Below are positions 1 to 38,461 of a DNA stretch of 38,461 nt, piece by piece. The first letter of the stretch is position 1. Each line of letters opens with the position of its first letter. Source of the stretch: Bacillota bacterium (GTDB lineage Bacteria; Bacillota; Sulfobacillia; JAUYEG01); NCBI GenBank assembly GCA_030691505.1, contig JAUYEG010000146.1, positions 1 to 38,461 on the forward strand, written 5' to 3'. Both the position numbers and the translations under genes were made by a program. The notes beneath the pieces are model-generated. The model saw only the letters and a program-made list of their open reading frames with translations, was not told the DNA's origin and made no database searches.

Positions 1-1418
1 ACCTCAACCTGCAGCCCGGCGAGTTGCCCGGTGACGAAGTCTGCCTTGGCCGTGGTTTCGTCGCACAGGAATTGCACCTCGGCGGGTCCGACCCGGCTGA
101 CGCCGCTGTGCTGCACCGCGTTGCGGATCAGGGAGGCACGAAGCCCGTCGAGCGGAATGTCTCTGGCCTGTAGCTGGCCGGGATGCAGGGGGATGACGAT
201 GGCCTGACCTGGACGGTTGTCGGCGGGATCGCCGCGGCGCACCTCGATTCCGTTGTCGCGGGCGAAGGTCAGCTGGGCGGTGGGGTGTTTGCCCGCCCCG
301 GTGTACTCCGTCTCCTGCACGACGACTATCTGGCCGGCGTCCATCTCGCGCGCCAGGGCCATCGCGGCGGCCAGCGAGGTGTTGCCCGCAGGCCCGCGCT
401 CCAACCCCTCAAGCTGGGCCAGAACCTCGGTTACGTAAAAGACCTCGCCCTGGGTGACCGTCACGTAGCGGTCCATGTACCGGAGCGGCCGGGCCGCGTT
501 GCGCGGCACGTCGGCGCGGTCGGGCCAGGTCGCGAAGGGCACCCCGAACCCGGTATGACCGGTCGTAAACGACTTGCGATTGAAATCCCTGTCGCTAGCC
601 ATGTGCAGCCCGGAAAGGTCCACGCTTGCAGCTATCACCTGCGTACGCGTACAGCCTGCCTTGCGCAGCCCCCTGGCGGTGCCGGTCACGTTGCCGCCGC
701 CGGCGTGCGTGACCACGACGACGTCCGGATCGCGGCCCTCGCGGGCCCTGAGCTGCTCGGCGATTTCGAGGCCGATGGTCTCGATGCCCGCCACGCCGAA
801 CGGCGTGTAGAGCGAAGCGTTGAAGTAGCCGGTATCCTCCAGAACCAACAAGAAGACGTAGAAAAGCTCGGGCCCGACCGTCAGTTGCAGCACCTCGGCG
901 CCGTAGGCCTCGCACTTGCGTCCCTTCTCGACGATCTCCGGCTGCCCGACGCCGCGGCTGTCCCAAACCTCCTGCACGATGATGCACGCCAGGCCGCGCA
1001 TGCAGGCCTGCGACGCAAGGCCGGCCCCGTAGTTGCCGCTGGTCGCCGCGGCCACTCCCGGATACCCGAGCCGCTGCGCCTGGCAGACGGAGAGCGCCGC
1101 GCGCCGCGCCTTGAAGCTGCCGCCGGGGTTGGCGGCCTCATCCTTGACGAAAATGCGCGCCCCCTTGCCTGACGCGGACACGGCCCGGACAAGCCGGGTG
1201 ACGTTGCGCAGTTCGAGCAGCGGGGTGTCGCCCACGCCGGTTTCGCGCTGTATGCGGCGCGTCTCATCGATGCTGAAACCGGTCCGGGTCATCATCGCCT
1301 CGTAGTCAAAGGACAGCGGGCCGCGCTCGAAGGCGCTGTAGTCGATGCCCACCGCCCGCCGGACGATCTCGCCGCGGCGGGCCATGACGGCGGCGTAGTC
1401 ACGGGGCAGCCCGCTCAT
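1..1418 (-). CDS. ortB: 2-amino-4-ketopentanoate thiolase, beta subunit (partial, C-terminus off the left edge)
   Basis: I translated this frame by hand from an ATG at 1418; it stays open to the left edge (about 472 codons), close to the usual OrtB length, so only a few residues should be missing. It is a fold-type II PLP enzyme: the Schiff-base lysine is about K103 in NPGGSFKAR, followed by a TSGNYG substrate loop and a glycine-rich phosphate loop (HAGGGNVTG). OrtB carries PLP in the OrtAB thiolase, which cleaves 2-amino-4-ketopentanoate with CoA to acetyl-CoA and alanine, the last step of anaerobic ornithine oxidation. Its ATG overlaps the ortA stop (ATGA), so the two are probably translationally coupled. 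The family call rests on the residues seen and on the ord-ortA-ortB order; threonine synthase-like enzymes share the fold but not this neighbourhood. Confidence 0.9.
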   Translation of the reverse strand, partial: MSGLPRDYAAVMARRGEIVRRAVGIDYSAFERGPLSFDYEAMMTRTGFSIDETRRIQRETGVGDTPLLELRNVTRLVRAVSASGKGARIFVKDEAANPGGSFKARRAALSVCQAQRLGYPGVAAATSGNYGAGLASQACMRGLACIIVQEVWDSRGVGQPEIVEKGRKCEAYGAEVLQLTVGPELFYVFLLVLEDTGYFNASLYTPFGVAGIETIGLEIAEQLRAREGRDPDVVVVTHAGGGNVTGTARGLRKAGCTRTQVIAASVDLSGLHMASDRDFNRKSFTTGHTGFGVPFATWPDRADVPRNAARPLRYMDRYVTVTQGEVFYVTEVLAQLEGLERGPAGNTSLAAAMALAREMDAGQIVVVQETEYTGAGKHPTAQLTFARDNGIEVRRGDPADNRPGQAIVIPLHPGQLQARDIPLDGLRASLIRNAVQHSGVSRVGPAEVQFLCDETTAKADFVTGQLAGLQVE

Positions 1419-1801
1419 TTCCGCCCGGCCTCCTCCCGGCCCGGCGGGGCGGCGTTGGGCGCGGCCGCGCCTGGGGCGGCGGGGCCCTGACCGAGCAGGG
1501 CCCGGACCTCGGGACCGATCGCCAGCAGTTCGGGCACCGGCCGCCCGAAATCGTGGCCGTATGCGGGCTCGATCGCGACCAGCCGCCCGCGCAGGCGGCG
1601 GGCGGCGAGGGTCTGGATTTCGACCTCGTCACCCAAGCCGGCGCTTTGCGTCAGCAGGAACCCCTTGACCCGCATCTCGAGCGGCACGGTCTTGGTTTCC
1701 GCGGGCACCTGGGGCGCACGTTCGCCGGCGGGCAAAACGACGCTGTGCACCTGGACCCAATCGCCCCGCATTGCAGTGACCTTGCCGGACATCGCGCTCA
1801 T
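1415..1801 (-). CDS. ortA: 2-amino-4-ketopentanoate thiolase, alpha subunit
   Basis: This small protein of about 128 residues has the OrtA hallmark block near its N-terminus (GDWVQVHSVVL, then RAPQVP and VPLEMRVKGF). OrtA is the small subunit of the PLP-dependent thiolase that splits 2-amino-4-ketopentanoate. The frame is open further upstream into ord, but the family begins just before GDWVQ, so the start must be one of three ATGs at 1801, 1792 or 1771. I give 1801, two bases after the ord stop; 1792 is equally possible because GATAGGGATGAG could serve as its ribosome binding site. The last 25 residues or so are rich in Ala, Pro and Gly and look like a disordered tail. The stop overlaps the ortB start by four bases. 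Confidence 0.87.
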   Translation of the reverse strand: MSAMSGKVTAMRGDWVQVHSVVLPAGERAPQVPAETKTVPLEMRVKGFLLTQSAGLGDEVEIQTLAARRLRGRLVAIEPAYGHDFGRPVPELLAIGPEVRALLGQGPAAPGAAAPNAAPPGREEAGRK

Positions 1802-1803
1802 CC

Positions 1804-2868
1804 CTATCTGGTCACACTCCGCAGATCGCCCATAGTGGCGCGGGGTATCGGCAACTTGCTCATGTCGGTCAGGCCTGGGGCGGCGTCCACCACGGCCGGG
1901 ATCATGTTGACCGCCACGGCGACCGTGCCGGCGCCGCCGGCGATCTCCGGCTTTATCGCCAGGCTGATCGGCGGGCTGCCGTCGATCCACACGTAGTCGC
2001 CCGTCTCGATGCCCTCGGCCTCGGGGTGTATCTGCTGGGGGTGGTCAAGCTCGATCAGCGCCTTGTCTCCACGGTACGCTCTGGCGACGTGCCTGCAGCC
2101 GGCGACCTGGCCCGGTTTGATCCGGGTGTACGGAGACGACCGTGCGGTCTTGGAGATAATCGGCTGGCGTTCCTCGCGTATCTCGTCGAGGGTCCAGCCG
2201 AGCGCGGCCGCAATCATGGCCATGGACTCCGGGAAGCCCACATGCCCGACAATCGTGCCCTGCTCAAGACCGCGCTGAAACTCCTCCGGGGTGGTTCCCA
2301 CGCCCTGGGTGCGCAGCACCGTCGGGCCGAACGGGGACAGGTCATTGATCCTCCGGGCACGGACCGCATCCACCTGCCCGCACACCCCGGTCAGGGCAAT
2401 GATCAGCGTGTCGAGAACAAACCCCGGGTTGATGCCCGTGCCGAGAACCGTCACCCGGTGCTTGCGGGCCGCGCTATCGAGTCTGGCGGCCAACTCGGGG
2501 TTTCGACGCCAGGGGTAGGTCATCTCCTCGGCGATCGTTATGACGTTGACGCCCGCGGTGATTGCGTCGAGGATGTCCTGCTCCTGATCGGCGGCAAACG
2601 AGCCGGTCGCGATGAGGACCACGTCGGCTCCGTCTGTTGGCAGCGCTTCACTGAACGTTGGGGCTATCGGGACCCCCAGCCGGCGTTCCAGCCCCAGCGC
2701 GTCGCCCAGGTCCTGGCCGGGATGGGCGGGCGCGAAAGTCGTGGCCCCGACGGATCTAAGGCGCGGTTTTAGCTGCACAAGGTGGGCCATGCCCGTGCCC
2801 ATGGCTCCGAGTCCCCAGTGGACCACGCGAATATCCCGCACGCCGCAACCCCCGTCCCGAACCCTCAT
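1804..2868 (-). CDS. ord: 2,4-diaminopentanoate dehydrogenase
   Basis: This NAD(P)-dependent dehydrogenase oxidatively deaminates 2,4-diaminopentanoate to 2-amino-4-ketopentanoate, the substrate of OrtAB. It begins with a Rossmann dinucleotide motif (HWGLGAMGTGMA) and then the dihydrodipicolinate-reductase-like fold typical of the family, including a GTGINPGF segment in the middle and a C-terminal VNMIPAVVDAAPGL block. The frame is open upstream to a TTG at 2946, but that extension looks non-homologous. I choose the ATG at 2868 (about 354 residues, near family length); a GTG at 2841, preceded by GGGGG and directly before the Rossmann strand, is a good alternative. First gene of the ord-ortA-ortB operon, with two bases between its stop and ortA. 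The preceding pathway enzymes (ornithine racemase, D-ornithine aminomutase) are not in the window. Confidence 0.9.
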   Translation of the reverse strand: MRVRDGGCGVRDIRVVHWGLGAMGTGMAHLVQLKPRLRSVGATTFAPAHPGQDLGDALGLERRLGVPIAPTFSEALPTDGADVVLIATGSFAADQEQDILDAITAGVNVITIAEEMTYPWRRNPELAARLDSAARKHRVTVLGTGINPGFVLDTLIIALTGVCGQVDAVRARRINDLSPFGPTVLRTQGVGTTPEEFQRGLEQGTIVGHVGFPESMAMIAAALGWTLDEIREERQPIISKTARSSPYTRIKPGQVAGCRHVARAYRGDKALIELDHPQQIHPEAEGIETGDYVWIDGSPPISLAIKPEIAGGAGTVAVAVNMIPAVVDAAPGLTDMSKLPIPRATMGDLRSVTR

Positions 2869-3218
2869 CCCCCAGGCCGCCGCCAGTCCGGGGCTGACCT
2901 GTTGGTTTGACAGAGTCCGGTCTTTATTCATTGGTGCATAAACCAAATCCTGCCGTCACAGGCAAGGTGCTCCTCCCGGCAAAGCGCGGAAACGAAGCCG
3001 CCGCAACTCACCGAGACGGCCCCGGTCTAGCTGCGCAGGCTCCGAGATAGCTATGCCCGCAATATGCGATGACCGGGCAAGACGCTGGGCTGCCGGCCTG
3101 GCGTGGCAAGGCGGCGCGCGGCGGCGCAGCGGCGCATGGTGAGGCATGGCCGGCGCATCGCACGGCTGGTGGCGGCACGTTGATGAGACGGCGCTGACCT
3201 GCGGGTTTTCGTGCTACC
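2869..3218. other. Divergent intergenic region between ord and the DMT transporter
   Basis: About 350 bases separate the two divergent genes. Several reading frames are open on both strands but none shows a recognisable protein or a good ribosome binding site. A GGGAGGAG on the minus strand lies near 2970, too far from the chosen ord start to set it. I see no clear promoter, riboswitch or terminator; promoters for both flanking genes should lie here. Confidence 0.5.
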
Positions 3219-4196
3219 ATGGAACGCATGGAGAACGATCGCCTGGCGCGCCGCCGCCTTGTCGCCGACATGCTGCTGCTGCTGGTAGCCCTGGTCTGGG
3301 GATCGACCTTCGTCATCGTCAAACAGGCGCTGGCGGAGATCAGGCCCCTCGCCTATCTGGCCGTTCGTTTTGCGCTGGCCTGCCTGCTGCTGCTGCCCTT
3401 CTACGGGCGCCGGGTCGTTGCCGGAGGCCGCGCGTGCCTCGCCCAGGGAACAATGATCGGTCTCTTCCTTTTCCTCGGATATGCCTTTCAGACGACGGGC
3501 CTGCAGTGGACCACCGCAGGCAAGACCGGATTCATCACCGGGATGTCGGTGGTGATCGTGCCCCTGCTGTCGGTGGCGCTTCTGAAGCAGACGCCGCGCC
3601 GTGACAGCGTGGTGGGCGTGGGGCTCGCGGTAGCCGGGTTGGCCGTGCTCACGCTCAAGGATTCGCTGGTGCCGGGCAGGGGCGACCTGTTCGTGCTCGC
3701 TTGCGCCGGGTGCTTCGCGCTGCACATCATCGCGGTCGGCAAGTACAGCGGGCACACGGGGGCGGATGCGGGAGCGCTCGCGACCGTGCAGATCGGGGCC
3801 GCTTCAGTGTTTGCCGCCCTGGCGTCCGGCCTCGCCGAAAAGGACTACTGGCAGGGCATCGGCGGCCTGACGGGCATACCGGATGCGGCCTGGCCGGCTA
3901 TCATCGCAACGGCGATATTCGCGACAGCCGGCGCCTTCCTGGTTCAAAACCTGGCCCAGCGGCACACCACGCCAACCCACACGGCGCTGCTGTTCAGCAT
4001 GGAGCCCGTGTTTGCGGCGGTGTTCGCCTATCTCCTGGCCGGGGAGTCGCTCGGTGTGCGCGGCGCGCTGGGCGGGCTGCTGATGTTGGCCGGCATGTTG
4101 GTCGCCGAGGTCGAGCCTTTGCGGCGGAGCGGGGCGGGAGGCCGGAGGCGGGAACCGCCGGCTCCCATCCGCGCCGAGCGCTCACCAGGTGCGTAG
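3219..4196 (+). CDS. DMT-superfamily (EamA) membrane transporter
   Basis: The protein has 325 residues with about ten hydrophobic membrane segments arranged as two EamA repeats, the standard layout of drug/metabolite exporters. The first segment contains the typical ALVWGSTFVIVK motif, and the fourth carries GYAFQTTGLQWTTAGKTGFI, matching the family pattern after the third helix. The second half ends with TALLFSMEPVFAAVFAYLLAGE, also characteristic. A soluble, Arg/Gly/Pro-rich tail of about 25 residues follows. Two ATGs (3219 and 3228) are possible; neither has a strong ribosome binding site. Substrate cannot be read from sequence; export of an amino acid or related metabolite is common in the family and would suit the neighbourhood, but that is inference. 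Confidence 0.9.
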   Translation: MERMENDRLARRRLVADMLLLLVALVWGSTFVIVKQALAEIRPLAYLAVRFALACLLLLPFYGRRVVAGGRACLAQGTMIGLFLFLGYAFQTTGLQWTTAGKTGFITGMSVVIVPLLSVALLKQTPRRDSVVGVGLAVAGLAVLTLKDSLVPGRGDLFVLACAGCFALHIIAVGKYSGHTGADAGALATVQIGAASVFAALASGLAEKDYWQGIGGLTGIPDAAWPAIIATAIFATAGAFLVQNLAQRHTTPTHTALLFSMEPVFAAVFAYLLAGESLGVRGALGGLLMLAGMLVAEVEPLRRSGAGGRRREPPAPIRAERSPGA

Positions 4197-4322
4197 CGGC
4201 TATTGACGGTCGGCCCGCCGCTGCCATACCCTCCATGTAGAAGCCACACACCATCCAGAGACTCCCCTGGGGAAAAAGCCGGCGCCTCGAGAACTTGATC
4301 CACCACGCGGGAGGTCGGGCCA

Positions 4323-4712
4323 ATGGCAGACATGGAGAAGATCACGATCAATATCGCACCTGTCGACCTGGGACGGATTGACGTGCTGGTCGAAGAGGGT
4401 TTCTACCAGAATCGGAGCGACCTTATCCGCGCCGCGATCCGCAGGGAGCTCGACCAGCACGAGGCTGTACTGGCCGCCAAGACGGCGTCCAGCGCGGGCT
4501 GGTCGGCCGGGGTGGTCCGCTACAGCCGGACGGATCTCGAACGCATGGCGCGCGAGAGCCAGAAGGTGGACGTCAGCGGCACCGGCAGCCTGATCATCGA
4601 GGCCGACGTGCCGGCCTCGCTGGTGGAGTGGGTGTTTGGCCGCGTCAAGTGGTACGGCACGGTCGACGCAAGCCCGGCCGTGCGCCGGGTGCTGGACCGC
4701 AAGCGCAACTAG
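4323..4712 (+). CDS. Ribbon-helix-helix (CopG-type) transcriptional regulator
   Basis: This protein of 129 residues has an N-terminal ribbon-helix-helix DNA-binding domain at about residues 5-43: a beta strand (KITINIAP), then a helix (DLGRIDVLVEEGF) and a second helix (NRSDLIRAAIRREL). Such domains bind operators as dimers. The C-terminal 75 residues are not a known catalytic domain in my reading; they contain a predicted beta-rich segment ending in FGRVKWYGTVDASPAVRRVL, a pattern I have seen at the end of larger RHH regulators. The ATG at 4323 has a good GGGAGGT eight bases upstream. The gene lies 13 bases before the next gene on the same strand, so the pair is probably co-transcribed. An antitoxin role is possible, but the partner does not look like a known toxin. 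Confidence 0.8.
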   Translation: MADMEKITINIAPVDLGRIDVLVEEGFYQNRSDLIRAAIRRELDQHEAVLAAKTASSAGWSAGVVRYSRTDLERMARESQKVDVSGTGSLIIEADVPASLVEWVFGRVKWYGTVDASPAVRRVLDRKRN

Positions 4713-4725
4713 GGACAGTTGACCG

Positions 4726-5583
4726 GTGGTGGGTGAGGGTGGGAATGGGGATGGCTCCGTGACGGGGCGGCTGGAAGACCCATGGCCGTGTCTGTGGAGA
4801 AAGCTCGTCTCGGGGGAATGGACCGCAGACGATCTCCGTCCGCTTGTTCCGGGTTCCGAGACAGCCGTCATGTCCGTGCTCAAGGAATTCTCAGCGCTGC
4901 TGCGGTCCAGGCAGGTTGGCGGGATAAGTCCGGACCAGGCGATTGCCCTGCCCGGCCGTACGATCTACCATTTCCACGTGGAACCCCAGGGGGCAGCCTT
5001 CTCGGTCACCGTGGCGATGGACCAAGGCCGCTGGCGCCTCCAGCATCTGGAGTCCATCCGGGTCGACCTATCTGAATTGCCGTCGCTTCCCTGCCCGGGC
5101 GATTCATTGCCCACAATGACCGAAGAGACGCTCGCCTGGATCAGGGCGGAGTTCGAGGCTACGGAAAGAGCCAGGCTGTTTGCCCACCTCTGTCGGGCAG
5201 CATCGCGTGACTTCGCCCTCGGCTGGTTCAGGGACGGTGCGGGGTTCCTGCTCGCCGCCAGGGCCTGGCTCCCGCAACTGGAACCGCGGGTGGCGTTCAT
5301 CTGGTTCGCCGCCTGGAGTGAAGCCCATCTACGGGGCAATCCCGTTATCCTTGAGCGGGCCGACCACGGCGGGGGCGTGCTGCGTCTCACCAGGCCGCTG
5401 CACAGGGAGTTGTACGCACGCACCAGCCATCTCCGCAACCAGATCAGCCTTGAGGACTACGAGAGCATCTTCCGCACCATGTGGGAAGACCGCGCGGAGA
5501 AAGCAGGCTGGGAGCTCAGGATCACGGACGGTGAGCAGGTGGTGCTTCGCTTTCTCCCTTGTGTCGGGGGAGTGGAGGAGTAG
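4726..5583 (+). CDS. Conserved-looking protein of unknown function
   Basis: I do not recognise this 285-residue protein. It starts with GTG (4726), with further GTGs at 4729 and 4759 as alternatives. There is no signal peptide or membrane segment. The N-terminal half (residues 45-125) alternates hydrophobic strands and looks like an alpha/beta domain. The C-terminal half has a Trp- and Arg-rich helical stretch (residues 140-210, with WFRDGAGF and WFAAWSEAH) and ends in a short beta segment (WELRITDGEQVVLRF). Composition and codon use match the neighbours and argue for a real gene. It sits 13 bases after the RHH regulator, suggesting an operon. A short acidic tail (GGVEE) ends the protein. Confidence 0.65.
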   Translation: MVGEGGNGDGSVTGRLEDPWPCLWRKLVSGEWTADDLRPLVPGSETAVMSVLKEFSALLRSRQVGGISPDQAIALPGRTIYHFHVEPQGAAFSVTVAMDQGRWRLQHLESIRVDLSELPSLPCPGDSLPTMTEETLAWIRAEFEATERARLFAHLCRAASRDFALGWFRDGAGFLLAARAWLPQLEPRVAFIWFAAWSEAHLRGNPVILERADHGGGVLRLTRPLHRELYARTSHLRNQISLEDYESIFRTMWEDRAEKAGWELRITDGEQVVLRFLPCVGGVEE

Positions 5584-5675
5584 CCTGGCGCAGGCTTGTC
5601 ACGCCGGATTCTGGTCCGGGTGGCCGGCCGCCCCGGTCGGGGGACGCCATCCCCTGGGTTCTGCTGTGGGGCCAT

Positions 5676-5752
5676 TGCACGTTTTTGGACAGATGCGTCT
5701 GAGGACCTGATCATTTGTGAGCAGGTTTGCCGACCGACCTGCACGTTTTTGG
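5676..5752. repeat. Pair of TGCACGTTTTTGG direct repeats
   Basis: The 13-base word TGCACGTTTTTGG occurs exactly at 5676-5688 and again at 5740-5752, 64 bases start to start, each followed by ACAG or GCAG. The second copy is flanked by a short inverted repeat, CCTGC before and GCAGG after. The T5 run stands out in GC-rich surroundings. The repeats lie 97 to 173 bases before the start of the cupin-HTH regulator, so they may be operator sites; ends of a lost mobile element are an alternative. Confidence 0.6.
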
Positions 5753-5760
5753 GCAGGTTG

Positions 5761-5815
5761 CCCTCGCCGCCCTCGCCGCCCTCCCCGCCCCTCACCCCGC
5801 CCCCGCGCTCCCGCA
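5761..5815. repeat. Polypyrimidine 9-base tandem repeat
   Basis: Two exact copies of CCCTCGCCG (5761-5769 and 5770-5778) and a third with one change (5779-5787) start a nearly pure pyrimidine tract that runs to about 5815. It lies just before the chosen start of the cupin-HTH gene, and would encode Arg/Pro-rich junk if translation began further upstream, which is one reason I reject the longer open frame. Confidence 0.7.
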
Positions 5816-5848
5816 TACCATGGGAGGACTACCGCAGGCAGACGGGTG

Positions 5849-6763
5849 ATGGCGTTCTTGGTGTCGGATTATGTCGAAGGGCTCGGCGCGCCGCCGGATG
5901 GGTGGCGCCGCAAGCCATGGGGCAGCGAGTGGACGTGGACGCGCACCGGTGGATACGCGGGAAAGCTGCTGTGGGTTGAGACTGGGCACGCGCTCAGCCT
6001 GCAATACCATGCGGAAAAAGAGGAATCCATGCTCTGCCTGGAAGGCCTGGCCCTTCTGCTGGTCGGCCGCGGCGTCGTCGGCCTTGAGCCGGGCCGGAGC
6101 GCTCACATACCACCTGGCACGCCTCACCGGCTGGCGGCGCTGACCGACACCCTGATCGCCGAGGTATCCACTCCGCAGCTAGAAGACGTAATACGTTTGT
6201 CTGACGACTACGGTCGCGTTGACGTTGACGTTGAAACGCCTAGGCATACCACAGAATTAGTTGGTGCTGATCCTGTCGAAACCTGGACTGACAGCAGGAA
6301 CCTGACCGCCCCTGCGGAGTATAAACGCCCCATGGCCCGCGATAGCAGACTCGCCAGCATTGCGATTATGTTGGCCTCAGGACAGCGGCTCCGTGCTTGC
6401 GATCTCGCAAGCCGATTTCGCGTTAGCGAGAGGACCGTTTACCGCGACATGCAGCGTCTGGCCGACCAGGGGTTTCCGCTCGCGGCGTTTCCGGGTCCCA
6501 ACGGAGGCTACGCGATCTACGGCAACGCCGGTCCACGCCAGATCCAGCTGGAACTGGACGAAGCTGTCGCCCTGGCCATCGGCGCCGGTCTGGCTACACG
6601 GCTGGTTACGGGCGATGAGGCGGGTGCGGCAAAGCGGGCCCTGGTCAAGATCCAGGCCGCCCTGCCGGATGCGGTTTCATTTGCGCTCCCGGACATGCTT
6701 GGCCTGTTTGAAGGCGCAAGCGGTGTCCTGTCCGGCCCCCGGCGCGTCAAGACCGCACGCTAG
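5849..6763 (+). CDS. Cupin and HTH (YafY-type) fusion regulator
   Basis: The protein has 304 residues. Residues about 1-115 form a cupin barrel like the type II phosphomannose isomerase family: KPWGSEW, then SLQYHAEKEESMLCLEGLA and later IPPGTPHRLAA, which contain the usual cupin 1 and cupin 2 histidines and glutamates. A polar linker of about 45 residues follows. Residues about 162-225 form an HTH_11 domain of the YafY/DeoR kind (ACDLASRFRVSERTVYRDMQRLADQGFPL, read in two pieces, then GPNGGYAIY). The remaining 75 residues match the helical linker that follows this HTH, but the WYL ligand domain is absent, so the cupin probably serves as the sensor. The ATG at 5849 is chosen because the longer frame reads through a repeat. 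An internal ATG at 6332 could make the HTH part alone. The linker DNA is visibly less GC-rich. Confidence 0.82.
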   Translation: MAFLVSDYVEGLGAPPDGWRRKPWGSEWTWTRTGGYAGKLLWVETGHALSLQYHAEKEESMLCLEGLALLLVGRGVVGLEPGRSAHIPPGTPHRLAALTDTLIAEVSTPQLEDVIRLSDDYGRVDVDVETPRHTTELVGADPVETWTDSRNLTAPAEYKRPMARDSRLASIAIMLASGQRLRACDLASRFRVSERTVYRDMQRLADQGFPLAAFPGPNGGYAIYGNAGPRQIQLELDEAVALAIGAGLATRLVTGDEAGAAKRALVKIQAALPDAVSFALPDMLGLFEGASGVLSGPRRVKTAR

Positions 6764-6795
6764 CCAGAGGCTCGGGCCCTGACCCTACCCTAACC

Positions 6796-7524
6796 CTACA
6801 CCAGGATCTGGCTCAGGAACGCCTGGGTACGCGGGTGCTGCGGGTTGTTGAATATATCCGCCGGGGCCCCCTGCTCGACAATCCTGCCGTGATCGATGAA
6901 CATCACCCGGCGCGCCACCTCGCGGGCAAACCCCATTTCGTGCGTCACGCAGAGCATGGTCATGCCGCTGTTGGCGAGGTCGGTCATGACGTCCAGGACT
7001 TCCTTGATCATCTCCGGGTCCAGCGCCGAAGTCGGCTCGTCAAACATCATGACCATCGGTTCCATCGCCAGGGCGCGGGCGATCGCCACGCGCTGCCTCT
7101 GGCCGCCCGAAAGCTCCGATGGGTAGGCGTTGGCCTTCTCGGGCAAACCAACGCGCTCCAGCAGTGCCATGGCCCGCTCATTGGCCTGCTCACGGGTGAG
7201 CTTGCGGACATGGATGGGCGCCAGCGTGATGTTCTCGATTGCCGTCTTATGGCTAAAGAGCTCGAAGTGCTGAAACACCATCCCAACTTCGGTGCGGATA
7301 CGGGAGAGGTCGCGTCCCTTGGACTTGTGGATCGCCTCGCCGTTGATGTACACCTCGCCGGACTGCACGGGCTCCAGCGCGTTGACGCACCGCAGCAGCG
7401 TGCTCTTGCCTGAGCCGCTGGCGCCGATGATGACGAGCACCTCACCCTTGGCCACCTCAAAGGCAATACCGTCGAGTACCTTCAGCGACCCGAACGACTT
7501 GTGGAGGTTCTCGACCTTAACCAA
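6796..7524 (-). CDS. Polar amino-acid ABC transporter, ATP-binding protein
   Basis: This 242-residue ATPase is of the GlnQ/HisP class that powers polar amino-acid uptake. It has Walker A (GASGSGKST), a Q-loop ([11 protein letters not shown]), the ABC signature (LSGGQRQR), Walker B ([12 protein letters not shown]) and the H-loop (VTHEMGFA). The frame is open upstream, but homology begins with [10 protein letters not shown], so I choose the TTG at 7524, which has AAAGGAGG ten bases upstream. This start overlaps the end of the permease gene by eight bases, so the two are translationally coupled. Last gene of a three-gene operon. Its stop lies 32 bases from the convergent cupin-HTH gene. Confidence 0.95.
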
Positions 7525-8191
7525 TGCGCGCCGTCCTCCTTTCGAACGCGCGGACCGCAAGAGACAACGGGTAGCAGATGACGAAGTAGAAACCAGCAAC
7601 CAACACATAGGGGTGGAAACCCAGGAACGTCGCGGCGGTCACCTTCTTGGCCGCGAAGGTCAGCTCCGTGTAGCCGAAAACGGATATGAGTGACGAGTCC
7701 TTGATGAGGCTGATGAACTGACCGGCCAGGGCCGGCAGGATCCGACGAAGGGCCTGGGGCAAGATGACCAGCATCATGGCCTGCGTACCTGTCATGCCAC
7801 AGGACAACGCCGCCTCCAGCTGGCCCTTGGAGATCGACTGGATCCCGGCCCGGACGATCTCGGCCACGTAGGCACCGGCGAATAACCCCAGACCGATCGC
7901 CATGGGGATAAAGCGGTTGCCGCTCCACAGCGGAGCCAGGCCGAAGTAGACAACGAACAGCTGGACAAGCAACGGCGTGTTGCGCACGAATTCGACGTAC
8001 ACCGTCGCCACCCCGGAAAGGTAGCTGCGTTTGGAAAGACGCATCACACCGGCCACGATGCCCAGCAGGGTTGCGATCAAAAGCGCCGCACCCGAGATGG
8101 CGATGGTCATCGGTATGCCTTGGATGTAGTTTGGCAGGTAGTCGAATGTCCGCTGCCACTTGAGCGGATCAAATGCCCCGATATCTCCCAT
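7517..8191 (-). CDS. Polar amino-acid ABC transporter, permease
   Basis: This is a 224-residue inner-membrane permease of the HisM/GlnP class with about five membrane segments. It carries the family's N-terminal signature ([15 protein letters not shown]) and the cytoplasmic coupling loop [21 protein letters not shown], here read in parts, that contacts the ATPase. Because only one permease gene is present, it should form a homodimer with two copies of the ATPase. The ATG at 8191 is preceded by GGAGGGTGATAT. It follows the binding-protein gene by 87 bases that contain a strong stem-loop, and overlaps the ATPase gene. The amino acid taken up cannot be told from the permease. Confidence 0.95.
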
Positions 8192-8220
8192 ATATCACCC
8201 TCCGCCTTTCCAGAGGTGCT

Positions 8221-8253
8221 AGGGCGGCCCGGCCAAGCCCGCCGGGCCGCCCT
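8221..8253 (-). promoter_or_regulatory. Perfect 13-bp stem-loop between binding-protein and permease genes
   Basis: AGGGCGGCCCGGC at 8221-8233 pairs exactly with GCCGGGCCGCCCT at 8241-8253 across a seven-base loop. There is no following T-run on either strand, so it is not a classic terminator. In this position, right after the binding-protein gene, such hairpins often protect the upstream message or attenuate transcription so that more binding protein than membrane component is made. That role is inference. Confidence 0.75.
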
Positions 8254-8278
8254 GAATCAGACCTGTGCGCGTATCAGA

Positions 8279-9127
8279 CTAGCCGCTGGGCATGTCCGCC
8301 TTCCAGGGCATGGCTTCGAAGTAGTAGTCGTACCTCTCCATGTAGTCCTCATTGCCCACATACTCGGTGAGGAAGGTGTTGAGCCAGTACAGGAGATCCG
8401 CCTGCCCGGGCCGGACCGCGATGCCGAGGTTCTCGACCGTAAGTGGCTCAAGAAGGGCGAAGGTCTTGGCGGGATTATCGATCGCGTAGATGGCGATCCA
8501 GTCGAGGTCAAAGACCATGGCGGTCGCGTTACCCGACAGCACCTCCAGGCCGGCGGTCGTGGAGCCGTCCATGACCCGGATGGTGGCCTTCTTGAACAGG
8601 CGCTCAGCCGCGAAGTGACCGGTCGTGCCGTTGGACACGGAGATGACCACGCCCGCCTTGTCAAGGTCCGCAGCCTTGGTGATGTTCATACCCTTGACCT
8701 TGTCCTTGTTGACCAGTACCGCCTGGCCTGTCGCGAAGTATGGGGTCGTGAAGTTGACTTCAAGCGCACGCGATGCCTTGATGGTCATGCCCGCAATGAT
8801 GAGATCCAGCTGACCCGCCCGCAGGGCCGGAACCAATCCCGTGAAGTCTTCGATATCTTTCCACTCAGCCTTGACGCCGAGTTCCTTAGCGATGAGGTTG
8901 CCGAGGTCAATGTCAAAACCGATGAGCTTGCCGTTCTTGTCCACCATCTCAAATGGGAAATACCCGGACGACGTGCCGATGACGATCTTGCCGGCCTTCT
9001 TGATGGCGTTGATGCTCGCAAAATGGTCTACGACCGGGGCCGCCGTCTCTTTTGGCGCGCAGGCCACGGCAATGGTCGCCACCACCGCTACGATGAGCAG
9101 CAGGGGCAGGACTTTCCTGAATTTCAT
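8279..9127 (-). CDS. Polar amino-acid ABC transporter, substrate-binding lipoprotein
   Basis: This is a 282-residue extracellular binding protein (SBP_bac_3 family). Residues 1-22 are a lipoprotein signal: basic MKFRK, a hydrophobic stretch, then the lipobox VAVACA with the modified cysteine at about residue 23. The mature part starts with the family pattern (GKIVIGTSSGYFPFEMVDKNG, in two pieces), followed by GFDIDLGNLIAKELG and the binding-site segment DLIIAGMTI. The ATG at 9127 is set by a perfect AGGAGG seven bases upstream; the open frame upstream of it is not coding. First gene of the importer operon. The ligand is likely a polar amino acid; the nearby ornithine genes make a basic amino acid attractive but the sequence does not decide this. 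Confidence 0.94.
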   Translation of the reverse strand: MKFRKVLPLLLIVAVVATIAVACAPKETAAPVVDHFASINAIKKAGKIVIGTSSGYFPFEMVDKNGKLIGFDIDLGNLIAKELGVKAEWKDIEDFTGLVPALRAGQLDLIIAGMTIKASRALEVNFTTPYFATGQAVLVNKDKVKGMNITKAADLDKAGVVISVSNGTTGHFAAERLFKKATIRVMDGSTTAGLEVLSGNATAMVFDLDWIAIYAIDNPAKTFALLEPLTVENLGIAVRPGQADLLYWLNTFLTEYVGNEDYMERYDYYFEAMPWKADMPSG

Positions 9128-9563
9128 GCGGTTACCTCCTTTGCTATGTCTCAAAGCTCTTCTTGGTCGGCTGCGGCCGAAATAGCCAGGGCCTGCCTGG
9201 CACCCTGCTAAGCTCCTGGGCTGACGTCTCCCCCCTCCCATCGCCCGGCACTCTGCCAGGTCCGGCCGGCTGGCTCACGGCCCGTCGCCCGGCACTCGGC
9301 AGGCGGCACCCGCGGAGCGTGGGGCGATTGGGCTGCATCGGAGCTATCTTGGGGTGGCCGTTTCCTCGCATTGCCTAAGGTTCGACTCCATGCCGTCCGG
9401 TCCTGCCTTGGCCGCCCGTGTAGAGAGGTGGGGCCAATGGGATGATTTGGCACGCGAGATCGGCTCGGAAACAGCGTCAGCGGCCCGGCCCGGATGATCG
9501 ATCCCGTTTGGGCCTGGTGGATACGCTCCCGCAGGAAGCCAGCCGTGAGGTGAGGGCCTGGGC
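9128..9563. other. Long non-coding stretch upstream of the amino-acid importer
   Basis: About 436 bases lie between the importer's first gene and the end of the M55 peptidase gene, both on the minus strand. No convincing gene is present. It holds the AGGAGG of the binding-protein gene, a repeated 17-base word (listed separately), and the small inverted repeat CCAGG-5-CCTGG at 9187-9201. I looked for a T-box (AGGGTGG-type antiterminator) and do not see one. The importer promoter and perhaps a leader RNA should be here. Confidence 0.55.
9237..9297. repeat. Two near-identical 17-base direct repeats in the importer leader
   Basis: CCCATCGCCCGGCACTC (9237-9253) and CCCGTCGCCCGGCACTC (9281-9297) differ at one base and are exactly 44 bases apart, about four helical turns. 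They are 110 to 170 bases upstream of the binding-protein start. This spacing would place bound dimers on the same DNA face, so paired operators are possible; chance similarity in GC-rich DNA is not excluded. Confidence 0.5.
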
Positions 9564-10406
9564 CTAGATGGCACCTGACTGGCAGGCCCTGACCATGATC
9601 AACGTGCCCCACATCTGTCTGAAGGCGGCCAGGTAGTCGTCTCCCCGCACGCGCAGCGACTTGCTCCCGAGGTACTCGACCGTCGGGAACAGGCAGGCCA
9701 TTTTGACACCCGCCGTGGACTTGAAGTCAATCTCGAATTGGACGGGGCCGGGTACCTGGAACGGTTTGATTTCGCCGCGTCCCGCCCGCTCCACTGCGGC
9801 CTGGGCGCGGGCCGCGATCAGCTCGCTGCTCGCCGCCGGCGGCAGCAGGTTGGCGACCAGGCGCTCGGAGGAGGTCTTGACCTGGGCGGCCTCAATGTCG
9901 CCAAGCAGCTCCCGGGCTTCGCCGGCGACCTTGTCGTCGCCTGTGACGAGGCACACGGGCACTCCGAAGTGCCCGGCGAGCGCGGCGTTGATGCCGGTTT
10001 CGCCAAACGGGCGGCCGTTGCAGCGGATCTCATAGACGGTGTTGCCGAGCAGGGTGTGATTGAGCAGACCGTCCTCCGTTCCCTCGCGGGCATGGTAGGC
10101 GACGAAGAAAGCCGCGGCGTACTCCGGCCCGATGCCCTCCATCTGGGCAAATGGCTTGTTGCTGCCCGAGAACAGCCTGGCGTGCCTGTCGAGGTCCTCT
10201 ATGAGGATGTTGGTCATCTTGCCGTGAGCGTCCGTGACGACAAAATCGGTCGCCCCGCCGGCCATGGCACCGCGTATCGCTGCGTTGATGTCCGCGGTAA
10301 GCAGCTTGCGCATCCGGCCGTAATCGGAGGAATCAGAACCCACATGAGCCCCGACCGCGACGCCGGTTGCCCCCTCCATGTCCGCCGAGATGAAGACCTT
10401 CACCAC
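9564..10406 (-). CDS. M55 family D-aminopeptidase (DppA-like)
   Basis: This 280-residue zinc peptidase resembles Bacillus DppA, which cleaves D-Ala-D-Ala and similar D-amino-acid peptides. The metal-binding set is all visible: DME in ISADMEGATG, H60-region DAHGKM, YHAREG, the LNHT histidine, and the family-specific GETGINAAL. The start is the GTG at 10406 (a second GTG follows directly), with GGGGAGGTG upstream. Length matches the family. It stands alone in its neighbourhood, between the importer operon and the sigma factor. DppA in Bacillus is an adaptation to starvation or sporulation; here it could also supply D-amino acids to the catabolic genes nearby. Confidence 0.93.
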   Translation of the reverse strand: MVKVFISADMEGATGVAVGAHVGSDSSDYGRMRKLLTADINAAIRGAMAGGATDFVVTDAHGKMTNILIEDLDRHARLFSGSNKPFAQMEGIGPEYAAAFFVAYHAREGTEDGLLNHTLLGNTVYEIRCNGRPFGETGINAALAGHFGVPVCLVTGDDKVAGEARELLGDIEAAQVKTSSERLVANLLPPAASSELIAARAQAAVERAGRGEIKPFQVPGPVQFEIDFKSTAGVKMACLFPTVEYLGSKSLRVRGDDYLAAFRQMWGTLIMVRACQSGAI

Positions 10407-10419
10407 CCCGCACCTCCCC

Positions 10420-10444
10420 GACCAGCTTCGGATGGGGACTGGTC
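10420..10444 (-). promoter_or_regulatory. Small hairpin abutting the ribosome binding site of the M55 gene
   Basis: GACCAG (10420-10425) pairs with CTGGTC (10439-10444) across 13 bases. In the transcript it ends exactly where the GGGGAGGTG ribosome binding site of the M55 gene begins. Six base pairs is short and could be chance; a modest effect on translation initiation is possible. Confidence 0.3.
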
Positions 10445-10575
10445 TTCGGGCCAGGACGCCCCCTTACCTGCCCGGACCTGCCACAATATGGGCGTGCGGT
10501 GGGTGCGGTTGCGCGGCGTGCGCTGCGGACGGCCGCGTGGCAAGGGCCAAGAGCCGCCGGCGTTCACCCTGGGGA

Positions 10576-11223
10576 CTAATCGGCCGGGACGCCCTGGTTG
10601 AGCCACTGCGCGAGCCGCCGCAGGGCCCTGCGCTCGATGCGTGAGATGTAGGGCCGGGACACGCCCCTGATCCCCGCCACCTGCCGCTGCGTCAGAGGGG
10701 GTTGCCCTGAGAGGCCGTATCGGAGTTCGATGATCTCGCGCTCAAGTCCCGTGAGTCTGCCCACGAGGTTCCTGGCTTCCACGGCCTCCAGCCGGCGGGC
10801 GACGTCGACGGCGAGGTCCTCGCCCCTTTCGGCCAGGAAGTCAAGCATCGTGCGATCGCCGGCATCCCTGCTGAGAGGTATGTCGAGGGACACGTCCTGC
10901 CGGTGCTTCCGGTCGCGGCGGAGGAACATGCGTATTTCGTTTTCGATGCACTGGCAGGCAAAATTGGCGAACGGCGTTTGGCGCGCCGGGTCGTAGTGGT
11001 CCACAGCCTTGGTCAACCCGATCATGCCTTCAGACAGCACGTCCTCAAGGTCGCGGACCTTGCCCCGTAGGTGCTTGGTCTTGTGGGCCACCAGCCTCAT
11101 GTTGCGGGCAATGAGCTTTTCCCTGGCTATTGCGTCTCCGCAGCCAGCCAGTTTTAGGCACCTTTCCTGCTCCGTACGGGACATGGGGCGAGGAAAACCA
11201 ACGCTCAACGGGGCACCCCCCAT
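10576..11223 (-). CDS. sigK: Sporulation-type RNA polymerase sigma factor (sigma-K/sigma-E class)
   Basis: This 215-residue sigma-70-family protein has the sporulation-class region 2 (RNMRLVAHKTKH, then LSEGMIGLTKAVDHYDP and FANFACQCIENEIRMFLR, given in parts) and a region 4 helix-turn-helix (LTQRQVAGIRGVSRPYISRIE). The RLVAH and CIENEI patterns are those of the mother-cell factors sigma-K and sigma-E; RLVAH favours sigma-K. Region 3 is reduced, as in those proteins. I use the ATG at 11223, which has no good ribosome binding site; a TTG at 11208 has GGGGGGTG five bases upstream and may be the true start, while homology begins near residue 14. Little or no pro-sequence precedes region 1.2, unlike pro-sigma-K of Bacillus. 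It suggests an endospore former. Confidence 0.82.
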   Translation of the reverse strand: MGGAPLSVGFPRPMSRTEQERCLKLAGCGDAIAREKLIARNMRLVAHKTKHLRGKVRDLEDVLSEGMIGLTKAVDHYDPARQTPFANFACQCIENEIRMFLRRDRKHRQDVSLDIPLSRDAGDRTMLDFLAERGEDLAVDVARRLEAVEARNLVGRLTGLEREIIELRYGLSGQPPLTQRQVAGIRGVSRPYISRIERRALRRLAQWLNQGVPAD

Positions 11224-11340
11224 ACGCGATAGCGGTCACCAACTCTGTGTCATGGTATGGGGGAAAGAAGCGAACTGTAACTTAACTGGCCTTTTACTGC
11301 GACGGGGACTTAGAGGGTGCGACGGCGGGCCTAAACGCTG

Positions 11341-11787
11341 TCAAGCGTCCTGGCCGCGAAAGCGATCGACCACCCAGATGCCGATCATCACGAGCGGGGC
11401 GTAGAGCAATGCGTACCAGGCGCCTGTGTAGAGGAGAACGCGGACTCCCTCCGCAAGCCCGATGGTGAATACCTCGCTGCCGAGTCCCCCGCCGATGATG
11501 AGACCGGCGACCCAGGACAGGTCGGCAACGAGAAACCGGTTACGAACCGCGATCATCGAAATCAGACCGCTCAGGAGGACGACCAGCGGGATCAGGGGCC
11601 AGAGCAAGAACGGACCTGTGTCGAGTATGGCCTGCATCCACGGTATGCTGAGCACCCCGCTCCAGATTGCGACACCGGCGCCCAGCCCGGCAATGTCGCG
11701 CAAAACGGCCTGCATCGTGGGCATAGGGCGCGTCTCCTTGCCCGCATCGGGCGGGGAGCCGGCAGGGTTTGGTTCGCTGGACAACAC
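11341..11787 (-). CDS. Small integral membrane protein of unknown function
   Basis: The frame is open far upstream, but a clear GAGGAGG five bases before the GTG at 11787 fixes the start and gives 148 residues. The first 25 residues are polar (Pro/Glu/Gly-rich). Then come about four hydrophobic segments: near residues 30-50, 55-80, 85-110 and 115-140. The C-terminus is short and charged (DRFRGQDA). I recognise no family. It precedes the sigma factor gene on the same strand with a 117-base gap, so co-transcription is possible. Any link with sporulation is only suggested by position. Confidence 0.7.
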   Translation of the reverse strand: MLSSEPNPAGSPPDAGKETRPMPTMQAVLRDIAGLGAGVAIWSGVLSIPWMQAILDTGPFLLWPLIPLVVLLSGLISMIAVRNRFLVADLSWVAGLIIGGGLGSEVFTIGLAEGVRVLLYTGAWYALLYAPLVMIGIWVVDRFRGQDA

Positions 11788-11982
11788 ATAGTCCTCCTCG
11801 CAGGCAGCACGCGACTGTCCTGAACATGATACCATGCGGGGCCAAGTCAAGCGCCCCCCGCGGAAACGCTCGCTCCGGCAGCGCAACCCGCCCAGGATCC
11901 GTACAGGCGTTGTCTGAAGGTGCCAGGCATGGTAAGCTCCACATGGGCCCCCGCTTACGTCGTCTCGCCGGGAGTGGCGCCA

Positions 11983-12306
11983 ATGATTAAAGTCCGCATA
12001 TCCTCCAAGGGCCAGGTGGTCATTCCGGTCGAGGTGCGCACCCGGTACAATATCGATACCGGCACTGAGTTGGAGTTGCGCGAGGCTGCGGGGTTCATCT
12101 CCCTTCACCCGCTCCCCGAGGATCCTGTCGCCGCCGGCCGCGGTTTCCTGCGCGCGGGGCGCCAGGAGTCGCTGATCTCCCTGCTTTTGCGAGAAAGGCA
12201 ATCTTCTCCGGGCAGAGAGCCGAGGAAGGGCCGGGGGCGTGATGCGGCGGATCAGTCCAAGGCCGCCGCCGTGCAGCGGACGTTGTTCGACCCCGGGGCG
12301 CAATAA
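11983..12306 (+). CDS. AbrB/SpoVT-type DNA-binding protein (probable antitoxin)
   Basis: The first 45 of 107 residues form a swapped-hairpin AbrB domain: VRISSKGQVVIPVEVRTRY followed by TGTELELREAAGFISLHP. The remaining 60 residues are polar and basic and probably bind the partner protein. The ATG at 11983 has GGGAG eight bases upstream; the open frame before it is not homologous. It is followed 48 bases later by a PIN-domain gene on the same strand, the usual antitoxin-toxin order of VapBC modules, in which the AbrB protein neutralises the PIN ribonuclease and represses the operon. Confidence 0.88.
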   Translation: MIKVRISSKGQVVIPVEVRTRYNIDTGTELELREAAGFISLHPLPEDPVAAGRGFLRAGRQESLISLLLRERQSSPGREPRKGRGRDAADQSKAAAVQRTLFDPGAQ

Positions 12307-12354
12307 GGCTTCCGGGGCCAGCCGATCTTTTGACCGGTAGGGAGGGGCTCTGAG

Positions 12355-12828
12355 GTGCCGATCCTACCCGACCCGCAGCTTGTCGTGCTAGACTCCTCAG
12401 CGCTGCTCATCTACCTCGGTGACGAACGTGGCGCTGACAAAGTCCAGCGCGTTCTCAGCGCCGCCACCGGAGGACGCGTGTCCGTCGTCTCCCCCACCCT
12501 GTGCTACTGCGAGGCCCTGATGGTGGCCGCGCCCGAGCTCGGACCGGAAAGGATGGACGACTTCCGGGCGACTATCGAGCAACTCCCCGTCAAGGCCCTT
12601 CCTCTGGACCTCGATGCCGCGCTTGCGATCGCCGGCGCCCGGATCGCGTGGGCGCTGCAGCTGGCCGACGCGGCCGCCGCCGTGGCCGCGCAGAGGCGGG
12701 ATGCAATCCTGCTTACGGCTAACCCCCAGTTCACATCGTTTGAGCGCGCAGGCGGCCGGGTCTACTGGCTCGGCCCCGAAGAGCGCCGCAACGAACTCGT
12801 GCTCTTTGACCCTCTGGCCTGCTTCTGA
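12355..12828 (+). CDS. PIN-domain protein (VapC-like toxin)
   Basis: The protein has 157 residues and a PIN ribonuclease fold. Three of the usual acidic positions are visible: D13-region VVLDSSALLIYLG, the glutamate in LCYCEALM, and the aspartate in QLADAAAAVAA. The fourth, usually in a T-x-D-x-x-F motif, reads LLTANPQFTSF, with Asn for Asp. VapC proteins cut RNA with Mg2+ bound by these acids, so activity may be reduced; many VapC-like proteins carry this substitution. The start is GTG at 12355 after GGGAGGGG. It directly follows the AbrB gene, and its stop overlaps the Nudix start by one base (TGATG). Confidence 0.87.
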   Translation: MPILPDPQLVVLDSSALLIYLGDERGADKVQRVLSAATGGRVSVVSPTLCYCEALMVAAPELGPERMDDFRATIEQLPVKALPLDLDAALAIAGARIAWALQLADAAAAVAAQRRDAILLTANPQFTSFERAGGRVYWLGPEERRNELVLFDPLACF

Positions 12829-13349
12829 TGCGCTATACCGTCGTCCCCCGCGCGGTGGTCCTCTGCGGCCGGCACATGCTGCTCGTTCGCTCTTCTCCCG
12901 GCCTGCGGTCCCCCTCGTCGGGCCGGTGGCACCTGCCGGGCGGCGAGATACGCGCCGGGGAGAGCCCGCAGCGCGCAATTGCCCGCGTGGTGGCCGAGCG
13001 CAGCGCGCTGCGGGTAGAGGTGTGCGGCTGCCTTGATGCCCTGGTCCGCCGCGGCCCGGACCCCGAGACGGGCCGTCAGGTGCCGCTGCTGCACCTATTC
13101 TTCGTTTGCCGGCCGGCATCCGACAGCAGCCCGGACCTCCTGCCCGGCGCCGGCGCACACACGGCAGACCCGAGTGCCGAGGGACCGTCACCCGGTGAGC
13201 CGGACGCTCTGCACATCGGACCTCCCGGCGGGGCCGACTGGGGCTGGACCGACCTGGCCTCGGGACTTGGCGCGCTCAAGCACGACGTGGTCGGGGAGGC
13301 TGTGATTGAACACATCGCGGCGGCGCTCGGCCCGGACCCTCAAGCTTAG
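12828..13349 (+). CDS. Nudix-fold protein with a degenerate Nudix box
   Basis: This 173-residue protein has the Nudix fold pattern: VVPRAVVLCGRHMLLVRSS, then GRWHLPGGEIRAGESPQRA. The box that normally reads G-x5-E-x7-REUxEExGU is here G-x5-E followed by ARVVAERSALRV: the first Glu of REU is Val and the second Glu of EE is Arg. These residues bind the metal, so hydrolysis is doubtful. A Pro/Ser/Asp-rich insert (residues 90-130) follows. The gene starts one base inside the PIN gene's stop, so its translation is coupled to the AbrB-PIN pair. It overlaps the end of the convergent methyltransferase gene by four bases. Confidence 0.8.
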   Translation: MRYTVVPRAVVLCGRHMLLVRSSPGLRSPSSGRWHLPGGEIRAGESPQRAIARVVAERSALRVEVCGCLDALVRRGPDPETGRQVPLLHLFFVCRPASDSSPDLLPGAGAHTADPSAEGPSPGEPDALHIGPPGGADWGWTDLASGLGALKHDVVGEAVIEHIAAALGPDPQA

Positions 13350-14197
13350 GGGCAATCATCCCTGCCCGGCGGCCCGGGCCGCCGGTCGGCGGGATCGCGC
13401 CCCCTGTCCTTGTCACCGCTGCGATCCCTGTCACGGCTGCGGGCTGCGATCCGTTGCCGTAGCGCCTCAAAGGCGATCACCGAAGCGGCATCCGCGATGG
13501 TGAGTGACTGCGCAAACCTGCGCCCATAGGGGATGCGCAGCACTACGTCGGCCTGGTTCATGAATGACCTCGTGATGCCCCGTTTTTCCCCGCCAATGAC
13601 GAGAAACAGCGGTCCCGCGAGGTCGGCCTCGTAGATCGACCGGGCTCCCGCACCGGTCCCCGTGCAGGCCACGCGCATGCCGAGCCCTTGGAAACAGCGG
13701 GCGGCATCTGCCGCGGTAGGGGCAACCGCAACGGCGATCAGCTCGGAGGCGCCGGCCGAGACCCGGGCGACGGTTCCCCCCGCGGACATCCAGTTGCGGG
13801 GCCTGAGGACCAGCCCGTCCGCCCCGGCGGCATAAAGGGCACGGACCGCGGCCCCGAAGTCAAGCGGGTCCTCAACACCATCCAGCATCGCCACAAACGG
13901 CCGCGGGCCCGTCCCGGGCAGGTCGTGCAGGCTGCCGAACCTTCTCGGCCCGGTGACCGCCACGATGCCGCCGTGGGTTGCGCCGCTCGCCTTGGCGGCG
14001 ATGTCGCCGGCGCCGACCCGCTCGACACGGATGCCGCGCACCTGCGCCAGGGCCGATACGGCCAGCACCTCGGGGTTGGTCGTGTCCTCCTGAACGTAGA
14101 CGGCTTCGATATCCCTGCTTTTCGCCTCGATCACGGCACGGACCGAGATGTGCCCCTCAAGGACGGCTGTGACGCCTTTAGGCTGCCCTGTCTCCAT
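13346..14197 (-). CDS. SPOUT (TrmH/SpoU family) RNA 2'-O-methyltransferase
   Basis: The protein has 283 residues: an N-terminal substrate-binding domain (residues 1-95) and a knotted SPOUT domain. Motif 1 reads MLDGVEDPLDFGAAVRALYAAG (in parts), motif 2 LFLVIGGEKRGI, and motif 3 RRFAQSLTIADAASVIAFEALRQR (in parts). Motif 1 has Asp where DPxNxG normally has Asn, and motif 3 has SLTIA for SLNVA, so two conserved asparagines are changed. The C-terminal 35 residues are an Arg/Asp-rich tail of RDRD and GDKDRGRD type, possibly for RNA binding. Start: ATG at 14197; an AGGGGAGGGG lies about 14 bases upstream, slightly far. Last gene of the minus-strand run that starts with the GlcD-like gene. Confidence 0.85.
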   Translation of the reverse strand: METGQPKGVTAVLEGHISVRAVIEAKSRDIEAVYVQEDTTNPEVLAVSALAQVRGIRVERVGAGDIAAKASGATHGGIVAVTGPRRFGSLHDLPGTGPRPFVAMLDGVEDPLDFGAAVRALYAAGADGLVLRPRNWMSAGGTVARVSAGASELIAVAVAPTAADAARCFQGLGMRVACTGTGAGARSIYEADLAGPLFLVIGGEKRGITRSFMNQADVVLRIPYGRRFAQSLTIADAASVIAFEALRQRIAARSRDRDRSGDKDRGRDPADRRPGPPGRDDCP

Positions 14198-14241
14198 GGT
14201 CGCCGCCAGCCCCTCCCCTTGCAGCGCTAATCCAAGCTGGC

Positions 14242-14922
14242 TTACCTGGCCCCGCGAATCCCACCACGGGACCAGATCAGGGCCCCGGTCGGGCACGCAG
14301 CCGCGCACGCGGGGCTGCCGCCGCACAGGTCGCAGACCCAGGCCTTACCCTCAAGAAGCAGAGGACCGCCGAAGGCGCACACCCCGGCGCATTCCCCACA
14401 CCCAGTGCACCGCTCGTGGTCTGCGCATACGGCCCGCGTCGCTTCGTGGCGACTCAGAGCGCCCTGCGGGCACGCCGTCACGCAACGGGCCACGCCGCAC
14501 TGCCGGCACACGAGCGGCCCGGGCAGGCGGATCAGGGCCGGCACCGACGGACAGGCCTGAACGCAGGCGCCGCAGCTGTCGCACCGGCCCTCCTCAACAA
14601 GCATGCGCGGGACCAGGCGCCCCGAGTCCGCGTGCTCCGCCGCCACAGCGCCGGCGCGGACCCTCCGGACCCGCCAGACCACCCGCCCGTTGGGGTCGGG
14701 ACAGGTGATCAGATCGGTATGCGGCATCCAATCGTTGGGCTCGACGATCTCCCGTTCCTTGGCCACCAGCATCGGCAACATGGCGCTGAGCGCCCAAATA
14801 CAGACGAATTTGCCCGCGGGGACGAACAGCTTGCCCGCCCGGACCTCAAAGTAGTCCCCGGGCCGGTGCGGCAGGTCGCAGAAACCCCGCACCTCCTGGA
14901 CCTCGACACGCAGGTCATACAC
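14242..14922 (-). CDS. TIGR04076-like domain fused to a four-cluster ferredoxin domain
   Basis: The protein has 226 residues. Residues 1-100 resemble the small uncharacterised TIGR04076 family: YDLRVEVQEVRGFC, GDYFEVRAGKLFVP, FVCIWALSAMLPML and LITCPDPNGRVVWRVRR in order. Residues 115-220 hold four cysteine clusters of the DMSO-reductase-subunit-B kind: CDSCGACVQACP, CRQCGVARCVTACP, CTGCGECAGVCAF and CDLCGGSPACAAACP. Each could carry a [4Fe-4S] centre. I choose the GTG at 14922, with AGAGGA about ten bases upstream inside the preceding gene; it overlaps the GlcF-like gene by eight bases. The coupling suggests that it passes electrons from the GlcD/GlcF pair to another carrier. The role of the TIGR04076 part is unknown. 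Confidence 0.82.
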   Translation of the reverse strand: MYDLRVEVQEVRGFCDLPHRPGDYFEVRAGKLFVPAGKFVCIWALSAMLPMLVAKEREIVEPNDWMPHTDLITCPDPNGRVVWRVRRVRAGAVAAEHADSGRLVPRMLVEEGRCDSCGACVQACPSVPALIRLPGPLVCRQCGVARCVTACPQGALSRHEATRAVCADHERCTGCGECAGVCAFGGPLLLEGKAWVCDLCGGSPACAAACPTGALIWSRGGIRGAR

Positions 14923-16354
14923 CGCCGCCAAGTCCTCTCGCGATGAGTTCGATGAGGTGGACCGTACGCTGGCCGCCCCCTGCACGGTCGAGGCCGTTGG
15001 CCAGCCACGCCATACAGCCCGGACAGGCCGTGGCCACCAGTTGGGCGCCCGTGGAGGCTAATTCGCCCGCCCGGCGGTCGAGCATCTGGGCGCTGGCCGC
15101 GACGTGCTCGAGGGCGAACGTGCCCCCAAAGCCGCAGCAGCTGTCGGGACGGGGAGCCTCCCGGAACCCGCCGCCAGCCAAGGCGCGCAACGCCTCGCGC
15201 GGCTGGGAATGGACGCCGAGCAGGCGGCGCAGGTGGCAGGGGTCGTGGTACGTCACCGACGCGCTGATCGGCGGGCCCGCCAAGTGCTCCCCGATCCCGA
15301 GTTCCCAGGCCAGCGCGGTCGCGTCGACCGACTTGGCCGCGACGTCGCTCACCGCATCCATGGTCAGTCCCGCGGCCGCCAGCGCCTCTGTCCCGCCGCT
15401 CATCCGGCCGAAAAGGTACGCGGGATAGTCGTGCCGGAATGCCACGGCGCACGAGGGACAAAGGAACGCAAGCCTGGAGCCCGGAGAATCCAGATGGCCG
15501 GCGAGAGCCTTGAGATTTTCCGCGGCGAGCCGCCTCGCGGTGTCCGCATCGCCGGCGTATGCCGCCGGGGCGCCGCAGCAGACCAGGCCCTCCGGCACGA
15601 CCACACGTCTCCCGAGACGGGCAAAAACCTCCTGCGCCGCCGTCAGCAATTCGGGATACCCAAGGTCGACCAGACACCCCGGGTAGATGACAACAGGCGC
15701 ATCCGCCGGCGCAACATACTGGCGGCGCCCCGCCGCCAACGCCGGCGCCGTAGCGGGCCGCCTCTTCCTCATCCGTGGCAGCAGCATCCGCTGCCCGAAT
15801 ACCGGCAGGCGCCAGATGCTGCGCACATGGCGCGGGTCCACGGGCGACGGGCGGAAGAGCAGCGCTTGGACCAGCCCAAGCGCCGCGGCCGCGGCCCGCA
15901 GCACGGCAGGCCGGCCAAAAAGGCCGCGAACGACCGCCGCCTTGACCGGCGGCAGTCCGATCCGCCGCTGGAGCAGGCATCGCCCCTCAAGCAGCATGTA
16001 GCCCGTGTCTGCCCCGCTGGGACACTCCAGACGGCAGCGGCCGCAGTTGACGCAGCGGGTCAGGCGGGCGTAGAGCTCGCGGTCCGGGCGCAGGTCACCG
16101 CCGAGCTCTTCGAGCAGCAGCCCGAGCTTGCCGCGGGCAACGTCGGTCTCCCGGCCGGACTCGGCAAACACGGGGCACGAAGCGCGGCACTGCCCGCAGC
16201 GCATGCACTTTTGCAGCTCACCGAGCAGGGAACGCACATCCTCGCCGGCGACCGCGGAGACCCGCTCGAACACGTTGGCGACAATGCCGTACTGCCCGCA
16301 TCCCTGGCCGCCGGACGGCCCTTGCCCGGCTCCCCCCGCGCTCGCGGTGCTCAA
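14915..16354 (-). CDS. GlcF/HdrD-like Fe-S subunit of a 2-hydroxyacid dehydrogenase
   Basis: This 479-residue protein has two N-terminal ferredoxin motifs (CMRCGQCRASCP at about residue 50 and CVNCGRCRLECP at about 102). Two CCG domains follow: YPGCLVDLGYPELL with CCGAPAAYAGD, and TYHDPCHLRRLLG with CCGFGGTFALEH and ATACPGCM. The order matches GlcF, LldE and HdrD-type subunits, which take electrons from an FAD dehydrogenase. It begins with a TTG that overlaps the stop of the GlcD-like gene (TTGA), and ends inside the next gene's start. The first 22 residues are Gly-rich and poorly conserved, so a later start is conceivable. The CCG motifs appear complete. Confidence 0.9.
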   Translation of the reverse strand: MSTASAGGAGQGPSGGQGCGQYGIVANVFERVSAVAGEDVRSLLGELQKCMRCGQCRASCPVFAESGRETDVARGKLGLLLEELGGDLRPDRELYARLTRCVNCGRCRLECPSGADTGYMLLEGRCLLQRRIGLPPVKAAVVRGLFGRPAVLRAAAAALGLVQALLFRPSPVDPRHVRSIWRLPVFGQRMLLPRMRKRRPATAPALAAGRRQYVAPADAPVVIYPGCLVDLGYPELLTAAQEVFARLGRRVVVPEGLVCCGAPAAYAGDADTARRLAAENLKALAGHLDSPGSRLAFLCPSCAVAFRHDYPAYLFGRMSGGTEALAAAGLTMDAVSDVAAKSVDATALAWELGIGEHLAGPPISASVTYHDPCHLRRLLGVHSQPREALRALAGGGFREAPRPDSCCGFGGTFALEHVAASAQMLDRRAGELASTGAQLVATACPGCMAWLANGLDRAGGGQRTVHLIELIARGLGGGV

Positions 16355-17811
16355 CCGCGGCCCTCCCGGCCGAGCCCCATCTTGCCGGGATTCATGATCC
16401 CCGCCGGGTCAAGCGCTTTCTTGATGGCGCGCATGACCCCAAGCGCGGGGCCGTGTTCCTCGTCCATGTACGCGGCGCGCACTAGCCCCACGCCGTGCTC
16501 CGCGGTCGTCGTGCCGTTGATGCGCAAGGCAAGCCGGTGGATTTCGTCGGCGGCCTGATGCGCCCGGTCCACCTCGGCAAGATCGCGCATGTCGATAAGC
16601 GGTGCGGCGTGCAGGTTGCCGTCGCCGATGTGCCCATAGGTCAGGATGGGGAAACCGTGGCGGCGGGAGATCTCCTGGATGGCGGCAAGGGCCGCCGGAA
16701 CCTGGATGATCGGGACACAGATGTCCTCGCCGGCGCAGACGCGCGTGGCTTCCTCGCGAACGCGCCCCGACGCGGCGCCGACCACGGCCCGCGCCTGCCA
16801 CAGCGCATTGACCCGCGCGGGATCCTCGGCCCACTCCACGTGATTGGCCCTCCGCCGGCAGACGGCGGCAAGCTTCTCGGCCTCATACGTGACAGCGGGA
16901 GGCGGCCCATCCACCTGGAAAAACAGCACCCCCTCGCCCTGCGGCAGGACCAGCCCGGGAACATGCAGCATCGCCGCCCGGCACGCCGTGCGGTCCATTA
17001 TCTCGATCGCCGCCGGGCGCAGCCGCGCCCGGAAGACGTCGATCACCGTCTCTCCGGCGGCCTCGATGGAGCAAAAGGCGGCCATGACAACGCCGCGCCG
17101 CTCGGGCACGGGGATCACTTTCAGCCGGATTCGTGTGATGACGCCGAGCGTGCCCTCGCTCCCGACAAAGAGCCTGGTCAGGTCGTATCCAGACACGCTC
17201 TTGAGCGCGCGCGACCGGAGCCCGCCCGTGGTGATGACAGTCCCGTCGGCCAGCACAACCTCAAGGCCAAGAACGTACTCGGCTGTCGCCCCGTACTTGA
17301 CGGCGCGCATCCCGCTGGTGTTGCCCGCGACCATGCCGCCGATGGTGCACATCTGGCTCGATCCCGGATCGGGCGGAAAGAAGAAACCCTGCGGCTCCAG
17401 CGCCGCGTTGAGCGTGGCGTGCACCACGCCCGGCTCAACGATGACCTGGAGGTTGTCAAGGTCGGTCTCGAGCACGCGGTTCATGCGCGAGAGATCGAGG
17501 ACGACGCCGCCGCGCGCAGGCACGGGGCCGCCGGTCTGAGCCGTGCCCGCTCCGCGCGGTGTGACCGGCACGCCGTGCTCGGCGGCGGCCGCGACGACCG
17601 CGGCGACCTCCGCGGTTGTCTGCGGCTGGACGACAACGTCGGGCAGGCCCGGCTTGAGCCTGGTGAGAAAAGACGCGTCGTAGGAATAGACAATCAGGTC
17701 CTGATGCCGCGTCAGGACTCTTTCCGCGGAAACCAGCGCGCGGAGGCTGCGAACAAGCGCACTGCTTGCGCCGGCGGGCCTGGAAGTGCCGTTCTCCGGG
17801 CTGGCGGTCAT
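16351..17811 (-). CDS. GlcD-like FAD-linked oxidase (2-hydroxyacid dehydrogenase)
   Basis: This 486-residue FAD protein has the vanillyl-alcohol-oxidase-type FAD domain (VVVQPQTTAEVAAVV, then TPRGAGTAQTGG and GSEGTLGVITRIRL) and the C-terminal FAD-oxidase domain with the metal/substrate histidines in TYGHIGDGNLHAAPL and the AEHGVGL motif. Such enzymes oxidise glycolate, D-lactate or D-2-hydroxyglutarate. The start is ATG at 17811, with CAGGAGGAATGG upstream. It is the first gene of a tight operon with the GlcF-like and ferredoxin-fusion genes. Which hydroxyacid is used cannot be told; D-lactate or glycolate are the usual ones. It faces an M20-like gene across 169 bases. Confidence 0.92.
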   Translation of the reverse strand: MTASPENGTSRPAGASSALVRSLRALVSAERVLTRHQDLIVYSYDASFLTRLKPGLPDVVVQPQTTAEVAAVVAAAAEHGVPVTPRGAGTAQTGGPVPARGGVVLDLSRMNRVLETDLDNLQVIVEPGVVHATLNAALEPQGFFFPPDPGSSQMCTIGGMVAGNTSGMRAVKYGATAEYVLGLEVVLADGTVITTGGLRSRALKSVSGYDLTRLFVGSEGTLGVITRIRLKVIPVPERRGVVMAAFCSIEAAGETVIDVFRARLRPAAIEIMDRTACRAAMLHVPGLVLPQGEGVLFFQVDGPPPAVTYEAEKLAAVCRRRANHVEWAEDPARVNALWQARAVVGAASGRVREEATRVCAGEDICVPIIQVPAALAAIQEISRRHGFPILTYGHIGDGNLHAAPLIDMRDLAEVDRAHQAADEIHRLALRINGTTTAEHGVGLVRAAYMDEEHGPALGVMRAIKKALDPAGIMNPGKMGLGREGRG

Positions 17812-17980
17812 GAACCATTCCTCCTGGCGAAAACCGCAACTTGCATGCTCCGGATGCGATTCGTCCAGCCCCAAGAGGTTACCTGCCCCGGCCGCCGCGC
17901 GGCCGTCGAATGGAGGCAGGACTCAGCCGTAAGACACACAGAACACACGACAGCGACCCGTATCACGAGGAGGGCATGCA

Positions 17981-19405
17981 TTGCAGGTCAGGCAGTCCGA
18001 TGTGCTCGCCCTGGCCGCCAGGTACCTCAGAGAACTGGCTGCCCCGGCGGCCGGTTCCTCCTCCCCGGCTGCGCCTGACATCGCGGCCGCCGCCGCTTGC
18101 CTGGAGCGTGACCTCGGTTCACACGGCGTCGCGGCCCGGATCCATGAGCATGGCGCAGGCCGGATCAGCCTCGTGGCCCGGCTTCGGGCAGCCCGCCCCG
18201 GCAGGGCGGTCACCCCGGCGTTTGGCCACGCAGCCGTTATCGACGGCCCTCTGCTGCTCACCGCCGCGCTCGACCGAGATGGGGCCGGGGCCCACGGCCG
18301 GGCGCCGGCCGCGGTCTTCGCCGCCATTGCCGCCCAGATCGGCCGGACAGGACTTGAGCTGCGGAGAGATGTCATCCTGACGCTCACGGCCGGAGGAGGC
18401 GCCGACCGAGGAGCAGCCGGTCATGCCCGGCTGCCCGCGGACCACGCATGGGAGATCGAGGAAATGAAAGCCGGCGCGGCGCTCACCGGGGGAGGCTGGT
18501 CCCTGCGCGTCATGGGCAGGAGCTTCCAGGCGTATCAGCATGCGGAGCTCGGGCGTGCCGTGTTTTACCTGATTGCTCGGGGCAGACCAGGGAATGCCTG
18601 TCCGGACGGCAACCATCCGATCATTCTGCTGGGAAAGGCTCTGGCGGCGCTGGGTCGGTGGGAGTGCCCCGTACACGTGACGCCGGGCTTCCAGGCGTGC
18701 GTGGAGGCCCTGGCGGCTCCCCACGCGATTCCTGCTTCCTCGTACGTCAGGAGCCTGCTCAATCCGCTTCTGACCCGCGAAGCCGTGTCCCGGGTTGTCC
18801 GCGACCCCCGGAACAAGGGCCGGCTGATGGCGCAGGCAAGCAACTCCTTCCGGCCTACAAGCCTGAGCGCGCTGTGCAGCCAGGAGGGTCAGCCGGGCTC
18901 CGCCGAAGCGACCATTGAATGCCGGCTGCTTCCGGGCCAGACCGCGGCGACGGCGCGAGCAGAGCTTGAGGAGCTGCTGCGGGGCAGCGAGCTCCCGACG
19001 CGCGAAAGCGACGGTTGCTGGCTCGACCTAGTCACCGCCGGGGAGTCGCCGGCTCTGGAATCGCCGCCCCACACCGAGCTGACCCGGGCCATGGAACGGG
19101 CCTTACGCCGGCGGCGGCCCGGAATCGCGCTGGTTCCGGTGATGGACGCGGCTGACACGGGAGCGGGGCGCCTGCGCTCGCTCGGGATTCCGGTTTACGG
19201 TTTCTTCCCCGGTACCTTCGCGGCGCCACGCTCCGGAGAGGGGCGTCCGGCGGGACGCAGGGCGGATGCGGCCAGCAAAGGCGGCGAGCCTCGGTCCCCG
19301 CGAGGACTGGAACTCGCCGCACACGTGCTTTGGGACGTCGTCGCTCTATATGCGGGCGCCTCCGAAGCCGTGGCCCAGGCTACGGCCCCCGTTCAGCGCT
19401 CGTAG
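17981..19405 (+). CDS. M20-peptidase-like protein lacking the metal ligands
   Basis: The protein has 474 residues and follows the M20 (ArgE/DapE/carboxypeptidase) layout: an N-terminal catalytic-type part, a central dimerisation domain (residues 175-330, with AEATIECRLLPGQ) and a C-terminal part with AGRLRSLGIPVYGFFPGTF. The catalytic signatures are gone: no HxD in the first motif (GHAAVIDG), no GRG-x-D-MK motif, GGGAD for the dEE pair, GNAC for the GHA dimer histidine, and no C-terminal H-x-NE. The frame is uninterrupted and codon use is like its neighbours, so the protein appears maintained. The start is TTG at 17981, with GAGGAGG nine bases upstream; an ATG at 17976 is out of frame. It overlaps the convergent amidohydrolase by 13 bases. 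Confidence 0.75.
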   Translation: MQVRQSDVLALAARYLRELAAPAAGSSSPAAPDIAAAAACLERDLGSHGVAARIHEHGAGRISLVARLRAARPGRAVTPAFGHAAVIDGPLLLTAALDRDGAGAHGRAPAAVFAAIAAQIGRTGLELRRDVILTLTAGGGADRGAAGHARLPADHAWEIEEMKAGAALTGGGWSLRVMGRSFQAYQHAELGRAVFYLIARGRPGNACPDGNHPIILLGKALAALGRWECPVHVTPGFQACVEALAAPHAIPASSYVRSLLNPLLTREAVSRVVRDPRNKGRLMAQASNSFRPTSLSALCSQEGQPGSAEATIECRLLPGQTAATARAELEELLRGSELPTRESDGCWLDLVTAGESPALESPPHTELTRAMERALRRRRPGIALVPVMDAADTGAGRLRSLGIPVYGFFPGTFAAPRSGEGRPAGRRADAASKGGEPRSPRGLELAAHVLWDVVALYAGASEAVAQATAPVQRS

Positions 19406-21015
19406 ACCACTTCGCCGCCGGACATCGTCAGCACGGCCCGGGCGGCGCGGACCTCCTCGGCCGGAACCGCTCCGAGATCGGGCTCAACCACGGCCAGATC
19501 AGCCAGCTTGCCGGGCTCTATACTTCCTTTGACCGCTTCCTCGCGGCTCGCGTAGGCGCCGTTGATCGTATAGGCCCGCAGCGCCTGGGGCCAGGTGACC
19601 GCATGCTCGGGACCGACGACGGCCCCGCTCGACGTACGGCGCGTCATGGCGCAGTACATCCCGAGGTACGGGTCAACGTAAGTCACCGGCGCGTCCGAAC
19701 CCGCGGCGGCGGGGATCCCCGCCTCGAACAGGGCGCGCAGCGGGAACATCCAGCCGCCGCGCACAGGCCCGTAGTCCTGCACGTAGCCGTCGCCGAACTC
19801 CCATAGGAAGGCGGGGTTGGCCACCGGGACGACGCCGAGACGTTTGAGCTCGGCGATCAGGCCGGGATCGAGCATCGCGCAGTGCTCGATGCGGTGCCGC
19901 CGGGACGGGGCCTCCGGCCCTGTGAGGGCGATTGCGCTCAGCATCATCTCGATCGCACGGTCTCCCACGCAATGGGCCGTGACCTGGAACCCGCCCTGCG
20001 CGCCGCGCACCACCGCCTCGCTGAGCTGCTCCTGGTTGTAGTACAGGATCCCGCTCGTGTCCGGCCGGACGTGATACGGCTCGCGCGTGGCCGCCGTCGG
20101 CCCGCTGCTTGACCCGTCAACCATCGCCTTGAGCGGCCCCACCCGCAACCAGGTGCCTCCGGCGCCCGAGACCAGCCCGGCCCGGAGCGCGGAGTCGCCC
20201 GGCGCATCCGGCGCGGCGAACCGCAGCATCATGTAGGTACGCAGTTTGGCCCGACCTTCGTTGTGAGCCTCGATGATCGCCCTGATCTGCACGGGATCGC
20301 CCCCGCTCGCGTCGTGGGCGCTGGTTATCCCGTAGGAAAGGTAGTCGCGGCAAGCGGCGAGGTATCCGTCCTTGTGCGTCTCGAGCGTGCCGGCAAGGAA
20401 CTCCCACAGCGGCCTGCACGCGGCTTCCTTGAGAATCCCGGTGGGCTCGCCCGCCTCGTCGCGCTCGATTTCCCCGCCTGTGGGGTCGGGAGTAGAGGCG
20501 TCAATGCCGGCCAGCCGCAGCGCGAGGGAGTTGCACGCGACGATGTGGCCGCACGTGCGGGTTAGAGCCACGGGGCGGTCCGGCGACGCGATGTCCAGGT
20601 CGTGCCGGTTGGGGTGCCGCCGCTCCGCCAGCTTGTTCTGATTGTAGCCCCGGCCGGCGATCCACTTGCCGGGCGGTGCCGCAGTGGCCGCCGCCGCCAC
20701 TTTGCGGACGATGTCGTGCACCGATGCAACGTCATGTTTACAGTCAACCGAGCGCATGGTAAGACCGTGGCCAACGATGTGGCTGTGCGCATCGCACAGC
20801 CCCGGCACGAGGCAGCGACCCTCGAGATCGACAATCCGGGTGGCCGGGCCGACGAGGTGGAGCAAGTCTGCCAGCCTGCCCACGCCGATAATCCGGTAGC
20901 CCCGCACCGCGCAGGCCTCGGCGACGGTGTCGTGGGCATCAACCGTGTACACGCTGCCGCCTCGAAACAGCACGTCCGCGAAATGCCTCTGGTCGGTCCT
21001 GATTCCTGAGCTCAT
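19393..21015 (-). CDS. Amidohydrolase of the YtcJ type
   Basis: This 540-residue metal-dependent hydrolase belongs to the amidohydrolase_3/YtcJ family. Metal ligands visible in order: GLCDAHSHIVGHG, KAMVDGSSSGPTAA, TAHCVGDRAIEMM, RHRIEHCAML, and GSDAPV. The N-terminal beta sandwich (VDLEGRCLVPG) and its C-terminal partner (GKLADLAVVEPDL) frame the barrel as usual. The ATG at 21015 has AAGGAGGGGG upstream. Family members hydrolyse amide or formamide bonds; the substrate here is unknown. It begins a run of minus-strand hydrolase genes and lies 32 bases after the Nudix gene. Confidence 0.9.
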   Translation of the reverse strand: MSSGIRTDQRHFADVLFRGGSVYTVDAHDTVAEACAVRGYRIIGVGRLADLLHLVGPATRIVDLEGRCLVPGLCDAHSHIVGHGLTMRSVDCKHDVASVHDIVRKVAAAATAAPPGKWIAGRGYNQNKLAERRHPNRHDLDIASPDRPVALTRTCGHIVACNSLALRLAGIDASTPDPTGGEIERDEAGEPTGILKEAACRPLWEFLAGTLETHKDGYLAACRDYLSYGITSAHDASGGDPVQIRAIIEAHNEGRAKLRTYMMLRFAAPDAPGDSALRAGLVSGAGGTWLRVGPLKAMVDGSSSGPTAATREPYHVRPDTSGILYYNQEQLSEAVVRGAQGGFQVTAHCVGDRAIEMMLSAIALTGPEAPSRRHRIEHCAMLDPGLIAELKRLGVVPVANPAFLWEFGDGYVQDYGPVRGGWMFPLRALFEAGIPAAAGSDAPVTYVDPYLGMYCAMTRRTSSGAVVGPEHAVTWPQALRAYTINGAYASREEAVKGSIEPGKLADLAVVEPDLGAVPAEEVRAARAVLTMSGGEVVYER

Positions 21016-21047
21016 TGCGCCAGCCCCCTCCTTGGCCTCGCGACGCC

Positions 21048-22028
21048 TCAGGCCGGGTCCAGCACGCCGGCCTGCAGCAGCAGGAGCGACCACGTCTCCA
21101 TAGCCTGAGCGTACGCCCTGACCTGGTCAAGATTGAAAAGCGAACCTACTTGCAGCGTCCCGCCCGGCTCCCGCCGCAGCCGGACCCCCGCCCGGCGGCG
21201 CGCGAGGTCCACCTGCACGACAGGACGGCGCCGGCGGCGGCGCGCGACAGGACCGGGCAAGCCGCGGCCGCCAGGACCGGCTGCCGCGGGAACGACCAGA
21301 AGAAAGGCAAGCCCGAAATGCACCTGCCCCACCGGGCTTGTGTCGTCGTTGATCGCCCCGAGGAGCGATAGGGCCGCCCCCGGCGGGAACATGACCTCCT
21401 CGCGCAGCTCCCGCCGCAAGCCGCGAAACAGCGGGTGCTCGTCCAGGCGCGCGGTGGGCGCGGGGCGCACCGCCTCGCGCAGTGAGCTGTCCAGGCGCAC
21501 CCGCCTCTTGAGCCGCTTGGCCTGCGAGGTCCGTGGGGGCTGGTCACCGGAGCGGGCCGGTTGACCGGATTGGCTGGCCGCGCCCGGCCGGACCTCACGG
21601 CCGCCCAGGCGGGCGGCGCGGCCCGGGGTTGACGACATTGGGGGGCGGGCCGACGGCGCAGAACCGGCCAGACGTCTTCGTGCCTCGCCTACCCCAAATA
21701 CCAGCGGTGAAGGCAGAACATCGCCCGCGTTGACGTGGCCCCCGAGCCCGATGGAGTACAGGCGTCCCAGCCGCGGATCGCCCCCGCCCGCCCGCTGGAA
21801 CATGAGGTACAGGGGACCCTGGCCCGGCACGGGCGAGGTGCGGACGGTCACGTACGGAATGATCTGTTTGTAGCGGGTGTCCTGCTCTGCATGCCGTCTG
21901 GGCATGAAGAGGTACTCGCCGAGGGCCGTCCGCAGGTAGGGCCCCGCATCCGCCGCAAACCCCTGAAACGGCCGCGCCCCGGCGAAAAGAGTGTCCCGTG
22001 GGATCACCATCACCAGCTCATCTCTCAT
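21048..22028 (-). CDS. COG4112-like Nudix-fold phosphoesterase with large insertions
   Basis: The N-terminal part (DELVMVIPRDTLF, then EQDTRYKQIIPYV and SIGLGGHVNAGD) and the central part (RGLRRELREEVMF, LLGAINDDTSPVGQVHFGLAF) match the COG4112 predicted-phosphoesterase family. The usual length is about 200 residues; this one has about 326. About 95 residues of Pro/Arg/Ser-rich sequence (residues 115-210) are inserted between the GGH and RELREEV parts of the Nudix box, and an Arg-rich loop (RRRRRRP) follows near residue 265. The frame is open and overlaps the MBL stop by four bases (ATGA), so it is coupled. The insertions are oddly low in complexity; the Nudix catalytic Glu residues are retained. 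Confidence 0.8.
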   Translation of the reverse strand: MRDELVMVIPRDTLFAGARPFQGFAADAGPYLRTALGEYLFMPRRHAEQDTRYKQIIPYVTVRTSPVPGQGPLYLMFQRAGGGDPRLGRLYSIGLGGHVNAGDVLPSPLVFGVGEARRRLAGSAPSARPPMSSTPGRAARLGGREVRPGAASQSGQPARSGDQPPRTSQAKRLKRRVRLDSSLREAVRPAPTARLDEHPLFRGLRRELREEVMFPPGAALSLLGAINDDTSPVGQVHFGLAFLLVVPAAAGPGGRGLPGPVARRRRRRPVVQVDLARRRAGVRLRREPGGTLQVGSLFNLDQVRAYAQAMETWSLLLLQAGVLDPA

Positions 22029-22903
22029 CCCGCGATGATCCCGTCCTTCTGGCACTCCTTGTATAGCGTCTCGAGGTTGGGCCGGTGCAGCCGGTGATAG
22101 CCCTCTTCCGCAGCTCGGGGAAACTCATCCGCACGGGCCAGGATCTCATTGAGCCCCAGACCCTTGGCTGCGTAGTCGGCCAGTTGTTGTTTGGTTTCGA
22201 CGAAGTACGCGATCTGCCGGTCGGCCTCGGCGGCCGCGCGCTGTGTGTCGCAGACCGGCCCATGTCCCGGGATCAGGACCTCCGGCGCAAGATCCTTGAT
22301 CCGCCGCAGCGCGGTTATCCAGTGCGGCGTGTAGGCCTGGCGCACGAAGGGGTACCGGCCGACAAAGAACAGGTCGCCCCCAAAGATCACGCCCGCATCG
22401 GGGACGCGGACGATGGAGTGCCCCGGGCTGTGTCCGCCGGTATGCTCGATGATTGCGACGCGTTCAGACTGCCCGCCGCGGCCGCCCCTCTCCGGCGCGG
22501 GACCGAGGTGGATTGTCAGCCCGTGCCGGAAAGTGAGGTGCGGCAGCATCACCTGCAGTCCCTTGAGCCGTTCGCCGCCGGGCGACTCCTGGGCCGTGCG
22601 TATGGCGGCAGGGGACCAGGATGCGGCGAGGTTTTCCTGCATGAGCTTGCGGCAGCTTTCGCTGGCAATCACGGGCACGCCGAAGACCTGATTGCCGAAC
22701 GTGTGATCAGCGTGGTTGTGCGTGTTGACCACGGCCATGATCCGGGCGGGCGTGCTCTTGGCCACGAAAGCCGCGATGTCCCGTCCGTCCGCCGGCGAGT
22801 TCATCGTGTCGATCACGAGGGTCAGATCCTGCCCGGCAATGAATCCCGCGTTGACCCGGGCGTGCATCACGCCGATGCCGGGAAAGATGATGATCTCCTC
22901 CAT
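22025..22903 (-). CDS. Metallo-beta-lactamase-fold hydrolase
   Basis: This 292-residue protein has the MBL motifs: THNHADHTFGN (HxHxDH), HTGGHSPGHS, GGDLFFVGR and GHGPV. These bind two metals in an active site that hydrolyses thioesters, lactones or phosphoesters. It starts at ATG 22903, with GAGGAGGTG upstream; the longer frame reads into a 9-base repeat. It lies between the dihydroorotase-like amidohydrolase and the Nudix gene, and its stop overlaps the Nudix start. The substrate is unknown. Confidence 0.88.
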   Translation of the reverse strand: MEEIIIFPGIGVMHARVNAGFIAGQDLTLVIDTMNSPADGRDIAAFVAKSTPARIMAVVNTHNHADHTFGNQVFGVPVIASESCRKLMQENLAASWSPAAIRTAQESPGGERLKGLQVMLPHLTFRHGLTIHLGPAPERGGRGGQSERVAIIEHTGGHSPGHSIVRVPDAGVIFGGDLFFVGRYPFVRQAYTPHWITALRRIKDLAPEVLIPGHGPVCDTQRAAAEADRQIAYFVETKQQLADYAAKGLGLNEILARADEFPRAAEEGYHRLHRPNLETLYKECQKDGIIAG

Positions 22904-22940
22904 GGAAAGGACACCTCCTCGTTGGACGTCCGTTGCGCCC

Positions 22941-22967
22941 GCTACGCCAGTTACGCCAGTTACGCCG
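22941..22967. repeat. Three 9-base tandem repeats at the end of an amidohydrolase gene
   Basis: GCTACGCCA, GTTACGCCA and GTTACGCCG are consecutive. They overlap the stop codon (22960-22962) of the amidohydrolase gene and the non-coding stretch before the MBL gene. Slippage in this array could change the end of the protein by multiples of three residues. Confidence 0.7.
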
Positions 22968-24369
22968 GCATGCGCGGCCAACTGCGCCGCTTGGTGTACA
23001 GCAGCATTTCCTCAGGATGGACGACTTTGCAGCCGAGTCCGCTGGCCCGGACGTTGGCCTCGCCCCGCGGGGTGGTGATGATCGTGCCGCCGGTGCCGTA
23101 GATAACTCCGTTCGCCATCACCACCCGCCCGCCGACAATGGTCATGACCGCCTTGCCCCTGGCCAGGTCCAGCACCGTGACATCGGCGTCGGCGCCCGGG
23201 CCGAGGTGGCCCTTGTCTTTTAGCCCGAGCATCAGAGCGCCGGCCGCCGAGGCCTTCCAGACAAACTCCCGGAGGCTCAGGGCCTGGTAGCGGACCAGGC
23301 TGAGGCCGTACTCGACGGTGACGTTGCGGGGGATCGACCCGCCGTCGGTGGAGATCGCGTCGACTGTGAACCTCCCCGCTCCGTCCTTGCGCACGGCGCA
23401 AAGGAACGTGGCCTGGGGCTGGTTGACCGGGAAGCTCATCATCACCTGGGTGCCGCGCGCGCGCCAGATGTCCGCGCCGGCCGGACCGGTGACGGGCACC
23501 GTCACCCCACCCTCCTCGGTGTGAACAAGGCCGTACCCGTCGCGGATCGCCTGTTCGAGCCCTGCCTCGTCCGCGCTGTAGCCCCGCATGCGCAGGCAGT
23601 TGCGCGTCACGTGGCTCGCGGGCAGGCCGTCAGGACCGACCGCGCCGCCGGTGCCGTTGATCACCGCCAGGTAAGATTCGGAAACCAGGTTGGACTTGCC
23701 CTCGATCGCGGCGAGCCCCTCGAGCACCTCGGCTGCGGGGTCCTTGATCATGCCGCGGAGGTAGCTGTTGACGTGGGCGATGTGCAGCGAGTTGTCGCCG
23801 GCGAGCTCTATCGCCTCGAGCAGCCCGCGGAGGTGGCTTCCGGTCTCGGTGGATCCGACGTGAAACGCGACGTAGGCCTTTGCTCGGTTGGCCGCGTCAA
23901 TCATCAGCTCGGTCGCGGCGGGGGTCGAGGGCCTGTGCCCGCCGATCATCTTGATGCCGATGGCGCCGGCGGCGGTCGCCTCGTCTATCAGCCCGGCGAC
24001 CTCGGCGCGGCCAGGCGTTTCCGCTGCCCACGGGCCGATGGCCTGAAGCCCGGCCACGTTGAGCCCGCACCCGCGTGCCGCGAACTCGGCGAGCAGCGAA
24101 CGGAAGTCGGCCATCTCCAGGGCGGTGCATACCCCGGCCCTGGCCATCATGCGCATGGCCGGCCCCTGGATATGAGTGTGGGTGTCGATGACGCCCGGCA
24201 TGAGAACGTGGCCGGTAAGGTCGATCACTTCCGCGGCTGCGGAGCCCGGCAGGCCAGGTCCGACCTCGGCTACCCTGCCGCCGGCGATGCCCACATCCAG
24301 CGGCCCATCGACGCGGCCCACGGGGTCTACTACCACGGCGCCCTTCAAAAGCAGGTCATACGTGGCCAT
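22960..24369 (-). CDS. Dihydroorotase-like / D-aminoacylase-like amidohydrolase
   Basis: The protein has 469 residues. It opens with the beta-sandwich strand YDLLLKGAVVVDPVGRVDGP and has the HTHIQG metal motif near residue 63, AFHVGSTETGS, LHIAHVNSYLRG, and an ISTDGGS aspartate near residue 345. The segment GIKMIGGHRPST may hold a bridging lysine. The C-terminal domain (GPGADADVTVLDL) completes the sandwich. The ATG at 24369 has GGAGG nine bases upstream. It is 21 bases after panB, so the two are likely co-transcribed. Substrate unknown; the family includes N-acyl-D-amino-acid deacylases and hydantoinases. Confidence 0.86.
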   Translation of the reverse strand: MATYDLLLKGAVVVDPVGRVDGPLDVGIAGGRVAEVGPGLPGSAAAEVIDLTGHVLMPGVIDTHTHIQGPAMRMMARAGVCTALEMADFRSLLAEFAARGCGLNVAGLQAIGPWAAETPGRAEVAGLIDEATAAGAIGIKMIGGHRPSTPAATELMIDAANRAKAYVAFHVGSTETGSHLRGLLEAIELAGDNSLHIAHVNSYLRGMIKDPAAEVLEGLAAIEGKSNLVSESYLAVINGTGGAVGPDGLPASHVTRNCLRMRGYSADEAGLEQAIRDGYGLVHTEEGGVTVPVTGPAGADIWRARGTQVMMSFPVNQPQATFLCAVRKDGAGRFTVDAISTDGGSIPRNVTVEYGLSLVRYQALSLREFVWKASAAGALMLGLKDKGHLGPGADADVTVLDLARGKAVMTIVGGRVVMANGVIYGTGGTIITTPRGEANVRASGLGCKVVHPEEMLLYTKRRSWPRMPA

Positions 24370-24390
24370 TGCGTCAAGCCTCCAGTCCGG

Positions 24391-25254
24391 TCAGATCATC
24401 TCTCGCAGGCGGGCCATTTCCGCCGCCGGCATGCCATAGTTGTGCTCTTTTGCCGGAAACCCGCCGCCGGCGACGTCGTCCTTGAATGCCTGAAGCGCGC
24501 CGCCGATGACGCCGTTGAGGTCGGCGTATTTCTTAACGAAGCGCGGCGTAAAGCGATCGAAGAAACCCAGCATGTCGTGGACGATCAGGCACACGCCATG
24601 GCAGCGGGCGCCCGAACCGATCCCGATCACCGGAACCTGGCTGCGCTGGGCGATGATTCCAGCGACCGGTTCAGGGACCGCCTCGACCAGAAGCGAGCAG
24701 ACGCCCGCCTCCTCGAGGGCCTTGGCGTCCTTGATCAATTGGAGGGCGGTTTCGGCGGTGCGGCCCTGGGCCTTGAAGCCCCCTAGCTGGGCCAACGATT
24801 GCGGAGTGAGTCCGATATGGCCCATGACGGGTATCGTCGCCTTGACCAGGCCATGGATTATGTCCACTACGTTGGAGCCACCCTCCAACTTGACGCAGTC
24901 GCAACCGGCCTCGGCCATAAACCGCCCCGCGTTGCGGATAGCCGACTCGACGCTCGGCTGATATGTCATGTAGGGCATGTCGCCGATCAGAAACGCCGAC
25001 GGCGCCCCACGGCGCACGGCGGCCGCGTGGTTGACCATTTCGTCCATGGTTACCGGCAGCGTCGTCTCGTAGCCGAGCACCGTCATGCCCATGGAGTCGC
25101 CCACGAGGATGATGTCAATCCCGGCGCGTTCCTCGAGCAGACCTAGCGGGTAGTCGTATGCGGTGAGCATGGTGATCTTCTCGCCCTTGGCCATTTTCTC
25201 GTGGAGCGTGAAGACGGTAACCTTGGGCCTGGGAGCGGGAGCTTGGGTGGACAT
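24391..25254 (-). CDS. panB: 3-methyl-2-oxobutanoate hydroxymethyltransferase
   Basis: This 287-residue TIM-barrel enzyme transfers a hydroxymethyl group from 5,10-methylene-tetrahydrofolate to 2-oxoisovalerate, giving ketopantoate, the first step of pantothenate synthesis. The metal and substrate motifs are plain: TAYDYPLG, VGDSMGMTVLGYETTLPVT (in parts), KLEGG, MGHIGLTPQ, and the catalytic Glu in LVEAVPEPVAG. It starts at ATG 25254 with GGAGGGATCGCC upstream. PanC and panD are not next to it; instead it leads into an amidohydrolase gene. Length is normal. Confidence 0.95.
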   Translation of the reverse strand: MSTQAPAPRPKVTVFTLHEKMAKGEKITMLTAYDYPLGLLEERAGIDIILVGDSMGMTVLGYETTLPVTMDEMVNHAAAVRRGAPSAFLIGDMPYMTYQPSVESAIRNAGRFMAEAGCDCVKLEGGSNVVDIIHGLVKATIPVMGHIGLTPQSLAQLGGFKAQGRTAETALQLIKDAKALEEAGVCSLLVEAVPEPVAGIIAQRSQVPVIGIGSGARCHGVCLIVHDMLGFFDRFTPRFVKKYADLNGVIGGALQAFKDDVAGGGFPAKEHNYGMPAAEMARLREMI

Positions 25255-25431
25255 GGCGATCCCTCCGAAGTATGCCTGTTGGCGGCTTGGGGTGTCAGTT
25301 CAAGCCTGACATATGGTTCCCCTCCCGGCGGGCGCGCTTGTCAGCGTCGTCGCAGGCATCCGCCCGGGCACGGAGGGGCCGCGGCAAGCTGGAGCGAAAC
25401 TACTTGAAACGAAAAGACGAGGTGACGCATC

Positions 25432-26946
25432 TTGGCCAAGAGGCTCCGGTACTGCGTAAATGGAGAGTGGAAAGAGTCCCTGACGACCACCTGCATGCCC
25501 GTGACCAACTCCAGCACCGGGGAAATCATGGCCGAGGCCCCCTGCTGCACCGTCGAGGAAGTCAATGCGGCGGTCGCCGCCGCGGAAGCGGCGTTTCCCG
25601 GATGGGCGGGGACGCCTGTCACCAAGCGCTCCCGCCTGATGTTCGATTTCAGGGCGGTGCTGGAAAAGCATCTCGAGGAGCTCACACTCCTCGTTTCCAT
25701 GGAGCTCGGCAAGAACCTCGATGAAGCCAGGGGCGACGTAATCAAAGCCATCGAGGTCGTCGAGCTGGCGTCTGCTGTCCCCGTGACCATGCAGGGCGAC
25801 TCGCTGATGAACGTGTCGGACGGAATAGACACGGTCATGTACCGGGAGCCCGTGGGCGTGTTTGCCGGAATCGTGCCGTTTAACTTCCCGGCGATGATCC
25901 CCTTTGGTTGGATGATCCCCCTGTGCGTGGCCACGGGCAACACGTTTGTCCTCAAGGCCTCGAGCCAGACGCCGCAGACAGCCATGCGCATCCTGGAGCT
26001 TTTCTACGAAGTGGGACTGCCGAGGGGAGTCGTCAACCTCGTGACGTGCAGCCGCAAGGAGGCCGGGCTGCTGCTGGAGCATCCTGGAGTCAGGGGCATT
26101 TCCTACGTCGGTTCGACCAAGGTCGGCCGGCACATCTACGCCACCGCGGCGGCCCATGGTAAGAGGGTCCAGGTTCTGGGCGAGGCCAAGAACCACGCCC
26201 TGGTGCTCAGGGACGCGAACATCGAGATGGCGGCCCGGACCGTGATCAACTCCGGTTTCGGCTGCGCGGGTATGCGGTGCATGGCGCTGCCGGTGGTCAC
26301 GGTGGAAGAGGCGGTTGCGGACGAGTTTGTCTCGCTCCTCGTGCAGTTGGCCAGGGAGCGCAGGATGGGCTGCGCCTATGATCCGCAGACGGAGCTTGGA
26401 CCGGTGGTTTCGGCGGAGCACAAAGAGTCGGTCGTGGCCTGGATTGACCGCGGTGCGGCGGAGGGCGCCCGGCTCGTGCTCGACGGCCGGGACACCGTCG
26501 TGCCCGGTTTTGAGGGCGGGTATTTTATCGGCCCGACAATCCTCGATCACGTGACCCCCGCGATGTCGGTCGGCAACGACGAGATCTTCGGGCCCGTTGT
26601 CTGCGTCAAGCGTGTGCGCGACTTCGAGGAGGGCATCACCCTCATGAACTCCAGCCCCTACGCTAACGGGAGTTGCATTTTCACGGAAAGCGGCCTCTAC
26701 GCCCGCGAGTTTGCCAGGCGGACCCATGCGGGCATGGTCGGGGTCAATGTCGGCATACCGGTGCCGATCTCGGTCTTCCCGTTCTGCGGCCACAAGAACT
26801 CGTTTATGGGCGACCTTCATGTGATGGGGCGCGACGGGCTGGCTTTCTACACCGAGGCCAAGACCGTTACCACCAGGTGGTTCGGGGCTGCCAAAGCCGA
26901 GGGAAAACTATCTACCTGGGAGGGAACCATCACCAGGGTCAAGTAG
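25432..26946 (+). CDS. mmsA: CoA-acylating methylmalonate-semialdehyde dehydrogenase
   Basis: This 504-residue aldehyde dehydrogenase belongs to the MmsA/IolA class, which turns methylmalonate semialdehyde (or malonate semialdehyde) plus CoA into propionyl-CoA or acetyl-CoA. It has GIVPFNFPAMIPF for cofactor binding, SYVGSTKVGRHIY, LGEAKNHAL (the family has Asn in place of the usual general-base Glu), and the nucleophile at about C283 in CAGMRCMAL. The C-terminal GHKNSFMGDLHVMGRDGLAFYT (in parts) is typical. The start is TTG at 25432 with GAGGTG eight bases upstream. It is divergent from panB by 177 bases; valine or inositol catabolism would be the usual context, but no companion genes are here. 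Confidence 0.92.
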   Translation: MAKRLRYCVNGEWKESLTTTCMPVTNSSTGEIMAEAPCCTVEEVNAAVAAAEAAFPGWAGTPVTKRSRLMFDFRAVLEKHLEELTLLVSMELGKNLDEARGDVIKAIEVVELASAVPVTMQGDSLMNVSDGIDTVMYREPVGVFAGIVPFNFPAMIPFGWMIPLCVATGNTFVLKASSQTPQTAMRILELFYEVGLPRGVVNLVTCSRKEAGLLLEHPGVRGISYVGSTKVGRHIYATAAAHGKRVQVLGEAKNHALVLRDANIEMAARTVINSGFGCAGMRCMALPVVTVEEAVADEFVSLLVQLARERRMGCAYDPQTELGPVVSAEHKESVVAWIDRGAAEGARLVLDGRDTVVPGFEGGYFIGPTILDHVTPAMSVGNDEIFGPVVCVKRVRDFEEGITLMNSSPYANGSCIFTESGLYAREFARRTHAGMVGVNVGIPVPISVFPFCGHKNSFMGDLHVMGRDGLAFYTEAKTVTTRWFGAAKAEGKLSTWEGTITRVK

Positions 26947-27148
26947 CCCGAACTGGCGCGACCGGCCGGGTGTTGCCGTAGCGGCTGAGACTGTTGCCCC
27001 GGCGGCCGGGCCTGAGGGCCAAGACGCCGCCGCCGGCAACAACTACCACACCCCGCGCGGCCAGGCCCGCAGGCAGGGCGTGCAGCTCGATTGAGTTCGC
27101 ACGGGCGGCCACAACCGGAGCCGATGTCGGATCCCAGGCCCAGTACAA
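26939..27148 (-). CDS. Possible small protein downstream of argF
   Basis: A minus-strand frame continues from just after the argF stop and reads sensibly: a hydrophobic, Trp-rich start (LYWAWDPTSAPVV), then LHALPAGLAARGVVVVAGGGVLALRPG. The only good start is TTG at 27148 after GGGAGAG, giving 69 residues; the frame upstream of it also reads protein-like. No family is recognised. It may be a small gene, a remnant, or chance. Confidence 0.25.
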   Translation of the reverse strand: MYWAWDPTSAPVVAARANSIELHALPAGLAARGVVVVAGGGVLALRPGRRGNSLSRYGNTRPVAPVRAT

Positions 27149-27227
27149 CCGCTCTCCCGAGCGCGCCTCCGCGTCGGTCTTGACAACCCAGCCCGGCAGC
27201 TCAAGCGAGAGCGCGCCTGCCGGGGGG

Positions 27228-28160
27228 TCACATCACCAGGACCATCAGGCCGTTTTGAGCGTGCAGGCGGTTCTCCGCCTCGTCGAAGACAACCGATTGC
27301 GGCCCATCGATCACCGCCGCCTCGACCTCCTCGCCGCGGTGCGCCGGCAGGCAGTGCATGAAGAGCGCATCGGGCTTGGCCTGGGCCATCAGCGCCGTGG
27401 TTATCCGGTAGCCGGCCAGGGCCTGCAGCTTGCGTTCGCGGTCGGCGTCCTGGCCCATGCTCACGAAGACGTCCGTATAGACGATGTCGGCCCCGGCGAC
27501 CGCCGCCGCCGCCGAATTCACAACCGAAATCTCCGCCCCAGTCGCCGCCGCGGCGGCGCGGGCCTTTTCGACGATGGCCGGGTTGGGGCTCAGCCCGGCC
27601 GGGCTCGCACAGACCACGCTCATGCCCAGCTTGGCACCGCCCAACATCAGCGAATGGGTCATGTTATTGCCGTCCCCGACGTAAGCCAGCTTGAGGCCCT
27701 CGATCCGGCCCTTCTTCTCGTAGATGGTCAGCAGGTCGGCCAGCACCTGGCACGGGTGATAGTCGTCGGTCAGGCCGTTGATCACGGGCACGGTGGCCGC
27801 CTCGGCCAGCTCCTCCACATGGCTGTGCTTGAACGTGCGGATCATTATCGCATCCACAAAGCGTGACAGCACCCGCCCGGTGTCCGCTATTGTCTCGCCC
27901 CGGCCGAGCTGCAGATCATTGGTCGAAAGGTAGAGCGCGTGTCCGCCCAGTTGCGTCACGCCGGCCTCGAAGGAAACGCGCGTGCGGGTCGAGGGCTTGG
28001 CGAAGATCATCGCCAGGGTCTTGCCGGAAAGCGGCTCAAACCGCTGCCCCATATGCCGCAGCCGTTTGAGGTGCTCGGCGGTCTTGAGCACCTGCCAGAT
28101 CTCTTCAGACGACCAGTCGTGCAGCGTAAGCAGGTCTTTGCCCTTGAGGTTGACTGCCAT
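27228..28160 (-). CDS. argF: Ornithine carbamoyltransferase
   Basis: This 310-residue enzyme transfers carbamoyl from carbamoyl phosphate to ornithine, giving citrulline, or runs in reverse in arginine catabolism. The carbamoyl-phosphate loop STRTR (about residue 57), HPCQ (about 135), the ornithine-binding VFVSMGQ and the C-terminal HCLPAHRGEE are all present, which favours ornithine over acetylornithine or putrescine as substrate. It starts with ATG at 28160, with AAAGGAGG upstream. No other arginine genes are near. In a window with ornithine oxidation genes it competes for, or supplies, ornithine; which cannot be decided here. Confidence 0.95.
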   Translation of the reverse strand: MAVNLKGKDLLTLHDWSSEEIWQVLKTAEHLKRLRHMGQRFEPLSGKTLAMIFAKPSTRTRVSFEAGVTQLGGHALYLSTNDLQLGRGETIADTGRVLSRFVDAIMIRTFKHSHVEELAEAATVPVINGLTDDYHPCQVLADLLTIYEKKGRIEGLKLAYVGDGNNMTHSLMLGGAKLGMSVVCASPAGLSPNPAIVEKARAAAAATGAEISVVNSAAAAVAGADIVYTDVFVSMGQDADRERKLQALAGYRITTALMAQAKPDALFMHCLPAHRGEEVEAAVIDGPQSVVFDEAENRLHAQNGLMVLVM

Positions 28161-28198
28161 CTCCGTCCTCCTTTGTGGTCTCGAAATGGGGCTTAGTC

Positions 28199-29926
28199 TT
28201 AGTCTTGCTCAGGCTGGGCGCGCCCGGCCACCTCAGAAATGGCGTCAAGCACGGCAGTAACCTCACCGTCAACTCTGTCTCTTGAGACGAACTGCGCCAG
28301 GATATGGTAGTCGCTCTTGAGCATGAGATTAGGCAGACCCAGCCTCCGGTAGAAATCGGCGAATAGAGGACTCAGGAATTCGTCACTGACCTTAGTCTGT
28401 GGATCCCACGGGGATCGTTGCAGGATCGTGGTTGCAGCCCTCTCGACCTCTTTCATCGACTCGCGCATTGCATCTTCCCAGATGGTAGCAAACATGGGAC
28501 CGAGTACCTTGGCCCCTTCCGCTCGAGCCCAGGCCAAGAGCGTGTCCGGGTAGCACAAGTAGTTCTCGATCTCACGTCGCCCCCACATCCTTTCCACCAG
28601 GTCCCTGGATTCCTGCAACCGTACTCCATTGTCGAAAAGGGCAAGCCCAACGACATTCTCCTTTGCCTCGCGGAGCCCGTGGAAATGCTCCCTAGCTTTG
28701 GTTGGCAGATTCGCGACGTAGTATACGAATGGACGCTCTAGGGCGGACATCGCGCTATGCCCCAGCGTACTAGCAAAAGACTTCAGGATTGCGAGGTCAG
28801 TCGAGCCTTCGAGATACAGAACCCAACCGACTTGCTCTGCTTGGTAGTACTGATCAAAACCGATCTCCTTCAGGGACTTGAGAAGGTGGCTTCCCCGATC
28901 GTCGATCCGGTGTGGGTGACCAACAAACGCTACAACCACGTCGCGGTCGGCCGCCTCGTTGAGCACGACCTCTGAGTGGCTCGCGATGACGATCTGGCTT
29001 TTCTGTCCAACGGCTGCCCGGGTTAACTCATGATACATCTGGCGCTGCCGGAGGATTTCGAGATGTGCGTCGGGCTCGTCCAGCAGAAGAACCGAATCCG
29101 GGTTAGCTGCGATATGCGCTAGTACCAGGAGGGTCTGGTGAAGTCCTCGGCCGGCCGAGGATAAGTCGAGCTGGGTGCCTCGTCTGTCTCGATAGGACAT
29201 CGTGAGCTCGCCTCGATCTGACACATACACAGGATCATCCAGTACTACACCGAAGAGTGCCTTAGTTCGCTCGCGTATCGCCGCCCACTTCACGGGTCCA
29301 TCGGCGCCCGTCAGAACCTGATAACAGATGTTGCGAAGCACCTCGTTGGTCCTTCCCTCTCCCAGCCGCACATTGATTGCCCCTGGATCAAGCCTGGTCT
29401 CGTTGGCGGCCAGCCCGGACATTGGAGGGAGGAAGGTCACACGGAGTTGGGCCGCTTCTGGCGGTATCGCTGAGCTCTGATCTCCCCCCGTGTCTGAGAG
29501 CCCCAATGGCCGGCAGTAAATAGACTCCTCGTTTGCGTAGTCAAACTCGAGTCCGCAGGTCCATTGCCCCTCCTGGCCAATTCCATCCACAATGATTTCG
29601 ACTCGGATATTTCGTGTCCCTGAGTTTCCATCGTGATCGCGTACACGCAATGCGCGCCATAGTAGCTTGGCGTCCGGCACTGGGACCGACACCAAATCCC
29701 TGCGGTTAATGGCCACGCCCGTGCGCTTCTCGGGTGTTTTTCTTCCGCCGCGTTTCTCTAGCCACCGCTTGAGTCCAGCATCCCAGAGCGACAGCGCCTG
29801 GAGTGCTGCGGTCTTCCCTGAGTTGTTGGGTCCGATGAACACCACCGGGTTTCCAAGCGGAATCTCAACGTCCTCGAAGAGCTTGAACCTGCGGACTACC
29901 AGTCTGGTTAACACATGCCTCACCAT
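28199..29926 (-). CDS. OLD-like AAA ATPase with Toprim-type nuclease domain
   Basis: The protein has 575 residues from the ATG at 29926. The first 370 form an SMC/RecF-like ATPase: Walker A FIGPNNSGKT (about residue 34), signature DLSSAGRGLHQ, Walker B SVLLLDEPDAHLE, and the switch histidine in VIASHSE. Then a Toprim-like part: VLYLEGSTDLAIL with the usual Glu, LALFDNGVRL at the position of the D-x-D motif (only one Asp), and RREIENYL. OLD-family proteins are DNA nucleases with anti-phage roles. The DNA is visibly less GC-rich than its surroundings (for example 29 G or C in 28801-28860), and it interrupts an otherwise metabolic stretch, suggesting acquisition. No partner gene (such as a UvrD-like helicase) is adjacent. 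The ribosome binding site is weak. Confidence 0.85.
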   Translation of the reverse strand: MVRHVLTRLVVRRFKLFEDVEIPLGNPVVFIGPNNSGKTAALQALSLWDAGLKRWLEKRGGRKTPEKRTGVAINRRDLVSVPVPDAKLLWRALRVRDHDGNSGTRNIRVEIIVDGIGQEGQWTCGLEFDYANEESIYCRPLGLSDTGGDQSSAIPPEAAQLRVTFLPPMSGLAANETRLDPGAINVRLGEGRTNEVLRNICYQVLTGADGPVKWAAIRERTKALFGVVLDDPVYVSDRGELTMSYRDRRGTQLDLSSAGRGLHQTLLVLAHIAANPDSVLLLDEPDAHLEILRQRQMYHELTRAAVGQKSQIVIASHSEVVLNEAADRDVVVAFVGHPHRIDDRGSHLLKSLKEIGFDQYYQAEQVGWVLYLEGSTDLAILKSFASTLGHSAMSALERPFVYYVANLPTKAREHFHGLREAKENVVGLALFDNGVRLQESRDLVERMWGRREIENYLCYPDTLLAWARAEGAKVLGPMFATIWEDAMRESMKEVERAATTILQRSPWDPQTKVSDEFLSPLFADFYRRLGLPNLMLKSDYHILAQFVSRDRVDGEVTAVLDAISEVAGRAQPEQD

Positions 29927-30086
29927 CCAACTGGAATGATCCTTTTCTACCTGACTGCCGACGTGCAAGGGTTTTTCTGGAGAGCGGGTTATATCCTGCC
30001 TCCCCGCCGGGCTTCGAGAGGATACCCGGTTCGGAGCAAGGAAATGCAGCCGAGAACTGACCAAGCCTACCGAGGAGGCAACTCCA

Positions 30087-31769
30087 TTGTTTGACCTTGT
30101 GATCAGGAACGGGACCGTCATCGACGGATCCGGCGGCCCGCGTTTTCGCGGCGATGTCGGCATCAAAGGCCAGCGTATTGCGGCGGTTGCCCGGTGGCCG
30201 CAGGAGCTTAGCCCCGACGACGGCCCTGCCGCGGCCAGGCGTGTGCTCGACGTGGCGGCCAGGGTCGTGGCGCCGGGTTTCTTCGATATCCATTCGCACG
30301 CCGACCGCGGCATTCTGACCAACCCGCGCGCGGAGAACTGCCTATCTCAAGGGATCACGTCCGTCATCGGCGGCAACTGCGGTGGGTCGGCGGCGCCGCT
30401 CAACGACCGGATGGTTGACCGGCTGGTGGCGGCAGGCCGGGAAGCCGGGCGCGAGGTCGAGCGTGCCGACATCGACTGGCGCACCATGGCTGAGTTCCTG
30501 GCCAAGGTCGAAACGGCCGGCCCTGGGGTCAACTTTGGTCTGTTCGCCGGCCAGGGCACCGTGCGCAACTTCGTCATGGGCACCGATGCGCGGGCCCCGT
30601 CGACGGGGGAACTTGCCCTCATGCAGGACGAGGTGGAGTTGGCGATGCGCGGCGGGGCCCTGGGGCTGTCTACGGGCCGCAGCTACCTGCCGGGACGCCA
30701 CGCCGGCGAGGACGAGATCGTCGAGCTATGCGCCCCGGTGGCCGCCGCCGGGGGCCTGTACTGCACGCACCTGCCGAGCGAGGGGGCCGAGCTGTTCGAG
30801 GCCCTTGAGGAGGCGTTCAGCATCGGCTGGCGGACCGGCCTGCCCATCCAGATCGTGCACCTCAAGGTGTACGGCAAGCCCAATTTCGGCAAGGCGCCCC
30901 GGGCGCTGCGCATGATCGAGGCCGCACGCGAGGAAGGCGTGGATGTTCTCTTCGACGTCTACCCCTATCACTTCTCCCAGATCGGCACGCTGCGGAGGGT
31001 GTTCGGCGCCGGCCTGCCGGCGGGGATGGGGCCGGCCCAGGCTGCGGCCGAATTGCGGCGGCCGGAGACCGTCGGCGAGATTGTGGCGCGCGAGGTCCCC
31101 GCGGTGCTTGCCGACCGGTTTCGACTGACGGCGCTGCCGGTCACCGGCATTCTCCTGTGCGGCAAGACGCCGGAACACCCCGGACGGTGCCTGGCGGAGG
31201 TCGCGGCAGCCCTGGGGCACATCAGCGCGCCCGCACTCGTCGTGCCGGACGGGGAGATCGCGCGGGCGGAGTACATCGGCGGCCTCATCCGGGCGGCGGC
31301 GGAGCTCTATGCGCTCAACGACGGGGCCGTAAAGGTCTCCGGGCAGATGGACGAAGGTGAGGTTAGATTGATCCTTCGTCACCCGCTCGGCATGTTCGGC
31401 ACGGACGCCGGGGTCATCGACGGGCAACGCGATCCGCAGGGAACGGTTCATCCCCGCGCATACGGGACCTACCCGAGAATCCTTGGCCGGTACGTACGCG
31501 AGACGGGGACCCTCGGCCTGGAAGAGGCGATCCGCAAGGCAACGTCGCTCCCCGCCGCGCGCGTTGGGGCCGCCGAACGCGGACTGCTTAAGGCCGGCAA
31601 GTACGCGGATATCACGGTCTTTGACCCAAGCACGGTAATCGATACGGCGACGCCCGACCAGCCCCTGACGTACAGCCGGGGCATCGAGTGGGTCCTTGTC
31701 AACGGAGCGGTCGCCTGGGACTGCGGTGTGTGCACCGGAGCCCGGTCCGGCAAGGTGCTGCGTTTCTGA
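30087..31769 (+). CDS. N-acyl-D-amino-acid deacylase (D-aminoacylase)
   Basis: This 560-residue amidohydrolase removes acyl groups from N-acyl-D-amino acids. It has GFFDIHSHAD, the metal-binding cysteine in GGNCGGSAAPL, YCTHLPSEG, IQIVHLKVYGKP, FGTDAG, and the family block HPRAYGTYPRILGRYVRE (in parts) near residue 455. Length matches the family. The start is TTG at 30087 with GAGGAGG eight bases before it; this is a good site. The gene is divergent from the OLD-like gene by 160 bases and is followed, 50 bases on, by a GGDEF gene. Confidence 0.92.
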   Translation: MFDLVIRNGTVIDGSGGPRFRGDVGIKGQRIAAVARWPQELSPDDGPAAARRVLDVAARVVAPGFFDIHSHADRGILTNPRAENCLSQGITSVIGGNCGGSAAPLNDRMVDRLVAAGREAGREVERADIDWRTMAEFLAKVETAGPGVNFGLFAGQGTVRNFVMGTDARAPSTGELALMQDEVELAMRGGALGLSTGRSYLPGRHAGEDEIVELCAPVAAAGGLYCTHLPSEGAELFEALEEAFSIGWRTGLPIQIVHLKVYGKPNFGKAPRALRMIEAAREEGVDVLFDVYPYHFSQIGTLRRVFGAGLPAGMGPAQAAAELRRPETVGEIVAREVPAVLADRFRLTALPVTGILLCGKTPEHPGRCLAEVAAALGHISAPALVVPDGEIARAEYIGGLIRAAAELYALNDGAVKVSGQMDEGEVRLILRHPLGMFGTDAGVIDGQRDPQGTVHPRAYGTYPRILGRYVRETGTLGLEEAIRKATSLPAARVGAAERGLLKAGKYADITVFDPSTVIDTATPDQPLTYSRGIEWVLVNGAVAWDCGVCTGARSGKVLRF

Positions 31770-31819
31770 GCCGCGTCCCGGCAGCGCGGCTGGCAGACTG
31801 AGCGGAGGGGGCCAAGCAA

Positions 31820-32860
31820 ATGCTTGACCTGTCATTGGATGCCCTGACGGGCTTGCCCAACCTCATCGGGATGGTTGATGAACTGAGGGAACTGCCCGCG
31901 GGCCACGGGGCGTTCGTGGGCATGGACATCGAGGGACTCGGGGCGGTAAACCAGGAACACGGCATGGCGGTCGGAGACAGGGTCATCAAGGCCCTTGCCG
32001 ACAGCCTTGCCTCGGTCTGCACATCTCAGGCCGGAACGGCGCGCGCCTTTCGCTGTGGCGGCGACGAGTTTGTGCTCCTCCTCGAGGACATTGACCGTCC
32101 CGCCGCGCAGCAGATGGCAGAGGCCTGCCGGCGGCGGTTCGCGGAAGGCCTGCACGCGGAGGGACTCCCCGGGGTCGACCTGCGGTACTCCGTGGCGGCC
32201 TACCCCGAGGACGGCACGACCCTTGCTCAGCTGTGCAGCAAGTTCCACCTGGAGCTGTACCATACGGGCAATGCGCCGGCGGCCGTGGCGGGTGCCCCGT
32301 CGTCATGGGTCGAGTCGCTGCTGGGGTGGTTTATCGAGAGGCTTGCGGAAACCGTGCACGAGCTGCGTCTGGCACGCCACCTCGCCTTGACGGACGGCAT
32401 TTCGGGCCTTGCCAACCACCGGGCGGGTGAAGCAGTGCTCGATCGGATGGTAGCCCAGTTCGCCCGGGACAGAGAGCCCTTCTCCGTGCTGTTTGTCGAC
32501 GGGGACAACCTCAAGGGCTACAACGACACCCTGGGCTACGAGGGCGGCAATCAGATGATCCGCCAGCTGAGCGCCCTGCTGAGCAGCAGCATCCGGGCTG
32601 GGGATTCTGTCTGCCGGTGGCTGTCGGGCGACGAATTCCTCGTCATCCTTCCCGGCGCCGACCGCGAAGTCGCCCTGAGCATCGCCGAGCGCCTGCGTCG
32701 TGAGGTCGCGGCGGCATCCCAGGGCTGGCCGCTGCCGGTGACTGTCTCGATCGGAGTGGCCGCTTGCCCGGAGGACGGCGAGGACGCGGCCAATTTGCTC
32801 GGGCTCGCAACCATGGCCAACAGCCAGGCCAAGCAGGGCGGCAAAAACCGGGTGGTGTGA
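31820..32860 (+). CDS. Tandem GGDEF-domain protein (putative diguanylate cyclase)
   Basis: The protein has 346 residues and two GGDEF domains with nothing else. Domain 1 (about 1-150) starts DALTGLPN and has RCGGDEFVLL, but no RxxD inhibitory site. Domain 2 (about 185-346) has GISGLANHR, VLFVDGDNLKGYND and CRWLSGDEFLVIL, with an RAGD inhibitory site at the right distance before SGDEF. Both have the metal Asp. No membrane segment, sensory domain or EAL domain is present. If active it makes cyclic di-GMP from GTP in the cytoplasm. Start: ATG at 31820 with GGAGGGGG upstream. It may be co-transcribed with the D-aminoacylase gene. Confidence 0.9.
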   Translation: MLDLSLDALTGLPNLIGMVDELRELPAGHGAFVGMDIEGLGAVNQEHGMAVGDRVIKALADSLASVCTSQAGTARAFRCGGDEFVLLLEDIDRPAAQQMAEACRRRFAEGLHAEGLPGVDLRYSVAAYPEDGTTLAQLCSKFHLELYHTGNAPAAVAGAPSSWVESLLGWFIERLAETVHELRLARHLALTDGISGLANHRAGEAVLDRMVAQFARDREPFSVLFVDGDNLKGYNDTLGYEGGNQMIRQLSALLSSSIRAGDSVCRWLSGDEFLVILPGADREVALSIAERLRREVAAASQGWPLPVTVSIGVAACPEDGEDAANLLGLATMANSQAKQGGKNRVV

Positions 32861-32922
32861 GCCCGGAGCGGGGTAGGTGCAACCCGCTATCCCGATCCGA
32901 TCCTGCCACAGCGTTGGTGTTC

Positions 32923-33468
32923 CTATGCCCGGCCCAGCGGCCCCTTGAGGTCCTTGGCCAACGCCAGGCTCTCCCACCAGCCAAGCGGCGGATCGCAGAC
33001 GATTTCCACCAGACAACCGGCCAGAGCCTGGGTGTCCATGTAGGCCCAGCCGTAGCGGGGGTCGTCGCGCCGGTTGACCTGGAGCGGCTCGATGCCCTGG
33101 GCGCGCCAACGGACCAGTTCGTCGTCGAGAGGCGGCGGGGCCCGGAAGCCCAGGTGGTGCAGCCCCTCGCCGTGTTGGGCCAGGAATTCCTCGTAGATGG
33201 TGTGGCCCTCGACGGTCTCAACCAACTCCAGGATTATCGTCCCCGTCCGGGCGTAGCCAAACTTGAGGGTGTAGGCTGTGGGCTCTCCGTGAACCGTCGC
33301 CTGGCTCGCCTCGGAGTGAACCTGCCGGATCGTGAACGGCCCCACCCCAAACAACGAGGAGTAGACGGCCGCCGTCTTCTCGACATCCCTGACAACAAGG
33401 CAGACGTGGTAGGGATCGCCGAGCATGATCCGGTCGGACGGAATCACCTTGGTCTCGCCGCTCTTCAT
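32923..33468 (-). CDS. VOC (glyoxalase-like) family protein
   Basis: This 181-residue protein has two beta-alpha-beta-beta-beta modules of the vicinal-oxygen-chelate fold. The first has DPYHVCLVVRDVEKTAAVY with a metal histidine, and ends at TGTIILELVETVEG with a Glu; the second starts GEGLHHLGFRAP with a histidine and ends in LAGCLVEIVCD. These four residues (H, E, H, E) fit a metal site as in methylmalonyl-CoA epimerase, and the layout is closest to that group or to lactoylglutathione lyase. The ATG at 33468 has GGAGGTAC upstream, and overlaps the protease gene's stop (ATGA). The substrate is unknown. Confidence 0.85.
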   Translation of the reverse strand: MKSGETKVIPSDRIMLGDPYHVCLVVRDVEKTAAVYSSLFGVGPFTIRQVHSEASQATVHGEPTAYTLKFGYARTGTIILELVETVEGHTIYEEFLAQHGEGLHHLGFRAPPPLDDELVRWRAQGIEPLQVNRRDDPRYGWAYMDTQALAGCLVEIVCDPPLGWWESLALAKDLKGPLGRA

Positions 33469-34340
33469 CGATGTACCTCCTGCCCCGCTGGCGGGGGCAC
33501 CGCCTGCCCCAGCCGCCGTTTGATCACCTCTGCGTAGCGCCCGGAATCGACCCATTTGATCAGCTCGGCCGCCCGCATGACCTCCCACGTCTGGTCAGGC
33601 CACATTGCGCTGACCACGCGGGCGAGCTTATCGAGGGTGTCGAAATCGTACCCGCTGAACTCCCTCGCCTGTTCGATGAACCCGTCAACATCGATGCCGG
33701 AGACCATGTTTTCCGGTATGCCCCCGAGCTTGATGAGCGCCTTGGCGGCGGTCTCGACGCTCTGGCAGGCAAGGAGCCCGGCCCGGTCCGCGCTGAAGTC
33801 CGCCATCCGCTGCCAGTTGACCAGCGAGAGCTGGATGCCGCCGGATACGAGACCGCCGATGCCCAAGGTCGCCGACTTGATGATTTCACCGACGACCGGA
33901 AGGACCATGGCCACTTGACCGTACATGACCTGCCTGCTCTTGATGTGGCCGATCTCGTGGCCGAGCGCAAACAGCAGTTCGTCGTAGGAGAGCATGTCGA
34001 GCAGTCCGGAGTTGACCACGATGACCGGCCGCTCGGCGCCGACCGTGATCGCGACGGGTTTCTCGTCCCACTCAACGTAGATCTCGGGCGGCTTTCCCAC
34101 GTGGTCAAGAGTGCGGCAGGTTTCCTCGATGGCGTCGCACACCTCGGCAAAGCTCCGGCGGGTCGCCCGCAGGTTGCTCCCCGTGTACTGCGTACGGATA
34201 ATCCGCTCGATCCCGTACTGGTTGAGCTTGCTGAGGGTCATGCCGAGCGCCGAGTTGCTCTCAAGTGCCCTGTGGGCGCGGGCGTCAAACGGATGCTCGT
34301 AGTCCAGGGCAGTGAGACCGAGAAGGACGTGTCTTGACAT
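33465..34340 (-). CDS. M48-family metallopeptidase with altered zinc ligand
   Basis: The protein has 291 residues. The zinc motif HEIGH is in LLFALGHEIGHIKSRQVMYG. The third ligand, normally the first Glu of an E-x-x-A-D motif, is replaced by Asp (MADFSADRAGLLAC). A short hydrophobic segment (MVLPVVGEIIKSATLGIGGLV) follows the HEIGH motif. No N-terminal signal or membrane helices are evident, unlike HtpX. The start is ATG at 34340 with a weak GGTGG upstream; a longer frame is open but lacks support. It is coupled to the VOC gene through ATGA. Confidence 0.85.
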   Translation of the reverse strand: MSRHVLLGLTALDYEHPFDARAHRALESNSALGMTLSKLNQYGIERIIRTQYTGSNLRATRRSFAEVCDAIEETCRTLDHVGKPPEIYVEWDEKPVAITVGAERPVIVVNSGLLDMLSYDELLFALGHEIGHIKSRQVMYGQVAMVLPVVGEIIKSATLGIGGLVSGGIQLSLVNWQRMADFSADRAGLLACQSVETAAKALIKLGGIPENMVSGIDVDGFIEQAREFSGYDFDTLDKLARVVSAMWPDQTWEVMRAAELIKWVDSGRYAEVIKRRLGQAVPPPAGQEVHR

Positions 34341-34357
34341 AGGACCACCCCCGGCCA

Positions 34358-34942
34358 TCAATTTGGACGCTGGGCGGCGGATTCCTGGGGCAATCGCAGA
34401 ATGTCGGAGGACGCCCGGTAGTCCCCCAACCATGCGCTACGGGGGGTAAGCCTTCCGGCCCCTTTGTAAGACGTCCCTTCGCCCTTGTGCGCGCGGCTCC
34501 GGCAGACGGCGGCGACGCGCCGTTCCAGTTCAAAGGCCTGTTCGGCGCTGCGGCTGTCCGAGGCCATGCGGCCGAGCGGTCGTCCCGCGGCCCACTGGGT
34601 GCCGATAAGGGGCATCCCCAGGTACGAAGCGATTGACCGGAACATGCCGAAAACGTAGTCGGCCATGCTCGACGATCCGGAGCCGCTGGGAGTGAGCACG
34701 GCGAAAGGCTTGCCGTGAAAGGCCTCGCGCTTGTTGTCGAAGGCGTACCAGCGGTCCACGAACAGCTTGGTCTGCGCGCTCGGCCCCCACCAGTAGACGG
34801 GCGTGCCGATCACCATCGCGTCGGCCCACAGCATCTTGGCGTATAGGCCCTGCATCCCGTCATTCTTGGCGCATTTGCCGCTGCGCTGGCAGGTGTTGCA
34901 GACATCGCAGGGAGAGGCGGCAGGCCGAAAGTCGCTACGGTA
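34358..34942 (-). pseudogene. N-terminally truncated Fe-S flavoprotein / NADPH-dependent FMN reductase
   Basis: Reading back from the ATG at 34855, the frame continues with a cysteine motif (SPCDVCNTCQRSGKCAKND) that belongs to the family, and stops at a TGA at 34943-34945 with no start codon in between. The first 40 or so residues, which should hold the FMN-phosphate loop, are absent. The rest is recognisable (ADAMVIGTPVYWWGPSAQTKLFVDRW, in parts). The C-terminal 50 residues are not family-like and may be out of frame. Translation from the internal ATG would lack the flavin-binding start. Confidence 0.75.
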
Positions 34943-35014
34943 TCATGGAGTCAGTAGATGCAGACGTGAATGCTATTAAAGAGTGGGCCAGGACCAGGAA
35001 GTGAGGCGCAGTTG

Positions 35015-35266
35015 ATGGGCGACAAGGGATTTCGTACTACCGAGTATCAGATCAGCGGTGACGCCCTGGTGAGCAAGGTCAAGGAACTGCTGCACGAGGG
35101 CAACATCAGGCGAATCACGATCAAGGACGAGCAGGGCCGGGTCCTGATCGAGGTGCCGCTTACGCTCGGCGTCATCGGGGCGGTGCTGCTCCCGGTCTGG
35201 GCCGCCCTCGGGGCCATCGCGGCGCTCGTGGCCCGGCTTACGATCGTCGTCGAAAGGGTGGACTAG
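35015..35266 (+). CDS. DUF4342 family small membrane-associated protein
   Basis: This 83-residue protein has the DUF4342 pattern: VKELLHEGNIRRITIKDEQG, then EVPLTLGVIGAVLLPV and a second hydrophobic stretch ending VARLTIVVER. It has one membrane hairpin or two short hydrophobic segments. The ATG at 35015 has GTGAGGCG upstream; the longer frame from 34970 is less likely. Function unknown. It lies between two broken genes. Confidence 0.85.
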   Translation: MGDKGFRTTEYQISGDALVSKVKELLHEGNIRRITIKDEQGRVLIEVPLTLGVIGAVLLPVWAALGAIAALVARLTIVVERVD

Positions 35267-35341
35267 CGCCCGGTCCCGCCGCGGGGAGCGTCCCGGCGGA
35301 CGGATAGACCGGTTCTTTCGTGCCCGCCGGCGCATCCAAAG

Positions 35342-35707
35342 CCCGCCTTGGAGAAACCGCTAGGAGAACACAACAACGAGCTGGTCTTTGGGCCGGATGG
35401 GATGCTCTATCTGGGACAGGGAACGGCGACGAACGCGGGGGTTGTCGGTTCGGACTGACCGGGCGCAACTACTCTGATTTGGACCTGCGGACGGTCGGGG
35501 CGGTGCTGCGCATCGACCCGGCAACGGTGCGGGCCAAGGAAGGTGCCTGGTACGGCTGGCCCGACTTCGCCGGTACGCGCCCGCTCACCGATGCGGCCTT
35601 TGGCGGGACGCGGCACGGAATTGACCTGCAACCCCGCCACGTGAACACCAATGCGCGCCGGTATGTCAACGGGCAGGCCTACGAAGCGCTGGCAGTCGTG
35701 CGCCTTC
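35342..35707 (+). pseudogene. Broken PQQ-type glucose/sorbosone dehydrogenase fragment
   Basis: Two frames carry pieces of one family. The first (35342-35455) reads LEKPLGEHNNELVFGPDG and then LGQGTATNAGVVGSD before a TGA. A second frame, from about 35450, reads TGRNYSDLDLRT, VGAVLRIDPATV, and EGAWYGWPDFAGTRPLTD. Both match blocks of soluble sugar (sorbosone/glucose) dehydrogenases but the parts between them are missing, and the beginning and end are absent. I call it a decayed gene with at least one frameshift and several deletions. Its ending touches the MFS gene's stop. Confidence 0.75.
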
Positions 35708-37063
35708 CTACTTCAGATATCGCCTGTTGGACAGCGACAGGGGCAGGATGAGCAGGGTGACGAGGGCCGCGAGCCCGAACGCGGGGGCCAGGCCAAAGTG
35801 GTCGCCGAGTGCGCCGTACATGACCGGGGCCAGGGCCGACGCGCAGATGGTGGCGGTGTAGTAGATCCCGTAGACCCGCGAGCGCCGGTCGGCGTCGACC
35901 ATCGGGGCTACCGCGGCGTATAGCACACTCGATGTGCCGTTGAGCGCGAAACCGAACACCAACGCCAGCGGTACCAGCAGCCAGCGCGGCGTCACCAGAA
36001 AAGCGACGGCGGACAGTGCTGTCAGGGCCTCGGTAGCCCAGATCATCGGCAGCGTGCCGAAGCGGTCCGCCACCGCCCCGCACACGAACTTGCCCGCGGC
36101 TCCGCCCGCGAAGATGACGGTGTACAGCGCGCTGATCGCCCCCGTCCCGAGCCCCTGGGCGGTTAGCACAAACGGGAGCAGGGTGAGGGTTGCACCCCGT
36201 ACACTTGAGTCGAGCACGCCGATCGACACCAGCGCCGCCAGGGCCCATGGGGCCTTGATCCCCCACCCCCGCGCCCGCCCCTGCCCTCGCCCCTGCGCAG
36301 TCGTCGGCGCCGGTGCCGGCGTCGGCGCTAGGGCATCTGCAGCAACACCGGGAGCAGACCGGGCCGGATCCGGCTGGGCCCGGCCAGCGGCAGCAACGGT
36401 GGCAGCGTGCCCGCTTGCCCGGTCAAACCCCCTGCCCCGCGTCCAGACCCAGCTGCTCACGATGAGAAGCAGCGCGACTGCCCCCGAGCAAAGCAGGGCA
36501 TACCGCCAGCCCCAGACCACCGCAATCGACCCTGCGATCGCGGGGGCGATGAGCTTGCCGAGGTCGCCGCTGAAGTTCAGCGTGCCTATGGCCCGCGCGC
36601 GCCCGGGACCGTCGTACGCCCGCGAAATCAGCCCGGTCCCCACCGGGTGCTGCACGTTGGCCCCGATGCCGCCGAGCAGCACCACCGAAAGCAGCGCGTA
36701 GAACGACCCGACGAGTCCCATGCCCAGCACGCCGGCCGCCAGCCATGCGTTGCCCAGGACCAGAAGCGTCCATTCCCCGAAACGTTCGGCGAGAATGCCC
36801 GCCGGCAGCTGCAGCGCTCCCCCCGCGGTGTTGAACACACCGCGGATGAGGCTCGCCTGGGCATAACTGAGGTGCAACTCCGAAGCGATCACCGGCAGCA
36901 GCGGGTAGACCAGCGCGTGCAGACCGTCGGTCAGTACATGCTGGATGCTCGTCAGCAATAGGACGGACCGGATGGTGAGCGGCGTCCTTGTGCCGGTTCT
37001 CGGGGCGCGGCGGGTTTCCGCGGCGACGGAGCTTGAGGAGGATACGGCGGGCGTCGTGGACAT
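35708..37063 (-). CDS. MFS transporter, fosmidomycin-resistance-like
   Basis: The protein has 451 residues with about twelve membrane segments. The first segments (LLTSIQHVLTDGLHALVYPLLPVIASEL, in parts) and LGKLIAPAIAGSIAVVWGWRYALL resemble Fsr-type major-facilitator exporters. Between helices 6 and 7 is a polar Ala/Pro/Arg-rich loop of about 70 residues, longer than usual. The ATG at 37063 is preceded directly by AAAAAGGAG, with no gap between the ribosome binding site and the start, which is unusual. Substrate unknown. Confidence 0.88.
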   Translation of the reverse strand: MSTTPAVSSSSSVAAETRRAPRTGTRTPLTIRSVLLLTSIQHVLTDGLHALVYPLLPVIASELHLSYAQASLIRGVFNTAGGALQLPAGILAERFGEWTLLVLGNAWLAAGVLGMGLVGSFYALLSVVLLGGIGANVQHPVGTGLISRAYDGPGRARAIGTLNFSGDLGKLIAPAIAGSIAVVWGWRYALLCSGAVALLLIVSSWVWTRGRGFDRASGHAATVAAAGRAQPDPARSAPGVAADALAPTPAPAPTTAQGRGQGRARGWGIKAPWALAALVSIGVLDSSVRGATLTLLPFVLTAQGLGTGAISALYTVIFAGGAAGKFVCGAVADRFGTLPMIWATEALTALSAVAFLVTPRWLLVPLALVFGFALNGTSSVLYAAVAPMVDADRRSRVYGIYYTATICASALAPVMYGALGDHFGLAPAFGLAALVTLLILPLSLSNRRYLK

Positions 37064-37146
37064 CTCCTTTTTGGGCCTGGTCTCGTGGGTTGCCGCCGGG
37101 CCAGTTAAAGTGCGATTCGGCGACAGCTAAGGTTGTCCTCTGGCGG

Positions 37147-37899
37147 TTATGGCTGAGGCGGCCTTTGCGTGTGTTTTGCTGCAGCCGCCGGCGGGGTCCC
37201 GCTAGCGATTTGGCGGCAGGGCTCAACCTCCGCCGGGGGATTGGGCGCTGGCACACAATCCCGCGGCACGCACTGGGCCCTGACGCCCAGATTGTTCATG
37301 AGCAGCATCACCCGGCAGGCGTGCTCGACCTCCATCAGCAGGTCTGCCGCCGCCCGAAGCGAAGCCCCCGCCGCGAACACACCGTGGCCCTCCAGTAAGA
37401 CGGCGTCGTGGGCGGTAAGAGCACCCGCCACAGCTTCCGCGAGCTCTGCGGAACCGGGTGGCAGGAACGGCACGCGCGGCACGCCACCGAATTCCCGGCC
37501 CTCAACCGTCACGCCGTCCAGCGTAAGTCCCTTCGTGGCCACAGCCGTCGCATGCGGGGGATGTCCATGCACCACCACCGCCACATCGGAGCGTGCCCTG
37601 TATACCGTCGCGTGCACGCCGGCCTCGATTGACGGGACCCGCCCCGGAAGCGCGGCCCCTACCACTTGCCCGTCCAGACCGATGCGCACCATATCGGCCG
37701 CCCGCAGCCTTCCCTTGAAGAGGCCGCTCGGCGTGATCAGGATGCCGGCGCCGCCCGCGAGGCGGACGCTGAGATTTCCGCCGGAGGGTGTGAACAGGCC
37801 CTGACGGTACAGCTCACGAGACATGCGGGTGAGGGCCCGGCGCATTTCCAGGTGCTCCTGCGGCTGGTCCGCCGCAGACGAGCCGTCCACCACGGTCAT
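37147..37899 (-). CDS. Class II aldolase/adducin-family protein
   Basis: This 250-residue protein has the fuculose-phosphate-aldolase-type fold: GNLSVRL, LITPSGLFKGRL, the Glu in PSIEAGVHATVYR, the metal histidines in VVVHGHPPHATA, and the third metal histidine in LLEGHGVFAAG. Such enzymes cleave or epimerise sugar phosphates using zinc. The start is ATG at 37899, with GGAGAGGTGT upstream. The C-terminal 40 residues, Pro/Ala-rich, are an extra tail. Which sugar is used is not clear. Confidence 0.88.
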   Translation of the reverse strand: MTVVDGSSAADQPQEHLEMRRALTRMSRELYRQGLFTPSGGNLSVRLAGGAGILITPSGLFKGRLRAADMVRIGLDGQVVGAALPGRVPSIEAGVHATVYRARSDVAVVVHGHPPHATAVATKGLTLDGVTVEGREFGGVPRVPFLPPGSAELAEAVAGALTAHDAVLLEGHGVFAAGASLRAAADLLMEVEHACRVMLLMNNLGVRAQCVPRDCVPAPNPPAEVEPCRQIASGTPPAAAAKHTQRPPQP

Positions 37900-37975
37900 A
37901 CACCTCTCCTGCTCTGCTGCTGCGTTGAGCGGCCGTTCGCCGCATGCTGCCCGTCTATCCTTCCCATTGCTCAGC

Positions 37976-38010
37976 ATCGCGGATTTAGCAAGGCTCAGTC
38001 TATCCGCGAT
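37976..38010. promoter_or_regulatory. Inverted repeat between divergent aldolase and glyA genes
   Basis: ATCGCGGAT (37976-37984) and ATCCGCGAT (38002-38010) are exact reverse complements 17 bases apart. The hexamer GCTCAG occurs directly before the first arm and again in the spacer. It lies 77 bases from the aldolase start and 99 from the glyA start, the proper place for an operator. It could also be a hairpin. Confidence 0.6.
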
Positions 38011-38108
38011 ATATAGGACATCAGCCTTTCCTGTCGAAACCTGACAGCCGGGCACAATAGCCGTGGCGTCAGCGTGTGCCACAGAGGAATCCCAGACGGA
38101 GGGTGGAT

Positions 38109-38461
38109 ATGCTCGAACACGTACGCCGCATCGATCCTGAGCTGGCTGATGCCTTGACAGGTGAACTCGCCCGCCAGCGCGACAAAATCGAACTCATTGC
38201 CTCCGAGAATTTCGTCAGCCGGGCCGTCCTTGAAGCTCAGGGAACGGTGTTGACCAACAAGTATGCTGAAGGCTACCCTGGGCGCCGCTACTACGGAGGC
38301 TGCGAGTGGGTTGACGTCGCGGAACGCCTCGCGATCCAGCGAGCCAAAGAGCTTTTCGGCGCCGAACACGCCAACGTACAGCCTCACGCCGGGGCCCCGG
38401 CAAACACCGCGGTCTACTTCGCCTTCCTGAAGCCCGGGGACACCGTCCTGGGCATGAACCT
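38109..38461 (+). CDS. glyA: Serine hydroxymethyltransferase (partial, N-terminus)
   Basis: The frame is open to the right edge (about 117 codons). It has [40 protein letters not shown] (in parts) and [13 protein letters not shown], characteristic of GlyA, which makes glycine and 5,10-methylene-tetrahydrofolate from serine. The usual QPHSGAQAN is changed at two residues (Ser to Ala, Gln to Pro). The ATG at 38109 has GGAGGGTGG just upstream. The PLP lysine lies beyond the window. Confidence 0.95.

Follow-up and report, generated by a model that had tools for sequence, protein, structure and literature searches.

A TIGR04076–ferredoxin fusion gene overlapping glcF belongs to a family linked to aldehyde ferredoxin oxidoreductase

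The TIGR04076 family has no assigned function, and a gene from a metagenome-assembled genome of the class Sulfobacillia (Bacillota), in which a domain of this family is joined to a polyferredoxin and lies against glcF, raises the question of whether its neighbours reveal what the domain does. A sequence-only reading of the locus had proposed that they do, the fusion carrying electrons from 2-hydroxyacid oxidation to another acceptor. The DNA analysed, hereafter the window, is the whole stretch of 38,461 nucleotides and corresponds to contig C164 of this 2.88-Mb genome, which is 95.9% complete.

The fusion gene and its neighbours in the window

The gene lies at 14242–14922 on the minus strand and, translated from a GTG start at 14922, encodes 226 amino acids followed by a stop. 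Residues 1–89 (14656–14922) match the NCBIfam profile TIGR04076.1 over model positions 1–90 of 91 with an E value of 2.4e-18, and the score of 66.5 bits is twice the curated cut-off of 33 bits. The four [4Fe-4S] motifs are contained in residues 105–218, of which residues 105–185 are matched by Pfam Fer4_7, Fer4_9 and others. They are built from 16 cysteines arranged as CxxC...C motifs at residues 114–124, 139–151, 172–182 and 197–210, and all 16 are invariant in an alignment of 30 fusions. By Pfam, alignment and fold, this region (residues 114–210; 14290–14583, minus strand) resembles the small subunits AorA and WOR5. In the alignment, a spacer of 14 residues (14509–14550, minus strand) separates the last cysteine of cluster I from the first cysteine of cluster II. 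The AF2 model of the protein has a pLDDT of 86. Both parts of the fusion, the N-terminal TIGR04076 domain and the four ferredoxin clusters behind it, are as the sequence-only reading had described them. A chance ORF or a frame artefact is ruled out by the same architecture in homologues, the fusion being present in 18 other genomes among 154 of the class.

Upstream, on the same strand, lies a GlcF-like gene (14915–16354) with Fer4_8 and two CCG domains by Pfam/NCBIfam, whose stop overlaps the start of the fusion by 8 bp; the overlap that had been noted is thus real. It is preceded by a GlcD-like gene (16351–17874, minus strand) for a FAD-linked 2-hydroxyacid dehydrogenase with FAD_binding_4 and FAD-oxidase_C domains (Pfam/NCBIfam), which overlaps the GlcF gene by 4 bp and scores 386 bits against TIGR00387, under the equivalog cut-off of 567.9. 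Because of these tight overlaps, the GlcD, GlcF and fusion genes very likely form one operon. When the class was searched with the window GlcF, the closest relative was 41% identical. On the other side of the fusion, the longest frame of a SpoU/RlmB-like methyltransferase ORF (13346–14326, minus strand) overlaps the 3' end of the fusion gene, an overlap that an internal ATG near 14198 would abolish.

Amino-acid and peptide breakdown accounts for many of the other genes in the window. Ornithine fermentation genes occupy 3–2946 on the minus strand and include OrtB (818 bits, cut-off 550), OrtA (123.5, cut-off 70) and the 2,4-diaminopentanoate dehydrogenase Ord (491 bits, cut-off 400). At 11920–12828 (plus strand), a small AbrB-like ORF followed by a PIN-like ORF looks, by eye, like a type II toxin-antitoxin pair. 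The long ORFs at 25300–26820, 21048–22055 and 30726–31835, all on the minus strand, were without a hit in Pfam or NCBIfam under the thresholds applied.

Conserved gene neighbourhood of the family

The neighbourhood was surveyed from both sides. With the N-terminal domain as query, a scan of about 85,000 genomes/species returned 59 loci, taken with flanks of up to 10 kb on each side; the query was built from fusions and so favours the fusion subtype, which accounts for 30 of the 59. A glcD or glcF match was found near the domain at none of the 59 loci within these flanks, and neither gene adjoins any of the fusions fetched from relatives. In the same way, none of 29 GlcF loci of the class has TIGR04076 or a polyferredoxin within about 1.5 kb on each flank. 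The linkage to GlcD/GlcF is therefore ruled out as a conserved context. The idea that the position beside glcD/glcF discloses the function of the domain fails on this survey, which finds the order in this genome only; the link may be true for this one genome. Gene order from a single genome may, as a warning, mislead on function.

The gene that does recur is that of aldehyde ferredoxin oxidoreductase (AOR), assigned by Pfam AFOR_N and AFOR_C. Of the 59 loci, 45 have it close by, almost without exception immediately downstream and in the same orientation. Among the fusions, 20 of 30, mostly from Bacillota, have an AOR nearby and one further fusion is cut by a contig end; the order of fusion then AOR is found in Bacillota, in Desulfovibrio cuneatus and in one contig labelled Chloroflexi. 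Standalone domains have an AOR nearby in 25 of 29 loci, mostly as three separate genes in the order TIGR04076 (about 90 aa), four-cluster ferredoxin (about 172 aa) and AOR (about 600 aa). This three-gene form occurs in Aminicenantes, Acidobacteria, Desulfobacterota, Fibrobacterota, KSB1 and the Asgard archaea Thor- and Heimdallarchaeota. Partners that are found both separate and fused bear a classic mark of common function. Additionally, in a second sample of 398 genomes spread evenly over the phylum, some of which were also in the first scan, AOR is the next gene after the fusion in 12 of 13 cases outside the class, the 13th being at a contig end.

Across the other genomes, the fusion thus goes with tungsten AORs, and its placement behind glcD/glcF belongs to this genome only. 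The hope that the locus would give the orphan domain a functional context is borne out in part: a context has been gained, and it is AOR (tungsten) chemistry instead of 2-hydroxyacid oxidation. What is new is the standing of TIGR04076 as a partner domain of AOR, one in which three cysteines are near-invariant and whose predicted fold resembles XdhC. The conserved linkage, in bacteria and Asgard archaea, makes this partnership testable, and the family is present in the culturable species Desulforamulus putei, D. aeronauticus and Desulfovibrio cuneatus. AOR small subunits are already known; no TIGR04076 domain on such subunits turned up in the open papers searched, in which the single paper naming TIGR04076 concerns another context. 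The isethionate microcompartment cluster of Bilophila includes a TIGR04076 member, for which a redox role was guessed (PMC8667426).

Amino-acid transporters adjoin several of the AOR-linked loci. Together with the amino-acid and peptide breakdown genes of the window, this fits, circumstantially, a role of the wider family in oxidising amino-acid-derived aldehydes.

The ferredoxin half, its spacer and the orphan fusions

In sequence searches, the family member L065 matches AorA (8c0z_C) with an E value of 1.8e-27, and also 9mqx_E of a bifurcating AOR and 6x6u_B/6x1o_B of WOR5. The window protein alone also matches AOR small subunits; a methanogen polyferredoxin scores higher, over a short stretch only. 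Its AF2 model gives fold matches to 9mqx (Z 15.9), 6x1o (Z 14.9), 6x6u (Z 14.8) and 8c0z (Z 13.3), so that, with four [4Fe-4S] motifs, its double-ferredoxin fold is nearest to that of AOR subunits. The polyferredoxin had been called DmsB-like: the polyferredoxin stands, and the likeness to DmsB is only distant, the nearest solved relatives being AOR small subunits.

The spacer between clusters I and II follows the presence of AOR. Every AOR-linked fusion has 30 residues here (in one case 29), and the three solved AOR subunits (WOR5, AorA and the bifurcating AOR) have 29–30, counted from alignments. In the orphan fusions, which have no AOR beside them, it ranges from 14 to 37 residues with divergent sequence, and the 14 residues of the window protein are the shortest. 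Since clusters FS1 and FS2 of AorA link to the catalytic AorB (PMC10413684), the spacer plausibly faces the AOR catalytic subunit, by equivalence to AorA. Its length could be a simple sequence test for ferredoxins of this kind that still work with an AOR.

The window gene departs from the overall rule of its family in having no AOR beside it. Two AORs are encoded elsewhere in this genome, on contigs C41 and C154. Their identities to a fusion-linked AOR are 51% and 40%, compared with 62–68% for the AORs of most AOR-linked genomes of the class, and each comes with a four-cluster ferredoxin of its own, encoded immediately upstream or in fusion. The AOR on C41 (3825–6374 of locus L139, minus strand) has the ferredoxin in the same frame of 887 aa, an apparent AorA-AorB fusion. 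As each has a ferredoxin of its own, neither obviously needs the window fusion, which is therefore best read as (a relative of) a former AOR small subunit that has lost its partner. In the other orphan genomes, the nearest readable AORs likewise have their own four-cluster ferredoxin. The apparent loss of the AOR could be an assembly gap, given the completeness of the genome.

A tree of the fusions, built with the spacer removed, implies that the orphan state arose independently at least three times and groups the window gene with four orphans of its class, next to an AOR-linked sister. An independent-pairs test of the spacer against AOR loss holds three firmly supported AOR/orphan contrasts, too few for significance. 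The idea that the orphans form one clade with a shared partner is ruled out by these multiple origins and by the lack of a shared neighbour: elsewhere they lie beside unrelated genes for sigma factors, GGDEF proteins, TldD/PmbA, tRNA synthetases and amidohydrolases. The last is the case for two orphans from metagenome-assembled genomes titled Angelakisella and Ruthenibacterium (Oscillospiraceae; L075 1782–2558 and L076 9950–10687), with no AOR within the flanking DNA covered.

Possible functions and likeness to known systems

For the fusion itself, the explanation that we prefer, with about even confidence, is a soluble four-cluster carrier, formerly an AOR small subunit, that now most likely serves GlcDF. 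The family would consist of AOR-type electron-transfer (small) subunits with an N-terminal TIGR04076 domain, encoded mostly directly upstream of AOR, and, by analogy with AorA and WOR5, would use the four [4Fe-4S] clusters to relay electrons between the tungsten enzyme and a carrier outside it. In the lineage of the window, the matching AOR gene would have gone, the presumed AOR-facing spacer would have shrunk from 30 to 14 residues, and the fusion gene, now overlapping glcF, would take electrons from the 2-hydroxyacid dehydrogenase GlcD (FAD)/GlcF (Fe-S, CCG) to another acceptor. Perhaps, then, an orphaned relative of the AOR small subunit was recruited to GlcDF. Against this explanation, the GlcDF linkage is seen in one genome, and GlcDF has no general need of the fusion, because the GlcD-GlcF pairs of the class do without such a ferredoxin.

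The last point would also suit a chance neighbourhood, in which a solitary carrier gene with another partner has come to lie after glcF and does no more than share its transcript; so would the roughly ten orphan fusions of other genomes that have no common neighbour. We consider this somewhat unlikely, as the 8-bp overlap and the shared strand suggest translational coupling, unusual for unrelated insertions, and the fusion and GlcDF are both redox proteins. The fusion might instead still serve an AOR in trans, giving one of the genome's two AORs an additional electron carrier, its placement at glcF being incidental. The AOR linkage of the family and the presence of two AOR genes speak for this, and so does the nearest relative, G014, where an AOR is encoded in the same orientation about 3.4 kb upstream. 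The ferredoxins that these AORs and those nearest to other orphans already possess, their low identity to the fusion-linked AOR and the loss of the AOR-type spacer in the window protein make it rather improbable.

The N-terminal domain may have a task other than electron transfer. Its cysteines C15, C41 and C74 are kept in 41 of the 42 TIGR04076 family members compared, and a search for a solved sequence relative returned nothing under E 0.3. When the domain is modelled by itself with AF2 (pLDDT 92), its only close matches are XdhC-family structures, namely 2we8 (Z 7.8, VIA), 3on5 (7.5) and 2we7 (7.0), the next match being at 3.4, and one profile alignment places C74 on a near-universal XdhC cysteine, Cys82 in R. 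capsulatus XdhC (PMC2997495). XdhC proteins bind the molybdenum cofactor and help its sulfuration (PMC2997495). TIGR04076 could in this case be a small XdhC-like module that handles a metallopterin cofactor or a persulfide for AOR, not electrons, and is fused for delivery. The hhalign score of TIGR04076 against XdhC is above those of all 200 column permutations; its probability is weak (0.6–2.4%) and, alone, not significant as a demonstration of homology by profile search. Foldseek gives an E value of 0.09 for the domain against XdhC, and a Z below 8 can reflect a common arrangement. The orphan genes, furthermore, retain the domain though no AOR adjoins, and the standalone TIGR04076 paralogues of the class are not found beside AOR. 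The predicted relationship to XdhC is a lead, and such a module is, on balance, on the unlikely side.

A combined reading would make TIGR04076 the dedicated partner of a subclade of tungsten AORs from Asgard archaea to Bacillota, separate or fused, whose XdhC-like fold and three cysteines handle sulfur or the tungsten-pterin; in several lineages, this one included, the fusion would have come apart from AOR and found new use as a general electron carrier, which in the window would serve 2-hydroxyacid oxidation. Taken as a whole, we judge it quite unlikely.

Among known systems, XdhC_CoxI, the molybdenum cofactor chaperones, offers the best structural likeness of TIGR04076, a conserved cysteine before the last strand aligning in both; in contrast, there is no significant sequence match, and TIGR04076 has two extra near-invariant cysteines and no XdhC Rossmann domain. 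The standalone TIGR04076 proteins of NCBIfam (about 90 aa) share C15, C41 and C74 with residues 1–89 of the window protein, which score above their cut-off, but the window copy is joined to a polyferredoxin. This genome holds two standalone paralogues, in other contexts, and in the class most such paralogues are near neither AOR nor GlcDF. As in the GlcDF/LdhH-type 2-hydroxyacid dehydrogenases, the window has GlcD-like and GlcF-like genes, here upstream of the fusion, whereas the GlcD-GlcF pairs elsewhere in the class are without this third gene. The solved AorA/WOR5-type subunits, including the WorS type (8c0z_C, 6x6u_B, 9mqx), do not carry the N-terminal TIGR04076 domain, and the window copy differs from them by its 14-residue spacer and the missing AOR neighbour. 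They are nevertheless its nearest relatives by sequence and fold, with a common order of the four cluster motifs, a gene directly beside AOR as in most of the fusion family, and a spacer of about 30 residues that is common to the AOR-linked fusions.
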